Positions 1 through 63,405 of a stretch of 63,405 nt of DNA are shown piece by piece; within the stretch, counting starts at the first letter, position 1; each line of letters begins with the position of its first letter. The stretch is from positions 1-63,405 of the forward strand of contig OMXQ01000003.1 in assembly GCA_900315065.1 (NCBI GenBank), given 5' to 3'. The position numbers and the translations under genes are program-made. The DNA comes from an uncultured Erysipelotrichaceae bacterium. Lineage in GTDB: Bacteria; Bacillota_I; Bacilli_A; Erysipelotrichales; Erysipelotrichaceae. Below the pieces are notes generated by a model. It worked only from the letters and a program-made list of their open reading frames with translations. It was not told the origin of the DNA and ran no database searches.

Positions 1-92
1 AGATCTCCGCACGGCCTACGAGGAATACCACTATGGCATATTTGCGGAGACTAATTCAGATACCGGGACCAACACTTAGCTCGAACATAGCG
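1..92 (+). mobile_element. Right end of an IS-like element (left window edge)
   Basis: This stretch matches the reverse complement of 63262-63352 with three mismatches in about 92 bases, so the two window ends carry inverted copies of one element. Identity stops sharply after base 92, which marks the element's 3' boundary. It holds the end of a reading frame stopping at 77-79. The element family was not recognised. A contig ending inside a multicopy element would look like this. Confidence 0.7.
2..79 (+). CDS. C-terminal fragment of a probable transposase
   Basis: The frame is open from the window edge to TAG at 77-79 and gives 25 residues beginning DLRTAYEEYHYGIF. The same peptide, with one change (E to G), ends the frame at the opposite window edge. 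That repetition and the sharp boundary are the only reasons to call it a transposase, because no catalytic motif lies inside the window. The 5' part of the gene is outside. Confidence 0.45.
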   Translation, partial: DLRTAYEEYHYGIFAETNSDTGTNT

Positions 93-105
93 TTTATTAT
101 AGCAA

Positions 106-138
106 CAATAAAAAGAAGCGGGAAAATCCTGCTTCTTC
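106..138 (-). terminator. Rho-independent terminator
   Basis: An AAGAAGC/GCTTCTT stem closed by GG/CC around a short A/T loop is followed, on the minus strand, by TTTTTATT. It lies just after the stop of the ABM monooxygenase gene and ends the LysR operon. Confidence 0.8.
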
Positions 139-145
139 GCAATAT

Positions 146-475
146 TTATTTACGAATGAACTTCTGATCAGATGCCGGGGCTTCCTCATCACTGACGTAC
201 CGTTCGACCTTCATATGCAGATCATACTTGTTCCGCAAGGATGCGATTGTCTGCATCATTTCAGAGGCATGATGTACGTCAATAGATTTCTGATCTTTCC
301 AGGCATCAATCAATAAAACAGTTTCCGGATCTTCCATCGGGAAGAAATATTCATAGCGGAGATTTCCTTTCTCCTTCCGGATCTTTTCTACAGTACCGGA
401 AGAAACCATTTCTTCCGCAAACTTACGGGCACTCCCGTTTGTACCTGTGTAATAAAGGTTTACTGCAATTGCCAT
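146..475 (-). CDS. Antibiotic biosynthesis monooxygenase (ABM)-family protein, quinol monooxygenase-like
   Basis: This 109-residue protein has the length and pattern of the dimeric ferredoxin-like ABM/YgiN family. It begins AIAVNLYYTG, has a central YEYFFPMEDPETVLLIDAWKD strand pair, and then HHASEMM. YgiN-type members oxidise quinols or other phenolic substrates without a cofactor, but the substrate here is unknown. The start has a good AAGGAG site 5 bases upstream. It is the last gene of a LysR, CMD-cupin, ABM operon, separated by 9 bases from the gene before it, which suggests a small redox or quinone-stress cassette. The family call is good; the exact activity is inference. Confidence 0.75.
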   Translation of the reverse strand: MAIAVNLYYTGTNGSARKFAEEMVSSGTVEKIRKEKGNLRYEYFFPMEDPETVLLIDAWKDQKSIDVHHASEMMQTIASLRNKYDLHMKVERYVSDEEAPASDQKFIRK

Positions 476-484
476 GTGATCTCC

Positions 485-1240
485 TTAGCCAAGCTGATTG
501 TATTCTTCATCGCTGACCGGCTCCAGCCATTCAGTACTGCCGTTTTCAGCCGGAACTGCAATAGAAAGATGGGCGAACCAGCTGTCCTTCTGTGCTCCAT
601 GCCAATGCTTGATGCCCGGCGCAATATTGACTACATCACCCGGCTTCAATGCCTGAGCAGGTTTGCCTTCTTCCTGGTACCACCCGTATCCGCCGACACA
701 TACCAGCATCTGCCCGCCGCCTTTGTCCGCATGATGGATGTGCCAGTTATTGCGGCATCCCGGCTCAAAGGTAATATTGTGAATCGGAACCTGTTCATCC
801 GTTACGTGTGCTGAATAAGACTGCCCGATGAAATACTTTGCATATTTATCATTCGGTTGGCCAATCGGAAACATGATTTCTTTCTGGAAACGATCTTTGT
901 CAGAAAGAACCGGCTCATCTTCTGTCCAGACTTCCTTTGCCATATTGAAAACAGCCCAGGCAACCGGCCAGCCTGCATAAAATGCCGCATGCGTAATAAT
1001 AGCCGCAATTTCTTTCTTTGTAATGCCGTTCTTCTTTGCGGTCTGCAGATGATATTTCAATGAACTGTCAGTGAGACCTCTTCCCATAAAAACGGAGATC
1101 ACAATTGTACTCTTTGTCTTCAGATCAAGAGTTTCATCATTCCATACTTCCCCAAACAGGACATCATCGTTGTATCTTGCAAAGTCCGGGGCAAATTCAC
1201 CAAGTTTGTTGCGTCCTGCTGTCTGAATAATTTTTTTCAT
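485..1240 (-). CDS. Carboxymuconolactone decarboxylase domain fused to a cupin domain
   Basis: The 251-residue protein has two domains. Residues about 20-95 are a CMD/AhpD-like helical domain (KSTIVISVFMGRGL, then ITHAAFYAGWPVAWAVF) that lacks the AhpD CxxC pair. Residues about 145-235 are a cupin barrel with the metal-binding pattern HIHHADKGG and, later, PGIKHWHGA. Such fusions are common in Firmicutes beside aldo-keto reductases and flavodoxins, but their reaction is poorly defined. The ATG overlaps the stop of the LysR gene by four bases (ATGA), so translation is probably coupled. A role in quinone or aromatic detoxification is inferred from the neighbouring ABM protein. Confidence 0.8.
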   Translation of the reverse strand: MKKIIQTAGRNKLGEFAPDFARYNDDVLFGEVWNDETLDLKTKSTIVISVFMGRGLTDSSLKYHLQTAKKNGITKKEIAAIITHAAFYAGWPVAWAVFNMAKEVWTEDEPVLSDKDRFQKEIMFPIGQPNDKYAKYFIGQSYSAHVTDEQVPIHNITFEPGCRNNWHIHHADKGGGQMLVCVGGYGWYQEEGKPAQALKPGDVVNIAPGIKHWHGAQKDSWFAHLSIAVPAENGSTEWLEPVSDEEYNQLG

Positions 1241-2118
1241 ACTTCTTTTTCTCCATTGATTTCTTCAATCATTTTCCGGGCGGCTCTGGAAGCTGGCAAG
1301 CCCCGCTTCCATGCTAATACGCATTTGTATTGAAGCGCCGGTTCCAGTCTTCTGATCTGAAACTTTGCCGGATCCAGATTCAGATAAGGTCCTTCTACCC
1401 CAAGTGCAATTTCCATGCCTTTTTCAATCAGCACCACATTATTCGCTGCCAGATTATCTGTTATCGTGATATGCAGACTGTCATATAAAGGTCCGAACCA
1501 ATGTGCAAGTTCAGTTGTGGTTTCTGCTCTGCCTGGAAAGATCAGATTTCTTTCCACAAGATCTTCCGGACAGACGGTCTGCTTCCTGCAAAGAGGATCA
1601 TCTGCCCTCATCGCAGCAGCCCAGTTTTCTACCGTCTTCAGAGAATAATACTCATAGCGGGTAAGATTCACCGGCTGAAGCAGAATACCAAGATCGATCA
1701 GACCTTTGTCCATGTCATCCATGATTTCATTGGAATTGGCAGTGATAATCCGGAAAGTCACGCGCGGATGTTTCTGCTGGAACTTATGGATCATATCTGC
1801 GACTTCATGCATGACATTCAATTCACCGCATCCGATTACGATTTTGCCTTCCAGTTCATGATCACTTTCCTGTAATTCTTCCTGTGTTTTTTCGACAAGA
1901 TCCAGAATTTCCTTAGCCCGCTTGCGGAACAGGATGCCTTCCTCCGTCAATGCAATGCCTTTGCTGGTTCTTTGAAAAAGGCGGACATGCAGTTCATTTT
2001 CCATTTCGGCAATCTGACGGCTGAGCGAAGGCTGGGAAATGTGAATGATTTCAGCTGCTTTACTTATACTTTCTTCTCTTGCAGTAATGAGGAAATATTC
2101 CAATAAACGACTATCCAT
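1237..2118 (-). CDS. LysR-family transcriptional regulator
   Basis: This is a 293-residue LysR regulator of normal length. The N-terminal winged helix-turn-helix is clear (ISKAAEIIHISQPSLSRQIAEMENEL at about 17-42, then LFQRTSKGIALTEEG). The rest is the two-lobed co-inducer-binding domain. It is the first gene of the operon with the CMD-cupin and ABM genes rather than divergent from them, which suggests it controls its own operon. An AAGGACGG site precedes the ATG. A 15-bp palindrome about 80 bases upstream is the likely operator. The inducer cannot be told. Confidence 0.9.
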   Translation of the reverse strand: MDSRLLEYFLITAREESISKAAEIIHISQPSLSRQIAEMENELHVRLFQRTSKGIALTEEGILFRKRAKEILDLVEKTQEELQESDHELEGKIVIGCGELNVMHEVADMIHKFQQKHPRVTFRIITANSNEIMDDMDKGLIDLGILLQPVNLTRYEYYSLKTVENWAAAMRADDPLCRKQTVCPEDLVERNLIFPGRAETTTELAHWFGPLYDSLHITITDNLAANNVVLIEKGMEIALGVEGPYLNLDPAKFQIRRLEPALQYKCVLAWKRGLPASRAARKMIEEINGEKEV

Positions 2119-2195
2119 CCGTCCTTTTCTTCCTTTCCCTTATTAAAATAGCATTATTTTCTATTATGTAAAATACTTATATAAAATAGTCTTCT

Positions 2196-2210
2196 ATTCA
2201 TTTTATGAAT
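2196..2210. promoter_or_regulatory. Palindrome upstream of LysR operon, candidate LysR box
   Basis: ATTCATTTTATGAAT is a perfect 15-base palindrome in the A/T-rich region between the LysR gene and the HAD gene. It fits the T-N11-A core expected for LysR operators. Function is inferred from its shape and position. Confidence 0.5.
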
Positions 2211-2266
2211 ATCTTATCTGACGAAAAAAAACATATGCTGCTCTCTGCCGCAAACGGCTTTGTCAT

Positions 2267-2932
2267 TTACTTCAGCTGAAGATAAGATGCAATATCCGTA
2301 AAGTCTTCAATGACATCTTTGATGCCTGGGTACTGAGGATATTTGTCATCCAGAGCAGGGATCCGGATTGCGATCACATCTGCACCTGTCTTCAGAGCAT
2401 TCTTCAGGCCGGAGAAAGAATCTTCAATAATCAGATAAGGCTGTTTCAAAGCAAGCTTATCAGCCGCATCCAGATACATCTGTACTTTGTCTTTATAGGT
2501 ACCGTTGTCATAAACCAGATTCTTTGGATCGATCCATGTATCAAGATGGAAAGTTCTGACAAAGAAATCCATGTTTTCCTTAATGGAAGAAGAAACGATG
2601 GTAAAAGGAATATTGTTCTTCTTTAATACCTCAAAGAATTCAACTGCTCCTTTTCTCAGATGGGCGCCGCCTTCCATATTGAGCACTTCTTCGCGATAAA
2701 CTTCTTCCTTATGCTGCGACAGCTGTTCTGCCTGTTCAGGTGAATATGTACCATCAGACATGGTCATAATCGTCAATACATTCGGCTTGCCGGAATACTT
2801 TTCTGCCATATCTTTTGCGGTTACATGAATTCCGAAGTTTTCATAAGCAATTCTGTCCCAGGCTCTGACCTGACATTCTTCGTCTTCAATCAGGGTACCA
2901 TTGAAATCAAATAAAATTCCTGTGTATTTCAT
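2267..2932 (-). CDS. HAD-superfamily hydrolase, beta-phosphoglucomutase-like
   Basis: The 221-residue protein has HAD motif I as LFDFNGTL (nucleophile Asp9), motif II in IVSSS near residue 115, and motif IV in IIEDSFSGLKNAL near 170. The helical cap between them is of the beta-PGM/phosphatase type. The second Asp of the usual DxD is Asn here (DFN), a variant seen in some HAD phosphatases that may change or slow the chemistry. Its ATG shares one base with the stop of the esterase gene upstream, so the two are translationally coupled. The substrate, probably a sugar phosphate, is not known. Confidence 0.8.
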   Translation of the reverse strand: MKYTGILFDFNGTLIEDEECQVRAWDRIAYENFGIHVTAKDMAEKYSGKPNVLTIMTMSDGTYSPEQAEQLSQHKEEVYREEVLNMEGGAHLRKGAVEFFEVLKKNNIPFTIVSSSIKENMDFFVRTFHLDTWIDPKNLVYDNGTYKDKVQMYLDAADKLALKQPYLIIEDSFSGLKNALKTGADVIAIRIPALDDKYPQYPGIKDVIEDFTDIASYLQLK

Positions 2933-3807
2933 CAGAAAGCATTTCCTTTCATTTCATCAGAAAAGCCGAAGAAGACAAAGGCTTTCTGAATATCTCTTTC
3001 CCAGACTCTCCATTCATGAGAAACAGGATCCTCACTCCACTTTGCCGCAAAGCCGATCTCGTCAAGTTTTTTCTTCAGGGCATGAAAACTTTCCGTCATT
3101 AAAGGATCTTTGTCTCCCACTGTAAATAAGAAAGCCGGCAGGTCTTTTCTGTCTTTCGCATGGATGAGTTCATTGTAAATATCATAATGGTTCTTCTCAT
3201 AGTCTTCAAAAGTATCCCATCTGTGCATGATATTGTAGTACCGCAATTTCATATGCATGACGTCACCCTCATCCTTTTCCACTTCACTGCGATCCATATC
3301 AAACAAAGCTTTCAAATTATCTTTCATCAGGGCAGGATCCCTCGGGCAATAAGACAAGGAAGCGCATTTTGCGAAAAGCTGCGGATAATGCAGGGCAAAC
3401 TTCAATGCACCGCCGCCTCCCATGGAAAGACCTGCAATAAAATTGTCTTCTCTCTTATTGCTGGCTGGAAGCCATCCATAAACTAACGGCATTAATTCTT
3501 CGACAATGTATTTTTCAGAATCATAGCCGAGGGTGAAATTATTCCAGGCTTCATAATCAGAATTGCCGACGCCCGGCATCACGACAATGATGTCATGCTC
3601 GCAGGCATATAGTTCAATATTGGATTTGCGGACCCAGTCACTGTAGCCGCCGAAGGTACCGTGCAGAAGCCAGAGGACTCTGTATTTCTTTCCGCTTTGA
3701 TAAAATTGTGCCGGACTGATTTCTCTCGGTTTATCCGGAACAATGATATTCACGTCGGTATTGGCGCCTAAAAATTGTGATTCAAAATCCAGATGCAATA
3801 GTGCCAT
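2932..3807 (-). CDS. Esterase of the esterase D / S-formylglutathione hydrolase type
   Basis: This 291-residue alpha/beta hydrolase shows LWLLHGTFGGYSDW near 46-58 (oxyanion region), the nucleophile elbow GLSMGG (Ser128), GDKDP for the acid and SHEWRVW for the catalytic His. It belongs to the putative esterase family that includes acetyl-xylan and feruloyl esterases as well as FrmB. There is no signal peptide, so it acts in the cytoplasm. An AGGAGG site precedes the ATG. It forms a two-gene operon with the HAD hydrolase downstream. The acyl substrate is unknown. Confidence 0.85.
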   Translation of the reverse strand: MALLHLDFESQFLGANTDVNIIVPDKPREISPAQFYQSGKKYRVLWLLHGTFGGYSDWVRKSNIELYACEHDIIVVMPGVGNSDYEAWNNFTLGYDSEKYIVEELMPLVYGWLPASNKREDNFIAGLSMGGGGALKFALHYPQLFAKCASLSYCPRDPALMKDNLKALFDMDRSEVEKDEGDVMHMKLRYYNIMHRWDTFEDYEKNHYDIYNELIHAKDRKDLPAFLFTVGDKDPLMTESFHALKKKLDEIGFAAKWSEDPVSHEWRVWERDIQKAFVFFGFSDEMKGNAF

Positions 3808-3887
3808 AATGATCCTCCTGATGTTATTGCATAAATCATCTGTTTTTATTTTACATGGTTATGCATCATCTGAGGTTGCAGAAAGCG

Positions 3888-3918
3888 GAAAAAAAGAAGA
3901 ATCACGCGGGATTCTTCT
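3888..3918 (-). terminator. Rho-independent terminator overlapping the end of the YjdF-like gene
   Basis: An AGAAGAATC/GATTCTTCT stem with a GC-rich loop is followed on the minus strand by seven or more T. Its 5' arm lies in the last codons of the membrane-protein gene. Confidence 0.85.
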
Positions 3919-4774
3919 CTTCTTCCTTATTTTCAGTTACATCTTCTTCAAAGACTTCATTTTCTTCATTCATCTTGCGGATGATCAGACTCTTTGCAAT
4001 CTTCCGTGCTCTGCCGGCTTTTTCACGTCCGCTGACATAGAAATAACCGATGACGCTGAAAACAACGGCACCGATAAAATTGACGAACAAGTCCTTCATG
4101 GTATCGAGAAGACCGATATCAAGATAACCGCCCTGAATTGTGACAGACTGGCCGTCTGCTGTATGAATTAAAGTATCGGTAATATTCTTTACGGTAATGA
4201 CTTTCTGGGAAGCAGTCGGATCCAGGGTTACGGAATGAATCGTCTGTATGATGAAGTCCTTCTGCATATCTGTTCCTAAGAATAAATCGCAGCTGCACTC
4301 AAAGAATTCCCAGAGAACGCCAATTGTCATTGAAAAGCAGAAAGCGGTAACTGCCAGATAGAACGGGGACAGGTTCACTCTGTCACTATGACGATTGAGT
4401 AAATCTACCAGGGAGAAACCGACGGCAGCAGCTAAGAATCCGTTGATGGTATGCAGGATGGAATCCCAGGCCGGGATCTTCGTATAGAAAGCATCAACTT
4501 CACCTAAGATAGATGTTGAAAAGATAAAGACATAAATAGCCATCTGGAACAAGGTTGGAATTTCAATCTTGAAATGATCTTCCAGAAAACTTGGAATCAG
4601 GAACAATCCCAATGCCATAATACATGTAAAAAAAGATTCATAGTGATGCATAACCAGCTGGCGCACCGCACAAAGAATCACAAGCGTACGCAGAATAGAA
4701 TAAATGATAAAAGTCTTCTTATCTGCTTTGATTCTGTCCTCAAGATATTTGATATATTTCCGCAGCTTTTTCAT
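3902..4774 (-). CDS. Multi-pass membrane protein, YjdF/DUF2238-like
   Basis: This integral membrane protein of about 290 residues has several hydrophobic segments. Its conserved pattern is ILHTINGFLAAAVGFSLVDLLNR followed by FSMTIGVLWEFFE, which I associate with the YjdF (DUF2238) family of unknown function. The C-terminus is charged and glutamate-rich, and probably cytoplasmic. The start at 4774 (MKKLRKYIKY) is chosen because GAGGAG lies just upstream; an in-frame start 36 bases earlier has none. It appears to be a single-gene unit with its own terminator. No function is proposed. Confidence 0.7.
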   Translation of the reverse strand: MKKLRKYIKYLEDRIKADKKTFIIYSILRTLVILCAVRQLVMHHYESFFTCIMALGLFLIPSFLEDHFKIEIPTLFQMAIYVFIFSTSILGEVDAFYTKIPAWDSILHTINGFLAAAVGFSLVDLLNRHSDRVNLSPFYLAVTAFCFSMTIGVLWEFFECSCDLFLGTDMQKDFIIQTIHSVTLDPTASQKVITVKNITDTLIHTADGQSVTIQGGYLDIGLLDTMKDLFVNFIGAVVFSVIGYFYVSGREKAGRARKIAKSLIIRKMNEENEVFEEDVTENKEEEKNPA

Positions 4775-4829
4775 ACATTTCTCCTCATTTGTCGTTATTA
4801 ATAGTATCACTGTTTCTCTGCTGCAGGTA

Positions 4830-4864
4830 TAAAAAAGACCATGCGCAGAAACGCATGATCTTAT
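4830..4864 (-). terminator. Rho-independent terminator of pfp
   Basis: A CATGCG/CGCATG stem extended by GAC/ATC pairing is followed by six T on the minus strand, just beyond the stop of the phosphofructokinase gene. Confidence 0.85.
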
Positions 4865-4881
4865 GAATTCAAAGATTCAGA

Positions 4882-6558
4882 TCAGTCATCAAGAGACATT
4901 GTGCCCTTTTCAAGAGCCAGTGTTCTTGTGGTGAGGTCGCATACTTCAGTTGGTCCATAGTACTGGATAGCACCAGGGAATGTGAAGCATGTGTTTTCAG
5001 ACCATTCCTTACGATGAGCTTCGAAATACTTGAACGGATTGCCGTTGAGGTCAACCAGAGCCTTTCTGATAACCGGCTTGTCTTCACCGTTTCTTCTTTC
5101 CATGTTCATCATCTTGGTAATCGGCATACCGCCGGCAACCCATTCTTCAGCAGGTCTGGACAGATTGGAAACCTTGGACAGATAACCTGTGTAACCATAC
5201 TGGATCAGCATGAAGGCATTGTAGCCGAGGCTGTAGCAATAGTCAGCGTCAAAGTTGGACGGGAATGCACATCTTCCTTCATAACCGAAGAAATGATGCT
5301 GGGTCTTGAACTTGCCGTTGTACTTGCCTTCCTTGCGTCTTTGCTCAAGCTTGTCAGCGACCAGAGCGGAGAAGAGCTTTTCGGATTCAATCAGGGAAAC
5401 CTGTACGTTGCCATGCGGATCTCTTTCCAGGAACAGCTGCTTCTGAATTGCTTCAGGCAGGATATCAAATACAGCGAAGGATGCCGGTGTCAGGCCCTTC
5501 TTGATGAAGGCATACTTGTCAGCCCAGGTTGGCAGAGCATTGAATTCTTCTGTCTTTTCACCAGCCAGCAGTTCATTGATTTCACCGATCAGAGTACCGA
5601 ATTCAGGAACGAATTCAACGATACCTTCAGGGATAATAGCAACACCGAAGTTCATGCCCTTGGCAGCTCTTGCAGCAACAGAATCAGCGATGTAGTCAGC
5701 GATCTGACTCAAAGACATCTTCTTAGCGGCAACTTCTTCACCAATCAGGCAGATGTTCGGCTGTGTTTCCAATGCGCATTCCAAAGCAACGTGAGAAGCG
5801 GAACGGCCCATGACCTTGACAAAGTGCCAGTACTTCTTGGCAGAGTTGGCATCACGTTCAATATTGCCGATCAGTTCGGAATATGTCTTTGTTGCTGTAT
5901 CGAAACCGAAAGAACACTCAATATCGTCGTTCTTCAGGTCGCCGTCGATTGTCTTCGGGCAGCCGATTACCTGAACACCCAGCTTGTTGGCTGCGAAATA
6001 TTCAGCCAATACAGCAGCGTTTGTGTTGGAATCATCGCCGCCGATGATTACAACTGCAGTCAGACCATGCTTCTTTGCAGTAGCAGCTGCTGCTTCAAAC
6101 TGTTCCGGTGTTTCAATCTTTGTTCTGCCGGAGCCGATAATATCAAATCCGCCTGTATTTCTGTATTCATTGATGAATTCATCATTGAATTCAACGAAAT
6201 CATCTTCAACCAGTCCGCTTGGGCCATTGCGGAAGCCGAGCAGAACATTGTTCCTGTCAGCTGCCTTCAAAGCATCATACAGACCGCTGACGACATTGTG
6301 TCCGCCAGGTGCCTGACCGCCGGAAAGGATAACACCGACAACCTGCTTCTTTGCGACGCTGGTGTTGGTACCCTTCTGGAATGTGATTTCCTTCTTGCCG
6401 TATGTGTTAGGGAAGAGAGCCTTGATCTTGTCCTGATCAGCTACGCTCTGGGTTGGTTCGCCTTCCTTGACACAGATGTCAGAAATGCCGTTTCTGAGCA
6501 TGCCCGGAAGCTTCGGGCTGTACTCATATCTTGCTTTTTGCAGCGGTGAAATTTTCAT
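4882..6558 (-). CDS. pfp: Diphosphate--fructose-6-phosphate 1-phosphotransferase (PPi-dependent PFK)
   Basis: This 558-residue enzyme of the long PFP class phosphorylates fructose-6-phosphate with pyrophosphate in glycolysis, reversibly. The phosphate-binding start is [14 protein letters not shown]. The PPi signature is present: GGDDSNT, with Asp where ATP-PFKs have Gly, and [10 protein letters not shown] with the discriminating Lys. [11 protein letters not shown] contributes to sugar binding. A strong AAGGAG precedes the ATG. It is monocistronic with its own terminator. A long open frame on the other strand (5014-6549) is a composition shadow. PPi use saves ATP, in keeping with a fermentative life. 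Confidence 0.95.
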
Positions 6559-6721
6559 ATTTTTTCTCCTTTTGTATACTCCTTATATCTGAATTTTACC
6601 TCATTTGCCTGGAAAGTTGAATATTACTGAAAATATTTTGGTTTCATTCCTTATGGTTTGCTCTTGTTCATATTATTTTCATTAAAATCCTTTTAAGATT
6701 ATGAAAAAACGTGAGCTTTTC

Positions 6722-6751
6722 TTGTCATATGCAAGTGAAAAATCATACAAT
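6722..6751 (+). promoter_or_regulatory. Sigma-A-type promoter of the GGDEF gene, close to the start codon
   Basis: TTGTCA at 6722-6727 and TACAAT at 6746-6751 are separated by 18 bases. The first ATG of the downstream frame is at 6756, only four bases after the -10. Transcription would therefore start at or beside the ATG. No Shine-Dalgarno sequence exists, so the mRNA is probably leaderless. Confidence 0.6.
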
Positions 6752-6755
6752 AAAG

Positions 6756-8471
6756 ATGATGACAAATACCAACGGCAAAAAAATGACGCGTATTGAAAAA
6801 GGAATTCTTGCCAATCTTATTATTCTGTTTGTGGCTGCTATTTTCCTGCATTTTCATGTGCCTCTTTCCAGTACATCACGATCCCGCATCATCAGATTTT
6901 CGGATGGATGGATCACAGAAGACGGACAGAGCATCAATACAAAGCAGTTATCCCGGCTGCCGGATGATCATGACGGAAAGCTTATTATTTACAAAGAACT
7001 TCCTGACAATCTGGAAGATACTGATTATCTGAACTTCAATGCCAAATATGCTGACTATGTCGTTTATATCAATGACGACCCGTATTACACCAACAACTAG
7101 ATTCTTGATAATGAGCCGCTGGAATCCTGCTTTACAAACTTACCACTGAATAGTTCCCTGTCCGGCAAGACAATTACGATTGAAATCGATCCCGGCAAGA
7201 GCGACGCTTCCTGCCTGCTGTCTGATGTTGCAATCTGTTCCGAAGGCACTTATGTCCGCTGGTATATCCTCCGCTATGGTTTCCGTGCTTTGCTTTCTAT
7301 CTTGCTGATTGTAACGGGAATTATGATGCTGTTTGTCAACTTTACAGCCAGGCATCTGATTGCCCGCCGTTCCGAATATGTATCGCTTGCTTTGTTTAAT
7401 CTGGCAATCGGTATCTGGAGTCTGATGGAAAGTCAGGTTCCGATGCTGCTGGCACCCCAGCTTGGTCACTTCTGGCTGCTGAATCAGTATCTCGGCATCT
7501 CGCTCATTCCGTTCTTCTTCTATATTTTCTCCGTAACAACCTTAAGCTGGCGCTCTCATCTGCTGGATCTTTTTGAAGCAGGTGCGACGGTTGCCACATT
7601 GCTGATCATGGATATTCAGGTCAGATATTTCGGTCAGCCTCGTCATTTATGCATGTCCCTGGTATTTCTGCTTTTCCTGATTGAATATTTCGGCATTATG
7701 TTCTCTCTGTACAAAAACCATAAATATCACAAGTTCCACGATCCGATTGTCAAACCGGTGCCGTCTATGTACATGAGCATCAGCCTTTTCCAGGCAGCGG
7801 CTTTAATTGAAGGATGCCGTTATCTTTATAACCACTATTCCGTAACCGATGCTGCTGTCTTCCTGCGGTGCGGTGCAGCAATAATGACAGCTATCATTCT
7901 GTTCCATTACATGAATCTTGTATCAGAAAATGCAAGAATTGCCGGCCGTTCGGAAATTCTGCAGAAACTGGCATATACTGATACACTGACTGGCTGCTAC
8001 AGCCGGAATGCCTACGAAATGGATATCAGAAACATTCAGAAAAAGATGGCTGACGAACAGGATTACAACCTGATGATTATCAGCTTCGATATCAACAACC
8101 TCAAATACGTCAATGACCACTTCGGCCACGCTGCCGGAGATAAACACATCGAAGCAACTGCTGCAATCCTGAAGGATGCCTTCAAGGATACCGGCAAGCT
8201 CTACCGAATCGGCGGTGATGAATTCAGTCTGCTTTATGACGGCAATGACATGAAGCAGAAATATGATGCAGCTTTAACTCTGATCCGGGCAAGAGAAGAA
8301 GAATACAACAAGGATTCATCCCATGTCTTCCCTCTTCACATTGCAATTGGATATGCCATTACTTCCGAAATGCCTGACCATTCCTGGCACACAGCAGCTA
8401 CCAAAGCTGATGCCCTTATGTATCTCAACAAGGTAGAACTTAAAACAAAAGATCCGGTCCGCGCCAACTGA
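6756..8471 (+). pseudogene. Membrane-bound GGDEF diguanylate cyclase interrupted by an in-frame TAG
   Basis: One frame runs from the ATG pair at 6756/6759 to 8471 but for a TAG at 7098-7100. The part before it has one hydrophobic segment (ILANLIILFVAAIFLHFHV) and a putative extracytoplasmic sensor region. After the TAG the sensor continues for 63 codons. About seven hydrophobic segments and a GGDEF domain follow. The cyclase domain looks intact (TLTGCYSRNAYE, DINNLKYVNDHFG, RIGGDEF), so it would make cyclic-di-GMP from two GTP. The stop could be a C-to-T change of CAG. Either the gene is dead, or only the part from an internal start such as 7290 is made, or the TAG is a sequencing error. Confidence 0.75.
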
Positions 8472-8490
8472 CACAGGTCAGATCTTTTTT
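8468..8490 (+). terminator. Terminator after the GGDEF gene
   Basis: CTGAC-acag-GTCAG followed by ATC and six T overlaps the TGA stop of the GGDEF gene and abuts the convergent PAP2-like gene. Confidence 0.7.
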
Positions 8491-8960
8491 CAGAATATTT
8501 TTTCCGGAAGCACAAGACTGACAACAATTCCCATGCACACGCCCAGGACAATTCCGGCAATGATTTCCGGCATCGTATGACCCATGATTTCATTCATGGA
8601 TTCATCCGTAACAGGTTCTTTTCCTTCCAGTCTGTCTCTTTGTCTGAGCCGGTTGAATGCCTTAGCCTGCATGCCTGTTTCAAGACGCACGCCGTTAGCG
8701 TCATACATGACAATAAAGGCCATGAACAAAGCAATCGCAAAAGCTGAACTATTCGGTCCGTCTTTGATAAAAGCTGCGGCTGCAATTGCACACACAGTTG
8801 AAGAATGGGTGGAAGGCATGCCGCCGCCGCCGAAGAATCTTTCCTTTGAGAAAGTACCCTTGCAGATTTCAATGATCCACTTCAGGATCTGGGCAGAGAA
8901 ATTGCCGGCAATAGCGGCAATCAGAACTTTGTTTGTCAATAATGCATTTACAATATCCAT
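8490..8960 (-). CDS. Divergent PAP2 family protein (YuiD/DUF212-like)
   Basis: This 156-residue membrane protein has the DUF212 pattern: NFSAQILKW near residue 20, GGMPSTHSS near 47 (the PAP2-like histidine motif), and GHTMPEIIAG near 130, where a second histidine sits. The family is related to acid phosphatases and vanadium haloperoxidases and probably dephosphorylates a lipid-linked or small phosphorylated compound at the membrane. That activity is inferred from the family. It is convergent with the GGDEF gene and 18 bases away. The phosphate-uptake genes lie just upstream on the same strand, but a terminator separates them. Confidence 0.85.
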   Translation of the reverse strand: MDIVNALLTNKVLIAAIAGNFSAQILKWIIEICKGTFSKERFFGGGGMPSTHSSTVCAIAAAAFIKDGPNSSAFAIALFMAFIVMYDANGVRLETGMQAKAFNRLRQRDRLEGKEPVTDESMNEIMGHTMPEIIAGIVLGVCMGIVVSLVLPEKIF

Positions 8961-9001
8961 ACTTACGTAATGTTAATACAATTATGGATTTTGCCAAGTA
9001 A

Positions 9002-9048
9002 AAATAAAAAAAAGATATGTCCTGCCAGAATATCAGAAACATATCTTT
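9002..9048 (-). terminator. Rho-independent terminator of the pstS-nptA operon
   Basis: An AAAGATATGT/ACATATCTTT stem of 10 bp around an 18-base loop is followed on the minus strand by a long T-rich tract. It follows the symporter stop directly. Confidence 0.75.
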
Positions 9049-9059
9049 ATCATCATTGA

Positions 9060-10769
9060 TCAGGCTTCCGCTGCGGATACCGGTTCCTTCAACAAAGCAG
9101 AGAAGTTGACCTTCTTGGCTGCGAAGTCTGCCAGGTTGACACAGGAATTGCCGATCCGCTTGACGGCGGTCAGGATGTTGTTATACGGAGCAGTCTGGGC
9201 AGCACTGCACTCTCCTCTGGCAACCCGGTTCATATGGGCATCACGCAGTTCATCATCCTGGGTCAGAAGCTTTGCACGATCTGCCGCCAGATCTTCCGGC
9301 CTGATTTCCGTTTCATTCGTCAGATCTTCAATGAAGGTGCCGTACAGAGTTTCAATTCTGCTGCAGGCGTCACTCAGCTCTTTCAATGCCTTTTCAGAAT
9401 ATCTTGTCCTGGCATTGCCGCTTTCATTCTCCGCAAGATCCTTTGCAATATTCAGCGCATTCTCAGCAATTCTGTCGATATCATTCAGCAGGAAGAGAAC
9501 ACCGGTAGCCTGGGTGGACTGTTCTTCTGTCAGCGTTCCGGAAGCAAACATAGAGGCAACATATTCATTGATGCAGCGGGAAAGCTTCTGTTCCATAGCA
9601 GCCTTTTCCTGCATGGAACTGACCAGATCCGCAACCTTTCCATATGTCATTGTTCCAAGTTTTCCGAGCATTTCCTTGGCAATATCAGAACAATGGATCA
9701 CTTCCTGGCATACCAGATGCAATGCCAGAGCCGGCTGATGAATACTTGCTTCATCCAGATACTCAGGTCCGCTTTCAGCAGCAGTTTCCTCGGCAGACTT
9801 AGGAATCAGCTTCATGACAATCCTGACCATAAGACCAATCAGGAGTGTCCATACAACCGTCATTGTTACATTAAATCCAGTATGCGCATTGGCAATCTGT
9901 CTGGAAATAACCTCAACTTCCGGACCCTTTGGCGAAATTGCAGCAATCAAAGCTGCATACGGCTTGACAAACCAGATGAAGAGCAGAGAACCGGAGATAT
10001 TGAAGATACAATGAGAAGCAGCTGTACGCTTGGCATTTCTGTTCTGGCCAAGAGAAGCAAGCACGGCGGTAATGGTAGTACCGATATTATCACCAAGCAG
10101 AACCGGGATCGCACCGGCAAGACCGATAATGGACTGAGTGGTACCAGGAACAACCTGCTGGGCAAAGTTCTGCAGAACCGCAATCGTAGCAGAAGAAGAC
10201 TGAACAACCAGGGTCATGCAAAGACCTACCAACAAGCCAAGTACCGGAACATGTGAAACCTTGCCGATCAGATCCAGGAAGATCGGACTGGCAGCCAGCG
10301 GCTTCATGACATCACCCATGATATCGATGCCCATAAACAGAAGACCGAAGGCAAAGATTGTGGTACCGATGTTCTTGAGATTTTCCTTCTTGGAAAGGAA
10401 GCTCATCATAAAGCCGATAAAGATAATCGGATAAATATAATCACTGATCTTGAAAGCAATCAGCTGAGCCGTCATGGTAGTACCGATGTTGGATCCGAAG
10501 ATGATGGAAATTGCCTGCGGCAGCGTCATCAGACCAGCAGAAACAAAACCGATAGCCATAACGGTTGTAGCGGAAGAAGACTGCAGAACAGCGGTAACAA
10601 GTGCACCGGAAAGCACACCCAGAAGCGGGTTCTTCGTCATGGCACCGAGAACTTTCTTCATTTTGTCACCGGCTGCCTTCTGCAGGGAATCACTCATCAG
10701 ATTCATGCCGTACAGGAAGATCGCAAGACCTCCGATCAGACCGAATACTACTTTTACATTTTCATTCAT
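9060..10769 (-). CDS. Na+/phosphate cotransporter with C-terminal PhoU-like domain
   Basis: This 569-residue protein belongs to the NptA/YjbB family (SLC34-like). Two inverted membrane repeats each carry the signature QSSSAT (LQSSSATTVMAIGF near 64, VQSSSATIAVLQNF near 190). Residues about 350-550 form a PhoU-like helical domain, which in relatives is thought to regulate transport. It moves inorganic phosphate across the membrane with Na+; both import and export have been reported for the family. The start is 15 bases after the stop of a PstS-like lipoprotein, so the two are one operon. No pstC, pstA or pstB is present. Confidence 0.9.
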   Translation of the reverse strand: MNENVKVVFGLIGGLAIFLYGMNLMSDSLQKAAGDKMKKVLGAMTKNPLLGVLSGALVTAVLQSSSATTVMAIGFVSAGLMTLPQAISIIFGSNIGTTMTAQLIAFKISDYIYPIIFIGFMMSFLSKKENLKNIGTTIFAFGLLFMGIDIMGDVMKPLAASPIFLDLIGKVSHVPVLGLLVGLCMTLVVQSSSATIAVLQNFAQQVVPGTTQSIIGLAGAIPVLLGDNIGTTITAVLASLGQNRNAKRTAASHCIFNISGSLLFIWFVKPYAALIAAISPKGPEVEVISRQIANAHTGFNVTMTVVWTLLIGLMVRIVMKLIPKSAEETAAESGPEYLDEASIHQPALALHLVCQEVIHCSDIAKEMLGKLGTMTYGKVADLVSSMQEKAAMEQKLSRCINEYVASMFASGTLTEEQSTQATGVLFLLNDIDRIAENALNIAKDLAENESGNARTRYSEKALKELSDACSRIETLYGTFIEDLTNETEIRPEDLAADRAKLLTQDDELRDAHMNRVARGECSAAQTAPYNNILTAVKRIGNSCVNLADFAAKKVNFSALLKEPVSAAEA

Positions 10770-10784
10770 ATGATTGTATACTCC

Positions 10785-11618
10785 TCATTTATTCAGATCG
10801 GCCCAGTTTCTGACCTTTCCTGTATAGATTTTGTCAAGCTGGGAAGTTGTGATATCTTCCAATGGATTATCTTTGGAAACTGCAATTGCGATGCGGTCCT
10901 GGCCGATGGCATTGAAGTTGACCAGTTCCTTTTCAAAGCTCTTCGGATCCCGGGATGACATGCCAAGATCATACGTACCGTTCATGGTGCCGGTAATCCC
11001 GTCTGAAGAATCGGTGGAAACAACTTCTATCTGTGCATTCGGATTTTCTTTCATATAAGCTTCTGCAAGTTCCTTCATGACTGGACTTACAGTTGTAGAA
11101 CCGCCGATCACGATTCTGCCTTCCGGCTTCATGGAAAGGAAGGTAACAGAACTGTTCAGCTGCTCAAAGGAACCGGCTACAATATCCTGTCCCTTGCCCT
11201 GCACATACGTGATGAATTCCTTTTCCAGATCATTGGCGTCACTTCTGGAGACAAGATAGACTTTACGAATCAGCGGGTATTTCCTATCCGTGATCTCTTT
11301 CCCGTCTACTTTCAGGACTTTGATCTTTTCATCTGCCGCAGCATCTGTCAGATAGCCGATTGCCGAAGCATCTTTGCCAATCTCTGCATGCATGTCGTCA
11401 GTAGATTTCGCAACCGTCAGATTTTCGTCTTCTGCGATGATGTCAGCCAGTTCATCAAAGGAAGCTCTGGTACCGGAACCAGCTTCCCGACTCAGCGCAT
11501 GGACTTCCCCAAGTTTGTCCAGACCCTCGACGCCGGCTCCTTTCGGACTGCACCCCGCTGCCAGCATCATGCATGCAAGCATTGCCGCAGCTCCAGCCCG
11601 TACATTGTGCTGTTTCAT
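10785..11618 (-). CDS. PstS-like phosphate-binding lipoprotein with circularly permuted domain order
   Basis: This 277-residue lipoprotein has signal peptide MKQHNVRAGAAAMLACMMLA and lipobox AAGC (Cys23). It is a PstS-type phosphate-binding protein in which the two halves are swapped. SREAGSGTR, normally near the middle of PstS, is at 43-51. The usual start GSTTVSP is at 173-179. The chain ends NWADLNK, exactly where canonical PstS runs into its SREAGSGTR segment. All phosphate-contact motifs seem present, so binding is likely retained. It is co-transcribed with a Na+/Pi symporter, and three Pho-box-like repeats lie upstream. GAGGAGG precedes the ATG. Confidence 0.85.
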   Translation of the reverse strand: MKQHNVRAGAAAMLACMMLAAGCSPKGAGVEGLDKLGEVHALSREAGSGTRASFDELADIIAEDENLTVAKSTDDMHAEIGKDASAIGYLTDAAADEKIKVLKVDGKEITDRKYPLIRKVYLVSRSDANDLEKEFITYVQGKGQDIVAGSFEQLNSSVTFLSMKPEGRIVIGGSTTVSPVMKELAEAYMKENPNAQIEVVSTDSSDGITGTMNGTYDLGMSSRDPKSFEKELVNFNAIGQDRIAIAVSKDNPLEDITTSQLDKIYTGKVRNWADLNK

Positions 11619-11685
11619 ATTTCCTCCTCACTGCGCATGAAACATTTTTCTTCCTTTATAGGATACAAAAGCACTGTACGACCCT

Positions 11686-11713
11686 CGTTAAGCAATTGTT
11701 AAATCCATGTTAA
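11686..11713 (-). promoter_or_regulatory. Three tandem Pho-box repeats upstream of the pstS-like gene
   Basis: On the minus strand TTAACA (11713-11708), TTAACA (11702-11697) and TTAACG (11691-11686) recur with an exact 11-base period. This matches the TT(A/T/C)ACA repeats with 5-base gaps bound by Bacillus PhoP. A -10-like TATCCT (11665-11660) follows 20 bases downstream. The spacing fits PhoP activation under phosphate starvation, which is inferred. Confidence 0.7.
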
Positions 11714-11748
11714 ATCGCAGGCGATTCCGTATTTGAACAGGCAGTGCA

Positions 11749-11771
11749 CAAAAAAAGCAGAAATATCTGCT
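11749..11771 (-). terminator. Rho-independent terminator at the end of the butyrate cluster
   Basis: AGCAGA-AATA-TCTGCT is followed on the minus strand by eight T, with only GTG beyond them. It lies after the ptb stop and closes the whole cluster. Confidence 0.85.
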
Positions 11772-11805
11772 GATATCTCTGCTGAATTGAATATTCGATG
11801 TAATT

Positions 11806-12726
11806 TCAAGCCTTATGTTTATGTTCACTCAACACTGCAGCTAAGCAGATAGAGTTGACTTTGACGTCCTTTGTATCAGAACGGGAAGTCAGGATCACAG
11901 GTGCACTGGTACCTGTTAACATGCAGCCCTGCTGAACGCCCGGCACCATATGGCCGATTGCCTTGTAGACAAGATTGCCGGCATGAATGTCCGGGAAAAT
12001 CAGGATATCGGACCTGCCTGCACATGGTCTGCCTTCTGCACCCTTTTCCTTAGCAGCAGCCGGATACAGAGCAATATCAAGGGACAATGGTCCGTCGACG
12101 ACACAGTTCTTCAATTCACCTGCTTCATTCGCTTTTCTGAGCTCATCTGCTTCAACTGTTGCCGGCATCTTCGGATTGACAACTTCTACCGCTGCCAGCG
12201 GAGCAACATGCGGATTCTTCACGCCGCAGGCTTCTGCAGTTTCAACGCAATAGTTGATCATCGCCTTCTTGTCATCCAGGGTCGGATACGGAATGAAAGC
12301 AACATCGCTCATGAACAGCAATCTGTCAATGCCGGGAATTTCAAATACGGCAACATGGGACAGCGGCTTGCCGGTTCTCAGACCAACTTCCTTGTTCAAT
12401 ACGGACTTCAGGAAATCTTTGGTCGGAAGAATTCCCTTCATGTACATATCCGCCTTGCCGTCATGAACCAGTTTGACTGCCGTCAGGGATGCTTCAACAG
12501 TATCCTTGACATCGATAATTGCATATTCGCTTAAATCCATATGAATGGATGCCGCAATTTCTCTGATCTTGTCTTCATCGCCAACCAGAGTTGCATCGAT
12601 GATGCCAAGTTCATGAGCTTCCTTCACAGCTTCCAGAACCGGCTGATCCTGAGCGCAGGCAACCGACAAGGTCTTCTTTTCACAGGTTCTGACCTGTTCC
12701 AGCAATTCTTTAAATGATCTGCTCAT
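11806..12726 (-). CDS. ptb: Phosphate butyryltransferase
   Basis: This 306-residue protein of the phosphate acetyl/butyryltransferase family converts butyryl-CoA plus phosphate to butyryl-phosphate. Family features include LVGDEDKI near 48, the active-site region GDADMYMKG-like KADMYMKGIL near 92, and the C-terminal VPGVQQGCMLTGTSAPVILTSRSD. Length and neighbours favour Ptb over Pta. It follows buk, the reverse of the common ptb-buk order. A terminator-like hairpin stands between the two, so ptb may be expressed less or from read-through. An AAGGAG site precedes the ATG. Confidence 0.92.
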   Translation of the reverse strand: MSRSFKELLEQVRTCEKKTLSVACAQDQPVLEAVKEAHELGIIDATLVGDEDKIREIAASIHMDLSEYAIIDVKDTVEASLTAVKLVHDGKADMYMKGILPTKDFLKSVLNKEVGLRTGKPLSHVAVFEIPGIDRLLFMSDVAFIPYPTLDDKKAMINYCVETAEACGVKNPHVAPLAAVEVVNPKMPATVEADELRKANEAGELKNCVVDGPLSLDIALYPAAAKEKGAEGRPCAGRSDILIFPDIHAGNLVYKAIGHMVPGVQQGCMLTGTSAPVILTSRSDTKDVKVNSICLAAVLSEHKHKA

Positions 12727-12745
12727 TTTGTTTTATCTCCTTGTG

Positions 12746-12772
12746 CAAAAACGGATCACGAAGATCCGTTTC
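12746..12772 (-). terminator. Terminator-like hairpin between buk and ptb
   Basis: AAACGGATC/GATCCGTTT, a perfect 9-bp stem with a 5-base loop, is followed on the minus strand by TTTTTGC, just before the ptb ribosome binding site. It has T-rich flanks on both sides. It could be a partial terminator or an mRNA-stability element setting the buk:ptb ratio. Confidence 0.65.
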
Positions 12773-12779
12773 TTTTCTT

Positions 12780-13886
12780 TCAGTCTTTGAAGCCTTCAAA
12801 TACAGGATGACCTGTATAGTGCTTCGGCTCGAGCTCACCGCGCAATACCCTGAGGGCGTTGTATGCCATGGCTTCCTGTTCAAATTCACCCGGATAAACT
12901 GCAATCGGAGCAATCCAGCCGCAGGCATCCTTGATCTGTTCAGCGATGTCGTCAAAACGCATCAGGCCGCCAGTCAGAACGATGCCGTCAACCTGTCCCT
13001 TGAGAACACAGGACATGGCACCGATCCACTTGCAGATCTGGTAAACCATAGCCTTCCAGACTCTTTCAGCCATCTTGTCGCCGTTATCGATCATGGCATG
13101 AATCTTATCAGAATCGGAAGTATTGAACCAGCTGGAGAAACCGCCGCCGGCAGAACACAGAACTCTTAGCTGATCATTAGTGACGTCCTTCATGTCAGTC
13201 GTCAATGTGGTGACAGGCATGGAACCCATTCTGGTCGGGGTGAAAGGCCCTTCACCGCCGCCGCCGTTATTGCCGTCGATCATTCTGCCGTGATCATGAG
13301 CGGAAATTGTAATGCCGCCGTCAATATGACAGATAATCAGACGCATGTCTTCATACTTCTTGCCAACGGAGGCAGCATATCTTCTGCCTGCTTCCTTGGT
13401 ATTCAGAACGTGAGAAGCAGGTTTTCTGTAAACACCCTTCACACCGGTGATTCTGGCAAGATCCTGGTATTCATCGACAACCGTAGGATCAACGGTAAAC
13501 ATTCTGGCCCCGTACTTGTCATGAACACGCTCTGCCATCTGAACGCCGAGCATAGATGCATGATACAGGCCGGCAACATGATCATGCGTATCCTTGATCA
13601 TCTTTTCGTCCAGTTCATAGCAGCCGCTTTCCATCGGCCAGCAGGCACCGCCTCTGCCGACAACAGCATCAAGACCTGTTAAGTCGATCTTGTTGTCCTT
13701 GAGGAACTGCTCAATAACTTCCATCCGATAGTCCAGCTGGTTATTGATGTCGCCAAGGCTTCTCAGAACCGTGGAATCGTGGAACACATTTTCTTCGAAG
13801 ACGCACTTTTCATTTTCAAACAGGGAAAGCTTGGTTGAAGTAGAGCCCGGATTGATGACAAAGATGCGGTATTTCTTTTCTTCCAT
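12780..13886 (-). CDS. buk: Butyrate kinase
   Basis: This 368-residue member of the acetate/butyrate kinase (ASKHA) family makes ATP and butyrate from butyryl-phosphate. The phosphate-1 loop is VINPGSTSTKLSLF. CHIDGGITISAHDHGRMID and TGGLMRFD provide the nucleotide-binding strands. ATG 13886 (MEEKKYRIFV) is preferred because AGAGG lies 9 bases upstream; an in-frame start 36 bases earlier would overlap etfA. It is about 10 residues longer than common Buk. It follows etfA in the cluster, so substrate-level ATP formation is encoded together with butyryl-CoA synthesis. Confidence 0.92.
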   Translation of the reverse strand: MEEKKYRIFVINPGSTSTKLSLFENEKCVFEENVFHDSTVLRSLGDINNQLDYRMEVIEQFLKDNKIDLTGLDAVVGRGGACWPMESGCYELDEKMIKDTHDHVAGLYHASMLGVQMAERVHDKYGARMFTVDPTVVDEYQDLARITGVKGVYRKPASHVLNTKEAGRRYAASVGKKYEDMRLIICHIDGGITISAHDHGRMIDGNNGGGGEGPFTPTRMGSMPVTTLTTDMKDVTNDQLRVLCSAGGGFSSWFNTSDSDKIHAMIDNGDKMAERVWKAMVYQICKWIGAMSCVLKGQVDGIVLTGGLMRFDDIAEQIKDACGWIAPIAVYPGEFEQEAMAYNALRVLRGELEPKHYTGHPVFEGFKD

Positions 13887-13902
13887 TTCTTCTATCCTCT
13901 TT

Positions 13903-14961
13903 TCAGGCATTCTTTTCAGCAAGTGACTTTCTGATCTTTTCTGTCAATACAGGCAGAATCTTGTGCAGATCACCGACGATGCCGTAGTCAGCAACATCGA
14001 AGATCGGCGCAGACTCATCCTTGTTGATGGCAATGATGATGTCAGAATCTTCCATACCGGCAACGTGCTGGATCGCACCGGAAATACCGATGGCAAAGTA
14101 TACATGCGGACGAACTGTCTTGCCAGTCTGGCCTACCTGCAGTTCCTTTGGTTCCCAGCCGTTATCAACAACCGCTCTGGAACATGCAACAGTACCATGC
14201 AGTACTTCAGCAAGATCTTCCAGAAGCTTGAAGTTTTCCTTGGAACCGACGCCTCTGCCGCCGGAAACAATGATCTTTGCCTTCTGGATATCAGGAACGT
14301 TGGAAACTTCCTTGACAGCCTTCAGGATTTCTGTGTAGCAGTCATTTGGTTCAAAACCAGGATTGTAGCGGACAACTTCTGCCTTGGCGCCCTTTCTTGG
14401 TTCAATCTTCTGCATGACGCCCGGTCTGACCGTTGCCATCTGCGGACGATGATCAGGACATGCAATCGTAGCAATTGTGTTGCCGCCGAAAGCCGGACGG
14501 GTCATCAGCAGCTGCTTGTGCTTCTGTTCAGCTTCGTGGCCTGGGATTGCAACCAGCGGGAAATCGCCGATTTCAAGCTTTGTGCAGTCTGCAGTCAGAC
14601 CTGTAGCTACACGGGCAGAAGTTCTCGGACCGAGGTCACGGCCGATGGCAGTAGCACCTACCAGCATGATTTCCGGCTTGAATTCATTGATGACACTTGC
14701 TAAAGCATGTGTATAAGGCTCTGTTCTGTATTCCTTCAGCTCAGGATCATCAACGAGGATGACTCTGTCAGCACCATATTCAGCTAATTCATCAACCAAG
14801 CCTTCAACGCCAGAACCGATCAGGACAGCTGTAACAGTTTTGTCATCGAGGTCAGCAGCAAGTTCTCTTGCCTTGCCCAGCAGTTCAAGCGCAATCGGGG
14901 AAATCTGGTTGTCGACCTGCTGTGCATAAATAAATGTTCCCTTGTATTCTTCAAGACTCAT
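13903..14961 (-). CDS. etfA: Electron transfer flavoprotein alpha subunit
   Basis: This 352-residue EtfA carries the C-terminal FAD domain with the signature GRGVGSKENFKLLEDLAE and then QVGQTGKTVRPHVYFAIGISGAIQH. It pairs with EtfB and, with butyryl-CoA dehydrogenase, couples crotonyl-CoA reduction by NADH to ferredoxin reduction in bifurcating anaerobes. Bifurcation is inferred from context. The start at ATG 14961 is used because GAGG lies 9 bases upstream, rather than the GTG five codons earlier. It sits between etfB and buk. The short gap to buk (16 bases) supports one transcript. Confidence 0.93.
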   Translation of the reverse strand: MSLEEYKGTFIYAQQVDNQISPIALELLGKARELAADLDDKTVTAVLIGSGVEGLVDELAEYGADRVILVDDPELKEYRTEPYTHALASVINEFKPEIMLVGATAIGRDLGPRTSARVATGLTADCTKLEIGDFPLVAIPGHEAEQKHKQLLMTRPAFGGNTIATIACPDHRPQMATVRPGVMQKIEPRKGAKAEVVRYNPGFEPNDCYTEILKAVKEVSNVPDIQKAKIIVSGGRGVGSKENFKLLEDLAEVLHGTVACSRAVVDNGWEPKELQVGQTGKTVRPHVYFAIGISGAIQHVAGMEDSDIIIAINKDESAPIFDVADYGIVGDLHKILPVLTEKIRKSLAEKNA

Positions 14962-14984
14962 CTTGTTTTTCCTCACCTTTCCAC

Positions 14985-15773
14985 TCAGATCACGTGCTTT
15001 TCAGACAACTGCTTTACGATGTAATCAGCAGCATCTTCAGGAGAATCCGGTGTTACCTGGACACCCTTGCCCTTGGCAACCTTATCACTTGCCTTGGCAA
15101 TGACAGTCGGAGAACCCTTCTTGCCGATGTTGCAGTCTTCAACATCCAGCTGGTCTCTGCCCCAGGTTGTAATTTCCTTGTCATAGGCATCAAAGATTCC
15201 GCCAGGTGTAGCATATCTAGGCGTTGTCTTTTCACCCAGAACTGTTACCAGAGCCGGCAGCTTTGCCTTGACAACCTGATAGCCGTCATCGAATTCACGA
15301 CGAGCGGTTACATAACCATCTGCAGCTGTAACATCAGAAGCGTAGGAAATGCACGGAATACCTAAGTGTTCAGCAATCTGCGGACCAACCTGGGCGGTAT
15401 CGCCGTCGATTGCCTGTCTGCCGGTGAAGACAAGATCATATTCCATGTTCTTAAGAGCACCAGCGATTGTAGAAGAAGTAGCCCATGTATCAGCGCCGCC
15501 CAGTCTTCTGTCAGTTAACAGAAGACCCTTGTCAGCACCCAGAGCCATAGCTTCACGCAGAACTTCTTCAGCCTTCGGCAGACCCATTGTCAGAGCAGTC
15601 ACTTCTGTATTTTCAGGATCCTGATCTTTGATACGAAGTGCAGCTTCCAGAGCTGACTTGTCATCAGGGTTCATGATCGTTAACATTGCACCACGGTCCA
15701 GGGTTCCATCCGGCTTGAACTTGACGCCGCCGGCTGTATCCGGCACCTGTTTAACACAGACAACAATTTTCAT
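14985..15773 (-). CDS. etfB: Electron transfer flavoprotein beta subunit
   Basis: The 262-residue EtfB begins MKIVVCVKQVPDTAG, the standard start of the family. It carries the ETF-beta signature region around VTARREFDDGYQVVKAKLPALVTV. It forms the heterodimer with EtfA and holds the second flavin or AMP site. The ATG at 15773 has AGAGG 9 bases upstream; a longer in-frame extension has no support and would overlap bcd. The bcd-etfB gap is 19 bases. The order bcd-etfB-etfA is that of clostridial butyrate operons. Confidence 0.93.
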   Translation of the reverse strand: MKIVVCVKQVPDTAGGVKFKPDGTLDRGAMLTIMNPDDKSALEAALRIKDQDPENTEVTALTMGLPKAEEVLREAMALGADKGLLLTDRRLGGADTWATSSTIAGALKNMEYDLVFTGRQAIDGDTAQVGPQIAEHLGIPCISYASDVTAADGYVTARREFDDGYQVVKAKLPALVTVLGEKTTPRYATPGGIFDAYDKEITTWGRDQLDVEDCNIGKKGSPTVIAKASDKVAKGKGVQVTPDSPEDAADYIVKQLSEKHVI

Positions 15774-15792
15774 GAATTCTATCCTCTCTTTC

Positions 15793-16947
15793 TTATGCCA
15801 GAAGGCTTCCGGCAATAACCATTTCCTGAACTTCAGAAGTACCTTCGTAGATTTCCGTGATCTTGGCATCACGCATCATACGTTCAACTTCATAATCACG
15901 GATATAACCGTAGCCGCCCATCAGCTGAACAGCCTTGGTTGTTACATCCATGGCAGTGCGGGCAGCAACCAGCTTTGCCTTGGCAGCTTCAACAGAATAT
16001 CTCTGCTTGGTTGCCTTTGCTTCGGCAGCCTTGTATACCAGCAGCTGAGCTGCTTCAATCTCAGCAGCGAGATCTGCCAATGTGAACTGCGTGTTCTGGA
16101 AAGCAGACAAAGTACGGCCGAACTGCTTTCTTTCCTTTGTATAAGCAAGAGCCTTGTTGAAGGCACCTTCTGCAATACCTAATGCCTGGGCAGCGATGCC
16201 GATACGGCCGCCGTCAAGTGTATGCATGGCAATGTTGAAGCCCTTGCCTCTAGGACCAAGCAGGTTTTCCTTCGGGATACGGCAATCCTGGAAAATCAAT
16301 TCATAGGTAGCAGAACCTCTGATACCCATCTTCTTTTCTTCTGTACCGAAGGAGAAGCCAGGTGTTCCTTTTTCAACGATGAATGTAGAGAACTTCTTCT
16401 TTTTGCGTCCCTTGGCATCAGTCACTGTATCCGTCCAGGCAACGATGACATAAACATCTGCTTCCCTGCCGTTTGTGATGAAGCACTTGGAACCATTCAG
16501 GACCCAGTAATCGCCGTCTTCAACAGCCTTGGTCTGAACGCCCTGGGCATCTGTACCTGCACCTGGTTCTGTCAGAGCGAAAGCACCAAGCTTTCTGCCG
16601 CTGGCAAGATCCGGTAAATACTTCTTCTTCTGATCTTCGGTACCGAATGTTGCGATCGGATCGCAGCAAAGGGAAGTATGCGCAGAAACAATAACTGCAG
16701 TTGTACCGCATACCTTAGCAAGTTCTTCAACGCACATGACATAAGTCAGCGGATCACAACCCTGGCCGCCGTATTCCTTGGCAATCGGAATGCCTAAGAA
16801 GCCGTACCTGGCCATCTTTTCGACATTTTCACGTGGGAATCTTTCCTTTTCATCCGTTTCAATTGCTGTCGGGGCTACTTCTGTTTCAGCAAAATCCCTG
16901 AACAGCTTTCTTGCCATTTCATGTTTTTTGTCAAGCTGAAAATCCAT
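15793..16947 (-). CDS. bcd: Butyryl-CoA dehydrogenase
   Basis: This 384-residue acyl-CoA dehydrogenase of the short-chain type reduces crotonyl-CoA to butyryl-CoA with EtfAB. FAD and substrate motifs are ALTEPGAGTDAQG near 125-140 and MGIRGSATYEL near 208. The catalytic base is Glu368 in IYEGTSEVQ. The length is exactly typical. An AGGAGAA site precedes the ATG. A hairpin lies between hbd and this gene, so the bcd-etf-buk part may be expressed at a different level from the upstream genes. Confidence 0.94.
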   Translation of the reverse strand: MDFQLDKKHEMARKLFRDFAETEVAPTAIETDEKERFPRENVEKMARYGFLGIPIAKEYGGQGCDPLTYVMCVEELAKVCGTTAVIVSAHTSLCCDPIATFGTEDQKKKYLPDLASGRKLGAFALTEPGAGTDAQGVQTKAVEDGDYWVLNGSKCFITNGREADVYVIVAWTDTVTDAKGRKKKKFSTFIVEKGTPGFSFGTEEKKMGIRGSATYELIFQDCRIPKENLLGPRGKGFNIAMHTLDGGRIGIAAQALGIAEGAFNKALAYTKERKQFGRTLSAFQNTQFTLADLAAEIEAAQLLVYKAAEAKATKQRYSVEAAKAKLVAARTAMDVTTKAVQLMGGYGYIRDYEVERMMRDAKITEIYEGTSEVQEMVIAGSLLA

Positions 16948-16971
16948 ATCATTTTCTCCTTTATCTTTTCT

Positions 16972-17011
16972 CTCAAGAAAACATCAGAAACCTGCTTGAG
17001 ACCTCTGATGT
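16972..17011 (-). other. Intercistronic hairpin between hbd and bcd
   Basis: ACATCAGA (16981-16988) pairs with TCTGATGT (17004-17011). On the minus strand the stem is followed by TTTTCTTG. It could be a weak terminator or a processing/stability element inside the operon. Confidence 0.5.
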
Positions 17012-17033
17012 CTGTGCTTTATCTGTTTTCTTT

Positions 17034-17915
17034 TTATTCAGCCTTTGCGTCGACCGGAACCTTGTTTCCATCAGAATAATCATAGAAACCGATGCCTGTC
17101 TTGACACCCAGATGATGACCGCGGACCATCTTCTTCAGAAGCAGAGCCGGACGATACTTGGAATCACCGGTTTCTTCATACAGAACATTCATGATAGCCA
17201 ATACGATATCAAGACCGATATAATCGCCCAGTTCCAGCGGACCCATCGGATGGTTGCAGCCGAGCTTCATGGCACTGTCAACACCGGCGATATCAGAAAC
17301 GCCTTCAGAATAAACCTGAATTGCTTCATTGATCATCGGGATCAGAATTCTGTTGACAACGAAACCTGGAGCTTCCTTGACCTGAACCGGTGTCTTGCCT
17401 AAAGCAACGGCAATTTCCTTGATCTTTTCAACTACTTCATCCGGTGTATTCAGGCCGGCAATAACTTCTACCAGCTTCATGACCGGAGCCGGGTTGAAGA
17501 AATGCATGCCGACAATCGGCTTCTGCAGGCCGCTTGCCAATTCAGTGATGGACAGAGAAGAAGTGTTGGACGCAAAGATGCAATCAGGATTCTTGACGAT
17601 GACATTCTGCATCTTTCTGAAGATATCCTTCTTGATCTCCATCTTTTCAGTAACTGCTTCCACAACAAGATCTGCATCAACTGCGATTTCATTTTCACCG
17701 GTAACGATCTTGCCGATGATGGCACCGGCTGCCTGCTCTGTCATCTTGCCCTTCTTGATACGCTTGGACAAAGCTGCGACGATCTTATGCTTGCCTGCTT
17801 CTGCATATTCTGTTGCAAAGTCACAAAGATAAACCTTTGTAACCTGATCACAGGATGCGAATGTCTGGGCAATGCCGCTGCCCATTGTACCTGCACCAAT
17901 AACTGCTACTATCAT
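17034..17915 (-). CDS. hbd: 3-hydroxybutyryl-CoA dehydrogenase
   Basis: This 293-residue enzyme reduces acetoacetyl-CoA to 3-hydroxybutyryl-CoA. The N-terminal Rossmann motif is VIGAGTMGSGIAQ. The catalytic His is in GMHFFNPAPVMKLVEV near 140, and the family signature continues through EAPGFVVNRILIPMINEA. The C-terminal helical domain ends in GVKTGIGFYDY. The length is slightly above the usual 282 because of an extended C-terminus. It lies 22 bases downstream of crt. The family normally prefers NADH; the cofactor cannot be proven here. Confidence 0.94.
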   Translation of the reverse strand: MIVAVIGAGTMGSGIAQTFASCDQVTKVYLCDFATEYAEAGKHKIVAALSKRIKKGKMTEQAAGAIIGKIVTGENEIAVDADLVVEAVTEKMEIKKDIFRKMQNVIVKNPDCIFASNTSSLSITELASGLQKPIVGMHFFNPAPVMKLVEVIAGLNTPDEVVEKIKEIAVALGKTPVQVKEAPGFVVNRILIPMINEAIQVYSEGVSDIAGVDSAMKLGCNHPMGPLELGDYIGLDIVLAIMNVLYEETGDSKYRPALLLKKMVRGHHLGVKTGIGFYDYSDGNKVPVDAKAE

Positions 17916-17937
17916 TTTTTCTATTCCTCCTATTGCA

Positions 17938-18732
17938 TTAACGATTCTGGAAGGCTACATGCTTAACCTTCTGAGGATCGTCCTTCTTTCTTAAGAAATT
18001 GGCCATGCCTTCCTTCTGGTCTTCGCTTTCGAAGCAGGAACCGAAGAGCTTTTCTTCAACACCGACTGCATCAGCGATTTCCTTTTCATAACCTTCATTG
18101 ATTGCTTTCTTGGCAGCACGTACTGCAATCGGTGCATTGCGTGCGATCAGAGAAGCATACTTGTTTGCTTCATTCATCAATTCTTCCGGTGCAACAACTT
18201 CATTGACCAGACCGATTCTCAAAGCTTCATCAGCCTTGATGTTTCTGGCTGCATATACCATCATCTTGGCATATCCCATGCCGACCAGTCTTGCCAATCT
18301 CTGCGTGCCGCCGAAGCCTGGTGTAATACCCAGACCTGTTTCCGGCTGACCGAAGACTGCATTTTCAGAAGCGATACGGAAATCACAGCTCATAGCCAGT
18401 TCGTTGCCGCCGCCTAAGGCAAAGCCGTTGACTGCAGCGATGACCGGAATCGGGAAGTGTTCAATCTTCAGGAAGAGATCATTTCCCTTCTTGCCGAATG
18501 CTTCGCCTTCTGCTTTGGTCAATGTGCTCATTTCACCGATATCAGCACCTGCGACAAAGGATCTGTCACCGGCACCAGTAATAATCAATGCACGAACTGT
18601 ATCCAGATCAACCTGATCCAGTACTTCATTCAATTCATCCAGAACAGCAGAATTCAATGCGTTCAATGCCTTCGGACGATCCAGTGTGATCGTACCGACA
18701 GCACCATTTACTTCATACTTTACGAATTCCAT
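17938..18732 (-). CDS. crt: 3-hydroxybutyryl-CoA dehydratase (crotonase)
   Basis: This 264-residue enoyl-CoA hydratase/isomerase-family enzyme dehydrates 3-hydroxybutyryl-CoA to crotonyl-CoA. The oxyanion-hole stretch is AGADIGEM near 62, and AAVNGFALGGGNELAMSCD near 100-118 carries the first catalytic Glu. The second Glu is in FGQPETGLGI near 134. Length and order match clostridial Crt. Only six bases separate it from thl, so the two are surely co-transcribed. Confidence 0.94.
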   Translation of the reverse strand: MEFVKYEVNGAVGTITLDRPKALNALNSAVLDELNEVLDQVDLDTVRALIITGAGDRSFVAGADIGEMSTLTKAEGEAFGKKGNDLFLKIEHFPIPVIAAVNGFALGGGNELAMSCDFRIASENAVFGQPETGLGITPGFGGTQRLARLVGMGYAKMMVYAARNIKADEALRIGLVNEVVAPEELMNEANKYASLIARNAPIAVRAAKKAINEGYEKEIADAVGVEEKLFGSCFESEDQKEGMANFLRKKDDPQKVKHVAFQNR

Positions 18733-18738
18733 GGCTCC

Positions 18739-19935
18739 TTACTCCATTTCAACAACAGTAGCACAGCCCATGCCGCCGCCGATGCACAATGTAGCCAGAC
18801 CTCTCTTGGCATTTCTCTGCTTCATTGCATACAGCAATGTAACCAGAATTCTTGCGCCGGAAGCGCCAACCGGATGACCCAGGGCAATGGCACCGCCGTT
18901 GACATTCAGCTTTTCAGGATCAAACTTCAGTTCCTTGGCAACTGCACAGGACTGGGCAGCGAATGCTTCGTTAGCTTCATACAGATCGAAATCATCAATT
19001 GTAAGACCTGTCTTCTTCATAACCTTACGGGAAGCTGCAACCGGACCGACACCCATGATGGCAGGATCAACACCAGCAAGAGCACCAGCTACCCATGTAG
19101 CTAAAGGCTTGACGCCAAGTTCCTTTGCCTTTTCTTCAGACATGATAACCAGAGCTGCAGCACCATCGTTGATACCGGAAGCATTGCCGGCTGTAACGAC
19201 GCCGCCTTCAACACCAGAGCAGCACTTCAGCTTGGCAAGAACTTCAGGAGTCTGTCCTTCACGCGGACCTTCATCAGTATCAACTGTAACAATACCCTTC
19301 TTGCGGCCCAGGTTAACCTGGATCGGAACGATTTCATCCTTGAATCTGCCGTTGTCTCTTGCATCACATGCCTTGTTCTGGGAATGTGCGGAGAATTCAT
19401 CCAGTTCTTCTCTTGTCAGGTTCCACTTCTTAGCGACATTTTCAGCAGTAACCATCATATGATAATCATTGAAGGCATCCCACAATGCATCATGAACCAT
19501 GGCATCAACCAGACCATCCTTCGGTGTATTCATTCTGTAACCGAATCTTGCATGCGGCAGAACATACGGTGCGTTGGACATGGATTCCATACCGCCGGCA
19601 ACAACCACATCAGCATCTCCTGCCAGAATCATTTCAGCTGCCATATTGACGCAGTTCAGACCGGAACCGCAGACAACATTGACAGAAACAGCCGGTGTTT
19701 CAATCGGCAGACCAGCCTTGATGGAAGCCTGACGAGCCGGGTTCTGACCAAGACCTGCCTGAATGACATTGCCCATGTATACATGTTCAACATCTTCCGG
19801 CTTGATGCCTGCTCTTCTGACTGCTTCTTTGATGACTGCAGCACCAAGATCAACTGCAGGAACTGTGCTCAGTTCTCCGCCCATCTTGCCGATAGCTGTA
19901 CGGCATGCACTTGCAATGACAATCTTCTTACTCAT
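18739..19935 (-). CDS. thl: Acetyl-CoA acetyltransferase (thiolase)
   Basis: This 398-residue thiolase condenses two acetyl-CoA to acetoacetyl-CoA, the entry step of butyrate formation. The acylated Cys is in [14 protein letters not shown] near 88. [14 protein letters not shown] near 348 and [11 protein letters not shown] near 385 carry the catalytic His and the second Cys. The start [16 protein letters not shown] at 19935 has GGAGAG upstream; a longer in-frame start has none. It is the first gene of the butyrate cluster, about 45 bases below a recognisable promoter with a palindromic operator and an upstream cre. Confidence 0.94.
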
Positions 19936-19967
19936 AATTTGTATCTCTCCTTCTGTTTTTTGTGATT

Positions 19968-19990
19968 TTGTTATCAACCGCGGTTAACAA
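19968..19990. promoter_or_regulatory. Palindromic operator at the butyrate promoter
   Basis: AACCGCGGTT at 19976-19985 is a perfect palindrome. It is flanked by TTGTT and AACAA arms with a 3-base offset. It overlaps the end of the -10 box and the expected transcription start, where a repressor would block initiation. It does not fit the 18-base Rex consensus. The regulator is unknown. Confidence 0.5.
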
Positions 19991-20015
19991 TACCACTAGT
20001 CAAAATGACTTTCAA
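19987..20015 (-). promoter_or_regulatory. Promoter of the butyrate cluster
   Basis: On the minus strand TTGAAA (20015-20010), a 17-base spacer and TATTGT (19992-19987) make a good sigma-A-type promoter. The predicted start is near 19980, about 45 bases upstream of the thl ATG. Confidence 0.65.
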
Positions 20016-20038
20016 TAGAATTTGAGAACAATTTCACA

Positions 20039-20052
20039 TGTAAACGGTTACA
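20039..20052. promoter_or_regulatory. cre site (CcpA catabolite response element)
   Basis: TGTAAACGGTTACA matches the Bacillus cre consensus TGWAANCGNTNWCA at every position. Its centre lies about 65 bases upstream of the predicted thl transcription start, above the -35. Cre sites at that distance usually mediate activation by CcpA, as at Bacillus ackA and pta. Activation by sugar abundance is therefore inferred. Confidence 0.7.
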
Positions 20053-20155
20053 TTTTAAAATACATATTGACTGATTTGTATGCCTTGTGAAATGTATGCG
20101 TTCTCTGCGGCTTTTTTTCAACTTTATGGAACAGAATCACAGAATGCATGCATGA

Positions 20156-20192
20156 CAAAAAAAAGACAACAGATGTTCTGAAACTGCTGTCT
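20156..20192 (-). terminator. Rho-independent terminator of the clostripain-like gene
   Basis: AGACAACAG (20164-20172) pairs with CTGCTGTCT (20184-20192) with one mismatch and is followed by eight or nine T on the minus strand. Confidence 0.8.
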
Positions 20193-20223
20193 CTTCATAC
20201 TTCTTTCTGTTACATAAATCGGA

Positions 20224-22500
20224 CTAACTTCTGATGAACTGAGTATAACGGGTTGTATTCCAGGTGTCCTTCAATGCATAGCCGTACTGATACGACTGAT
20301 TTGTCAGCTTCACATCACTCAGCTGTACGGAATCGCCAAGCGTGAACTCATCACCAAGATAATAGGAATCCTGGTAATTTCCGCTGTAATCATAATAATC
20401 ACAAAGCAGATCTACCTTGTCTCCTGCTTTGAGCTCAATCAGACCCTTGGCATCGGTGCCGTTTTCATACACTTTCTCTGCGCCAAGGATTCTTCCCTTT
20501 TCATATTCATTGGAATATTCAATCAGGATTCTGACTCTCTCCCCGTTCAACATTGCCGGGATATAGGAATGGAATGTATATGCGCCGTTGTCTCCGTATT
20601 CAGTATCAGTTGTATACACAGCTGCCGGATGATTGTCGATTGCAATCCAGTCGCCGTCATAATCAATGATCAGATTGCCTTCATCATCAAAGTCATAGAT
20701 ATTATCATAGCCGAGATCGATATAGCCGCTGCCATCATCAATCCATACATTCAGATTGATTTCATGGATATCCTTCCACTCGTCTTCACTCAGCTTCAAT
20801 ACTTTCTTCCCATTGACTTCTGTAAAAGACAAAGCATCAGACGGCAGCATGCTTCTGCCTAAGATCGTGGAAAGCAGATCCAGACTGTTTGTATCAAGAC
20901 CGCCTGCTCCGCCAACCAGCTGGCTGAGATCCGTATTGCCGATAATATTCAGAATGGTATCTGCATTGATGGAATTGCCGTTGGAAGGCATTGAGCCACC
21001 TAACAGATCAAAGATGGAATTGGATCCATAAGAAGTAACTGCATCCGCACCGGCACTGACCGTCGCAAAGGAACGGATTGCCTTGTTGTAATCCGAATCC
21101 ATGTCAATGTTCTGATTGATGCTGGTCATTCTTCCCGCCAATTTCTTATTCCGGTATGGGAAATAAACTGACAAGCCGTAGGCATTGGAAATGTCACGCG
21201 TCTGATTATATTTGACTGCTGATTTGATTACCTTCTGCAGTTCTGTCCCTTCTTCCGTATCCAGCTTTCTGGCAAAATCACTGAGATCTACCTGATCCAG
21301 ATTATTGGAACGGGCGAATTCCTTTGCCTGAGCTCTGGCATCTGCTACTTTGGCCGCATTGTCTGACTGGATGTCACTCTGCAGCTTCTTTGAGAACTTC
21401 TGCAGAGGTTCCCCGATCGTGCCATGCAGCTCAGCCAGGTCCGTCAAAGACAAGGTGGTTGAACCGGAGCTCTGTTCTGTGTAGGTATCGATGATTGTCT
21501 TGCCCAGATTCACCGTTGAAATTGAAGGATCCTTTGTTAACTGGCTCAGCCAGTCCGTATAATACCAGCCGGTGCCTGGTTCTACTTCTTCAGAGGCAAT
21601 CAGATAATCGCTGTATGGCTCCAGGGCAATTGCGGTTTCCAGAGTTGCCATTAAACATGCATCAAAACCGATGAAATCCAGGGAACCTTTGGCAGAAGAC
21701 CAAGCCTGGGCAATCTGGTCGATCCGCATGGAACCGTTCGGGAACTTTTCATCATGACCATAGCCTGAAACAGAACCGCCGCCGTGATCCCATAAGACAA
21801 GGATGTTTCTGTCGCTTCTGTAATTATGCAGACCCCAATCTACGAAATCACGCAGGGTTTCAGGATCGGTCATACTGGCATTGCCGACATCTTCATCCAA
21901 TGGTTCCAGACCATTATCAACAACTCTCCATCTCTGGATGGTATCTGCTGAAATGACACTATTCTGCCAACGGGAAGCACCGCCGGTTTCGAGAATGATC
22001 TTTACATTATCACCATGTTCTGCCTTAACCATTTCCTGAATATCTTTGGTGGCCATGCCGCTTCTGCTTTCCAGATCTGCCCCGCACATATATACAAGGA
22101 CAGTTGCATTCTTTGCGTCAGCTGTATCTGTATATTTCTCTCTTGCCAGCGAAGAAACTGTGTAATCCGGCTTTTCATCTCTTATGGTTGAAACACTATA
22201 ATTCCCGGAATTTGAAATCTGGTCATTGCCGTATGTCCAGCCGGAAGGATATGAACTGGAAGAACCGGTATCCCCGCTTAGCAAAGCTGATAAACCTGAC
22301 TTGCCGCCGAAGATGACCATGGCAATGATAACTAACAAGGTGACTAAGCTGCCAGGTCCCCGGTTACGGCTGCCGCCGTTGTTATTGCCAGGTCTGAAGC
22401 TGCTTCCTGCCGGACCGGTTCCAAGTCCCTCACCCCGCTTGAAAACGGAGGCGCTGCCTGTTTCATTCCTCTCTCTTCCATGAGGACGATTTTCTGCCAT
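20224..22500 (-). CDS. Clostripain-related cysteine peptidase (family C11), membrane-anchored
   Basis: This 758-residue protein has a Gly/Asn/Arg-rich cytoplasmic N-terminus of about 50 residues. One transmembrane segment follows (LVTLLVIIAMVIFGG, about 52-66), and then a large extracellular part. Residues about 130-460 form a C11 caspase-fold domain with the catalytic His239 in LWDHGGGS and Cys282 in GFDACLMA. The remainder is acidic, rich in Asp and Tyr, and probably beta-structured. C11 enzymes cut after Arg or Lys. Maturation or partner proteins are not encoded nearby. Its upstream neighbour on the same strand is the SWIM protein, 36 bases away. Confidence 0.85.
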   Translation of the reverse strand: MAENRPHGRERNETGSASVFKRGEGLGTGPAGSSFRPGNNNGGSRNRGPGSLVTLLVIIAMVIFGGKSGLSALLSGDTGSSSSYPSGWTYGNDQISNSGNYSVSTIRDEKPDYTVSSLAREKYTDTADAKNATVLVYMCGADLESRSGMATKDIQEMVKAEHGDNVKIILETGGASRWQNSVISADTIQRWRVVDNGLEPLDEDVGNASMTDPETLRDFVDWGLHNYRSDRNILVLWDHGGGSVSGYGHDEKFPNGSMRIDQIAQAWSSAKGSLDFIGFDACLMATLETAIALEPYSDYLIASEEVEPGTGWYYTDWLSQLTKDPSISTVNLGKTIIDTYTEQSSGSTTLSLTDLAELHGTIGEPLQKFSKKLQSDIQSDNAAKVADARAQAKEFARSNNLDQVDLSDFARKLDTEEGTELQKVIKSAVKYNQTRDISNAYGLSVYFPYRNKKLAGRMTSINQNIDMDSDYNKAIRSFATVSAGADAVTSYGSNSIFDLLGGSMPSNGNSINADTILNIIGNTDLSQLVGGAGGLDTNSLDLLSTILGRSMLPSDALSFTEVNGKKVLKLSEDEWKDIHEINLNVWIDDGSGYIDLGYDNIYDFDDEGNLIIDYDGDWIAIDNHPAAVYTTDTEYGDNGAYTFHSYIPAMLNGERVRILIEYSNEYEKGRILGAEKVYENGTDAKGLIELKAGDKVDLLCDYYDYSGNYQDSYYLGDEFTLGDSVQLSDVKLTNQSYQYGYALKDTWNTTRYTQFIRS

Positions 22501-22536
22501 ATAAGTAACCCCTCTTTCGATTCTTCAATTATACTA

Positions 22537-24228
22537 TTAATCCTGATCCAGATAATCCTTCAGCATTCTTACCATTGCCCGACGGGTCGGATATAAGGAA
22601 ACCCATCTTGCTGCAAGTCCGGCTGTCAGTTCACTGCCTCCCTCATACTCACACATGCTGTTGAGATAATGCTGAAGCCGATCATAAGCAGAATTATTTC
22701 TCGCTTCTCTTGCAAGATCCCATACATATTTTTCAAAAACAAGCAGCATATCTCTGGCGTGTTCTGTGCCCGTATATTTTCCAAACTGATCAATCAGATT
22801 CATGTCCATATCTGTTTCAAGAACCTGATACAGGCGTTCAGATAATCCTTCTTCGGCAAGAACCTCACACAAAATATCTCTCTGGGTAATGACACTCAGC
22901 ATCTGATCACGCAATGAATCCCATTTGTCTTCAGGACAGAGTGATTTGATCTTTTCAAACCGGTCACTATCCTGAATTCTGTATTTCATAAAATCACGGA
23001 ACAGAAGATCCAGTTCTTCTTCTTTTCTGCCTGACTTTTCATAAATACCTGCAAGCATATTCTCGTATTCGTGTGCCTGTAAACCATATTTCTTCTCCAG
23101 GTCAATTCCTTCCTTCAATAAAGAAACAGCTTGTTCTGTGTCCTGCTTATCCATTGCTTTCTGAATCAACTTGTTTCTGACTTCCGTGAAATTACGATAT
23201 TTGTAATAAAATTCATTTACTTCTTTTTCAGAAGCCCCAAGCTTTTTCATAATTTCAATTCTCTTTTGTAATGCAGACACTGGCGTCAAACAAGAATACA
23301 CGCATGGTGTCCTCGTATTTTTTCTATTCTCATTCAGCAGCCGGTCAATTTCATCCAGTTTTCCTCTGAGATTATTTTCATCCGTAAATTCTTCTTCCAG
23401 AAATTCCTGCAGAGTTTCTTCCATGTAATCAACAATCTTATCTGTATAAGTATAGGATTCAAACCAATCCCTCATCCTCTCTCTTTCCTGTGGATTGCAT
23501 CTTTCAAGAATCTCTTTCCAGATATCCCAGCAGTCACGGGAAATACTTTCTATCTCACCATCGTCATCAATATCTGTTTCGGCAAGCTGAATAAAGACAT
23601 ATGTGGAAAGATCAAAAGCATCCATATACTTTTCAGAGGAAATCAAAGCCTCGCATTTATCACTCAGAAAGCGGCAGATTTCCACTTCAAAATCAAAAGC
23701 TTGATTCCAATTGATAAATCCATATCTGTCCTGATGTGATCTGAACACAGCATCTGCTTCCTTTTCAAGAGATTTTTTATCTGCAGCTGAAATATGAGGA
23801 GAAAACCTTGTCACAATCTGATTCTTAATATTCAGATCACGACCGGCAAGTGACTCCAGGAAATCTGCAAGAGTATTCTTGTTCTGCTGCTGAAGCAATG
23901 CATGTACATCTGCTATGGATTCATTATCATCCACAGAAACAGCTTCACCCTCTTCTTCAAATTCCTCATCTTCCTGAAGTGTATAAAGAACAGCAGCCAT
24001 GTGCTTGCAATTATTTCCGTCTGCAGCATAAGGACAGGTACAATGCATTGCAACCGGTCTGCCGTCCTTCAGATCAATTTCAACATCATATCGATGTGTA
24101 CCCATGACACGCGCTGTGATTTCGGTGTCAGAAACATGAAGATCCTCTACGCAGCCGTCATCTGCATACTCTTCACCACGTTGCAGAATTCTTGACGCAA
24201 AATGATTTTCCCATCCTTCTTTCAACAT
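22537..24228 (-). CDS. SWIM zinc-finger protein
   Basis: This 563-residue protein has an N-terminal SWIM motif (HCTCPYAADGNNCKHMAAVLY near 60-80, CxCx(n)CxH) preceded by the usual two beta strands. An acidic linker follows, then about 400 residues of alpha-helical repeat-like sequence with no recognised catalytic motif. SWIM domains bind DNA or protein, and in bacteria such proteins often accompany Snf2 helicases; none is present here. GAAGGAG precedes the ATG. Function is unknown beyond zinc binding. Confidence 0.8.
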   Translation of the reverse strand: MLKEGWENHFASRILQRGEEYADDGCVEDLHVSDTEITARVMGTHRYDVEIDLKDGRPVAMHCTCPYAADGNNCKHMAAVLYTLQEDEEFEEEGEAVSVDDNESIADVHALLQQQNKNTLADFLESLAGRDLNIKNQIVTRFSPHISAADKKSLEKEADAVFRSHQDRYGFINWNQAFDFEVEICRFLSDKCEALISSEKYMDAFDLSTYVFIQLAETDIDDDGEIESISRDCWDIWKEILERCNPQERERMRDWFESYTYTDKIVDYMEETLQEFLEEEFTDENNLRGKLDEIDRLLNENRKNTRTPCVYSCLTPVSALQKRIEIMKKLGASEKEVNEFYYKYRNFTEVRNKLIQKAMDKQDTEQAVSLLKEGIDLEKKYGLQAHEYENMLAGIYEKSGRKEEELDLLFRDFMKYRIQDSDRFEKIKSLCPEDKWDSLRDQMLSVITQRDILCEVLAEEGLSERLYQVLETDMDMNLIDQFGKYTGTEHARDMLLVFEKYVWDLAREARNNSAYDRLQHYLNSMCEYEGGSELTAGLAARWVSLYPTRRAMVRMLKDYLDQD

Positions 24229-24438
24229 TTCTTTTCTCCTTCTTTCCTGTCGCTAATATCATATAGTTTCTGCTGCATAGCGTTGTACATATATAAGCAC
24301 TACGGTATCTTTTTCTTTAATAAACACCTTTTATATTCTTTTTACAGTTTCCCGCCCTATCCGCTTTAGAAAATCATATATCTGTTTACTTTACAATTCC
24401 TTACCTGATACAGAATCTGAACTTTGCATTTGCCTGCT

Positions 24439-24983
24439 ATGATTAAAGATAAAGAGGAAATAAATATATCTGAATCTCATATTTCATTACTTGTGACAGG
24501 AAGCGCCGCACTTCCATCACTTATTCTGATCGTTATTGGTATTCTGATTCATTATTTACAGACTAAAAAGTTCAGTTCATGTACAGCTGAAACTAAGGGT
24601 ACCATCATCCGCAATGAATCTCCAGGACTGGAATATATCTGCCCGGTAGTTCAATACATTGTTGATGGGAAAAAGCATGATGCCCGCAAGAAGTTTTACG
24701 GTTTGAAAACGAAATCCATTTCATTGCCGAATGTAAAACCGGAACTGTATGAAGATGAAAAAGGATAGCTCCATATGACGTCTGGCGAATATGCTGACTT
24801 TGGAAAGCCTGCAGAAGAAATCTGGCCGGCCGGCGGAAAAATGTCTGTGCATTATAATCCTGAAAATCCAACGATCTGCTACGTTGACAGACATCCCTTG
24901 CCCAGGAACTGGCCGCTAAAATTCTTATCATCGCCGGCCTTTCCCTATTGGCATCAGGCATTATTCTGTTCTTTGTTATCTGA
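24439..24983 (+). pseudogene. Two-TM membrane protein (DUF3592-like), broken by a TAG and a frameshift
   Basis: The frame from ATG 24439 encodes a first membrane segment (ALPSLILIVIGILIHYL) and an extracytoplasmic part with VVQYIVDGKKHDARKK. It is interrupted by TAG at 24766-24768 and continues in frame with GGKMSVHYNPENPTICYVDR. One base then seems to be missing near 24890-24893. In the shifted frame SLAQELAAKILIIAG and a second membrane segment run to TGA at 24981. The overall plan (TM, G-x-V-x-YNPxNP, TM) is that of DUF3592 proteins. Two lesions make this a convincing pseudogene. It has no ribosome binding site that I can see. Confidence 0.75.
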
Positions 24984-25006
24984 ACGAAGAATAAGGGAAA
25001 AAATAA

Positions 25007-25042
25007 CAGTTTCTCATTCATCTGATGAGAAACTGCTTTTCA
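25007..25042. terminator. Bidirectional terminator
   Basis: CAGTTTCTCAT/ATGAGAAACTG is a perfect 11-bp stem with a 7-base loop and T-rich sequence on both sides. It separates the broken DUF3592-like gene from the convergent GH43 gene. Confidence 0.8.
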
Positions 25043-25182
25043 TAATCAGTCATGAAACTACATGCATGTATGCTTCAGTCTTCTGGCTCTTTGTTGTCAG
25101 AATGCAAACCAATCAGTTCCTTTGGGTTCCACTGGTCTTTCCAGTCAATCAGAAGCTTATTCCCTGCAAAGCGGACCGGCAG

Positions 25183-26163
25183 TCAGACATAATCCGCTAC
25201 AGAAGTATCTGCTGAGCCCATGATCGGACTTCTCAATAATGTCCACATATCTTTGAAAGAAGCTTTTACAGATGGATCTGAATGCATGCATATAGCCCGC
25301 TTCAGAGATTCATATCTTTCTCTGGTTACTTTATAGTAAGGCACCCAGCGGTCTGCAGCTGTAATCCACTGATCCGTTCCATGAATCAGGAAAGCATCAG
25401 AAATCTGACTATTGAAACTTGCACAGGAATCATCATTTACATGCGGACTTCCCTGCACAATATAAGGACCCAGCCAGTCATCACTCACTGCTGCTTCACT
25501 GGGATTGGGAACATAGCCGCTCATGCCTGAAGATAGTAAATAATGTTTTCCCTTATGTATGAGATGCGTAATGCCTTCTCGCGCAAAAGGCGGCTTCATG
25601 TGATCAAAGATATGGACCGCATCACCAGCGACGTCAGTATATTCTTCATTCAGCCTGCAGCCGATTACTTTGTCATGATCTGCTTCAAAGAAGAGATATC
25701 CCTGCCCTGTTTTCTCATCGGCGGCGATATCAAAATCTCCGAACTTTGTGCCATATGGGTGCAGTTCTTCATGAATCAAGGTATACGGGCCTGTGATCTT
25801 ATCTGCAGTCAGTACTGTCGCATGTGCTTTATCACAATACTTGAGCCACAAGACATACTTTCCTGTTTCAGGATTCTTCAGAAGATGAGGGCGGTCCAGT
25901 TTGCGGACAGGATTGAAGACTGACTTTCTGTCATCTGTCACCGGTTCAATGATGTGTCCCTGATCTTCCCAGTTCACAAGATCTCTGGATGTATAGCATC
26001 TGACACCCCATGTCCAGATTTTTCCTTTTCTGCTTGTATGGCTTTTATCTTCCCCAATCCAGTAGTAGACACCGTCTTCATAATAAATATTTGCGCCATG
26101 TGCCTGGATCCGGTTTCCTGATATATCCTTCCAGACCTGGCCTGGTCTGATCATTGTTTCCAT
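25183..26163 (-). CDS. Glycoside hydrolase family 43-like protein, C-terminally truncated
   Basis: This 326-residue five-blade-propeller-type protein begins MIRPGQVWKDISGNRIQAHGANIYYEDGVYYWIGE, a GH43-like start. LDRPHLLKNPETGKYVLWLKY follows near 127 and DFDIAADEKTGQGYLFFEAD near 170. Such enzymes act on xylosides, arabinosides or galactosides; the substrate is not determinable. The frame stops at TGA 25183. Reading on gives 35 more residues (LPVRFAGNKLLIDW, then KDQWNPKEL) that look like the family's normal C-terminus, so the TGA probably replaces a Trp TGG codon. It lies 21 bases after the GH3 gene, forming one operon. No signal peptide is visible. Confidence 0.75.
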   Translation of the reverse strand: METMIRPGQVWKDISGNRIQAHGANIYYEDGVYYWIGEDKSHTSRKGKIWTWGVRCYTSRDLVNWEDQGHIIEPVTDDRKSVFNPVRKLDRPHLLKNPETGKYVLWLKYCDKAHATVLTADKITGPYTLIHEELHPYGTKFGDFDIAADEKTGQGYLFFEADHDKVIGCRLNEEYTDVAGDAVHIFDHMKPPFAREGITHLIHKGKHYLLSSGMSGYVPNPSEAAVSDDWLGPYIVQGSPHVNDDSCASFNSQISDAFLIHGTDQWITAADRWVPYYKVTRERYESLKRAICMHSDPSVKASFKDMWTLLRSPIMGSADTSVADYV

Positions 26164-26184
26164 GTGCCATTTCTCCTGTGAACC

Positions 26185-28617
26185 TTATTTTCCTGTTAAT
26201 TTCCAGACAGTATCAATAACATAGGCAGCACCTGTTTCTGCTTGTTTTCTTGAGAAAGTGACAGCCGGATTTTTACCCTTTCTTGCATTCAGAATATCCT
26301 TGTAGTTGGCACTGCTTCCAGGCATAAAAGCATTGGTTCCGGCAGCTGCAGTTTCAGCTGCTCTTTCAACCCGCCAGAATGCAGTTTTGCTGGAATTGCC
26401 GGCAACGATCCAGTCCGTCACAATCAGCCCCTTCCAGCCCCATTCCTTCCGTACGACATTGATCAGATCACCACGCTCGGAAGTATGGCTGCCGTTGACA
26501 AGATTATAGGAATTCATCAAAGCACATGGATCTGCCTTTCTCAGACAGATTTCAAACGGCTTCATATAAATTTCCCGGAGTGCGCGCTCACTCAGACAGC
26601 TGTTGGACTGATAGCGGTTGGTTTCCTGGTTGTTGGCAGTGAAGTGTTTGACTGTAACGCCGCAGCCCTTATGCTGCTGAACACCTTCCGTGACTGCTGC
26701 ACCAAAAATACCGCTGAGCAGAGGATCCTCAGAATAATATTCGAAGTTTCTGCCGCATAACGGGTGTCTTTGAATATTGATGGCTGGAGCCAGCCAGAGC
26801 TGAACATGAAAGCGTTCCATTTCTGCCCCAACAATATCGCCGCAGATCTTTCCGACTTCCGGATTCCAGCTCTGGGCAATGGCAGTCGCTATCGGAATGG
26901 CTGTGCAGTATTGGGTATGCACTTCTCCCTTCGGCTTTCTGCCGCCCTGTCCCATCAATTTTACAAGGAAAGGTAACATAAATTCCGAGATGCCTGCCGG
27001 CAGGGTTTCCCCGACCGGATGCGCACCCTTCTGATCCACATAATATTCTTTGCTTAATCTTAATCCGGCAGGACCATCAGCCATAACGATGGAAGGAATA
27101 CCGGTGACTTTGCCGCAGGATTCACCAGCTGCACCAGCCACTTTGGAAGAAGCATTTCCGATGACAGACATGAATCCAGGTCCGTCTTTATATGCACCTA
27201 CGGCAAGATTGCAGAGTTCTTCATCACTGAGACTTTCCGCTTTCTGCAAAGCTTCAGCTGATGGAAAAGCCGGTACCTCTGCAAACATATGATCCAGTGC
27301 AGACGGGTCTATCTGAATAACCGGTAAATTATCAGGAATCTCTTCCTGCATGTTTTCAATTTCAGGCACCCAGTCTTTGAAATCAGGATGACCGCCGGCA
27401 TGTTCGGTGGCTGCAGAATGTACTGCATGATCCAGATGCAGAAGGCCGCATACCTTCGTATGACGACTGTCGTTACCGATTCTTACAATATAATTTCCTG
27501 CTTCAAGAAGATAAGCCGCCGCTTCTTCATCAAAAGAGGCAAGATCCTTTTCTTCAAAAGAAATCGTAACTTCTTCCTTTTCACCAGGCTGCAGTGCTTT
27601 TGTCTTCTTGAAACCAGCCAGTCTCTGATACGGCTGCGGCAATTTTCCGGAAGGAACGCTGACATAAATCTGGACTATTTCCTTACCAGGGAATTTACCG
27701 GTATTGGTCACATCTGCTTTGATTGTAACTGCAGATCCTTCAGCACTGATTTCTCTGCATTCTGTTTCAAATTCTGTGTAAGAAAGACCATACCCGAACG
27801 GGAAGAGAGGTTCTTTGCCTGCGGTGTCATAGTAACGGTAGCCGACAAAGATGCCTTCCTTGTATTGCGTATCATCTCTTTCACCGAAATCGCCGATAGA
27901 TATGATATCCTGCGCTTTCACCCAGGAAGCGGTCAGCTTGCCGGAAGGACAGCTTTTACCGGTAAGAACATCGCCAAGGACGTCACCGACCGGTGCACCA
28001 AGCTGGGAAAGCAGCAGAATATTCGGAACATCCATAACCGGGGAAAGATCCACCGGGCCGCCGGCATTGAGAACAAGCACAAACTTCTGATATTTTTCTG
28101 CACAAAGATGAATATCACGGATTTCCGTATCTGTTAAAAGATAATCACCTTTGGTGCAGCGTCTGTCATTGCCTTCCCCGCAGACTCTGGAAAGTACATA
28201 CACGCCAAGGTCTGCTTCTGTATTGACAGGCAGTTGGTATTCTGGTTCCGGCATCACAGCACCCATGCCGAGGAAGACAGCCTGTACATGCTGCTTCTTA
28301 GCCTCCAGCCTGATGTCTTCAACAAACTTCTTGTGAGCCTGTTTCTGCACTTCATCATAGCCGTCCAGCCAGGCTTTTGTAACAATGGCAAAGCCTGCAT
28401 TTTCCAATCCCTTTTCAGCAGTTGTATAGAAATGGGAATTGACGTTGCCGGATCCGGTGCCTCCTTTGAGCGTTCTGCGTGCACCATTGCCATACAGGGC
28501 ACAGGTCCCCGGCTTTTCTACCGGCAAAGCGCCATCTTTTTTCAGAAGCACCATGCACTCGGCACCTGCTTCTCTTACTCTTGTGAAATGATCCTTTTCA
28601 TAGTCACTGATTGACAT
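26185..28617 (-). CDS. Beta-glucosidase, glycoside hydrolase family 3, reversed domain order
   Basis: This 810-residue GH3 enzyme has its domains in reversed order. The alpha/beta sandwich comes first (TCALYGNGARRTLKGGTGSGNVN near 43). A fibronectin-III-like domain follows around 300-400, and the (beta/alpha)8 barrel comes last (ADGPAGLRL near 510, KHFTANNQETNR near 660). The catalytic nucleophile Asp is in GLIVTDWIVAG near 735. The same order is known from Ruminococcus albus and Butyrivibrio beta-glucosidases, so it is unusual but not new. It lacks a signal peptide and would split imported oligosaccharides in the cytoplasm. It is paired with a GH43-like gene. Confidence 0.9.
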   Translation of the reverse strand: MSISDYEKDHFTRVREAGAECMVLLKKDGALPVEKPGTCALYGNGARRTLKGGTGSGNVNSHFYTTAEKGLENAGFAIVTKAWLDGYDEVQKQAHKKFVEDIRLEAKKQHVQAVFLGMGAVMPEPEYQLPVNTEADLGVYVLSRVCGEGNDRRCTKGDYLLTDTEIRDIHLCAEKYQKFVLVLNAGGPVDLSPVMDVPNILLLSQLGAPVGDVLGDVLTGKSCPSGKLTASWVKAQDIISIGDFGERDDTQYKEGIFVGYRYYDTAGKEPLFPFGYGLSYTEFETECREISAEGSAVTIKADVTNTGKFPGKEIVQIYVSVPSGKLPQPYQRLAGFKKTKALQPGEKEEVTISFEEKDLASFDEEAAAYLLEAGNYIVRIGNDSRHTKVCGLLHLDHAVHSAATEHAGGHPDFKDWVPEIENMQEEIPDNLPVIQIDPSALDHMFAEVPAFPSAEALQKAESLSDEELCNLAVGAYKDGPGFMSVIGNASSKVAGAAGESCGKVTGIPSIVMADGPAGLRLSKEYYVDQKGAHPVGETLPAGISEFMLPFLVKLMGQGGRKPKGEVHTQYCTAIPIATAIAQSWNPEVGKICGDIVGAEMERFHVQLWLAPAINIQRHPLCGRNFEYYSEDPLLSGIFGAAVTEGVQQHKGCGVTVKHFTANNQETNRYQSNSCLSERALREIYMKPFEICLRKADPCALMNSYNLVNGSHTSERGDLINVVRKEWGWKGLIVTDWIVAGNSSKTAFWRVERAAETAAAGTNAFMPGSSANYKDILNARKGKNPAVTFSRKQAETGAAYVIDTVWKLTGK

Positions 28618-28820
28618 AGTTTTTCTCCTGATGACTGACTGGGGTTGTCATAAAGACAGAATTTCTATTTAACAGAATAATCAGAAACAGGAAAATCTGT
28701 TATCAGAAAAATAATATTACTATCGCAAAATACACTTTTATAATCATTATCTTAACAAAATAACTTTTTTCCTTCAGTGTGCGTGTGAAACTGCTTAAAA
28801 AAAGAACAGGAACAAGTTTG

Positions 28821-29083
28821 TTACTGATCTTCGAGTTTTATTCTTTCAAGCTGCTTCGCGTATTTTTTTACCCTCAGTTTTCTTATTCCTTCACTGTGCC
28901 AGGGTTCTTCCGGCGCAAGCTTCACGCGTTCAGGCATATCAGCTAATAACTTCAGTTGTTCTCTAAAAAGAAGCGAATATTCCTTTACAGCTTCAGTATT
29001 AAGAAGTTCTTCTTTGATATACTGATTATTTCCATAACCTGATATCTTGCCTGGCTGGTTAACTTAACTTTGTATTGCTCCAT
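28821..29083 (-). pseudogene. RelE/ParE-type toxin, frameshifted
   Basis: The ATG at 29083 shares one base with the antitoxin stop (TGATG), the usual toxin-antitoxin arrangement. The first frame reads MEQYKVKLTSQARYQVMEII, a typical RelE/ParE start. It then runs out of frame after about 21 codons. In the next frame YIKEELLNTEAVKEYS, LADMPERVKLAPEEPW and GIRKLRVKKY continue the toxin pattern to TAA at 28821. One missing base explains both. The end after KKY does not look like the family, so the C-terminus may be altered too. The toxin is very likely inactive. Confidence 0.7.
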
Positions 29084-29382
29084 CAGACACCTAATTTCTT
29101 ATCAATTTCATCAAACACTTCATTGACATTAAAAGAATCATCTGACTTAGCCTGTTCAAGTCCTTTTGCCATCATGGAATTATATTCTGATTTGGACATA
29201 TGAACTGTTTCCTCAGGAAGTTCAATTATAAAAGGAATTCCGTGATGCATAATGATCTGGCGATAATAAAGATCAATAGCCACGGACCTGGGAAGACCTA
29301 TCTGCATCAGAATAGATTCTGCTTTCTGTTTAATATCTGCTTCAATCCTTGCATTAACATTTGCTGTTTTTACTGCTGACAT
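29083..29382 (-). CDS. RelB/DinJ-family antitoxin
   Basis: This protein of about 99 residues has an N-terminal ribbon-helix-helix (TANVNARIEADIKQKAESILMQIGLPRSVAIDLYYRQI) and a C-terminal acidic tail that would wrap the toxin (SFNVNEVFDEIDKKLG). The start at 29382 has AAGGAG 8 bases upstream; a start 24 bases earlier lacks one. It would repress its own promoter and neutralise a RelE-type RNase. The adjacent toxin frame is broken, leaving this as an orphan antitoxin. Confidence 0.85.
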   Translation of the reverse strand: MSAVKTANVNARIEADIKQKAESILMQIGLPRSVAIDLYYRQIIMHHGIPFIIELPEETVHMSKSEYNSMMAKGLEQAKSDDSFNVNEVFDEIDKKLGV

Positions 29383-29406
29383 ATAGGCATCTCCTTTTAT
29401 AGTCAA

Positions 29407-29434
29407 ATAGTACCTGTTGTAATGCTATCTGCAA
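29407..29434 (-). promoter_or_regulatory. Promoter of the toxin-antitoxin remnant
   Basis: On the minus strand TTGCAG (29434-29429), 16 bases, TACTAT (29412-29407) stand about 25 bases upstream of the antitoxin ATG. Confidence 0.5.
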
Positions 29435-29516
29435 TACATTCAATCGCATTAATCCTGCTTTTCAGAAGTTTTCATCACCTTTTTCTTTCAACAGATATTC
29501 CTCAGCTGCATAACCA

Positions 29517-29552
29517 GAAAAAAAACTCCGCATTCAGCTTACAAAGCTTGAT
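29517..29552. terminator. Bidirectional terminator
   Basis: AAAAACTCCG/CGGAGTTTTT forms a 10-bp stem around a 12-base loop, with A- and T-tracts that allow use in either direction. It lies in the 409-base gap between the antitoxin gene and the EIIB-ROK gene. Confidence 0.75.
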
Positions 29553-29579
29553 CGGAGTTTTTGTTGAGAATTATTCCAG

Positions 29580-29776
29580 CTCGATAATGATTTCCTGCGC
29601 GTAAAGTAAATAGTTTACGTTTTAGTATATTTCATGTCTTTATATCTACGGTTTTCACTCACATCTACCACGTTTACGATCTGCATGGTAGCAAAATGGT
29701 ATCAGAGAGTGGTATCAGTCTTCAAAGTGTATATACAAAGATCAGCAGCTGATAAGGTCTGCTTAAAGTGTATTTT
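29580..29776. repeat. Direct repeat copy 1 (about 197 bp)
   Basis: This stretch is clearly homologous (roughly 80-85% by eye) to 39106-39303 in the same orientation. It contains a CGTAAA/TTTACG dyad near 29600-29619 and two TGGTATCAG words. On the minus strand both copies can end a short frame in YLLYA-x-EIIIE before TAA. Together they bracket the 29.8-39.1 kb block. Its nature (att site, decayed gene end or noncoding repeat) is not known. Confidence 0.75.
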
Positions 29777-29791
29777 AAAAGGATACTTTCG

Positions 29792-31222
29792 CTAATTTCT
29801 GAATTCTTTCAGATCTTCCCGGTAGCTGTAGATGCCATGCAGGACGTTGTAAAGCAGGACGCCGGCGCCGTAGAACAGCTCCCAGAAGCGGCTGTCCATC
29901 TTGACGATCTGCGGCAGATGGCGCTCAGGAACATATTTCTTCAGGCTTTCCTTCAGCTCCTCAGGATCGGTCAACAGATCACAATAGACCGCCAGCGTGT
30001 CCGGGCCGATTGTGCAGACCATCGGCAGAACCAGCTTCGTAATCAGTTCAACGATACCTTCCGGCGTTCTGGCAAGATCATATCTGTCCTCGGAGAAATT
30101 GAGCGTCTTCAGATAATTGGCGCATTCGCCGGCGAAATCCTTTTTGCCGAAAACCGGATTTCCGTTGATGACAAGACCGGCACCGCCGACAACGTTGCCA
30201 AGCGGATGATAATAGGCAAGAAGATTGCCGCAGTCACGATGGTTTGCATAATAACCGACCGCTGCCGCATTTGCATCATTGCAGAGGATAAATGTACGGC
30301 CGTATTTCTTTGTAAATTCACCGACGATATCAACATCAAAGATTTTGACTGTCGGCAGCGTGAGACGTCCTTCATAGACAATACCCGGCGCGACGATCGC
30401 GACGCCTTTGATCTCCGGATGACGGATGAACAGAACATCGAGCACATCCTCCAGATCACGCAGATTGATTTCGTCTTTCACAGTAACCCCGCGTTCCATC
30501 GCTGCTTCTTTGTCCGCTCCACGCCAGTGAATTTCGAATTTGCGGTTTCTGCGGATAATGGCCACAATAGCAATTGAACTGTCCCATTCTGGATCGTGAA
30601 TGTCTTCAGCTATCTCTTCTGCCTTTTCCTTTTTATCCAGTTCCTCTTTGATCAGATCGACGGTCTGTGTCACATTGTATGACGCAAATACACTGGCGGG
30701 AATCTGGATGATAACTTTGTCTTTCAGTACTTCCTTCGCCTTTTTAAGCAGATAGCCGATCTGCGGTGCCAGCAGGATCACGTCCTTGTCCTGAGCTGCT
30801 TCAAAGAGTTCGGTATAAGGAACAGCCGAGAACTCATATTCAAGACCGAGCGTTTCCGCAGCACCATTGAGCTTATCCGCAAAGAAAGAAGTGGTAAATC
30901 CGGAGGTGCAGCTTAACAGAACTTTGACCTTGTTGTCGGCGCCTGCTTTCTTCAATGAAGCAATCATCTGTGTGAACAGATCTTTGGCATGGTCAATATC
31001 CTTGATTTCAAAATGCAGGAAGAAAACAGGCTCATCGGATTTCTCTGTCTCGATTGTCAGGGCGCAGATTTCATATTCAAGATGATAGAACTGCACGTGA
31101 CCGACGGCATTCTCCGTTACAAAGTCAATTTCATCTTCGCTTTTTTCATTGATTTCATAAGCCGGATCTGTCTGTTCAAGAATCCATCTCCGGTACATTT
31201 CATACATTTCTCTGTCTGTCAT
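29792..31222 (-). CDS. PTS EIIB-like domain fused to a ROK-family sugar kinase/regulator domain
   Basis: This 476-residue protein has three parts. Residues 1-95 are not recognised. Residues about 97-185 look like a lactose/cellobiose-type PTS EIIB domain: KVLLSCTSGFTTSFFADKL places a Cys at 105 where EIIB is phosphorylated, and DVILLAPQIGYLLKKAKEVL follows. Residues about 215-476 are a ROK fold with CNDANAAAVGY near 314 and GGAGLVINGNPVFGKKDFAGE near 346. The ROK zinc motif is absent, so the kinase activity is doubtful. A sugar-sensing role through phosphorylation of Cys105 is a guess. It is co-transcribed, 5 bases apart, with a histidine phosphatase upstream. Confidence 0.7.
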   Translation of the reverse strand: MTDREMYEMYRRWILEQTDPAYEINEKSEDEIDFVTENAVGHVQFYHLEYEICALTIETEKSDEPVFFLHFEIKDIDHAKDLFTQMIASLKKAGADNKVKVLLSCTSGFTTSFFADKLNGAAETLGLEYEFSAVPYTELFEAAQDKDVILLAPQIGYLLKKAKEVLKDKVIIQIPASVFASYNVTQTVDLIKEELDKKEKAEEIAEDIHDPEWDSSIAIVAIIRRNRKFEIHWRGADKEAAMERGVTVKDEINLRDLEDVLDVLFIRHPEIKGVAIVAPGIVYEGRLTLPTVKIFDVDIVGEFTKKYGRTFILCNDANAAAVGYYANHRDCGNLLAYYHPLGNVVGGAGLVINGNPVFGKKDFAGECANYLKTLNFSEDRYDLARTPEGIVELITKLVLPMVCTIGPDTLAVYCDLLTDPEELKESLKKYVPERHLPQIVKMDSRFWELFYGAGVLLYNVLHGIYSYREDLKEFRN

Positions 31223-31227
31223 TTTCC

Positions 31228-31854
31228 TTATCTCCTGCTGGTTACGTAAACCGTTTTAGACAATTCAGGATCGAGAGCGGAGAAGTCATGAATGATGACA
31301 TCCTCACACATAAAGACGACCCCGTCATAGGAATACTTAAAGATCGCGCAGTTGCCGATACCGGTTTTTCTGGGAATCAGCGTGTAAGCCTGCCATTTGT
31401 TGAAAAACTGTCCGCATGCGGCACCATGAGCTACGATCAGCGTCGTCGTATTATCCGCTGCCATTTTCATAATACCGGTGACTGTATCACTGAATCTATC
31501 CTGGAATTCCTTTTTCCCTTCCCCTCCGTACTGTTTGAACTGATCACCATACGGGAAAGAAGGATTCAGCGACTCATCATGACCTTCCAGTTTGCCAAAG
31601 AACCATTCCTTCAGTCCCCTGATCCTTTCGTAGGGCATCTGCCCGCCGGTAACGATTTCCAGGGTGTCGGCCGCCCGCTCAGATGTGGAAGAATACGCAT
31701 AGTCAAAAGTAATGTTCCTGTCGCGGAACCACTGCCCGGCAACTTCTGCCTGCGCTCTGCCAAGATCCGTAAGAGGAGCATCACACCATCCCTGGATCTT
31801 ATGCGCAACGTTAAACATCGTCTGACCATGACGCATCAGATATAAGGTCTTCAT
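31228..31854 (-). CDS. Histidine phosphatase (phosphoglycerate-mutase-like) family protein
   Basis: This 208-residue protein opens with the family's MKTLYLMRHGQTMFN (phospho-accepting His9). It has SSTSERAADTLEIVTGG near 55, the acid region LKEWFFGKLEGHDE near 82 and the second His in LIVAHGAACGQF near 150. It probably dephosphorylates a small sugar phosphate or related metabolite rather than acting as a glycolytic mutase. AGGAG precedes the ATG. It is the first gene of a two-gene unit with the EIIB-ROK fusion, whose substrate may be linked. Confidence 0.85.
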   Translation of the reverse strand: MKTLYLMRHGQTMFNVAHKIQGWCDAPLTDLGRAQAEVAGQWFRDRNITFDYAYSSTSERAADTLEIVTGGQMPYERIRGLKEWFFGKLEGHDESLNPSFPYGDQFKQYGGEGKKEFQDRFSDTVTGIMKMAADNTTTLIVAHGAACGQFFNKWQAYTLIPRKTGIGNCAIFKYSYDGVVFMCEDVIIHDFSALDPELSKTVYVTSRR

Positions 31855-32191
31855 TATCTTTTTTCTCCTGTTTCTGCTTTCAGTTTAGCACAAGTATGTA
31901 ACTGCAATCCACGGACTATCTGACTTTTCATCATGTATTACATCCGGCCGTTCTTCCGCGCTTATTCCTCTGCCAGGGCCGGAATCATGCGGAATAAATA
32001 CAGCTCATATCCTATGCATGCAGCCTCTCAGATCCGGGAAGAATTTCTTCTTTCATATCAATGCACGTGGTTATAAGTACAGTGCACATCCGCACGGAAG
32101 TATTCTTCACTTCGCTCTCCCGGTTTAAAGAATATAGGACAGCACGAATGGTTTCGGCTGTCCCGGTATGAATGATCTTTTTCTTTTGTAT
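31855..32191. other. Intergenic stretch without a recognised gene
   Basis: It holds the upstream region of the histidine-phosphatase gene and, at 32130-32164, the terminator of the aldo-keto reductase operon. On the minus strand a short frame just after that hairpin (reading FFKPGERSEEYFRADVH before a stop) may be the remnant of a lost gene, but I could not place it. Confidence 0.4.
32130..32164 (-). terminator. Terminator-like hairpin after the AKR operon
   Basis: GGACAGC (32137-32143) pairs with GCTGTCC (32157-32163). On the minus strand TATATTCTTT follows the stem. It lies 30-60 bases past the last aldo-keto reductase stop. Confidence 0.6.
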
Positions 32192-33058
32192 TCAGTGAGT
32201 CCTGCGGCCCAGGCACATGCGGACAAAGTCCGGATCGAAGTGCTTGGCCCTTGAGCCTGTATATCCCATGTCGAGGGAAGCAATCTGCTTCATCTCTTCC
32301 TCGTTCAGTTCAAAGTCCCAGATATCGAAATTTTCTCTGATTCTTTCTTCATGGGTGGATTTGGGAATGATGACAACACCCCGCTGAACATTCCATCTCA
32401 GGATAACCTGACCGACGGTTTTATGATGAGATGCCGCAATTCCTTTGAGCATTTCATCTTCAAACGGATTGTAGCGGCCGCCGCCCAGCGGTGCCCAGGC
32501 TTCGGGGACGACATTGTAGTATTTCATGTTTTCCAGCGCGCCTTCCTGGGTGAAGTACGGATGGAGTTCCACCTGGTTGACCATCGGTTTAATACGGACG
32601 GTTTCACAGAAATTCGCCAGAATATTCGGATAGAAGTTGGAAACGCCGATCGCTCTGAGTTTTCCTTCTTCATACGCCTTTTCCATCGCCCTCCAGGCGG
32701 CGAAGTAATCGCCCATCGCCTGATGAAGCAGATAGAGATCCAGATATTCCAGACCGGATTTCTGAATGGAAGCGTCAATGGCAGCGGCTGCGGTTTCTTC
32801 ATTGACCATATCCGCCACCCACATCTTGGATGTGATAAAGAGTTCTTCTCTTGTGCAGACACCTTCTTCAACCGCCTGTCTGACAGCGGCGCCGACCGCG
32901 TCCTCATTGCCATAGGAGGCGGCGGTATCAATCAGGCGATAGCCGGCTTTGATTGCATTCAGCACGGATTCTTTACATGTTTCAAAGTCTCTGACCTGAA
33001 AGACCCCGAATCCTTCCATCGGCATTGTGACGCCGTTTTTCAATGTTCTGTATTCCAT
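32192..33058 (-). CDS. Aldo-keto reductase (copy A)
   Basis: This 288-residue AKR has the full catalytic tetrad: Asp44 and Tyr49 in LIDTAASYGNE, Lys78 in FITSKMW, His112 in YLLHQAMGDY. VIIPKSTHEERIREN near 235 is the NADPH-binding signature. It is closest in this window to the copy at 36308 (shared LYLLHQAMGDYF and the QGVVI/PKST region). It reduces aldehydes or ketones in the cytoplasm; the substrate is unknown. It is the last gene of an eight-gene run of reductases and related enzymes on the minus strand. AAGGAG precedes the ATG. Confidence 0.9.
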   Translation of the reverse strand: MEYRTLKNGVTMPMEGFGVFQVRDFETCKESVLNAIKAGYRLIDTAASYGNEDAVGAAVRQAVEEGVCTREELFITSKMWVADMVNEETAAAAIDASIQKSGLEYLDLYLLHQAMGDYFAAWRAMEKAYEEGKLRAIGVSNFYPNILANFCETVRIKPMVNQVELHPYFTQEGALENMKYYNVVPEAWAPLGGGRYNPFEDEMLKGIAASHHKTVGQVILRWNVQRGVVIIPKSTHEERIRENFDIWDFELNEEEMKQIASLDMGYTGSRAKHFDPDFVRMCLGRRTH

Positions 33059-33071
33059 GTTTTTTCTCCTT

Positions 33072-33689
33072 CTAGCGGATCATATTTGTGCGTACTTCCT
33101 TTTTCGTATCGGGAAGTCCTTCTTTCTCCTTCTGTGCCTGGATGGCTTTGATCATAAATGACATATTCAGAGCCAGATTGCGAATTGTCTGCACACCTTC
33201 CTCGTCTTTATAGACATCTTCTGCCGTATAACCGTGAACATCATTCCAGTAGGAAGAAGTGACCACCGGCATCTCCCGCATTGTGAAAAACTGGTTCATT
33301 GCCTCAAAGGAAGCGGAACTGCCTCCCCTGCGATTGGAGATCACTGCTGCCGCAGGCATCATTTTCAGATTTCCCGGATAGCTGTAGAACAGTCTTTGCA
33401 GGAAGGAAAGAACGGTTCCGTTTGGATTTCCGAAATAGACCGGTGTGCCGACAATAATACCGTCCGCATCATCGAGTTTCGGATAAGTCTCATTGACAAT
33501 ATCCTCGAAAACGCACTTACCGTTTTTCCGACATGAAAGGCAGGCGATGCAGCCTCTGATATCCTTGTTGCCGATATGGATGATTTCACTTTCAATCCCC
33601 TGCTCTTCAAGAACCTCAGAAGCGATCTTTAACGCGGTGCCGATGCAGGCGCCGGCTTTGGGAGAGCCGTTGATCATCAATACTTTCAT
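33072..33689 (-). CDS. NADPH-dependent FMN reductase / flavodoxin-like protein
   Basis: This 205-residue protein starts MKVLMINGSPKAGACIGTAL, the FMN phosphate-binding loop of the flavodoxin-like reductases. It continues with GCIACLSCRKNGKC near 48 and DADGIIVGTPVYFGNPNG near 76. The cysteine group resembles that of iron-sulfur flavoproteins of the NADPH-dependent FMN reductase family but is short of the full cluster pattern. It probably reduces quinones, nitro or azo compounds, or supplies electrons to a partner. The ATG sits 2 bases after the stop of AKR copy B, with GAGGAG provided by that gene's last codons. Confidence 0.85.
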   Translation of the reverse strand: MKVLMINGSPKAGACIGTALKIASEVLEEQGIESEIIHIGNKDIRGCIACLSCRKNGKCVFEDIVNETYPKLDDADGIIVGTPVYFGNPNGTVLSFLQRLFYSYPGNLKMMPAAAVISNRRGGSSASFEAMNQFFTMREMPVVTSSYWNDVHGYTAEDVYKDEEGVQTIRNLALNMSFMIKAIQAQKEKEGLPDTKKEVRTNMIR

Positions 33690-33691
33690 AA

Positions 33692-34537
33692 TCACTCCTC
33701 AAAATTGCATTTGGTCACTGCCATTTTTTGAAGAGATTCTTCGGTCACCTTATAGAACGGCTCATGTTTGTTCAGGGCGGCGATCAGGTCCATTTCATCT
33801 TCGGTCAGACTGAAGTCAAACACCTTCGCATTGTCTTCGATATGACCATGGGATTTAGAGCCCGGTACCAGACCGAAGCCCATCTGGATATGCCATCTGA
33901 TAACGATCTGGACAGTGCTTTTCCCGTATTTTTCCGCCATTTGCACAAGGACCGGCTCATTGAGCATTTCCGGGGAACCATGTCCCAGCGGAAACCAGGA
34001 CTGCAGGCGGATGTCATTAGCGTCACAATATGGCTTTCTTGTCTCAGCCGGGAAGTACGGATGACATTCCACCTGCATGATCATCGGTCTGATTTCTCCT
34101 TGATCGATAACTTCCTGAATCTGGTCTGTCTGGAAGTTAGAAAGACCGATTGCGCGAATCTTTCCTTCCTTATACGCCTTCTCCAGCATGCCCCAGGCAT
34201 AGAGATAATTGTTTACCGGATGATGCAGCAGCATCACATCAATATAGTCAACCCCGAGTCTCACAAGTGTGTCATCAATGGCAGAGTCCTTTTCATAAAG
34301 GGTCGGGCCGAGTTTCGTCTCAAGGAAATAGTCTTCCCTTTTCAGTCCGGATTTTTTTAAACCAAGTCCTACTTCAACCTCATTTCCATAGCGGTTGGCA
34401 GTATCGATCAGCTCATAGCCATGGTGCAGCGCAAATGCAACGTTATCTGTAATAAGATCACCGGCCTGGCCGATCGTTCCGAAACCCAGTTTTGGAATTT
34501 CCAGGCCGTTATTCAGTTTCATTCTGTTGACATTCAT
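33692..34537 (-). CDS. Aldo-keto reductase (copy B)
   Basis: This 281-residue AKR has the tetrad Asp45, Tyr50 (LIDTANRYGNE), Lys75 (LETKLGPT) and His105 (MLLHHPVNNY). Its cofactor segment (GLVPGSKSHGHIEDN) departs from copies A and C and is nearer copy D. It probably has a different substrate range from A and C. It lies between two flavodoxin-like genes in the same operon with 2- to 5-base gaps. GGGGAG precedes the ATG. Confidence 0.88.
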   Translation of the reverse strand: MNVNRMKLNNGLEIPKLGFGTIGQAGDLITDNVAFALHHGYELIDTANRYGNEVEVGLGLKKSGLKREDYFLETKLGPTLYEKDSAIDDTLVRLGVDYIDVMLLHHPVNNYLYAWGMLEKAYKEGKIRAIGLSNFQTDQIQEVIDQGEIRPMIMQVECHPYFPAETRKPYCDANDIRLQSWFPLGHGSPEMLNEPVLVQMAEKYGKSTVQIVIRWHIQMGFGLVPGSKSHGHIEDNAKVFDFSLTEDEMDLIAALNKHEPFYKVTEESLQKMAVTKCNFEE

Positions 34538-34542
34538 TTTGT

Positions 34543-34995
34543 TTACTCCCCTACAGAGTGTTTCTGTGCTTGTTTTGCATTAGTGATCATCCCCTTATAT
34601 TCCATGCCATAGAGACCTGCAAACCGTTTCATAGTATATTCACCGGCTTCCATCATCCACTGTTCCGGTGCAGCGCCCTGGTAAATAAACCAGAGTTTTT
34701 TCCCGCTGAGTTCACCCTGTGAAACCGGTCCGTAGAATCTGTCCAGAAGATTACGTACAGAGCCGCAGATATTATGCCAGTAAACTGGTGAGCCAATGAT
34801 CAGCACATCCGCTTTTTTCATCATGGCCAGTACTTCATCAAACTGATCACCGGGTAATGTCTGACCATAAACATTGATTCGATAATCTGTCAGATTCAAT
34901 GTTTCTGCTTCTGTGCCTTTGAGAAGAGCTGCTGCAAGACCTGCTGTGTTTCCCTGTCTTTCAGGGCTTCCATTGATGAATAATACTTTTGTCAT
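34543..34995 (-). CDS. Flavodoxin-family NAD(P)H-dependent oxidoreductase
   Basis: This 150-residue protein starts MTKVLFINGSPERQGNTAGLA, the FMN-binding loop, followed by KKADVLIIGSPVYWHNICGSV near 85. It is shorter than the other flavoprotein of the operon and lacks its cysteines. It probably carries FMN and reduces quinones or similar acceptors. It overlaps the alpha/beta hydrolase gene upstream by four bases (ATGA). Confidence 0.85.
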   Translation of the reverse strand: MTKVLFINGSPERQGNTAGLAAALLKGTEAETLNLTDYRINVYGQTLPGDQFDEVLAMMKKADVLIIGSPVYWHNICGSVRNLLDRFYGPVSQGELSGKKLWFIYQGAAPEQWMMEAGEYTMKRFAGLYGMEYKGMITNAKQAQKHSVGE

Positions 34996-35879
34996 ATTCT
35001 TTTCCTTTCCGGTATCATCTGTTTTTCCCAGAAGATTACAGCCCGATCGATCCAGCCTTCCGCTTTTGTGTGCGTACCAAGGCCGAAGCCATGGTCAAGT
35101 CCGAGAAAGACTTCTATCATGGCATCTGTGCCGTTTCTTCTGATTCTTTCAATTCTTCTTTCCATTGTCTGATATGAAGCGATCCAGTCTGCTGTTCCGA
35201 CACAGTTATAGGTCGGCGGCTCATTGCCAAAAACTTCACCAAGGCCGGTATACTGCATAACGACCGTCCCTGCGGCCGGATATGCCTTTTCCCCAAAGGA
35301 CGCGGTGCCGTATGAACCAAGCCACGCAGCCATTCTCGCCCCGGCGCTTCCTCCCCAGAGAGAATAGCAGTCCGTATTGATGTCAAGTTCTTCAGCATGT
35401 TCAAAGATGAAGGCAATGGCTCTTGCCAGATCCTCACAGGCGGTCTGTGCCCCAGGTCTGTAAATCAGGGCAAAGGCGTGGTATCCGTTCTGTGACAGTG
35501 TATATGCATGGGGCATACTGTCATGCATGGCACCGACGTAGGCAAAACCGCCGCCGGCATTGCATACAGCAAAGCGGCTTCCGGGCTCTCCTTTGAAATA
35601 CCAGAGGCCGGTATCATTATTACGTGGGTCTGCTTTCTTTTCTTCCTCACTGTAGATATCAAAGAAGATCTTTTCTCCTGCTTCGGCTCTTTCCTTCAGA
35701 TGATTGCAGATGGTTACTGTCATATTGCCATCAATCTCTGAATACCAGGTCAGATCCATGCTTCCCAGGGTGTTTCCTGACATGTATCCTCTTTGAACCG
35801 GGAACAAAAGTCTGCCCTTTCCGCGGAAAGCCGAGTCATTGATCACTTCATTGATTTTTGTATTTCCTGTATATGTCAA
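34992..35879 (-). CDS. Alpha/beta hydrolase (esterase/lipase-like)
   Basis: This 295-residue protein has the alpha/beta hydrolase elements CNAGGGFAYVG near 105-115, the nucleophile elbow WGGSAGA near 174, and LGLDHGFGLGTH near 260 with the likely catalytic His. It resembles uncharacterised Firmicute esterases rather than HGGG lipases. The start codon appears to be TTG at 35879 (frame MTYTGNTKINEV), with GGAGG five bases upstream; no ATG is suitably placed. It overlaps the next gene by four bases. The substrate is unknown. Confidence 0.75.
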   Translation of the reverse strand: MTYTGNTKINEVINDSAFRGKGRLLFPVQRGYMSGNTLGSMDLTWYSEIDGNMTVTICNHLKERAEAGEKIFFDIYSEEEKKADPRNNDTGLWYFKGEPGSRFAVCNAGGGFAYVGAMHDSMPHAYTLSQNGYHAFALIYRPGAQTACEDLARAIAFIFEHAEELDINTDCYSLWGGSAGARMAAWLGSYGTASFGEKAYPAAGTVVMQYTGLGEVFGNEPPTYNCVGTADWIASYQTMERRIERIRRNGTDAMIEVFLGLDHGFGLGTHTKAEGWIDRAVIFWEKQMIPERKRI

Positions 35880-35933
35880 TGATTCCTCCTTGTTTCACAA
35901 AAGGTCAGCCAGTGCTGACCTTAACTATGCCGT

Positions 35934-36296
35934 TCAGTGAACGAGAGCCGTGAATGTGAACTGGATCAGTTTCCAGTCATCTTTCTGATTCTGATAAACT
36001 TCCGTCACCATGAAGTGATGCGTTGTCGGTTTGCCGTCGAGCATCAGACCATAGTCAACATCAGTCAGGACAATCGCGGTATCACCAAAGGAATGCAATT
36101 CACGGTTATGAACGGTGATGTCCGTCGGCTGGAAAACGCCGTCCGTGTAGTATTTCACTTCTTTATCCAGATTGGCATTGGTGCCGATATGGACGAAATT
36201 GCAGGTGGGATCAGCGATGGCATACATCGTTTCGCCATCCCGGTTTTTCATCGCGTTCCAGAACGCGTCAGATAATGCAAACAGTTTTTCCTGCAT
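35934..36296 (-). CDS. NTF2-like / SnoaL-like domain protein
   Basis: This 120-residue single-domain protein starts with a helix (KLFALSDAFWNAMKNRDGETMYAIADPTCNFVHIG). It continues with the conserved sheet of the NTF2 fold (DTAIVLTDVDYGLMLDGKPTTHHFMVTEVYQ). Members are small ligand-binding or catalytic proteins; none of the catalytic sets of characterised relatives is evident. It lies between the hydrolase and AKR copy C in the operon. AAAGGAGG precedes the ATG. Confidence 0.8.
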   Translation of the reverse strand: MQEKLFALSDAFWNAMKNRDGETMYAIADPTCNFVHIGTNANLDKEVKYYTDGVFQPTDITVHNRELHSFGDTAIVLTDVDYGLMLDGKPTTHHFMVTEVYQNQKDDWKLIQFTFTALVH

Positions 36297-36307
36297 GTGA
36301 TCCTCCT

Positions 36308-37180
36308 TTAATCGTGGATATTTCTTCTGTTTAAAAACTGAACGAGCTTTGGATCAAAATGGTTGATGATCTCGGAATGATCCAGAGACTTCGCAGTGAT
36401 CTGTTCCATTTCCTCGTCGGTCAATGTGAAGTCAAAGAGATCCTTGTTCTGGGCCATTCTTTCCGGCTTTGTGCTCTTGGGCAGAATGACTACACCTCTC
36501 TGTACATTCCACTTCAGAACGACCTGGGCTGCACTCTTGCCGTACTTCGCACCGATCGCTGTCAGTTCCGGATCAGTGAAAATGCCGTGCTTGCCTTCTG
36601 CCAAAGGTGCCCACGCTTCCGGCTGGATGCCGAGCTCTTTCATGTTTTCCAGAGCGGCTGTCTGGGCAAAGAACGGATGGAGTTCCACCTGGTTGACTGC
36701 CGGTTTGATCTCAACATTTTCAACGAGGTTCATCAGAACATTCGGGAAGAAGTTGGAAACACCGATTGCTTTCAGTTTTCCTTCTTTATATGCATCTTCC
36801 ATCGCTCTGTAGGCTGAGAAATAATCACCCATTGCCTGGTGCAGCAGATAGAGATCGAGGTATTCAAGACCGAGTTTCTCCAGAGAGGTGTCAATGGCTT
36901 TCTTTGCCATGTCATAGTTCTTCATATCCTGGACCCACATCTTGGATGTGATGAACAGTTCTTCTCTTGTGACAAGACCCGTTTCAATTGCTTCTTTGAT
37001 GGCAGCGCCGACCGCTTCTTCATTCATATAGGAAGCAGCGGTATCGAAGGAACGGTAGCCTGCCTTGATGGCATCGATCACGACTCTTTTGCATTCATCC
37101 GCATCCGGGATCTGGAAGACTCCGAAGCCGACCTGCGGCATCTTTGCGCCTGTATTCAATGTTACATATTCCATATTCAT
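36308..37180 (-). CDS. Aldo-keto reductase (copy C)
   Basis: This 290-residue AKR has tetrad residues Asp46 and Tyr51 (SFDTAASYMNE), Lys80 (FITSKMW) and His114 (YLLHQAMGDY). VVILPKSTKPERMAQN is the cofactor signature. It is similar to copy A along its length, suggesting an old duplication. The start could be 37180 or the second Met at 37174, since one AGAGG site could serve either. It is the second gene of the operon, 16 bases below copy D. Confidence 0.9.
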   Translation of the reverse strand: MNMEYVTLNTGAKMPQVGFGVFQIPDADECKRVVIDAIKAGYRSFDTAASYMNEEAVGAAIKEAIETGLVTREELFITSKMWVQDMKNYDMAKKAIDTSLEKLGLEYLDLYLLHQAMGDYFSAYRAMEDAYKEGKLKAIGVSNFFPNVLMNLVENVEIKPAVNQVELHPFFAQTAALENMKELGIQPEAWAPLAEGKHGIFTDPELTAIGAKYGKSAAQVVLKWNVQRGVVILPKSTKPERMAQNKDLFDFTLTDEEMEQITAKSLDHSEIINHFDPKLVQFLNRRNIHD

Positions 37181-37196
37181 TTTTCCTCTTTTCTAT

Positions 37197-38042
37197 CTAC
37201 TCCTGGGCATTGAAGTCCATATTCATCTTTGCGTATTTCTGTGCGTCTTCAATGGTTGCGTTGTAATAGCGGACATTCTTGTCGACAGCAGCGATTTCAG
37301 TCATTTCCCCATCGGTCAATGTGAAATCGAAGATGTTGAAGTTATCGCGTATATGTGCCGGATTTCTGGAGCCCGGGAAAACGACGTTGCCGCTCTGTAC
37401 ATGCCATCTGAGAATGATCTGGGCATTGGACTTGCCGTACTTTTCCGCCAGTTTTGTGAAGACCGGTTCATTGATCAGATTCTTGTCGCCATGTCCGAGC
37501 GGATACCATGCCATCAGCCCCATGCCTGTTTCCGCAAGAACCTTCTTGAGTTCTGTCTGCGGAAAATACGGATGTGCTTCCACCTGGACCATCTGCGGTT
37601 TGATCTCTGCTGTTTCAATGATCTCCTTCAGCCATTCAATCGGGAAGTTGGAGACACCGAGAGCTTTGGCCTTGCCTTCTTTATAGGCTTTTTCCATCAT
37701 TTTATAACCTGTACGCCAGTCACCTGCCGGCTGATGCAGGAAGAGCAGATCGACATAATCAGTGCCGAGTCTTGCCAGAGTTTCATCGACAGCATTTTCA
37801 TTTGTGTAGACAGTCGGCCATAACTTTGTGACAAGGAAGATATCCTCTCTTGCAACACCGCTCTTCTTCATTGCACGTCCGACAGCCTTTTCATTCCTAT
37901 AAGCGTTTGCGGTATCGATGAGGCGAATACCATCAGCCAGAGCACTTAAGACGGAGAGTTCTGTTTCTTCCGGTTTGAGGAGAAAGACGCCGATGCCAGC
38001 CATTGGCATTTTGTTTCCATTATTGAGTGTTAAGTATTCCAT
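37197..38042 (-). CDS. Aldo-keto reductase (copy D)
   Basis: This 281-residue AKR has the tetrad Asp43, Tyr48 (LIDTANAYRNE), Lys73 (VTKLWPTV) and His103 (LFLHQPAGDW). The cofactor segment is VVFPGSRNPAHIRDN. The start MEYLTLNNGN at 38042 is chosen because AAGGAG lies about 10 bases upstream; a longer open frame reaches into the divergent promoter region. It is the first gene of the reductase operon, divergent from a LysR gene that probably controls it. Confidence 0.88.
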   Translation of the reverse strand: MEYLTLNNGNKMPMAGIGVFLLKPEETELSVLSALADGIRLIDTANAYRNEKAVGRAMKKSGVAREDIFLVTKLWPTVYTNENAVDETLARLGTDYVDLLFLHQPAGDWRTGYKMMEKAYKEGKAKALGVSNFPIEWLKEIIETAEIKPQMVQVEAHPYFPQTELKKVLAETGMGLMAWYPLGHGDKNLINEPVFTKLAEKYGKSNAQIILRWHVQSGNVVFPGSRNPAHIRDNFNIFDFTLTDGEMTEIAAVDKNVRYYNATIEDAQKYAKMNMDFNAQE

Positions 38043-38154
38043 ATTTCTGTATCTCCTTCTGCTTGCACTTTCAGAATAATGAGTTTTCAAGCCCTTGTAC
38101 AATACCGGATAGTTAAGCGTGCTATAATTGAAACGCATAGTGAAGGAAAATTGT
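38043..38154. promoter_or_regulatory. Divergent promoter region between AKR operon and LysR gene
   Basis: For the LysR gene there is an extended -10, TGcTATAAT, at 38120-38128. For the AKR operon, on the minus strand, TTGTAC, 18 bases and TATTCT fit. The TTGTACAA palindrome at 38095-38102 contains the AKR -35 and is a possible regulator contact. Confidence 0.5.
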
Positions 38155-39024
38155 ATGATTGAAATCTACCTGCTGGAAGCTTTGTGTGCATTATATGATT
38201 ACGGCACCTTATCCAGTGCCGCAGAACATCTGCATATCTCTCAGCCTGCTTTGAGCCGCTCAATGCAGAAACTGGAAGACCTGCTCGGTGTCAGTCTGTT
38301 TGACAGAACAAAAAACAGAATTACACTCAATGAAACCGGAAAGATGGCAGCTGCCATGGCCAGAAGAATTCTGGAATCGGAAGAAGACATGATCACCGCT
38401 GTCAGAAATTATGATTCCTCCCTCCATACCGTATCCGCAGGCTATTGCACGCCTGGTCCGATGATGGAAATGCCTTTGCATCTGACACAGCTTTATCCCA
38501 AGATGAAAGTCTCTTCAGAAATGGAAAATGATGAAGCTTTGTTAAAAGGACTGAGAACAGGAAAATATGGATTTGTGATCCTTTCCCATGCATACGAGGA
38601 TGAAGATACGGTCTGCATTCCATGCGGCAGTGAATCTCTTTATTTTTCCCTGATTCCCGCCCACCCGGCTGCTCTGTTCAAAGACCAGGGGCTTACCTTC
38701 AGCCAGATGAATGGAGAAACATTTGTCATGGCTGGAGATATCGGTGTCTGGCGTGATCTGACAATGAAAATGCTGCCGGATTCCAGATTCGTCCTGCAAG
38801 AGTCTCTGGAAGCTTTAAGTGCAGTCATCAACGCGTCCACCCTTCCGGCCTTTGCTTCCGACCTGACGATCCGTCTATTCCGTTCAAGAGAAGATAACGG
38901 CCGTATATTCATCAGGATCCTTGATCCGGAAGCCACCATGCATTACCATTGTGTCATTCTGAAGAAAAACCAGGAAAGGTATGCAAAATGGATCACTTTC
39001 CTGGAAGAAAGATTATCAGACTAA
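38155..39024 (+). CDS. LysR-family transcriptional regulator
   Basis: This 289-residue LysR protein has its helix-turn-helix in LSSAAEHLHISQPALSRSMQKLEDLLGVSLFDR (about 19-51) and a co-inducer domain beyond. The start MIEIYLLEALCALYDYG at 38155 follows AAGGAAAA; an upstream in-frame start 27 bases earlier lies in the -10 region. It diverges from the aldo-keto reductase operon, so it is the obvious candidate to activate that operon in response to a substrate. It is a different subfamily member from the LysR at the left of the window. Confidence 0.9.
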   Translation: MIEIYLLEALCALYDYGTLSSAAEHLHISQPALSRSMQKLEDLLGVSLFDRTKNRITLNETGKMAAAMARRILESEEDMITAVRNYDSSLHTVSAGYCTPGPMMEMPLHLTQLYPKMKVSSEMENDEALLKGLRTGKYGFVILSHAYEDEDTVCIPCGSESLYFSLIPAHPAALFKDQGLTFSQMNGETFVMAGDIGVWRDLTMKMLPDSRFVLQESLEALSAVINASTLPAFASDLTIRLFRSREDNGRIFIRILDPEATMHYHCVILKKNQERYAKWITFLEERLSD

Positions 39025-39031
39025 GGTATCT

Positions 39032-39068
39032 TTAATCCCCGAGTTATAGGGGTATTATTTTATATTTT
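39032..39068 (+). terminator. Terminator after the LysR gene
   Basis: TAATCCCC/GGGG(T)ATTA with an 8-base loop, followed by TTTTATATTTT, lies just beyond the LysR stop. Confidence 0.65.
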
Positions 39069-39105
39069 AATGAATTATACACCGTTAAGTGCCATTTTAC
39101 TTCCA

Positions 39106-39303
39106 CTCGATAATGATTTCTTTCGCGTAAAGTAAATAATTTACGTTTTAGTATATCTCATGTATTTATATCTACGGTTTTCACTCACATCTACCTCGTT
39201 TACGATCCGCATGGCAGCAAAATGGTATCAGGGAATAGTATCATTCTGCGAAGCATATATTCACAAAAGCAGCATAGGATAAAGTCTGCTTAAAGTGTAT
39301 TTT
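39106..39303. repeat. Direct repeat copy 2 (about 198 bp)
   Basis: This is the second copy of the 29580-29776 repeat, in the same orientation. The conserved stretches are the CGTAAAGTAAATA/TTTACG dyad, the run ATATCTACGGTTTTCACTCA and AGCAAAATGGTATCAG. Both copies end in GTCTGCTTAAAGTGTATTTT and lie just beyond the 3' end of a minus-strand gene. The rest of the 338-base gap holds only the LysR terminator. Confidence 0.75.
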
Positions 39304-39362
39304 CCAAAGCCTGTTCTTTTGATTCACAAATGCTTACATAGTTATATTTGGCAGTTTCTTCT

Positions 39363-40739
39363 TTATTTGAGTATTTCCCATCTCGGATCCTGTTTAGAAC
39401 CGATACGCTTCACATATCCTTTTTCTCTTAAAGAATCCAATGCTCGCTGTACAGTTCGAACAGTTTTGGAAATTTTATCAGAAATCTCACTTCGCGAAGA
39501 CTCTGGGTTTTGTTTTAAAATGGCAAGAACGGCCATTTCCGTTCCATTCAAAGTGACATCCAAAGTGACGCTGGGAATGTCACTTTGAAGCTGAGGTCTA
39601 AACAATATGAATTTGAAGCCGAACTCATCGCTTTCATAGGAAAAGCGGATTCCTGCATCTTTACATAAGCTACTGATACGTTTAAAGCCGCTGCCAAACT
39701 GTTCGATCGACTTATTGAGATAAAGAATCCTGGCAATCACAGCATTTCGAATCACAGACTCATAATTCCCCTTCATATAGTCTTCTGGTTTGTGATTGCT
39801 GGCATATTCACCTGGGCTGTAAATCGTAATCATGCCGGGATGAATACAGATCTCATGGTTTGTGCGTCCATTGTAAACTGCATGGGCAAAACTGTTGGCC
39901 AATACCTCTCTGATGACTGCCACTGGAATCTCAGGTATCTCAGTTCTTTCCGTACCGATGATTTCACTCCTCCAACGGATATTCTTTAGTATATATTCCT
40001 CCGCTATACCAAGCAGATTATAGATGTTGTCCTCAAAAAGCTTCATATCAAGGAAAGTGAGTTTCTCATCTGTCGCAAAAATAGCTGCTTTCAGTGTAAC
40101 AGGATGTGTGTTTCCGAAAAGATACTCTCCCGCATTGTTCAGGTTATCACCATTGACAAGCCCATACCGTTTCAGAATGATCGGGCAGGTGTACTTTCCT
40201 TCCGGTATTCTCCCAACGGAAACTGCCTTTTGCCAAAACGATTTAACAGCTTTCTTATCTGCTTGCTTCACCGATGCAGCAGAAGGAGTCTTTTCCCACT
40301 TCTCACGATATTCATTTGAAATAAAAAAGCTTTTCAGTTCTTCCGGAGTGACCTTCCGATCCTCATCAGCTGTACGAAGATAGTATCTTCCGGCAGCAGA
40401 ATATGGTGTACTATTGCCGTTGAACTCAACCCTGATCAACTGCTTTCCATCCAGGATTATTTCTTCAATAGCAGGATATATCTGCGGTCTTATGCTCTCA
40501 TATACTGCCCGTGACACATCTCTTAGTGATGATTCAGAAACATTCTGGCCGCATACATCTCCATTCGGTTTCACGCCGAAATACAGAGTTCCGATTCCAT
40601 GCTTGTTTAATATAGACGAGATTGAGATCATAGCCTCCTTCATCTCACCAGTCGTTTTTTTAAATTCCATTGTTTCCGTTTCTTTTCCTAAGTTCATGTC
40701 ATGTTTCTCACTTTCCGAAGTGACATTATTATAATCCAT
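39363..40739 (-). CDS. ATP-binding regulator with AlbA_2 (Schlafen-like) domain and C-terminal helix-turn-helix
   Basis: In this 458-residue protein, residues about 20-130 are an AlbA_2 domain (ETMEFKKTTGEMKEAMISISSILNKHGIGTLYFGV). Residues about 250-360 form a HATPase-like region (REVLANSFAHAVYNG, GSGFKRISSLC). The last 70 residues are a winged helix (ILKQNPESSRSEISDKISKTVRTVQRALDSLREKGYVKRIG). Proteins of this build are often annotated as RecG-like or as transcriptional regulators, and some belong to defence or mobile regions. The motif AGTGACATT occurs at the start codon and CAAAGTGAC recurs within the gene. The call is good for architecture, unknown for function. Confidence 0.8.
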   Translation of the reverse strand: MDYNNVTSESEKHDMNLGKETETMEFKKTTGEMKEAMISISSILNKHGIGTLYFGVKPNGDVCGQNVSESSLRDVSRAVYESIRPQIYPAIEEIILDGKQLIRVEFNGNSTPYSAAGRYYLRTADEDRKVTPEELKSFFISNEYREKWEKTPSAASVKQADKKAVKSFWQKAVSVGRIPEGKYTCPIILKRYGLVNGDNLNNAGEYLFGNTHPVTLKAAIFATDEKLTFLDMKLFEDNIYNLLGIAEEYILKNIRWRSEIIGTERTEIPEIPVAVIREVLANSFAHAVYNGRTNHEICIHPGMITIYSPGEYASNHKPEDYMKGNYESVIRNAVIARILYLNKSIEQFGSGFKRISSLCKDAGIRFSYESDEFGFKFILFRPQLQSDIPSVTLDVTLNGTEMAVLAILKQNPESSRSEISDKISKTVRTVQRALDSLREKGYVKRIGSKQDPRWEILK

Positions 40740-40748
40740 AGTGACATT
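40718..40748. promoter_or_regulatory. Direct repeats at the start of the AlbA_2 gene
   Basis: AAGTGACATT (40718-40727) and TAGTGACATT (40739-40748) are 21 bases apart, about two helical turns, and straddle the start codon. Related copies lie in the gene at 39549-39557, 39561-39569 and, inverted, 39579-39587. They may be operators for autoregulation. Confidence 0.5.
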
Positions 40749-40994
40749 TTTGTCTCTATGCTTATTGATTTATGATAGATTCCGCAGATGTAATCAATAC
40801 TTGTTGTTCTGTGATTATTGTGTAGGAGCAACCTGCCTTTCCTGTCTTCGTTGCCATCTTCCACATGTTCTCCATGCGCTGCACTCACAGCATTTAACCA
40901 TTTAAAAAGCACTGCCATTCAAGCAGCACTTTCCTCTGACCAATACATTTATGTACCCTGTTTCACTACTCGAAAGCCACAGGGTGCTATTCTT

Positions 40995-42533
40995 TCACTC
41001 CCACTCAATGGTTCCCGGAGGCTTGGAAGTAATATCCAGGGCTACACGGTTGACATGAGGTACTTCATTGACGATTCTCGTAGAAATCTTATCCAGAACA
41101 TCATACGGAATACGTGCCCAGTCAGCAGTCATGCCATCAATAGAAGTAACGGCTCTGATGACAATAGTATAATCATAGGTTCTCTGATCACCCATGACAC
41201 CGACGGAACGGATATTCGGCAGGCAGGTGAAGTACTGCCAGATTTCTCTCTGCAGACCTGCTTTTCTGATTTCTTCTCTGAGAATTGCATCTGATTCTCT
41301 GACGATTTCCAGCTTTTCTTCAGAAATTTCACCTAAGACACGGATGCCTAAGCCAGGACCTGGGAACGGCTGTCTCCAGACCATTTCTTCCGGCAGACCG
41401 AGTTCTGTACCAAGTTCTCTGACTTCATCCTTGAACAATCTGTTCAATGGTTCGATCAGCTTGAAGTTCATATCCTTCGGCAGACCGCCGACATTATGAT
41501 GAGACTTGATGGTCTGGGCAGTCTTGGTACCGGATTCGATGACATCAGTATACAAAGTACCCTGCGCCAGCCACTTGATATCTGTACCCTTCAGAAGTTC
41601 TGCCACTTCATCACGGAAGGTATAAACAAATTCGGCACCGATGATCTTTCTCTTCTTTTCCGGATCAGATACGCCCTTCAGCTTTGATAAGAATCTTTCG
41701 GAAGCATCGATCTTGATCAGGTTCAGATCCATATTGCGGGAGAAGGTATCCATGACGGATTCGGCTTCACCCTTTCTGAGCAGGCCGTGATCAATGAACA
41801 TGCAGTAAAGATTCCTGCCGATCGCCTTATTCAGCAAAGCTGCAACGACAGAAGAATCCACGCCGCCGGAAAGCGCGAGCAATACCTTGTCGTCGCCGAC
41901 CTTTTCTCTGATTTCCTTTACCTGCTGGTCAATGAAATCCTTCATGGACCAGTTGTTCCTGGCTTTGCATACCTTGAAGACGAAGTTCTTCAGGATATCA
42001 AGGCCATATTCACTATTGCGGACTTCCGGATGGAACTGCAATGTATAGATCTTCTTTTCATCATTTGCACTGGCCGCAAACGGACAGGTGTCGCTCTTGG
42101 CAACGCCTCTGAAACCGTCTGCTAACTTTGCGACCTGGTCGCCATGGCTCATCCAGACTACCTGATGCTTCGGCAGGCCGTCAAAAAGAACACAATCATC
42201 CACATCGATTTCCGTTCTGCCATATTCTTTTTTGTCAGAAGCCTTGACTTCTCCACCCAGCATGTAGTGTGTCATCTGCATGCCGTAGCAGATGCCTAAT
42301 ACAGGCAGGCCGCTTGTGAAAATAGCAGGATCGCATTTCGGTGCATCCTGATCGTAGACGCTGTTTGGGCCGCCGGAAAAAATGATACCTTTTACCTCCC
42401 CCATTGCCAGGATGTCATCTAATTTCATATCACCCGGATGGAGTTCGGAATATACACCAAAATTACGGATTCTGCGGGCAATCAGCTGGTTGTACTGACT
42501 GCCGAAATCCAGAACAATGATCTTGTCTGCCAT
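40995..42533 (-). CDS. guaA: GMP synthase (glutamine-hydrolysing)
   Basis: The 512-residue enzyme turns XMP to GMP using glutamine and ATP. The N-terminal class I amidotransferase has its Cys in GICYGMQ near 82 and FHPEV near 166. The ATP pyrophosphatase P-loop is [16 protein letters not shown] near 222. The C-terminal dimerisation domain ends in the invariant KPPGTIEWE. It follows pyrG by 74 bases with a terminator-like hairpin between. The 3' end of guaA is a known integration site for genomic islands. Here the next gene is the AlbA_2 regulator; a hairpin without a T-tract lies at 40955-40985. Confidence 0.96.
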
Positions 42534-42546
42534 GCGTTTTCTCCTT

Positions 42547-42576
42547 TCAAAAAGAGTGGTAACAGTTTGTTACTCT
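42547..42576 (-). terminator. Terminator-like hairpin between pyrG and guaA
   Basis: AGAG/CTCT and GTAACA/TGTTAC arms form an interrupted stem. On the minus strand TTTTTG follows and leads straight into the guaA ribosome binding site. It may end the pyrG message or attenuate guaA. Confidence 0.6.
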
Positions 42577-42607
42577 GTGCCGCTCTTATTTTATCGTATA
42601 TATTTCC

Positions 42608-44206
42608 TTACGCATCGATTTTTTTCAATGCTGCAGAGATAAAGCCTCTGAACAGAGGATGCGCCTTGTTCGGACGGGACTTGAATTCAGGATGATACTG
42701 AACGCCGATGAAGAAATCGCAGTTTCTGTTTTCAACTGCTTCGACCAGATCCTGGTCAGGATTCTTGCCGGCAATGACCATGCCGTTCTTTTCAAATTCT
42801 GCTTCATAGTCAGAATTGAATTCATATCTATGACGATGACGCTCAGAAATATCTCTTGTACCGTAGCACTTTTCAAGCAAAGTACCTTCCTTGATGTGAC
42901 AAGGATAAGCGCCCAGTCTCATTGTACCGCCCTTATCAATATCATCGGACTGGCCGTGGATGAAGTCGATGACCTTGTGTTCAGACTTCGGGTTGAACTC
43001 ATTGGAATTGGCATCTGTATAGCCTAAGACATTTCTGGCAAACTCGATCGTTGCAATCTGCATGCCAAGACACAATCCAAGATACGGAATATTATTTTCT
43101 CTTGCATATCTGGCAGCCGCAATCATGCCTTCAATGCCTCTGTCTCCGAAGCCGCCAGGTACGATAATGCCCTGGACATCACGGAAGATAGCAGGTGCAC
43201 TCTTGTCGGTAACGTCTTCACTTTCAACCCACTTGATATGAACCTTGGCGCCGTTTTCATAGCCCCCGTGCTTCAAAGATTCAACAACGGAAAGATAGGC
43301 ATCATGCAGAGCAACATACTTGCCGACTAAGGCAACTGTTACATCACTTGTGACGGAACGGATTCTTTCAACCATTGCTTTCCATTCACTCAGATCAATA
43401 GCACCCGGATCCATGTGAAGCTCTCTGCAGACGATGGAAGAAAGATTCTGATTTTCCAGCATCAGCGGTGCTTCATACAGATCACCGACCGTTGTATTTT
43501 CAATGACGCAGTCGGACTTTACGTTGCAGAAAAGTGCAATCTTGTCCTTGACGGACTGCGGCAGACGACCATCGCATCTGGCAATGATGATATTCGGACG
43601 TACGCCGAGATTCTGCAATTCCTTGACAGAATGCTGGGTAGGCTTGGACTTGTACTCGTTGGAGCCGGAAATATAAGGAACCAGCGTTACATGCAGGAAG
43701 CAGCAGTCTTCCGGCTTTTCAATGGAAATCTGTCTGATTGCTTCAATGAAAGGCTGGGATTCCATATCACCGACTGTACCGCCGATTTCCGTAATGACAA
43801 CATCAGCACTTGCCTTGTCGCCGACAGAATAGATGAAGCGCTTGATTTCATTTGTAATATGCGGAATGATCTGTACGGTTTCGCCCAGATATTCACCTCT
43901 TCTTTCCTTCTGAAGAACATTCCAGTAAACCTTGCCGGTTGTCAGATTGGAATACTTATTCAGATTTTCATCGATGAATCTTTCATAGTGACCCAGGTCC
44001 AGATCTGTTTCTGCACCATCGTCTGTTACGAAAACTTCACCATGCTGGTACGGGGACATGGTACCCGGATCCACATTGATATACGGATCAAGTTTCTGAG
44101 AAATGACCTTGAATCCTCTCTGCTTCAATAATCTGCCTAAAGATGCAGCTGTAATGCCTTTGCCAAGGCCTGAAACAACACCGCCTGTCACAAAAATATA
44201 CTTCAT
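42608..44206 (-). CDS. pyrG: CTP synthase
   Basis: This 532-residue enzyme aminates UTP to CTP with glutamine and ATP. The synthetase domain starts [24 protein letters not shown]. The GMP-synthase-like amidotransferase half carries GLCLGMQ with the nucleophile Cys near 380 and FHPE-like YHPEFKSRP near the end. The length is typical. An AAGGAG precedes the ATG. The leader of about 90 bases contains a long hairpin that may be an attenuator, and its promoter is visible upstream. Confidence 0.96.
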
Positions 44207-44232
44207 ATTTTCTCCTTTTCACTCCCCGATAA

Positions 44233-44291
44233 CCAAAATAAGAGGGCATTAAACCTAGCGGCTGCAAAAGCCGTTTTTTTTAATGTCCTCT
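44233..44291 (-). promoter_or_regulatory. pyrG leader hairpin, candidate attenuator
   Basis: Outer arms 44241-44253 and 44279-44291 pair at 12 of 13 positions, and inside them CGGCT/AGCCG forms a second hairpin. On the minus strand UAUUUUGG follows the outer stem. It lies between the promoter at 44303-44331 and the pyrG ATG, so it is transcribed as leader. The 5' end does not show the GGGC start used for CTP sensing in Bacillus pyrG. Confidence 0.6.
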
Positions 44292-44302
44292 TTGACGACA
44301 GA

Positions 44303-44331
44303 ATTATATAGCAGGTTCATTTATTACGCAA
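44303..44331 (-). promoter_or_regulatory. pyrG promoter
   Basis: On the minus strand TTGCGT (44331-44326), 17 bases and TATAAT (44308-44303) form a strong promoter between the msrA stop and the leader hairpin. Confidence 0.7.
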
Positions 44332-44355
44332 GCGCCATTCCGTCTTTTCCTGGTT

Positions 44356-45234
44356 TTATTTTTCTTCTGCATTCAGAGCTCTGACCTTTTCCAGATCAAC
44401 TGCCGTGATATGACAATAACCGTTTTTGTTTCTGGTCAGATAATCCTGATGATATTCTTCCGCTTCATAGAAGACTTCCAGCGGCTTCAATTCCGTATAG
44501 AATTCTTCATACTTTGCCTTTTCCTTTGCAAAAACGGATTCGAGCTTTTCCTTCAAAGCAGGATTGCGATAATATACGCCCGTCATATATTGCGTGCCGA
44601 TATCACCGCCCTGGCCGTTTTTCTGCCTTGGATCAATACACAGAAAATATGCCTTCAGCAGCTTTTCAACAGACAGGCAGGCTGGATCAAAGATGACTCT
44701 GACTGTTTCCTTATAACCCGTATCATTGCGGCACACATCTGCATAAGTCGGATTCTTCGTATGACCATTGGCATAACCTGTTTTTGTTTCTATGACACCG
44801 TCAAGAATCTTAAAAACCTTTTCCATGCCCCAGAAACACCCGCCGGCAAAATAAAGAATTTCCCTGCCGTCAAGCTTCAGATCATCGTCTTTTGCTGTAG
44901 TTACCCGGCGATGTGCATAGTATACATTTCCGTTTTCTCTGGAAACAATCTCAAATCCATTATGCTCAAGCACATGTTTCCAGTTTTCATAAGTACCGTC
45001 ATATTCTGCATAGATCGTATTGAGATCATATTTCTCATGAGCATCTTTGAGAAAATCATAGACGGCACTGGCGGCATAGCCTTTGTTTCTTTCTTTCTCT
45101 TCAATGAAAACAGAAAGTTCTGCTTTGTTGGAAGAAATGGAAAGAGACAATTCACCAACCCTGCCTCCATTATGGAAAATGGAGAAGCTGTGTTCCCTAT
45201 TTTCTTTCAATTCAACAAGCTTTCCGCTGCTCAT
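44356..45234 (-). CDS. msrA: GNAT acetyltransferase domain fused to peptide methionine-(S)-sulfoxide reductase
   Basis: In this 292-residue fusion, residues 1-115 are a small GNAT domain with the acetyl-CoA loop ERNKGYAASAVYDFL. Residues about 125-285 are MsrA with the catalytic Cys in YFAGGCFWGMEKVF, then GYANGHTKNPTY, GYKETVRVIFDP and YYRNPA. MsrA reduces methionine-S-sulfoxide in proteins or free amino acid. The role of the GNAT half is unknown. The ATG overlaps the metI stop by four bases, so it is the last gene of the methionine-uptake operon under the Met T-box, linking methionine import and repair. Confidence 0.88.
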   Translation of the reverse strand: MSSGKLVELKENREHSFSIFHNGGRVGELSLSISSNKAELSVFIEEKERNKGYAASAVYDFLKDAHEKYDLNTIYAEYDGTYENWKHVLEHNGFEIVSRENGNVYYAHRRVTTAKDDDLKLDGREILYFAGGCFWGMEKVFKILDGVIETKTGYANGHTKNPTYADVCRNDTGYKETVRVIFDPACLSVEKLLKAYFLCIDPRQKNGQGGDIGTQYMTGVYYRNPALKEKLESVFAKEKAKYEEFYTELKPLEVFYEAEEYHQDYLTRNKNGYCHITAVDLEKVRALNAEEK

Positions 45235-45866
45235 GACAACTTCTTGTACAGCACGTTGCCGATGCCCTGGACAAGCTGTACGAAGACAATCAGGATCAAA
45301 GAAGTAACGATCATGTACATAGTGTTATACATCTGATAGCCGTATCTGATGGCCATGTCACCAAGACCCCCGCCGCCAAGCGTACCAGCCATAGCAGAAG
45401 CACCAACCATGTTGATAATCAGAAGAATAATGCCGTTCAATAAACGCGGAATGGATTCCTTGAAATAAACTCTGCGGATAATCTGCATGTCGGTTGCACC
45501 GAAGGATCTGGCTGCTTCAATGACGCCGGCATCTGTTTCACGCAAAGCATTTTCAAACACTCTTGCAATAAAAGGAACAGCATACAATGTCAACGGAACC
45601 AGCGCTGCAGTTGTACCGATGGCACGCCCTACAATAGCACGCGTCAGCGGGATGACAATGACCATGAGAATGACAAACGGGAAGGAACGGAAAACATTGA
45701 CGATGACATCAAGAATACCATACACAATCCGGTTCGGCTTCAGGCCGTCCGGTGCTGTCAGTGTCAGGATAACTGCCGGAATAAAACCGAGAATAATTGC
45801 GATCAAAGAGGAAATGCCTACCATGTACAAGGTTTCGTACGTGGCTTTCTGAATTACTGCACCCAT
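45231..45866 (-). CDS. metI: Methionine ABC transporter permease
   Basis: This 211-residue membrane protein has five or six hydrophobic segments. The EAA loop that contacts the ATPase reads ENALRETDAGVIEAARSFGATDMQIIRRVYFKESIP, near 115-150, as expected for MetI. GALGGGGLGD-like GTLGGGGLGDMAIRYGYQ follows. The start at 45866 (MGAVIQKATYETLYMV) has GGAGG 9 bases upstream and lies one base after the metN stop. It forms the D-/L-methionine importer with MetN and MetQ. Confidence 0.92.
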   Translation of the reverse strand: MGAVIQKATYETLYMVGISSLIAIILGFIPAVILTLTAPDGLKPNRIVYGILDVIVNVFRSFPFVILMVIVIPLTRAIVGRAIGTTAALVPLTLYAVPFIARVFENALRETDAGVIEAARSFGATDMQIIRRVYFKESIPRLLNGIILLIINMVGASAMAGTLGGGGLGDMAIRYGYQMYNTMYMIVTSLILIVFVQLVQGIGNVLYKKLS

Positions 45867-45867
45867 C

Positions 45868-46833
45868 TTATAACACCTCCCACTTAACTTTCTTCTGGTC
45901 AAGGTATTCCAGTACCTTGACCTTGTCTTCTTCCTTCAGGTTGATGACAAGACTGCCGTATACATTGGTTCTGAATTCTTCCAGCTTGCCCCAGCAGATG
46001 GAGAAATCAATCCCCAGTTCTCTTGCCATTTCAGTAATGACAGGTTCATCCGAACTCTCATCCGTAAAGAACAGCTGTACATTGATGCCGGTATCCGGCA
46101 GATTTGTCTGATCTTCACCAAGGAACTTCTTGATGTCCTTGTTAGGATGAACGAAGAGATCTTCCGGCTTGCCTTCAGCCAGGACAACGCCGTGCTTCAG
46201 GAAGGCAACTCTTTCACAGATCTGCTTGACGACTTCCATCTGGTGGGTAACAACGACAATCGTAATGCCCATTTCCTTATTGATTTTCTGCAGCAGGGCA
46301 AGAATATCACGGGTAATCTTCGGATCCAGTGCGGATGTAGCTTCATCGCAAAGCAGAATTTTCGGATCATTGACCAAAGCACGCGCAATAGCGACACGCT
46401 GTTTCTGACCGCCGGACAATTCATCCGGATACGCATTCATCTTATCGCTCAGGCCGACCATTCTGATCAGGCCTTCAATCTTTTCTCTGGATTCCGGTGT
46501 TTTCGGATTGATGCCCCAGAACCGCATTGGAAGTGCAACGTTGTCATAAACATTACATCTGCTTAACAGATTGAAGTTCTGGAAGATCATGCCCATTTCC
46601 CGTCTTAACTCACGCAGATCCTTTTTATCCTTTACATTCACTGCATGTCCGTCAACAACAATAGATCCGGAAGTATAGCTTTCCAAGCCGTTGATGCATC
46701 TCAGCAATGTACTCTTGCCGGCGCCGGACTGACCGATAATTCCATAGATCTCATGATCCTTGATTGAAATGGAAATATCCTTCAGAACTTCCAGACTGCC
46801 GAAATTTTTTCTGACATTTTTCAGCTCAATCAT
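45868..46833 (-). CDS. metN: Methionine ABC transporter ATP-binding protein
   Basis: In this 321-residue ATPase, Walker A is GQSGAGKSTLL, the signature is LSGGQKQRVAIARAL and Walker B is ILLCDEATSALD, followed by the switch His in VVVTHQME. Residues about 255-321 are the NIL domain that binds methionine and gives transinhibition. The start MIELKNVRKNFG at 46833 has AGGAGG five bases upstream; a longer in-frame start 48 bases earlier has none. It sits between metQ and metI. Confidence 0.94.
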   Translation of the reverse strand: MIELKNVRKNFGSLEVLKDISISIKDHEIYGIIGQSGAGKSTLLRCINGLESYTSGSIVVDGHAVNVKDKKDLRELRREMGMIFQNFNLLSRCNVYDNVALPMRFWGINPKTPESREKIEGLIRMVGLSDKMNAYPDELSGGQKQRVAIARALVNDPKILLCDEATSALDPKITRDILALLQKINKEMGITIVVVTHQMEVVKQICERVAFLKHGVVLAEGKPEDLFVHPNKDIKKFLGEDQTNLPDTGINVQLFFTDESSDEPVITEMARELGIDFSICWGKLEEFRTNVYGSLVINLKEEDKVKVLEYLDQKKVKWEVL

Positions 46834-46910
46834 AGTGTCCTCCTGAATAACACAATGTTCAGAGAGACTCTCCCTGAACATGTGCCTTGTTTATTCTGCT
46901 TTCTGAATCA

Positions 46911-47786
46911 TTACTGGGCGTTGCCGTCAGCGTCAATGAAGGACGCAATGACAGAACCCTTGTACTTGTCTTCAATGTACTTCTTGACTGCATCAGACTG
47001 AACAGCCTTGACCAGTGCCTTTGTCTTTTCAGAATCCTTGTCCTTTTCGTTGACAACGATGAAGTTTGTACGGGCAACAGTTGCCTTCTTGTCAAAGGAT
47101 TCAACAACCAGAGCCGGGTTTGTATCAGGAAGCTTTGCTTCCAGAGCGTAGTTGCCGTTAATGACTGCGAGATCTACATCCGGGAGATCTCTTGGCAGAG
47201 AATCAGCAGCCATGGCATGGATTTCATAGTTATGAGGGTTGACATCGCTCTTGCCGTTGAAGTCAGTATCGACCAGCTGGCCGTCTTTCTTAGGATCATT
47301 GAGCAGACCTTCAGCAATCAGGAAACGCAGACCTCTGTCTTCATTATCGGCATCATTAGGAACGGCAATCTTGGCACCGTCCTGAAGATCCTTGATATCC
47401 TTGAGCTTTTCAGAATAGAAACCCATCGGTTCAATATGAACACCTGCTACAGCAGCCAGCTTGAAGCCGTTCTTTTCATTTGCATCATTTGCATTCTGCA
47501 TGTAAGCAAGCGTCTGATAATAGTTGGCATCCAGATCTCCGTCATTCAGAGACTGGTTCGGCAATACGTAATCAGAGAATTCAACAACTTCCAGCTTCCA
47601 GCCTTCCTTCTCGAGTTCCGGTGCAACGGCCTCCTTGAGAATTTCGGCATGCGGCACCAAGGTAGCACCAACCTTGATTGTCTTGTCAGATGCAGAACCT
47701 GCTGCTGAAGATCCTGACTTGCCTGCACATCCTGCCAGGGATGCGAGCAGGGATACTGCTGCTAATGTCTTTAAAACCTTGTTCAT
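46911..47786 (-). CDS. metQ: Methionine-binding lipoprotein
   Basis: This 291-residue NlpA/MetQ-family lipoprotein has the signal peptide MNKVLKTLAAVSLLASLAGC with lipobox Cys20. Family motifs follow: KVGATLVPHAEILKEA near 41, DLDANYYQTLAYMQ near 84 and IAVPNDADNEDRGLRFL near 145. It binds methionine outside the membrane and delivers it to MetI. It is the first gene after the T-box leader. A 77-base gap separates it from metN. Confidence 0.94.
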   Translation of the reverse strand: MNKVLKTLAAVSLLASLAGCAGKSGSSAAGSASDKTIKVGATLVPHAEILKEAVAPELEKEGWKLEVVEFSDYVLPNQSLNDGDLDANYYQTLAYMQNANDANEKNGFKLAAVAGVHIEPMGFYSEKLKDIKDLQDGAKIAVPNDADNEDRGLRFLIAEGLLNDPKKDGQLVDTDFNGKSDVNPHNYEIHAMAADSLPRDLPDVDLAVINGNYALEAKLPDTNPALVVESFDKKATVARTNFIVVNEKDKDSEKTKALVKAVQSDAVKKYIEDKYKGSVIASFIDADGNAQ

Positions 47787-47838
47787 ATTTCTTTTCTCCT
47801 CCTTTTTTCAGTCTTCTTGAAAAGGTAAGGGTACAGAA

Positions 47839-48108
47839 ACAAAAAACTGCACCCTAAATCGGAATTCCGATTATAAGGGCGCAGTGTATACGCTTTACCA
47901 CCTTACTTCAAAATAACCTCACGATTATTTCCTCTTCAAGTACGCTGATTCCTCAGAAATACTCTATGTCTGTAACGGGACCACCCGTTCTGACCTACCT
48001 ATCGGCCAGACAGCTCTGAGATCATGTTCACCAGTTCTTATGCATGCCTTCTTTCCAGCTTCCAAAGGTTCTCTTGAATGCCAGTCACCCGCTACTCTTC
48101 TCTTCTTT
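47839..48108 (-). ncRNA. T-box riboswitch, methionine specifier
   Basis: The minus-strand leader of metQ ends in the T-box sequence AAGTAAGGTGGTAAAGCG (47908-47891). TAAGG and GCG around the UGGUAAA bulge can pair with CGCCCTTA to form the antiterminator. The competing terminator is CTGCGCCCT/AGGGTGCAG (47884-47847) followed by six T. In the 3' side of stem I, GAACAUGA offers AUG as the specifier codon, matching the methionine genes downstream. Uncharged tRNA-Met would turn the operon on. Stem I limits are approximate. Confidence 0.85.
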
Positions 48109-48122
48109 GCTTTTACGTCTCT

Positions 48123-48150
48123 ACTTTACCGTATTGAAAAATATAGTCAA
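48123..48150 (-). promoter_or_regulatory. Promoter of the T-box/met operon
   Basis: On the minus strand TTGACT (48150-48145), 16 bases and TAAAGT (48128-48123) lie just before the T-box leader. Confidence 0.6.
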
Positions 48151-48205
48151 TCGATTTCAATCACAAAATCAAATATTTTCATCTACTGCAATGAAACAAT
48201 TTTCA

Positions 48206-49390
48206 TTAAGACAATTTACTCAGGATGTCTTTCAGCAGATCTTCCGGCACATAACCAGGCGCATACCCTGAGAAAGTACCGTCACTATTGAAATAATAAG
48301 AAGAAGGATACCCGGACACCCCGTACATATAAGTAACTCTCTGCGTATTGTCATAGAGAATTTTCATGGAATACCCGGCATCTTTCATATATTTCTCAAC
48401 ATAGGCAGGATCCCCTTCCCCATTGACATGCGGGAGTGCGATCAGAATCACTTCCGCTTCATGAAGATCCTGTACCTTCTGCATCTGAGGCATTTCCATA
48501 TTGCAATACTGACACCAGGTACCGAAGAAATTCACGATGATTTTCTTTCCCCTATAGTCATGAAGAGAAACCAGATTTCCGTCTGCATCCGGCAGTGTAA
48601 AATCAAGATCATCTATTGTATATGTCTTTTCTTCTTTCTGCTCTGTACTGTCTTCACTCTTTTCTTCTGGTTCCTGGGTTTCCTGCACGGCTGCATTTGC
48701 GGCAGTCATGTTCTGTTTTGTGCAGGTATCATATGCACCCTTGAGCATATAGCCGCCCATCCAGAGAACTACAAGACCGGCAATGATGCCTGTGTATTTT
48801 ACAACTCCTCTGTATTTCTTCAGCAGCTGCAGAACTTCTTCCGTAAACAGCCCAAGCAGCAGGAAGATGATCACAAACCCTGCCGCATAGCAGGCAATAT
48901 ACAGCCAGCCGCTTTCACTCTGTGCTGCTAAGACGATCGCCTGCGCTAACAGAGGACCGATGCATGGCGACCAGGCAAAGGAAAAGAAGAAACCGAGCAG
49001 ATATGACCTGAAAAAGTTCAGCGTCCCTTCTGCTTTCCCTGTATGCATGTATGTTTTTTCAAGAAACGGAATCCGGATCACATGCAGGCTGACTAAACCG
49101 GATAAAATCAGAAGAATACCGCCGGCCAGCTGAAAGACAAGCGTATGGGAAGTAAAGAATACATGCAAAGCATTGGCGCCCATTGCCGCAATTGCAAACA
49201 CGCTGCAGATCCCGAGAATAAATCCCAGGGTCAGCCAGAATACTTTCCATCTGCGCCTGCCTGTACTTTCTTCCTTTACGCTCTGGGTAATATAGCCGAT
49301 ATACAAAGGCACTAAAGGAAGCACACACGGGGAGAAAAAAGAAAGCAGTCCTTCCAGAAAAAGACTGCCGTATGTCAGAGAACTAGACAT
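48206..49390 (-). CDS. CcdA-like thiol-disulfide transporter fused to a TlpA-type thioredoxin
   Basis: In this protein of about 394 residues, residues 1-215 are a six-helix CcdA/DsbD-beta domain with the paired cysteines in FSPCVLPLVP and WSPCIGPLLA. An acidic linker (about 235-255) leads to an extracytoplasmic TlpA/ResA-like thioredoxin domain with the CxxC motif FFGTWCQYCNMEMPQMQ near 297. It carries reducing power from cytoplasmic thioredoxin to targets outside. The ATG at 49390 lies just after the uppP stop, with only GAGG directly before it; a TTG six bases earlier is the alternative. Confidence 0.85.
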   Translation of the reverse strand: MSSSLTYGSLFLEGLLSFFSPCVLPLVPLYIGYITQSVKEESTGRRRWKVFWLTLGFILGICSVFAIAAMGANALHVFFTSHTLVFQLAGGILLILSGLVSLHVIRIPFLEKTYMHTGKAEGTLNFFRSYLLGFFFSFAWSPCIGPLLAQAIVLAAQSESGWLYIACYAAGFVIIFLLLGLFTEEVLQLLKKYRGVVKYTGIIAGLVVLWMGGYMLKGAYDTCTKQNMTAANAAVQETQEPEEKSEDSTEQKEEKTYTIDDLDFTLPDADGNLVSLHDYRGKKIIVNFFGTWCQYCNMEMPQMQKVQDLHEAEVILIALPHVNGEGDPAYVEKYMKDAGYSMKILYDNTQRVTYMYGVSGYPSSYYFNSDGTFSGYAPGYVPEDLLKDILSKLS

Positions 49391-49392
49391 CC

Positions 49393-50238
49393 TCAAGCTA
49401 AGAAGCCAAGGGCGCCGAAAATCAGAACGATGATGCCGAGAACGATGCGGTAATAGCCGAAGACCTTGAAATCATGGGTACGGATATAACGCATCAGATA
49501 ACGGATGGCAAGCACGGAAACAATAAATGCAACAAACATGCCGACCAGAAGAACCAGGATGCCGGAAGCAGTATAGGTAATATCAGCCTTGATAATCTTC
49601 AATAAAGAAGCACCGAACATAACCGGAATTGCCATCAGGAAGGAAAATTCAGCAGCAGCCGGTCTGCTGAAGCCCAGCATGGTACCGCCGAAGATGGTGG
49701 AACCGGAACGGGAAGTACCAGGAATCAGGGCCAGAATCTGATAGCATCCGATTTCCAATGCCTTCTTTGGAGTAACCTGATTGATATCTTCAATTGCATA
49801 GTGATGCTGGCGGTTTTCCATCCAGATGAAGAGAATACCGTAGATGATCAATGTGCAGGCAATGACAAACGGCGTTGACATTGTGTTATCAATCCAGTCA
49901 TCGAGGAGCAGGCCCGCAATGCCGGCCGGAACTGTTGCAATGATAATCAGAACCCATGTCCTGAAAATTCTCTTCTTTCTCTTCGGTGTTACCTTGGCAC
50001 CAAACGGCCAGAGTTTCTTCCAATACAGCAGCAGAACCGCAAGAATGGAGCCGAACTGAATGACAACCTTGTACATATTCCAGAAAGCAGTGTTGCTTGC
50101 CGCATCTGTATACAGATTCAGGGGCATAAAGTGCTCCATGAGGATCAGATGGCCGGTGGAGGAAATCGGCAGCCATTCAGTAATACCCTGTACTATACCG
50201 AAAACTGCTGACTTGAGAATATTGACTAGTAAATTCAT
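49393..50238 (-). CDS. uppP: Undecaprenyl-diphosphatase
   Basis: This 281-residue multi-pass protein of the BacA/UppP family recycles the lipid carrier of cell-wall synthesis. The two catalytic regions are GITEWLPISSTGHLILMEHF near 19-38 and ALIPGTSRSGSTIFGGTMLG near 170. It gives intrinsic bacitracin tolerance when overproduced in other species. It is directly followed by the CcdA-TlpA gene, whose start lies inside or next to its stop codon. Confidence 0.95.
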   Translation of the reverse strand: MNLLVNILKSAVFGIVQGITEWLPISSTGHLILMEHFMPLNLYTDAASNTAFWNMYKVVIQFGSILAVLLLYWKKLWPFGAKVTPKRKKRIFRTWVLIIIATVPAGIAGLLLDDWIDNTMSTPFVIACTLIIYGILFIWMENRQHHYAIEDINQVTPKKALEIGCYQILALIPGTSRSGSTIFGGTMLGFSRPAAAEFSFLMAIPVMFGASLLKIIKADITYTASGILVLLVGMFVAFIVSVLAIRYLMRYIRTHDFKVFGYYRIVLGIIVLIFGALGFLA

Positions 50239-50304
50239 AAACTATCCTTTCGCTTTATTAAAACGAAGATATTATACCACCATACCACCGAAAAAGAGAA
50301 CTGC

Positions 50305-51753
50305 TTATGCAATCCTCTTTGCCTTTTCAACTGCAGCTCTGATAGCCGGAACCTTCTTTTCAAATGCACTGAATTCAGTCAGCCGCCACATCCAGTTCGG
50401 TTTTCCGACCGTACCCGGCAGATTCAATCTTGCCTTCTTGCCCAGATGCAGATAATCCACCATCGGGATAATGACCATATCCGCATTGGAATCCAGCGAA
50501 TATTGAATAATATCTTCTGCAAAACTATGGGCATGATACCCTGTCTTCTTCAGATATCTGCGCATGGCTCTTCTTTCTGCAGCCGGCTTGTGCCGGTACC
50601 AGGAGAAGATCGGATCGTTGTCATGCGTGCCTGTATAAACAACCAGATGTTCTTTATCTGCCGGCATGCCTTTTGGATCAAAGGAGAACTGGATAACCCT
50701 CATGCCGCGGAAATGATAATGATCACGCAGAACATGTACTTCCTTGCGCAGATCACCAAGATCTTCGGCAACAATTTCAAATTCAGGATCCGCCTTCAGC
50801 ATCGTATCAAATAATTTGTAGCCGGGGGCTTCAATCCACTTGCCGTCAATGGCAGTCGGGCAGGATGCCTTGATCTTCCAGTATGTATCAAAAGCGCGGA
50901 AATGATCGACTCTGACCAGATCAAACATCTTGCGGACATAGGACAATCTTTCCATCCAGAAAGAGAAATTGTCCTTTTCCATATATTCCCAGTTATAGAT
51001 CGGATTGCCCCAGCGCTGACCGGTTGCAGAGAAATAATCCGGCGGAACCCCGGCAATAAAAGTCGGATGACCATCTCTGGTTAACAGGAAGTTTTCCCGC
51101 TTTGCCCAGACATCAGCAGAATCCAGACCGACATAGAAAGGAATATCTCCCATGATTTCAATGCCCTTGTCATTGGCATATTGCTTCAGGTCCTTCCATT
51201 GTCTGAACAGAATATACTGCAGGAAAACCTGGTAGAGGATCTCATCTGTATATTCTTTCAGATCGATCTTTCCTTCGATCGGTTCATCTCTCATTTCTTC
51301 CGGCCATTCGTTCCAGCAATGCATGTTGTTGATTTTTCTGAACGTCATGAAGACAGCATAATCCCGCAGCCATTGCTGGAAAGCAAAGACGCTGTATGCA
51401 TGGTCCGGCTTGAAATTGCGATATGCTTCTTTCAGAAACGGCTCCTTGAAACGCCTGACGGCATCATAATCGATCTGACCGGCTCTGCGCCGGAAGGAAG
51501 GAATGCGGCTTTTGATCAGACCTTCTTCTTTCAATAAATCCAAAGAAATATATAATTCATCCATTGCAAAAGATGAATACGGCTGATACGGGGAATTCCC
51601 GTAGCCCAATGGATTCAGCGGCAGAATCTGCCAGATGGTCAATCCTGCTTTGTTGATCTCATCAACAAAATAATATGCCTGTTTACCGAATGATCCGATG
51701 CCGTGGCGGTCAGGCAATGAAGCTACCGGCATCAGGATTCCTGCTTTTTTCAT
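50305..51753 (-). CDS. malQ: 4-alpha-glucanotransferase
   Basis: This 482-residue GH77 amylomaltase transfers maltodextrin units between chains. It starts KKAGILMPVASLPDRHGIGSFG, the family start. The nucleophile Asp is in VRVDHFRAFDTYW near 285. The acid/base Glu is in IVAEDLGDL near 330, and GTHDND near 380 holds the third acid. It is divergent from glgP across a 164-base gap, so the two probably work together on glycogen or imported maltodextrin. Confidence 0.95.
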   Translation of the reverse strand: MKKAGILMPVASLPDRHGIGSFGKQAYYFVDEINKAGLTIWQILPLNPLGYGNSPYQPYSSFAMDELYISLDLLKEEGLIKSRIPSFRRRAGQIDYDAVRRFKEPFLKEAYRNFKPDHAYSVFAFQQWLRDYAVFMTFRKINNMHCWNEWPEEMRDEPIEGKIDLKEYTDEILYQVFLQYILFRQWKDLKQYANDKGIEIMGDIPFYVGLDSADVWAKRENFLLTRDGHPTFIAGVPPDYFSATGQRWGNPIYNWEYMEKDNFSFWMERLSYVRKMFDLVRVDHFRAFDTYWKIKASCPTAIDGKWIEAPGYKLFDTMLKADPEFEIVAEDLGDLRKEVHVLRDHYHFRGMRVIQFSFDPKGMPADKEHLVVYTGTHDNDPIFSWYRHKPAAERRAMRRYLKKTGYHAHSFAEDIIQYSLDSNADMVIIPMVDYLHLGKKARLNLPGTVGKPNWMWRLTEFSAFEKKVPAIRAAVEKAKRIA

Positions 51754-51824
51754 ACTTGTTTTTATACTCCGTGCTTATATACACCTATAGTATAGCTTGT
51801 GAACCTGACTTTTTCCATAACTTT

Positions 51825-51873
51825 TGGAAACGTTTTAATTTGTTATACTTTTCTCAATTTTGTATGCTATACT
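51825..51873 (+). promoter_or_regulatory. glgP promoter with cre-like motif
   Basis: An extended -10, TGcTATACT (51865-51873), lies 44 bases before the glgP ATG. TGGAAACGTTTTAA at 51825-51838 matches the cre consensus at all but two positions and could equally be a LacI-family operator. The minus-strand AGTATA at 51789-51794 may be the malQ -10. Confidence 0.45.
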
Positions 51874-51917
51874 GATTTTGCATTTGAGAAACATGCAAAG
51901 ACAATAAGGAGAAAAGT

Positions 51918-54197
51918 ATGGAACTCGAAAAAGAAATCGCATCCCGTCTGGATCAGCCGATCGTCAAATCGACTGACCGGCAGCTCTACGAAGCACTGCT
52001 GGCGTACGTAAAGGACAAGGCAGAGGACCTGCCTTACGTCAAAGGGGATAAAAAACTCTATTACATCTCAGCTGAATTTCTGATCGGCAGACAGCTCGGC
52101 AAGAACCTGATCAACCTGGGCATCTATGAAGATGTAAAGAAGCTGCTGGCAGAAAACGGCAAAGACCTGAGTGCTGTGGAAGAAGAGGAAGCAGAACCTT
52201 CCTTAGGCAACGGCGGCCTGGGAAGACTGGCAGCCTGCTTCATGGATTCCATTGCAACTTTGGACATGAAAGGCGACGGCGTCGGTCTGAATTATCACTT
52301 CGGTCTCTTCAAGCAGGAATTCAAAGACCATAAGCAATATGAAGTACCGGATGAATGGCTGAGCACACCGAACATGCTCAGAAAGACAGATGTATGCTTC
52401 CCGGTAGAACTTGCCGGAAAGACTTATACATCCCGCATGTACGACCTTGATATCATCGGCTATAAGGGTGCCCGCAATACCCTTCATCTCTTTGATCTCG
52501 ATACTGTCGACGACAACCTGGTAAAGGAAGGCATTGACTTCGACAAGACACAGATTGATAAGAACCTGACTCTTTTCCTCTATCCGGATGACTCCGATGA
52601 CAACGGCAGAAAACTGCGTATCTACCAGCAGTATTTCATGGTATCCAATGCCGCACAGCTGATTCTGAAGGAACAGAAGGAACTCGGTCATGATCTCAAT
52701 GATCTTGATAAATATGTTGCAATTCAGATCAATGATACCCATCCTTCCATGGTCATTCCGGAACTCATCCGTCTTTTGATCAAAGAAGGCATCACCATGA
52801 AGAGAGCTGCTGATATTGTCTGTGGCGTATGTGCTTATACAAACCACACAATTCTGGCAGAAGCTCTGGAAAAGTGGCCGATGAATTACATGCTGGAAGT
52901 TGTACCGCAGCTGATGCCGATCATTGAAGGCCTGGATTATGTAGTCGCAACTGCATTCCACGGCGACAAGGAACTGAGCATCATCGATGATGAAAACCGC
53001 ATCCACATGGCAAAGATGGATATGCACTTCGGCCATTCCATCAACGGTGTCGCTGCTTTGCATACAGAAATTCTCAAGAAGCAGGAACTCAGACCTTTCT
53101 ATGACATCTATCCGGACAAGTTCAACAACAAGACCAACGGCATTACTTTCCGCAGATGGATCATGCATGCAAATCCTCAACTGACTGCTCTCATTGACGA
53201 AACAATCGGTGAAGGCTGGAAGACAGACGAAAACGAACTTGAAAAGCTCCTGGATCACAAGGATGATGAAACGCTGCTCAACAAGCTCGGCGAAATCAAG
53301 CATGACAACAAAGTACGCTTTGCGGACTATATGAAGAAGGAACAGGGCGTTGATATCGATCCGGAATCCATCTTCGATGTTCAGGTCAAGCGTATGCATG
53401 AATATAAGAGACAGCAGATGAATGCTCTCTGGGTCATCTGGAAGTACATGCAGATCAAGGCAGGTCATTTACCGCAGCGTCCGATTACCATTGTCTTCGG
53501 CGGCAAGGCTGCCCCTGCTTACTATCAGGCCAAGGCAGTCATCCATCTGATCCTCTGCCTGCAGGAACTCATCAACAATGATCCTGAAGTTTCTCCGTAT
53601 CTCAGAGTTGTCATGATCCGCAACTACAACATTGCCAAAGCAGAAGTTACCATTCCTGCCTGCGATATTTCCGAACAGATTTCCCTGGCTTCCAAGGAAG
53701 CTTCCGGTACCGGCAATATGAAGTTCATGTTAAACGGTGCAGTTACTTTAGGTACAAATGACGGCGCTAACGTCGAAATCGGCGATCTGGTCGGCAGGGA
53801 CAACATCTATACCTTCGGTGAATCTTCCGATACAGTCATCAATCTCTATGCAACTAACGGCTATTCCGCCAGGAAGTTCTATGAAAATGACAAGGAAATC
53901 AAAAAGATTGTTGACTTTATTACCGGTCCGGAATTAACAAAGATCGGTGATGAAAAACTTCTGAAAGATCTGCAGGACAACCTCATCAACAAGGACTGGT
54001 TCATGACTCTGCTGGATATTGAATCCTATGTGGATACCAAAGAAAAAGTTCTCCATGATTATGAAGACCAGACAGCCTGGAAGAAAAAGGCATTGGTCAA
54101 TATTGCCAGGAGCGGCTTCTTCTCTTCCGACAGAACCATCCGTGAATACAATCGTGATATCTGGCACCTGACAAGCGGTGAAGCAGAAGAAAAGTAA
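51918..54197 (+). CDS. glgP: Glycogen/starch phosphorylase
   Basis: This 759-residue GT35 enzyme releases glucose-1-phosphate from alpha-1,4-glucan ends. [14 protein letters not shown] and [11 protein letters not shown]-like [14 protein letters not shown] mark the start. [17 protein letters not shown] is near 95. The pyridoxal-phosphate lysine is in [15 protein letters not shown] near 600. It is slightly shorter than typical plant/animal forms, as usual for bacteria. AAGGAG precedes the ATG. It is divergent from malQ, and a clean terminator follows. Confidence 0.96.
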
Positions 54198-54211
54198 ATT
54201 TCTGAAAGCGC

Positions 54212-54240
54212 AAAGAGGCAGAAATGCCTCTTTTGTGTTA
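54212..54240 (+). terminator. Terminator of glgP
   Basis: AAAGAGGCA-gaaa-TGCCTCTTT is a perfect 9-bp stem followed by a T-rich tail. Confidence 0.85.
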
Positions 54241-54275
54241 TATATACACAGTAGAAAAAAAGGAGTAAGCACACA

Positions 54276-54749
54276 ATGGTAGTTATTGAAATGGACAACG
54301 GCGGCATCATCAGAATTGAACTTGATCCGAAAGCTGCCCCGATTACAGTCGCAAACTTTGAAAAACTTGTAAAGGAAGGCTTCTATGACGGTCTGACTTT
54401 CCACCGCGTCATTGCCGGCTTTATGATCCAGGGCGGCGACCCGAACGGCAACGGCACCGGCGGTTCCAGAGAAAACATCAAGGGCGAATTCAAAGCCAAC
54501 GGTGTCAACAATCCGATTAAGCATGTCCGCGGTGTTATCTCCATGGCCAGAGCTATGGATCCGGATTCCGCATCTTCCCAGTTCTTCATCATGCACGCAG
54601 ACGCACCGCATCTGGATGGTCAGTACGCTGCTTTCGGTCATGTCGTAGAAGGCATGGACGTTGTCGATCAGATTGCAAATGAAAGAACCGACTTCCGTGA
54701 CAAGCCGCTTCACCCGGTTGTCATGAAGCGCGTTTACATCGAAGACTGA
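54276..54749 (+). CDS. Peptidyl-prolyl cis-trans isomerase, cyclophilin type
   Basis: This 157-residue cytoplasmic cyclophilin shows TFHRVIAGFMIQGGDPNGNGTGG (catalytic Arg at the start), SMARAMDPDSASSQFFIMHADAPHLDGQYAAFG and the closing VVDQIANERTD. It speeds proline isomerisation in protein folding. It has no signal peptide. AAAAGGAG precedes the ATG. It lies between two terminators and is its own transcription unit. Confidence 0.95.
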   Translation: MVVIEMDNGGIIRIELDPKAAPITVANFEKLVKEGFYDGLTFHRVIAGFMIQGGDPNGNGTGGSRENIKGEFKANGVNNPIKHVRGVISMARAMDPDSASSQFFIMHADAPHLDGQYAAFGHVVEGMDVVDQIANERTDFRDKPLHPVVMKRVYIED

Positions 54750-54761
54750 CAAGCTAACAGA

Positions 54762-54789
54762 AGCTCATCCACAAGATGGGCTTTTTTTC
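54762..54789 (+). terminator. Terminator of the cyclophilin gene
   Basis: AGCTCATC/GATGGGCT with a CACAA loop is followed by seven T. Confidence 0.8.
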
Positions 54790-54799
54790 TGAAGAGAAA

Positions 54800-54808
54800 T
54801 GCTACAAT
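54800..54808 (+). promoter_or_regulatory. Extended -10 promoter abutting the dacA-like start
   Basis: TGcTACAAT ends only six bases before the ATG at 54815. The predicted transcription start therefore falls on the ATG itself, and no Shine-Dalgarno is present, so the message is probably leaderless. Confidence 0.55.
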
Positions 54809-54814
54809 TGATCT

Positions 54815-55999
54815 ATGAAAAAAATCTGTCTGAAAATACTTTGTGCTTTATCTGCAGTTTGTCTGCTTCCGTTTCAGTCTGTCAAAGCGGAAGATCCCAA
54901 TCACCTGACGGACGATATCATCAGTGATTATGCCCTCATCATGAGCGCCGATACTGGTCAGATTCTCGGCGACAAAAACGGATATGAAAAAATGTATCCT
55001 GCTTCCATGACCAAGATGCTTACCTGTATCACGGCTCTGGATCTGAACCCTGATCTGAATGAAACTGTCGAAATCACGCCGGAAATGTTAGCAGGACTGA
55101 AAGAAGCCAATGCTTCCGTTGCCGGCTTCGAGATCGGTGATACGCCATCCATTCAGGATCTTCTCTATGGATCTGCCATTCCTTCCGGAGCGGACGCAAG
55201 CAATGCCTTAGCATATCATTTTGCCGGCTCCATTGATGCCTACGTAGATCTGATGAATCAGAAAGCCCAGGAAATCGGGATGACAAATTCTCACTTTGTC
55301 AATGTGACTGGTCTCCACGATGACAATCACTATTCAACCGCCTACGATATCTCTCTGCTTCTGCAGTATTGCCTGAAAAATGATACTTTTACAAAAATCT
55401 TTTCTTCCCATGACTATACTTCATCAACCGGTCTTTCTTTCCGCCAGACTGCCTGGAGCCTGATCGATGACGGTGATTATGTTCTGCCGGCATACAGAGG
55501 AGGCAAAACCGGATTCACGGATGCAGCCGGTCATTGCATGGCCAGCTGGGATGAGATCAACGGCAGAACCTACATTGTCGTTACCGGCCACGCCCAGACC
55601 GACTTGGAGATTCCCAGCCACATGGATGATCTCTATACGATCCTTTCTCATATGACTCAGCTGAATATGTATTCCCTGATGAAAAAAGACACCGCTATTG
55701 ACGGCATCGTCGTAAAAGGACCATGGACGGACAAAGTCGTATCAGTCATTGCCCCGGAAGATTTCAACTATGAAGCAGCTGAAGAACCGGAAGCACAGAT
55801 TACAACCGATCTGCCTGACCACGTTTCTGATTCACTGGAAGATCAGACATATGAAGGAACCATCACGATTACTTCTGACAACAAAGTTCTTCACCAATGC
55901 AGCGTTTCTGTTATGATACCAAAAGAAGACAATTCTTTCCTCCGTCTGCTTCTGCAGATCCGGGATTTTTTCCACCAGAAAATAAATGCAGCAGGCTGA
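54815..55999 (+). CDS. D-alanyl-D-alanine carboxypeptidase (S11 penicillin-binding protein)
   Basis: This 394-residue exported protein has the signal peptide MKKICLKILCALSAVCLLPF and a cleavage site near KAED. The serine motif SMTK (PASMTKMLTC near 64) and the KTG box (GGKTGFTDAAG near 229) are intact. The SxN position reads SGA in IPSGADASNAL near 128, a variant I have seen in Firmicute relatives. It trims the terminal D-Ala of peptidoglycan. The start is fixed by the signal peptide, though there is no ribosome binding site. No clear C-terminal anchor helix is visible. Confidence 0.88.
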   Translation: MKKICLKILCALSAVCLLPFQSVKAEDPNHLTDDIISDYALIMSADTGQILGDKNGYEKMYPASMTKMLTCITALDLNPDLNETVEITPEMLAGLKEANASVAGFEIGDTPSIQDLLYGSAIPSGADASNALAYHFAGSIDAYVDLMNQKAQEIGMTNSHFVNVTGLHDDNHYSTAYDISLLLQYCLKNDTFTKIFSSHDYTSSTGLSFRQTAWSLIDDGDYVLPAYRGGKTGFTDAAGHCMASWDEINGRTYIVVTGHAQTDLEIPSHMDDLYTILSHMTQLNMYSLMKKDTAIDGIVVKGPWTDKVVSVIAPEDFNYEAAEEPEAQITTDLPDHVSDSLEDQTYEGTITITSDNKVLHQCSVSVMIPKEDNSFLRLLLQIRDFFHQKINAAG

Positions 56000-56061
56000 C
56001 CATCTGAATGATGATCATCCCAGCTGCACTCATAATGTATTGAGCTTTCTGCAATTCAGAA

Positions 56062-57807
56062 TTACTGACTTGAAGAAACACTCTTTTCCAGTGTCTTCTC
56101 GGTATTGGTAATTTCTTCTGCTGCCATATAGCCGCTGACAAAACCCCAGGCAGTACCGGCACCGGTTTTCATCCCTTTGCCAAAAACACCGCCATTTGCC
56201 AGACCAATGCTGTAAACATTGCCAAGCGCCTGGCCGCTGGCATCTTTGACATGAAGACTGCCGTCAGTGACAAGTCCCTTCAGGCCTGCATATTCATACC
56301 GTTTCAAAGGAACGATATAAAGATCATCAGAAACCGAGAAAAGCTTTTCCTTCATGGTCGAAGTATGAACTTTTTCAATATTTTCCTTCAGCGTACCGGT
56401 ATCAACCCCTTCAATTTCCGTCTGATAAAGACTGCTGTAGGATTCTTCCTTCAGGCTGCCCTGTGTCTTTTCTGAAAAATCCGGTACCAGCAGGTTGCGG
56501 AAAGTCCGCCAGGAAGTATCTTTCATAACAAGATATACCGGACCCTGCTTTTCAATTTCCTTTTCAAGAGCTGCCTGTTCATATCTGATTTCCGTGTTGA
56601 GAAAAGGCTCTCCCTTATCGTTGACAAGGACTGCTCCGTCCTTCATAGCTTCATTTATTGCATTGTATGCATAAGCAGTTTCCCCCTGTGCTTCTACGCC
56701 GAAGGAAGAAAGATTCGAGCTTTGCTGATCTACGCTCTGCAGATCATTTTCTGCAGCAATGGTCATGATATCATTGGTATTTCCGATCGGGCCGTAGTAA
56801 GGCACATCCTGGTTCGAGGAACCGCTGCCCGTCGCAAAGATGATATAGTTAGCTTTGACATATATCACTGTACCTTTGGCATTTTTGGCAACGACGCCTT
56901 CGATCCTGTCATTCTTTTTCCAAAGCCCCATCACAGCCGTATTCGTAATGATATCAGCACCGGAAACATCTGCTTCCTTGGTCAGCAGCTCCTGCAGGGA
57001 AACACCGCTTGAAGTATTGTAGCTTCTGACCGCATTATGGGAATAGCCGACTGCTTCGTAGTTATCTGAGAAAAGAACACCAAGATCCTTAACCTGCCAA
57101 TCCGTGACTGTACCGACATTATTTACCAGTAAATTCAGCAGATCCCTGTCGGCAGTTTCCTTGCTGCAGGCAAACAGATCATTCTTCAATTCATCCGGAG
57201 TAATTTCCACCGGATTATCCGTATGCAGGTTTTGCGACCCTGCTGTAATCTGAACAGATGTGCTGATATAAGGAAGCGAACCGCCGATCGAATCTTCCTT
57301 TTCAATCAGAGTTGTATTGATATTGTTCTGTCTGAGACGAAGAACAGCCGCAATACCGGAAAGACCGCCGCCGACAACGACTGCTGTTGCTTTTCTTTCT
57401 TCTGTTTTATCGGCATATTTACCAGTGCAGTCCTTCTGCCACTCTGCTTCATTGCCGCCGGCTTCTTTCACTGCTGAAAGCACTGCTTCCTGCATGGCTT
57501 TGCTGGTAACGGTAGCACCGGTAGAAAGATCAACATTGACAGACTGATTGGAAACCATTCTGGCCGGAACATCTTTCAAAGCGGAAGCAGACAATGCATC
57601 TGTTTCATGTTCACTGACGACTTTGACACTGTTCAGCTTCCCATCTGTGACAATGCAATTCACCTCGATTTCGCCGCCGTATCCATTCACTGTTTCCTGA
57701 TAAGTACCATCCTTGAGACCGTCTGTTTTCTTTGCAGAACAGCCTGTCATAATCATCATATTCATAACAGCCGCAAGACTGATGAATTTTCTGAGTAGTT
57801 GCTTCAT
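56062..57807 (-). CDS. Exported flavinylated FAD-dependent reductase (FMN-bind plus fumarate-reductase-like domain)
   Basis: This 581-residue lipoprotein has lipobox MTGC (Cys23). Residues about 30-110 are an FMN-bind domain with DLSTGATVTS, where Thr99 would carry FMN attached by ApbE. Residues about 135-575 are an FAD oxidoreductase of the fumarate/urocanate reductase group (AVVVGGGLSGIAAVLRLRQ, GSLPYIS, TGAGTAWGFVSGYMAAEEI). Such proteins use extracellular organic compounds as electron sinks. No ApbE or flavin-transport gene is near. The acceptor is unknown. It is convergent with the D,D-carboxypeptidase gene. Confidence 0.85.
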   Translation of the reverse strand: MKQLLRKFISLAAVMNMMIMTGCSAKKTDGLKDGTYQETVNGYGGEIEVNCIVTDGKLNSVKVVSEHETDALSASALKDVPARMVSNQSVNVDLSTGATVTSKAMQEAVLSAVKEAGGNEAEWQKDCTGKYADKTEERKATAVVVGGGLSGIAAVLRLRQNNINTTLIEKEDSIGGSLPYISTSVQITAGSQNLHTDNPVEITPDELKNDLFACSKETADRDLLNLLVNNVGTVTDWQVKDLGVLFSDNYEAVGYSHNAVRSYNTSSGVSLQELLTKEADVSGADIITNTAVMGLWKKNDRIEGVVAKNAKGTVIYVKANYIIFATGSGSSNQDVPYYGPIGNTNDIMTIAAENDLQSVDQQSSNLSSFGVEAQGETAYAYNAINEAMKDGAVLVNDKGEPFLNTEIRYEQAALEKEIEKQGPVYLVMKDTSWRTFRNLLVPDFSEKTQGSLKEESYSSLYQTEIEGVDTGTLKENIEKVHTSTMKEKLFSVSDDLYIVPLKRYEYAGLKGLVTDGSLHVKDASGQALGNVYSIGLANGGVFGKGMKTGAGTAWGFVSGYMAAEEITNTEKTLEKSVSSSQ

Positions 57808-57841
57808 GCGTCGATTATACCATTTTTTACTGGCCAGAGAT

Positions 57842-57882
57842 ATTGAAAAGACTCCTGTACAGGAATATACAGAAGCCTCTTT
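57842..57882 (-). terminator. Probable terminator of the permease-C26 operon
   Basis: An imperfect AAAAGA...TCTTTT stem with TGTA/TACA pairing overlaps the permease stop; on the minus strand TCTTTTCAATA follows. Confidence 0.5.
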
Positions 57883-59183
57883 TAATCAGAATCTTTAAAC
57901 GCAAGACCGTGTCTTGCATTATACGCTTTCATCAGGAAGTAGATCGGAACAATGATGATCATTGCCCCAAGCCCGATCAGCAACTTCACTTTGTCAGCCT
58001 TCAGCAGCAGCCACACTGCCGTGATGGTTGAAAGCAGCGGAATCGTATAGCCGCCTGGAATCCGGAAAGTAGACTTCATGCCCCGCTTGCGGAAAACAAT
58101 AATTGAAAGACACGTAGGAATATATTGGGAAAAACGGGAAATGACAGAAATAGCTGCCAGCTGCGAGAAAGTACCGGACAAAGCTAAAGGAACTGTCAGC
58201 AGGCAGGTAATCAGAATTGCAGCAGAAGGCGTGCCGTATTTTGACTTCTTCAATATAAACTGCGGCAGCATATTTCTTTCCGCCAGGGCAAGACACCCTC
58301 TTGGATTAAAGAAAGAAGACGCGATATTGATGCCGCCGATGGATATCAAAGTACCTGCACTCACCAGCAGGCCTCCTGCAGAGCCAAGAAAAGTCGTCAT
58401 GGCATCAACTACCGGAGTTCCTGAATCCGCCAGAGCCGGGCCCAATGTACCGATGGAAACAACCTGAATCATGAAATAAATCAGGGCGATAATGCTCATG
58501 CCGATGATGATGCCGACCGGCAGATTCTTCTTCGGATTTTCCATATCCTCAGCAGCCGTACCAATTGATTCAAAGCCGGTAAATGCATAGAAAATCAGAA
58601 TTGCCGCTTCCGAAAAATCATGCGTTGTCATTCCCTTTGGAACAAGAGGCTGGAAATTAGCCGGCTTCAGGAAGAAAATCCCAACCGCGATAAAAATCAC
58701 CAGCGGTACCAGTTTTCCAATCGTGGCAAAATTGGAAATATACTTGACGAGATTAATACCGAAATAATTGACGAGAGATAAGCCTACGATTACGCCGGTT
58801 ACCAGTAAAGCTCTCGGCAAGCCGCCCTCAAAAGAGGGAACAAGAGCAGATAATGCCGTCGCAAAACCAGCTGCCATCGTTGCCCAGGCTATGCACTGGA
58901 CAATATATTTCATAAAGCCGACTTCAAAACCGGCAAAGTTTCCGAAAGCTTCCTTGACGTACACGTAAGCACCGCCGTTCGATCTGAACAAACCGGATGC
59001 TTCCGCAAAACACAAAGCCATGGAACCTGCTAACAAAGTTACAAAAAGATACACAAACAAACTGCTTGTACCTGCCAAAGCATATGCTTTGCCAGGCAGC
59101 AGAAAGATACCGGTACCGATAATGGCATTAATGACAAGCAATATAATACTTGGCAGGCCGAATTTTTTCTCTGCTTTCTTCAT
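57882..59183 (-). CDS. APC-family amino acid permease
   Basis: This 433-residue protein has about 12 hydrophobic segments and the APC start FGLPSIILLVINAIIGTGIFLLPGKAYALAG (helix-1 glycine-rich break). The conserved FYAFTGFESIGTAAEDMENPKKNLP is near 195-220. It imports amino acids with H+ or exchanges them; specificity cannot be told. AAGGAAA precedes the ATG, which overlaps the stop of the C26 hydrolase gene upstream by four bases. Together they suggest uptake after gamma-glutamyl bond cleavage, or the reverse. Confidence 0.88.
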   Translation of the reverse strand: MKKAEKKFGLPSIILLVINAIIGTGIFLLPGKAYALAGTSSLFVYLFVTLLAGSMALCFAEASGLFRSNGGAYVYVKEAFGNFAGFEVGFMKYIVQCIAWATMAAGFATALSALVPSFEGGLPRALLVTGVIVGLSLVNYFGINLVKYISNFATIGKLVPLVIFIAVGIFFLKPANFQPLVPKGMTTHDFSEAAILIFYAFTGFESIGTAAEDMENPKKNLPVGIIIGMSIIALIYFMIQVVSIGTLGPALADSGTPVVDAMTTFLGSAGGLLVSAGTLISIGGINIASSFFNPRGCLALAERNMLPQFILKKSKYGTPSAAILITCLLTVPLALSGTFSQLAAISVISRFSQYIPTCLSIIVFRKRGMKSTFRIPGGYTIPLLSTITAVWLLLKADKVKLLIGLGAMIIIVPIYFLMKAYNARHGLAFKDSD

Positions 59184-59923
59184 GCTATTTCCTTATTTAT
59201 CCTGCACACTTCCGCAAACTTCTGAAACAGCCGCAGCATATCCGGATTATCAAACTCAGCCATCATTTCCGGATGGAACTGAACAGCGGCCATGAAGGAA
59301 CCGGAAGTTCTTTCAATTGCTTCAATGACACCGTCCCCGGCTCTTGCGGTAACCCGGAAGCCTTCAGCAGGTTCTTTTACTGCCTGATGATGGAAAGAAT
59401 TCACCATGGCCTTTTCGCCAAGCACGGATCCCAGGAAACTATCTTTTTCAATCGTGATGACATGGGAAGGCGTATATCGCGGTGCAGACTGTACATGTTT
59501 ATAAGAACCTTTAACCTGTGTACCCAGGTCCTGATACAAAGTACCGCCGCAGGCAACATTCAGAATCTGGATGCCCTTGCAGATGCCGAATACCGGAATA
59601 TTTTTCTGATCGGCTTCATGAATGACACGAATATAGAAATCATCTACTTCCTTCATGGTAAACCCGATCTGCGGCATCGGTTCTTCCCCGTAAAGCCCCG
59701 GCGTAACATCATAGCCGCCTGACAATACAACCCCGTCAAGTCCTTCCACCATATCAGAAACGCTGTCCAGATCATAAATGACCGGCAGCTGCACAGGAAT
59801 ACACCCGGCTTTTTCAAGGCTTGTCACATAGTTGTGATTGACATAGGAACGATAAGCACCAGCCATATCGCCGTTCTGCATGACAAGCAGATTGCAGACA
59901 ATTCCGATCTTTGGTTTTTTCAT
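59180..59923 (-). CDS. Gamma-glutamyl-gamma-aminobutyrate hydrolase family protein (peptidase C26)
   Basis: This 247-residue class I amidotransferase-like hydrolase has GVVLSGGYDVTPGLYGEEP near 84, the nucleophile Cys in FGICKGIQILN near 117, and the His-Glu pair in VQFHPEMMAEF near 222. Relatives such as PuuD hydrolyse gamma-glutamyl compounds. It is cytoplasmic. It is coupled by a four-base overlap to an amino-acid permease and diverges from an S66 carboxypeptidase, so a role in gamma-glutamyl or peptidoglycan-derived peptide use is plausible. Confidence 0.9.
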   Translation of the reverse strand: MKKPKIGIVCNLLVMQNGDMAGAYRSYVNHNYVTSLEKAGCIPVQLPVIYDLDSVSDMVEGLDGVVLSGGYDVTPGLYGEEPMPQIGFTMKEVDDFYIRVIHEADQKNIPVFGICKGIQILNVACGGTLYQDLGTQVKGSYKHVQSAPRYTPSHVITIEKDSFLGSVLGEKAMVNSFHHQAVKEPAEGFRVTARAGDGVIEAIERTSGSFMAAVQFHPEMMAEFDNPDMLRLFQKFAEVCRINKEIA

Positions 59924-60007
59924 AGGAATCCTTCTTTCTGAATCATTTTTTATATGGACTAGTATACTGCAGTCAGGAAAAATAATCTTCTTCTCTTCTT
60001 CATGATA

Positions 60008-60037
60008 TTGGTCATATTTCTTTCCTTTCAGTATAAT
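60008..60037 (+). promoter_or_regulatory. Promoter of the S66 peptidase gene
   Basis: TTGGTC (60008-60013), 18 bases and TATAAT (60032-60037) stand 27 bases before the ATG. Confidence 0.65.
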
Positions 60038-60064
60038 GAGCAGGTAAATAAAAAGGAGGCAGGT

Positions 60065-61048
60065 ATGATCTATCCTTCATTTCTGAAACAAGGCAGTACC
60101 ATCGGCATTGCCGCTCCAAGTGCCGGTACCGGTAAAAAAGTGGATGACTATATCCGGTCTGTCCAATATCTTGAGTCCAGAGGTTTTCATGTAAAAGAAA
60201 CACCTTCCGTCCGGGTTGACAATGACCGGAGTGCAGATCCTGTTACCCGCGGCAAAGAGCTGAATTCCATATTTCTGGATCCAAAAGTGGACATGGTCAT
60301 GTGTGCTGCCGGCGGGGATTTTCTGGATGAGATGATTCCTTTTGCGGATTTTGAAACCATGCAGAAACACCCGAAGTGGCTCATGGGCGCTTCCGATCCG
60401 ACTGGACTTTTATATCCGCTGACAACAAAGTATGATGTTGCGACAATCTATGGACTAAACGGAGGTTCCTATTCCTTCCGGCCGGTGCCTGATTTTGCAA
60501 AGAACAATCTTGAAATTCTGCAGGGAAATCTGATTGAACAGACAAGCTGGAAAACTATACTTTCTGCTCTTCCTTTCGGTCTTGACCACGTTTTCTATGA
60601 CAAGGAAAACACCTGGCAGTCAGATGCTGAGACAATCCATGCAGAAGGCAGATGCATCGGCGGCTGTATTGATGTTCTGAAAGATCTGATCGGCACCCGG
60701 TTTGACGGTACAAAGGACTTCCTGAAAAAATACAAGGATGACGGTATTATCTGGTATTTTGACAACTTCTCGCTTTCGGCTGAAGTCTTCTACCGTACCC
60801 TCCTCCAGTTCCGCTATGCCGGCTGGTTTGATTACACAAAGGCAGTCATTATCGGCAGAACCATCTTCCCGTCTTCTGAAACCGGCATGACGTATGAAGA
60901 AGCCTGCGAACTTGCCTTAGGCGATTATCCATATGTCACAGAAGCAGATGTCGGCCATACGATCCCTCATATGACTCTGATCAACGGAGCAATGCTGACG
61001 TTTGATTGGGAAAACCATGAGGCAAAACTGAAGTTCTCCTTGAAATAA
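60065..61048 (+). CDS. S66 family peptidase (LD-carboxypeptidase / MccF-like)
   Basis: This 327-residue protein opens IYPSFLKQGSTIGIAAPSAG. The serine nucleophile is in LMGASDPTGLLYPL near 113-126 (GxSD motif). The C-terminal GFD-like region DNFSLSAEVFYRTLLQFRYAGWF and DVGHTIPHMTLINGA carry the Glu and His of the S66 triad. Members cut muropeptide L,D bonds or inactivate microcin C. The start at 60065 is chosen for AAGGAGG seven bases upstream; an earlier in-frame start lies within the promoter. It has no signal peptide and is therefore cytoplasmic. Confidence 0.9.
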   Translation: MIYPSFLKQGSTIGIAAPSAGTGKKVDDYIRSVQYLESRGFHVKETPSVRVDNDRSADPVTRGKELNSIFLDPKVDMVMCAAGGDFLDEMIPFADFETMQKHPKWLMGASDPTGLLYPLTTKYDVATIYGLNGGSYSFRPVPDFAKNNLEILQGNLIEQTSWKTILSALPFGLDHVFYDKENTWQSDAETIHAEGRCIGGCIDVLKDLIGTRFDGTKDFLKKYKDDGIIWYFDNFSLSAEVFYRTLLQFRYAGWFDYTKAVIIGRTIFPSSETGMTYEEACELALGDYPYVTEADVGHTIPHMTLINGAMLTFDWENHEAKLKFSLK

Positions 61049-61068
61049 TCAAAACAAAATAACACATG

Positions 61069-61106
61069 AAAATACCGTCTACTTATCGGAAACAGGCGGT
61101 ATTTTT
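61069..61106. terminator. Bidirectional terminator
   Basis: AAAATACCG/CGGTATTTT stem between the convergent S66 peptidase and YwaF-like genes, T-rich on both strands. Confidence 0.8.
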
Positions 61107-61138
61107 GTACATATTTTCTTTTGATTTAATGTTCTGAA

Positions 61139-61975
61139 TTAATACTTATATTCCTTACGGATCTTGCCGTTGTTAACGACATCACAACATGTATCCGGAT
61201 ACCAGGCAGGTCTGGTCAGCAGACTTGTATGATGACGGAACCACTGGATAACCCTGAAAGGAACAATCGCCTGAACCAGGATCAGAACCGGTGTATAGAA
61301 CGGACCAAGAACGCGGTACGGAATATCCAGCAAAGTTCCATGGAATGTATCTGAGATAAACATGAAATTAGTCCCGTAACGCAGATTGATTATCCAGGCA
61401 AGGATACAGATCAGAGAAGTAAACCAGAAATATAGATGCATGTCTTCTTTCTTCAGATTCACCAGACCGCTGCGATTCATCAGAACCCCAATATATACCA
61501 TGACCCCGTGATACAGGAAACTGTGGAAACAAAGGAAATGGAAAGACGGATACAGAAGCAGTGAACTTGACGGATATAAAAGGAAACAGATGCCTCCGAT
61601 TAAACTGCCGCTGGCTAAGAATACGTCTCCGGCATGCCGGAGGAAACCTTTGGCAAATACACTCAGCCAGCCGGCATAGAGAAAGATCGAACAGAAGTAC
61701 AAAGGAACCCAGTCTTTCAATTCGTTCATATCTCCCTGGATGAAATGAAAGGCAATCTTTGCCAGTTCAAATATGGTCATCGTAATGACCAGTTTCTTTA
61801 TAATTCCCCTGATTTTCTGGAAAGAATACTGCAGGGTTTTATTCAATGCTTTGTAGATAAAGAAGATCGTTGTCGCAAGCAGGATGAAGTGACCTGCCGA
61901 AAACAAACCGCCGGCAGCGAACTGGCCTTCTTTGCAGAAGAACACTGACAGAATTTTCTTAAGAATGCTCATCAT
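61139..61975 (-). CDS. YwaF/TMEM164-like integral membrane protein
   Basis: This protein of about 278 residues has six or seven hydrophobic segments. ELKDWVPLYFCSIFLYAGWL, HSFLYHGVMVYIGVLMN and a histidine-bearing FHFLCFH pattern resemble the YwaF (TIGR02206) family, related to eukaryotic TMEM164. The start at 61975 follows GGAGG six bases upstream and lies inside the 3' end of the glycosyltransferase gene (17-base overlap), so the pair is translationally coupled. Earlier in-frame starts would overlap much more. Function is unknown; a lipid-related role is suggested by family and partner. Confidence 0.75.
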   Translation of the reverse strand: MMSILKKILSVFFCKEGQFAAGGLFSAGHFILLATTIFFIYKALNKTLQYSFQKIRGIIKKLVITMTIFELAKIAFHFIQGDMNELKDWVPLYFCSIFLYAGWLSVFAKGFLRHAGDVFLASGSLIGGICFLLYPSSSLLLYPSFHFLCFHSFLYHGVMVYIGVLMNRSGLVNLKKEDMHLYFWFTSLICILAWIINLRYGTNFMFISDTFHGTLLDIPYRVLGPFYTPVLILVQAIVPFRVIQWFRHHTSLLTRPAWYPDTCCDVVNNGKIRKEYKY

Positions 61976-63155
61976 TAACTTCCTCCAATCCCACCGCATC
62001 ATCATGGGCAATCGGCGTCCAGTCACAACTGTGCATGAACAGACACGTCACCATATACGGCAGCCAGAGAGCCAGGAAAATCGGAAAACACAAGATACCT
62101 TTGCGCATCTTTTTCAACGGCACCCTGACGGCATGTACCGCAATAGCAGACCCAAAAATCAATATCACTATAACACCAAGCAGGATAAAGATACCGTAAT
62201 GCAATACAATTTTTCTGAATGTTTCCCCAATAATCAGCCAGAAAATAATAAACGGTATGAACAAAGGACCAATCAGACAGAAAAACATTTCTGCACACTC
62301 TCTGGATCCTTTCAAAGCACCCAATAACAATTTCCAGGCATAAACCCGCATGCACTGCACCTGACCGAATATCCATCTTTTAAGCTGATGCCGGCACGTC
62401 TTCACATCTTCCGGGAACTCGTCATAGCTCAAAGCTTCATGACAATAGCCGATCCTGACTCCCTGCAATGCACAAACCGCATCCATTTCCAGATCTTCCG
62501 TCATTGTAACAGGTTCAAAACCGTAAGTATCCAGATACTTCTGTGATACGTACCAGGCTGTACCGTTGATGGAAGCACTATGATTGATCACGCTGCGGGC
62601 ATGATTATAGTAGATGTTCTGATAGAGATAAAAAACACCATAACACTGGGAAAGCCAGGTATGGAAGGTATTCTTGCCCAGTCTTCTGCCCTGGATGACC
62701 ATGCATCCCTGACCGGCCGTATTATTCATTCTTCTCAGGAAATCTTCATGAACCAGATTATCGGCATCAAAAATGATATAGCCGTCATAGTTCTGCTTCT
62801 TCAAAGTGGAAAAAGCAAACTTCAGAACATCCCCTTTTCCCTTGACGGTATCCGGACACTGGATGACCTGTGCCCCCTTCTGTATGGAAATTTCAGCGGT
62901 ATGATCATTGGAATGATTCACCAGCACAAACACATTGTATCTGTCTTTCGGATAGTTCTGCTTCTGCAGGGACTCCAGCAGCCTGCCGATGACTTTTTCT
63001 TCATTTCTGGCAGCGATCAGGATGGCAAAGCGCTGCTTTTCTTCTCTTTCTTCTGCCGGGGCAAAAGGCCGCTTCAAAGACCGGACTGCTGCTTTGACAA
63101 AACTCCCTGCCGTAAATAATATCAATACAAGACAAATATATCCGAAAATTCTCAT
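61959..63155 (-). CDS. Family 2 glycosyltransferase, membrane-anchored
   Basis: This 398-residue protein has an N-terminal membrane segment (IFGYICLVLILFTAGSFV). A GT2 domain follows with FAILIAARNEEKVIGRLLESL near 43, the metal-binding DADN in YIIFDADNLVHEDF near 130, TEDLEMDA near 220 and the QxxRW-type motif HQLKRWIFGQ near 258. Two or three C-terminal membrane segments follow. The layout is that of processive or lipid-linked GT2 enzymes such as those making glycolipids or beta-linked polysaccharide. GAGG lies five bases before the ATG. It is coupled to the YwaF-like gene. Confidence 0.88.
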   Translation of the reverse strand: MRIFGYICLVLILFTAGSFVKAAVRSLKRPFAPAEEREEKQRFAILIAARNEEKVIGRLLESLQKQNYPKDRYNVFVLVNHSNDHTAEISIQKGAQVIQCPDTVKGKGDVLKFAFSTLKKQNYDGYIIFDADNLVHEDFLRRMNNTAGQGCMVIQGRRLGKNTFHTWLSQCYGVFYLYQNIYYNHARSVINHSASINGTAWYVSQKYLDTYGFEPVTMTEDLEMDAVCALQGVRIGYCHEALSYDEFPEDVKTCRHQLKRWIFGQVQCMRVYAWKLLLGALKGSRECAEMFFCLIGPLFIPFIIFWLIIGETFRKIVLHYGIFILLGVIVILIFGSAIAVHAVRVPLKKMRKGILCFPIFLALWLPYMVTCLFMHSCDWTPIAHDDAVGLEEVNDEHS

Positions 63156-63261
63156 CCAAACCTCACAGCCTACATTATATCGACTTCATGTTAAATATTA
63201 TCGAAGGTTTGCAAAAGAATCGACACAAGAATGAAAATGTATAACAATTTCAGAAAATGAT

Positions 63262-63405
63262 CGCTATGTTCGAGCTAAGTGTTGGTCCCGGTATCTGAGT
63301 TAGTTCCCGCAAATATGCCATAGTGGTATTCCTCGTAGGCCGTGCGGAGATCTATTGGCAGCGCCTGCTTACAGATATCGTCACATCTCAGCTTTGAACG
63401 CTCAG
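63262..63405 (-). mobile_element. Right end of an IS-like element (right window edge)
   Basis: This is the inverted copy of the sequence at 1-92, extending 53 bases further into the element. The boundary is at 63262, after which the two flanks differ. It faces inward, like the left copy, with the 3' end of its gene nearest the unique DNA. Confidence 0.7.
63275..63403 (-). CDS. C-terminal fragment of a probable transposase
   Basis: Forty-two residues to TAG (63277-63275) read ERSKLRCDDICKQALPID and then the peptide shared with the left edge. The 5' part is beyond the window. It is called a transposase only from its repetition at both ends; the family was not recognised. Confidence 0.45.
   Translation of the reverse strand, partial: ERSKLRCDDICKQALPIDLRTAYEEYHYGIFAGTNSDTGTNT

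Follow-up and report, generated by a model that had tools for sequence, protein, structure and literature searches.

A 63,405-nucleotide stretch of contig OMXQ01000003.1 from an uncultured Erysipelotrichaceae bacterium, hereafter the window, carries a gene that was predicted from its sequence to fuse a PTS domain of the EIIB type to a ROK fold. This raises the question of what an EIIB domain does in front of a ROK domain, and whether such a protein could read the phosphorylation state of the PTS and alter ROK activity, as originally proposed.

Domain make-up of the EIIB-ROK protein

The open reading frame is present at 29792..31222 (-) and encodes 476 residues. An AlphaFold2 model built from 45 homologues reached a pLDDT of 87.5 and a pTM of 0.70, with only residues 201-209 below pLDDT 50. 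Pfam profile searches returned EIIB and ROK above cut-off, and no credible match for residues 1-97.

The middle domain (residues 98-200; 30623..30931 (-)) is an EIIB domain of the lactose/cellobiose type. Pfam PTS_IIB (PF02302) matches residues 100-178 with E 1.9e-9 and 38.5 bits against a cut-off of 23.6; NCBIfam also gives EIIB, but below its own cut-offs. In the model, residues 98-200 superpose on the solved structures of IIB-cellobiose (1iib; 103 of 103 residues, 1.4 Å) and IIB-chitobiose (2wy2; 1.2 Å), so that profile and fold both support the EIIB identity first suggested for residues 97-185. Cys105 (30908..30910 (-)), the predicted phosphocysteine, is the first residue of the P-loop C-T-S-G-F-T-T-S, and sequence alignment places the P-loop Cys of E. 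coli IIB-chitobiose at the same position. This residue is kept in 58/58 fusions, 7/7 split forms and 23/23 stand-alone relatives (see below), and Cys105, T110, T111 and A-P-Q 152-154 are all 100% conserved across the 58 non-redundant fusions.

A linker of low model confidence (residues 201-211; 30590..30622 (-)) leads into the ROK-like domain (residues 212-466; 29825..30589 (-)). Pfam ROK matches residues 270-367 partially, with E 1.2e-8 and above cut-off, and the modelled domain matches solved ROK structures at Z scores of about 18-23 (top 22.8), among them N-acetylmannosamine kinases, the repressor Lmo0178, the Mlc-EIIB complex 3bp8 and MecR2 (4ija). The zinc motif CxCGxxGC is found in many ROK kinases, though not all. 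It is absent from this region in both sequence and alignment; the region spans about 254 residues and the insertion that bears the motif is missing, which agrees with the ROK fold lacking its zinc motif that had been described from the sequence.

The ROK active site is incomplete. The N-terminal DxGGT phosphate (ATP) motif of ROK kinases (phosphate-1) is absent from the fusions in the alignment. The counterpart of the ROK catalytic Asp and sugar-binding Asn is N315-D316-A-N318 (30269..30280 (-)), with N315 in 49/58 fusions and N318 in 45/58. At the catalytic position the window protein has D316, the fusions have D in 34/58 and N in 22/58, and the Asp is invariant in split (7/7) and winged-helix (15/15) ROK relatives. 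The sugar-binding Glu has its counterpart in A364-G365-E366 (30125..30133 (-)), where Gly365 is invariant (58/58) and Glu366 is kept in 53/58. Because the phosphate-1 motif is missing and only 34/58 fusions retain the catalytic Asp, kinase-like activity is unlikely, and the proposed change in ROK activity is not expected to be enzymatic. With Gly365 and Glu366 kept and the Asp variable, ligand binding by the pocket may persist in some members, and the pocket may have loosened in others. By sequence, the domain groups with ROK regulators rather than kinases.

Residues 1-97 (30932..31222 (-)) form a confident alpha-beta5-alpha domain (pLDDT 88.8). This third was unrecognised at the outset and has stayed so: Pfam assigned no consistent family to it in any of 43 members, a sequence search of solved structures gave nothing credible (best E 0.49), and Foldseek gave no match at E 0.001. 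By fold, it comes closest to the TriTu immunity protein, at Z 8.8 and 2.2 Å across 80 residues with 18% identity, and the profile of that protein reaches E 4e-4, below cut-off, in one stand-alone relative; this likeness is suggestive at most, and we leave the domain unnamed. His70 (31013..31015 (-)) does not vary in any of the fusions (58/58) or split forms (7/7). An EIIA-like identity, to which this His might point, is backed by no fold match and is set aside as an idea only. Across 40 relatives, nearly all of the approximately 100 occurrences of the N-terminal domain lie in frames of at least about 200 residues, with room for an EIIB domain; a single short frame, beginning at base 8 of its contig, departs from this pattern.

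Family, spread and two-gene relatives

The EIIB-ROK fusion is a real protein family. Fifty-eight full-length non-redundant members could be aligned, and the genome of the window itself holds four full-length paralogues that share 30-32% identity with the window protein. Longibaculum muris and Massilimicrobiota are among the carriers of the fusion. Scanning species genomes yielded 54 loci, mostly in Erysipelotrichaceae and their relatives, with some in Coriobacteriia and one in a Selenomonadaceae assembly; even samples gave matches in 10/198 genomes of the class and 20/392 of the phylum, nearly all Erysipelotrichales. Pairwise dN/dS against close homologues was 0.07-0.16 over the whole frame, with comparably low values in all three parts, and since this includes the ROK part, that part too is maintained.

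The N-terminal domain and EIIB also occur together in a stand-alone protein roughly 200 residues long. A gene of this kind lies directly upstream of a winged-helix ROK regulator gene in seven genomes (loci L093, L094 and L184-L188), overlapping it or a few bases apart; Pfam was run on two of these split pairs, with the winged helix below threshold in one, and the winged helix is assigned by alignment. In the same alignment, the EIIB domain and linker of the fusion occupy the place of the winged helix that precedes the ROK core in the split relatives. The fusion itself has no winged-helix domain, residues 1-211 being accounted for by the N-terminal domain, EIIB and linker in model and alignment.

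In a maximum-likelihood tree of the ROK domains, 15 winged-helix ROK proteins (support 98/95), 7 split forms (98/83) and 58 fusions (100/99) each fall on one side of a branch, and both tree and search place winged-helix ROK proteins as the nearest groups to the fusion core. Because these form three groups, the fusion probably arose once, with an EIIB unit replacing the DNA-binding domain. Were the tree rooted among the winged-helix regulators, a regulator would have come first and would next have acquired a separate EIIB partner, before one fusion event put EIIB in the place of the winged helix. Resolution is lower in the EIIB tree, where the fusions again group together, with two stand-alone forms among them. 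At one locus (L189:4952-6360) a fusion gene appears to have broken up into an N-domain-EIIB frame and a truncated ROK frame.

Stand-alone genes have other neighbours as well. Several adjoin a maltose O-acetyltransferase-like gene (L101:6274-7451, L096, L097, L105, L109 and L189), frequently with overlapping stop and start codons, Pfam having confirmed the assignment for L101; this is a hint that the EIIB module serves other partners too. Separately, at L129, L130, L134-L136 and L190-L195 the gene immediately after a zinc-less winged-helix ROK regulator of Erysipelotrichales is PHP-domain-like (checked with Pfam for L130 and L136), and at one fusion locus, L047, a PHP-like gene follows at 10 bp.

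A proposed sensor of PTS state and its alternatives

The genome of the window encodes HPr, a single lac-type EIIA (on contig C61) adjoining two dedicated EIIBs, and another EIIB elsewhere. Among 40 relatives, the PF02255 EIIA was found in 25/25 genomes with the N-terminal domain vs 5/15 without it (Fisher 3.5e-6, and 0.002 within the genus), values that are indicative only as the genomes are not independent; part of the co-occurrence is due to phylogeny. The same genome also carries a fusion of HPr with a D-2-hydroxyacid dehydrogenase (433 aa; L153:430-1731 (-), contig C91). In this second fusion the HARPA phosphohistidine motif is kept in 13 genomes, and HPr in such long frames occurs in 18/25 relatives with the N-terminal domain vs 0/15 without.

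On balance, we favour the reading that the EIIB-ROK fusion is a soluble PTS-state sensor, with a non-catalytic ROK domain that works through protein contact and is governed by the phosphorylation of Cys105. Computation provides its starting points, namely the domain make-up, the conserved Cys and P-loop, the kinship with the pair of EIIB and winged-helix ROK genes, and the EIIA co-occurrence. From there we infer the phosphorylation of Cys105, its effect on the ROK domain and the existence of a contact partner. EI, HPr and a lactose/cellobiose-type EIIA would phosphorylate Cys105 while no PTS sugar is imported, and import would drain the phosphate from it. The state of Cys105 would then alter the packing of EIIB against the ROK domain, or the surfaces exposed, so that the signal passes by direct contact. 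The ROK domain, as putative non-catalytic kin of the winged-helix ROK regulators, possibly still binds a sugar or sugar phosphate. As the fusion has no recognisable DNA-binding domain, its output would be expected through contact with another protein, such as a DNA-binding ROK regulator, perhaps of the winged-helix type, or a metabolic enzyme. The two-gene form and the EIIA co-occurrence strengthen the original idea of a PTS sensor, with phosphorylation as its inferred step.

A more specific and more doubtful version holds that the fusions are ROK anti-repressors without a DNA-binding part, each paralogue reading PTS flux on its own EIIB and capturing the matching winged-helix ROK regulator, as a soluble multi-copy switch in place of the membrane sequestration of Mlc; or, alternatively, that phospho-EIIB phosphorylates a sugar in the ROK pocket.

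Cys105 might instead serve redox chemistry or disulphide-linked dimerisation, with EIIB as a structural dimerisation module and no phosphate acceptor. ROK proteins are usually dimers, which suits this reading. So does the report that in AtxA and RivR dimerisation requires the Cys of the EIIB-like domain (PMC8560693). Set against it are the conservation of G108, T110 and T111 of the P-loop and of A152-P153-Q154, also kept in 91-100% of the fusions, and the retention of EIIA in all sampled genomes with the N-terminal domain, and we consider it unlikely.

It is less probable still that the protein functions as the EIIB of a PTS permease, passing phosphate to an EIIC while the ROK part plays an accessory role. 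Its EIIB fold is complete and the Cys is present; however, separate EIIBs with better scores are encoded in the genome, two next to the EIIA gene, a conserved N-terminal domain and ROK domain would be needless for an ordinary EIIB, and no EIIC was found among the window neighbours scanned.

Phospho-EIIB normally donates its phosphate to a sugar, and a cytosolic phosphotransferase can be imagined in which phospho-Cys105 replaces ATP as donor to a sugar in the ROK pocket. The absent ATP-phosphate motif and the mostly kept N315 (49/58) and E366 (53/58) would fit, but the catalytic Asp is missing from 24/58 fusions and present in every split and winged-helix relative, a pattern that suggests relaxation more than a novel chemistry. 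We know of no ROK protein that takes phosphate from a phosphocysteine, and find the idea very hard to credit.

The gene neighbourhood bears on the last alternative. A histidine phosphatase of the His_Phos_1 family (208 aa; 31228..31854 (-)) lies 5 bp upstream of the fusion, so the pairing noted in the original prediction is real in the window; it is not family-wide, being found in 4/60 non-redundant loci, all close relatives with a similar gap. That the phosphatase dephosphorylates EIIB-ROK or its donors as a two-gene unit draws on this spacing, and is very improbable given the clade-local linkage and the best named NCBIfam matches, CobC and phosphoglycerate mutase, with SixA weaker and all below cut-off. 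Other candidates for a conserved operon partner fared no better: within 7 kb of the 60 loci, in gene calls from a simple longest-ORF procedure that may miss small genes, neighbours cluster only inside subclades and none defines the family. Examples are a Gfo/Idh/MocA gene directly downstream in 5 loci, a small AAA-like protein downstream in 8 and a GH1 gene nearby in 7/60. No PTS operon adjoins the window gene and neighbours vary between clades across the 60 loci, so there is no regulon that would indicate a target. Also noted were a 142-residue P-loop ATPase-like protein encoded about 85-120 bp downstream of the fusion in eight loci (L028, L030-L032, L034 and others), and a RelB-like antitoxin frame (PF04221) at 29083-29406 (-) of the window, between the fusion and a GH3 gene.

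Relation to known systems

Searches of open-licence papers for EIIB-ROK proteins, fusions of ROK with PTS domains and EIIB regulators of Erysipelotrichales found no description of this architecture, and NCBIfam holds no model that spans the whole protein. The fusion suggests a mode of sensing sugar uptake that is absent from the open-licence literature searched, and it would bring a further domain partner to those known to be under PTS regulation. It bears, too, on sugar sensing in Erysipelotrichales, which are common gut bacteria. EIIB control of a ROK protein has one well-studied case, Mlc, which depends on membrane sequestration; here, the existence of one-gene and two-gene forms, many paralogues and soluble proteins would make direct study of an EIIB-to-ROK signal possible.

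Among ROK proteins, the fusion shares its fold (Z about 20) with the ROK kinases and the NagC/XylR-type repressors; unlike these, it has no phosphate-1 motif, zinc motif or winged helix. The nearest ROK sequences found outside the family are the zinc-less winged-helix regulators of Erysipelotrichales, many of them beside PHP-domain genes, which have the winged helix that the fusion does not and lack EIIB. Staphylococcus MecR2 shares the ROK fold (4ija, Z 21.8), binds the repressor MecI and can lack the DNA-binding winged helix (PMC3406092), whereas it has no EIIB and its target is known; it is thus a precedent for a ROK protein that does its work by binding a repressor even when its DNA-binding domain is missing.

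Among PTS-responsive proteins, MtlR, CelR, AtxA and Mga likewise carry an EIIB-like domain, often with a Cys, that serves regulation rather than transport (PMC8560693, PMC3217849), and in MtlR the EIIB-like domain (Cys419) favours activity when it carries no phosphate (PMC3217849). Unlike these PRD regulators, the fusion has neither a PRD, for which Pfam gave no match, nor a DNA-binding domain, and has a ROK core instead.

The closest parallel is Mlc. Mlc and EIICB(Glc) are separate proteins; the EIIB is of the glucose type and membrane bound, and Mlc has both winged helix and zinc motif. The fusion, by contrast, has a soluble, covalently attached EIIB of the lactose/cellobiose type, and its ROK part lacks both winged helix and zinc motif. 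In both, a ROK protein is governed by an EIIB-bearing protein according to phosphorylation state, as proposed here for the fusion. EIIB-to-ROK signalling therefore has a precedent, since the ROK-fold repressor Mlc of E. coli is bound by EIICB(Glc) only when the latter is dephosphorylated (PMC3901232). The parts of the fusion are already known, and its proposed logic resembles that of Mlc and its EIIB, of which it would be a covalent counterpart.
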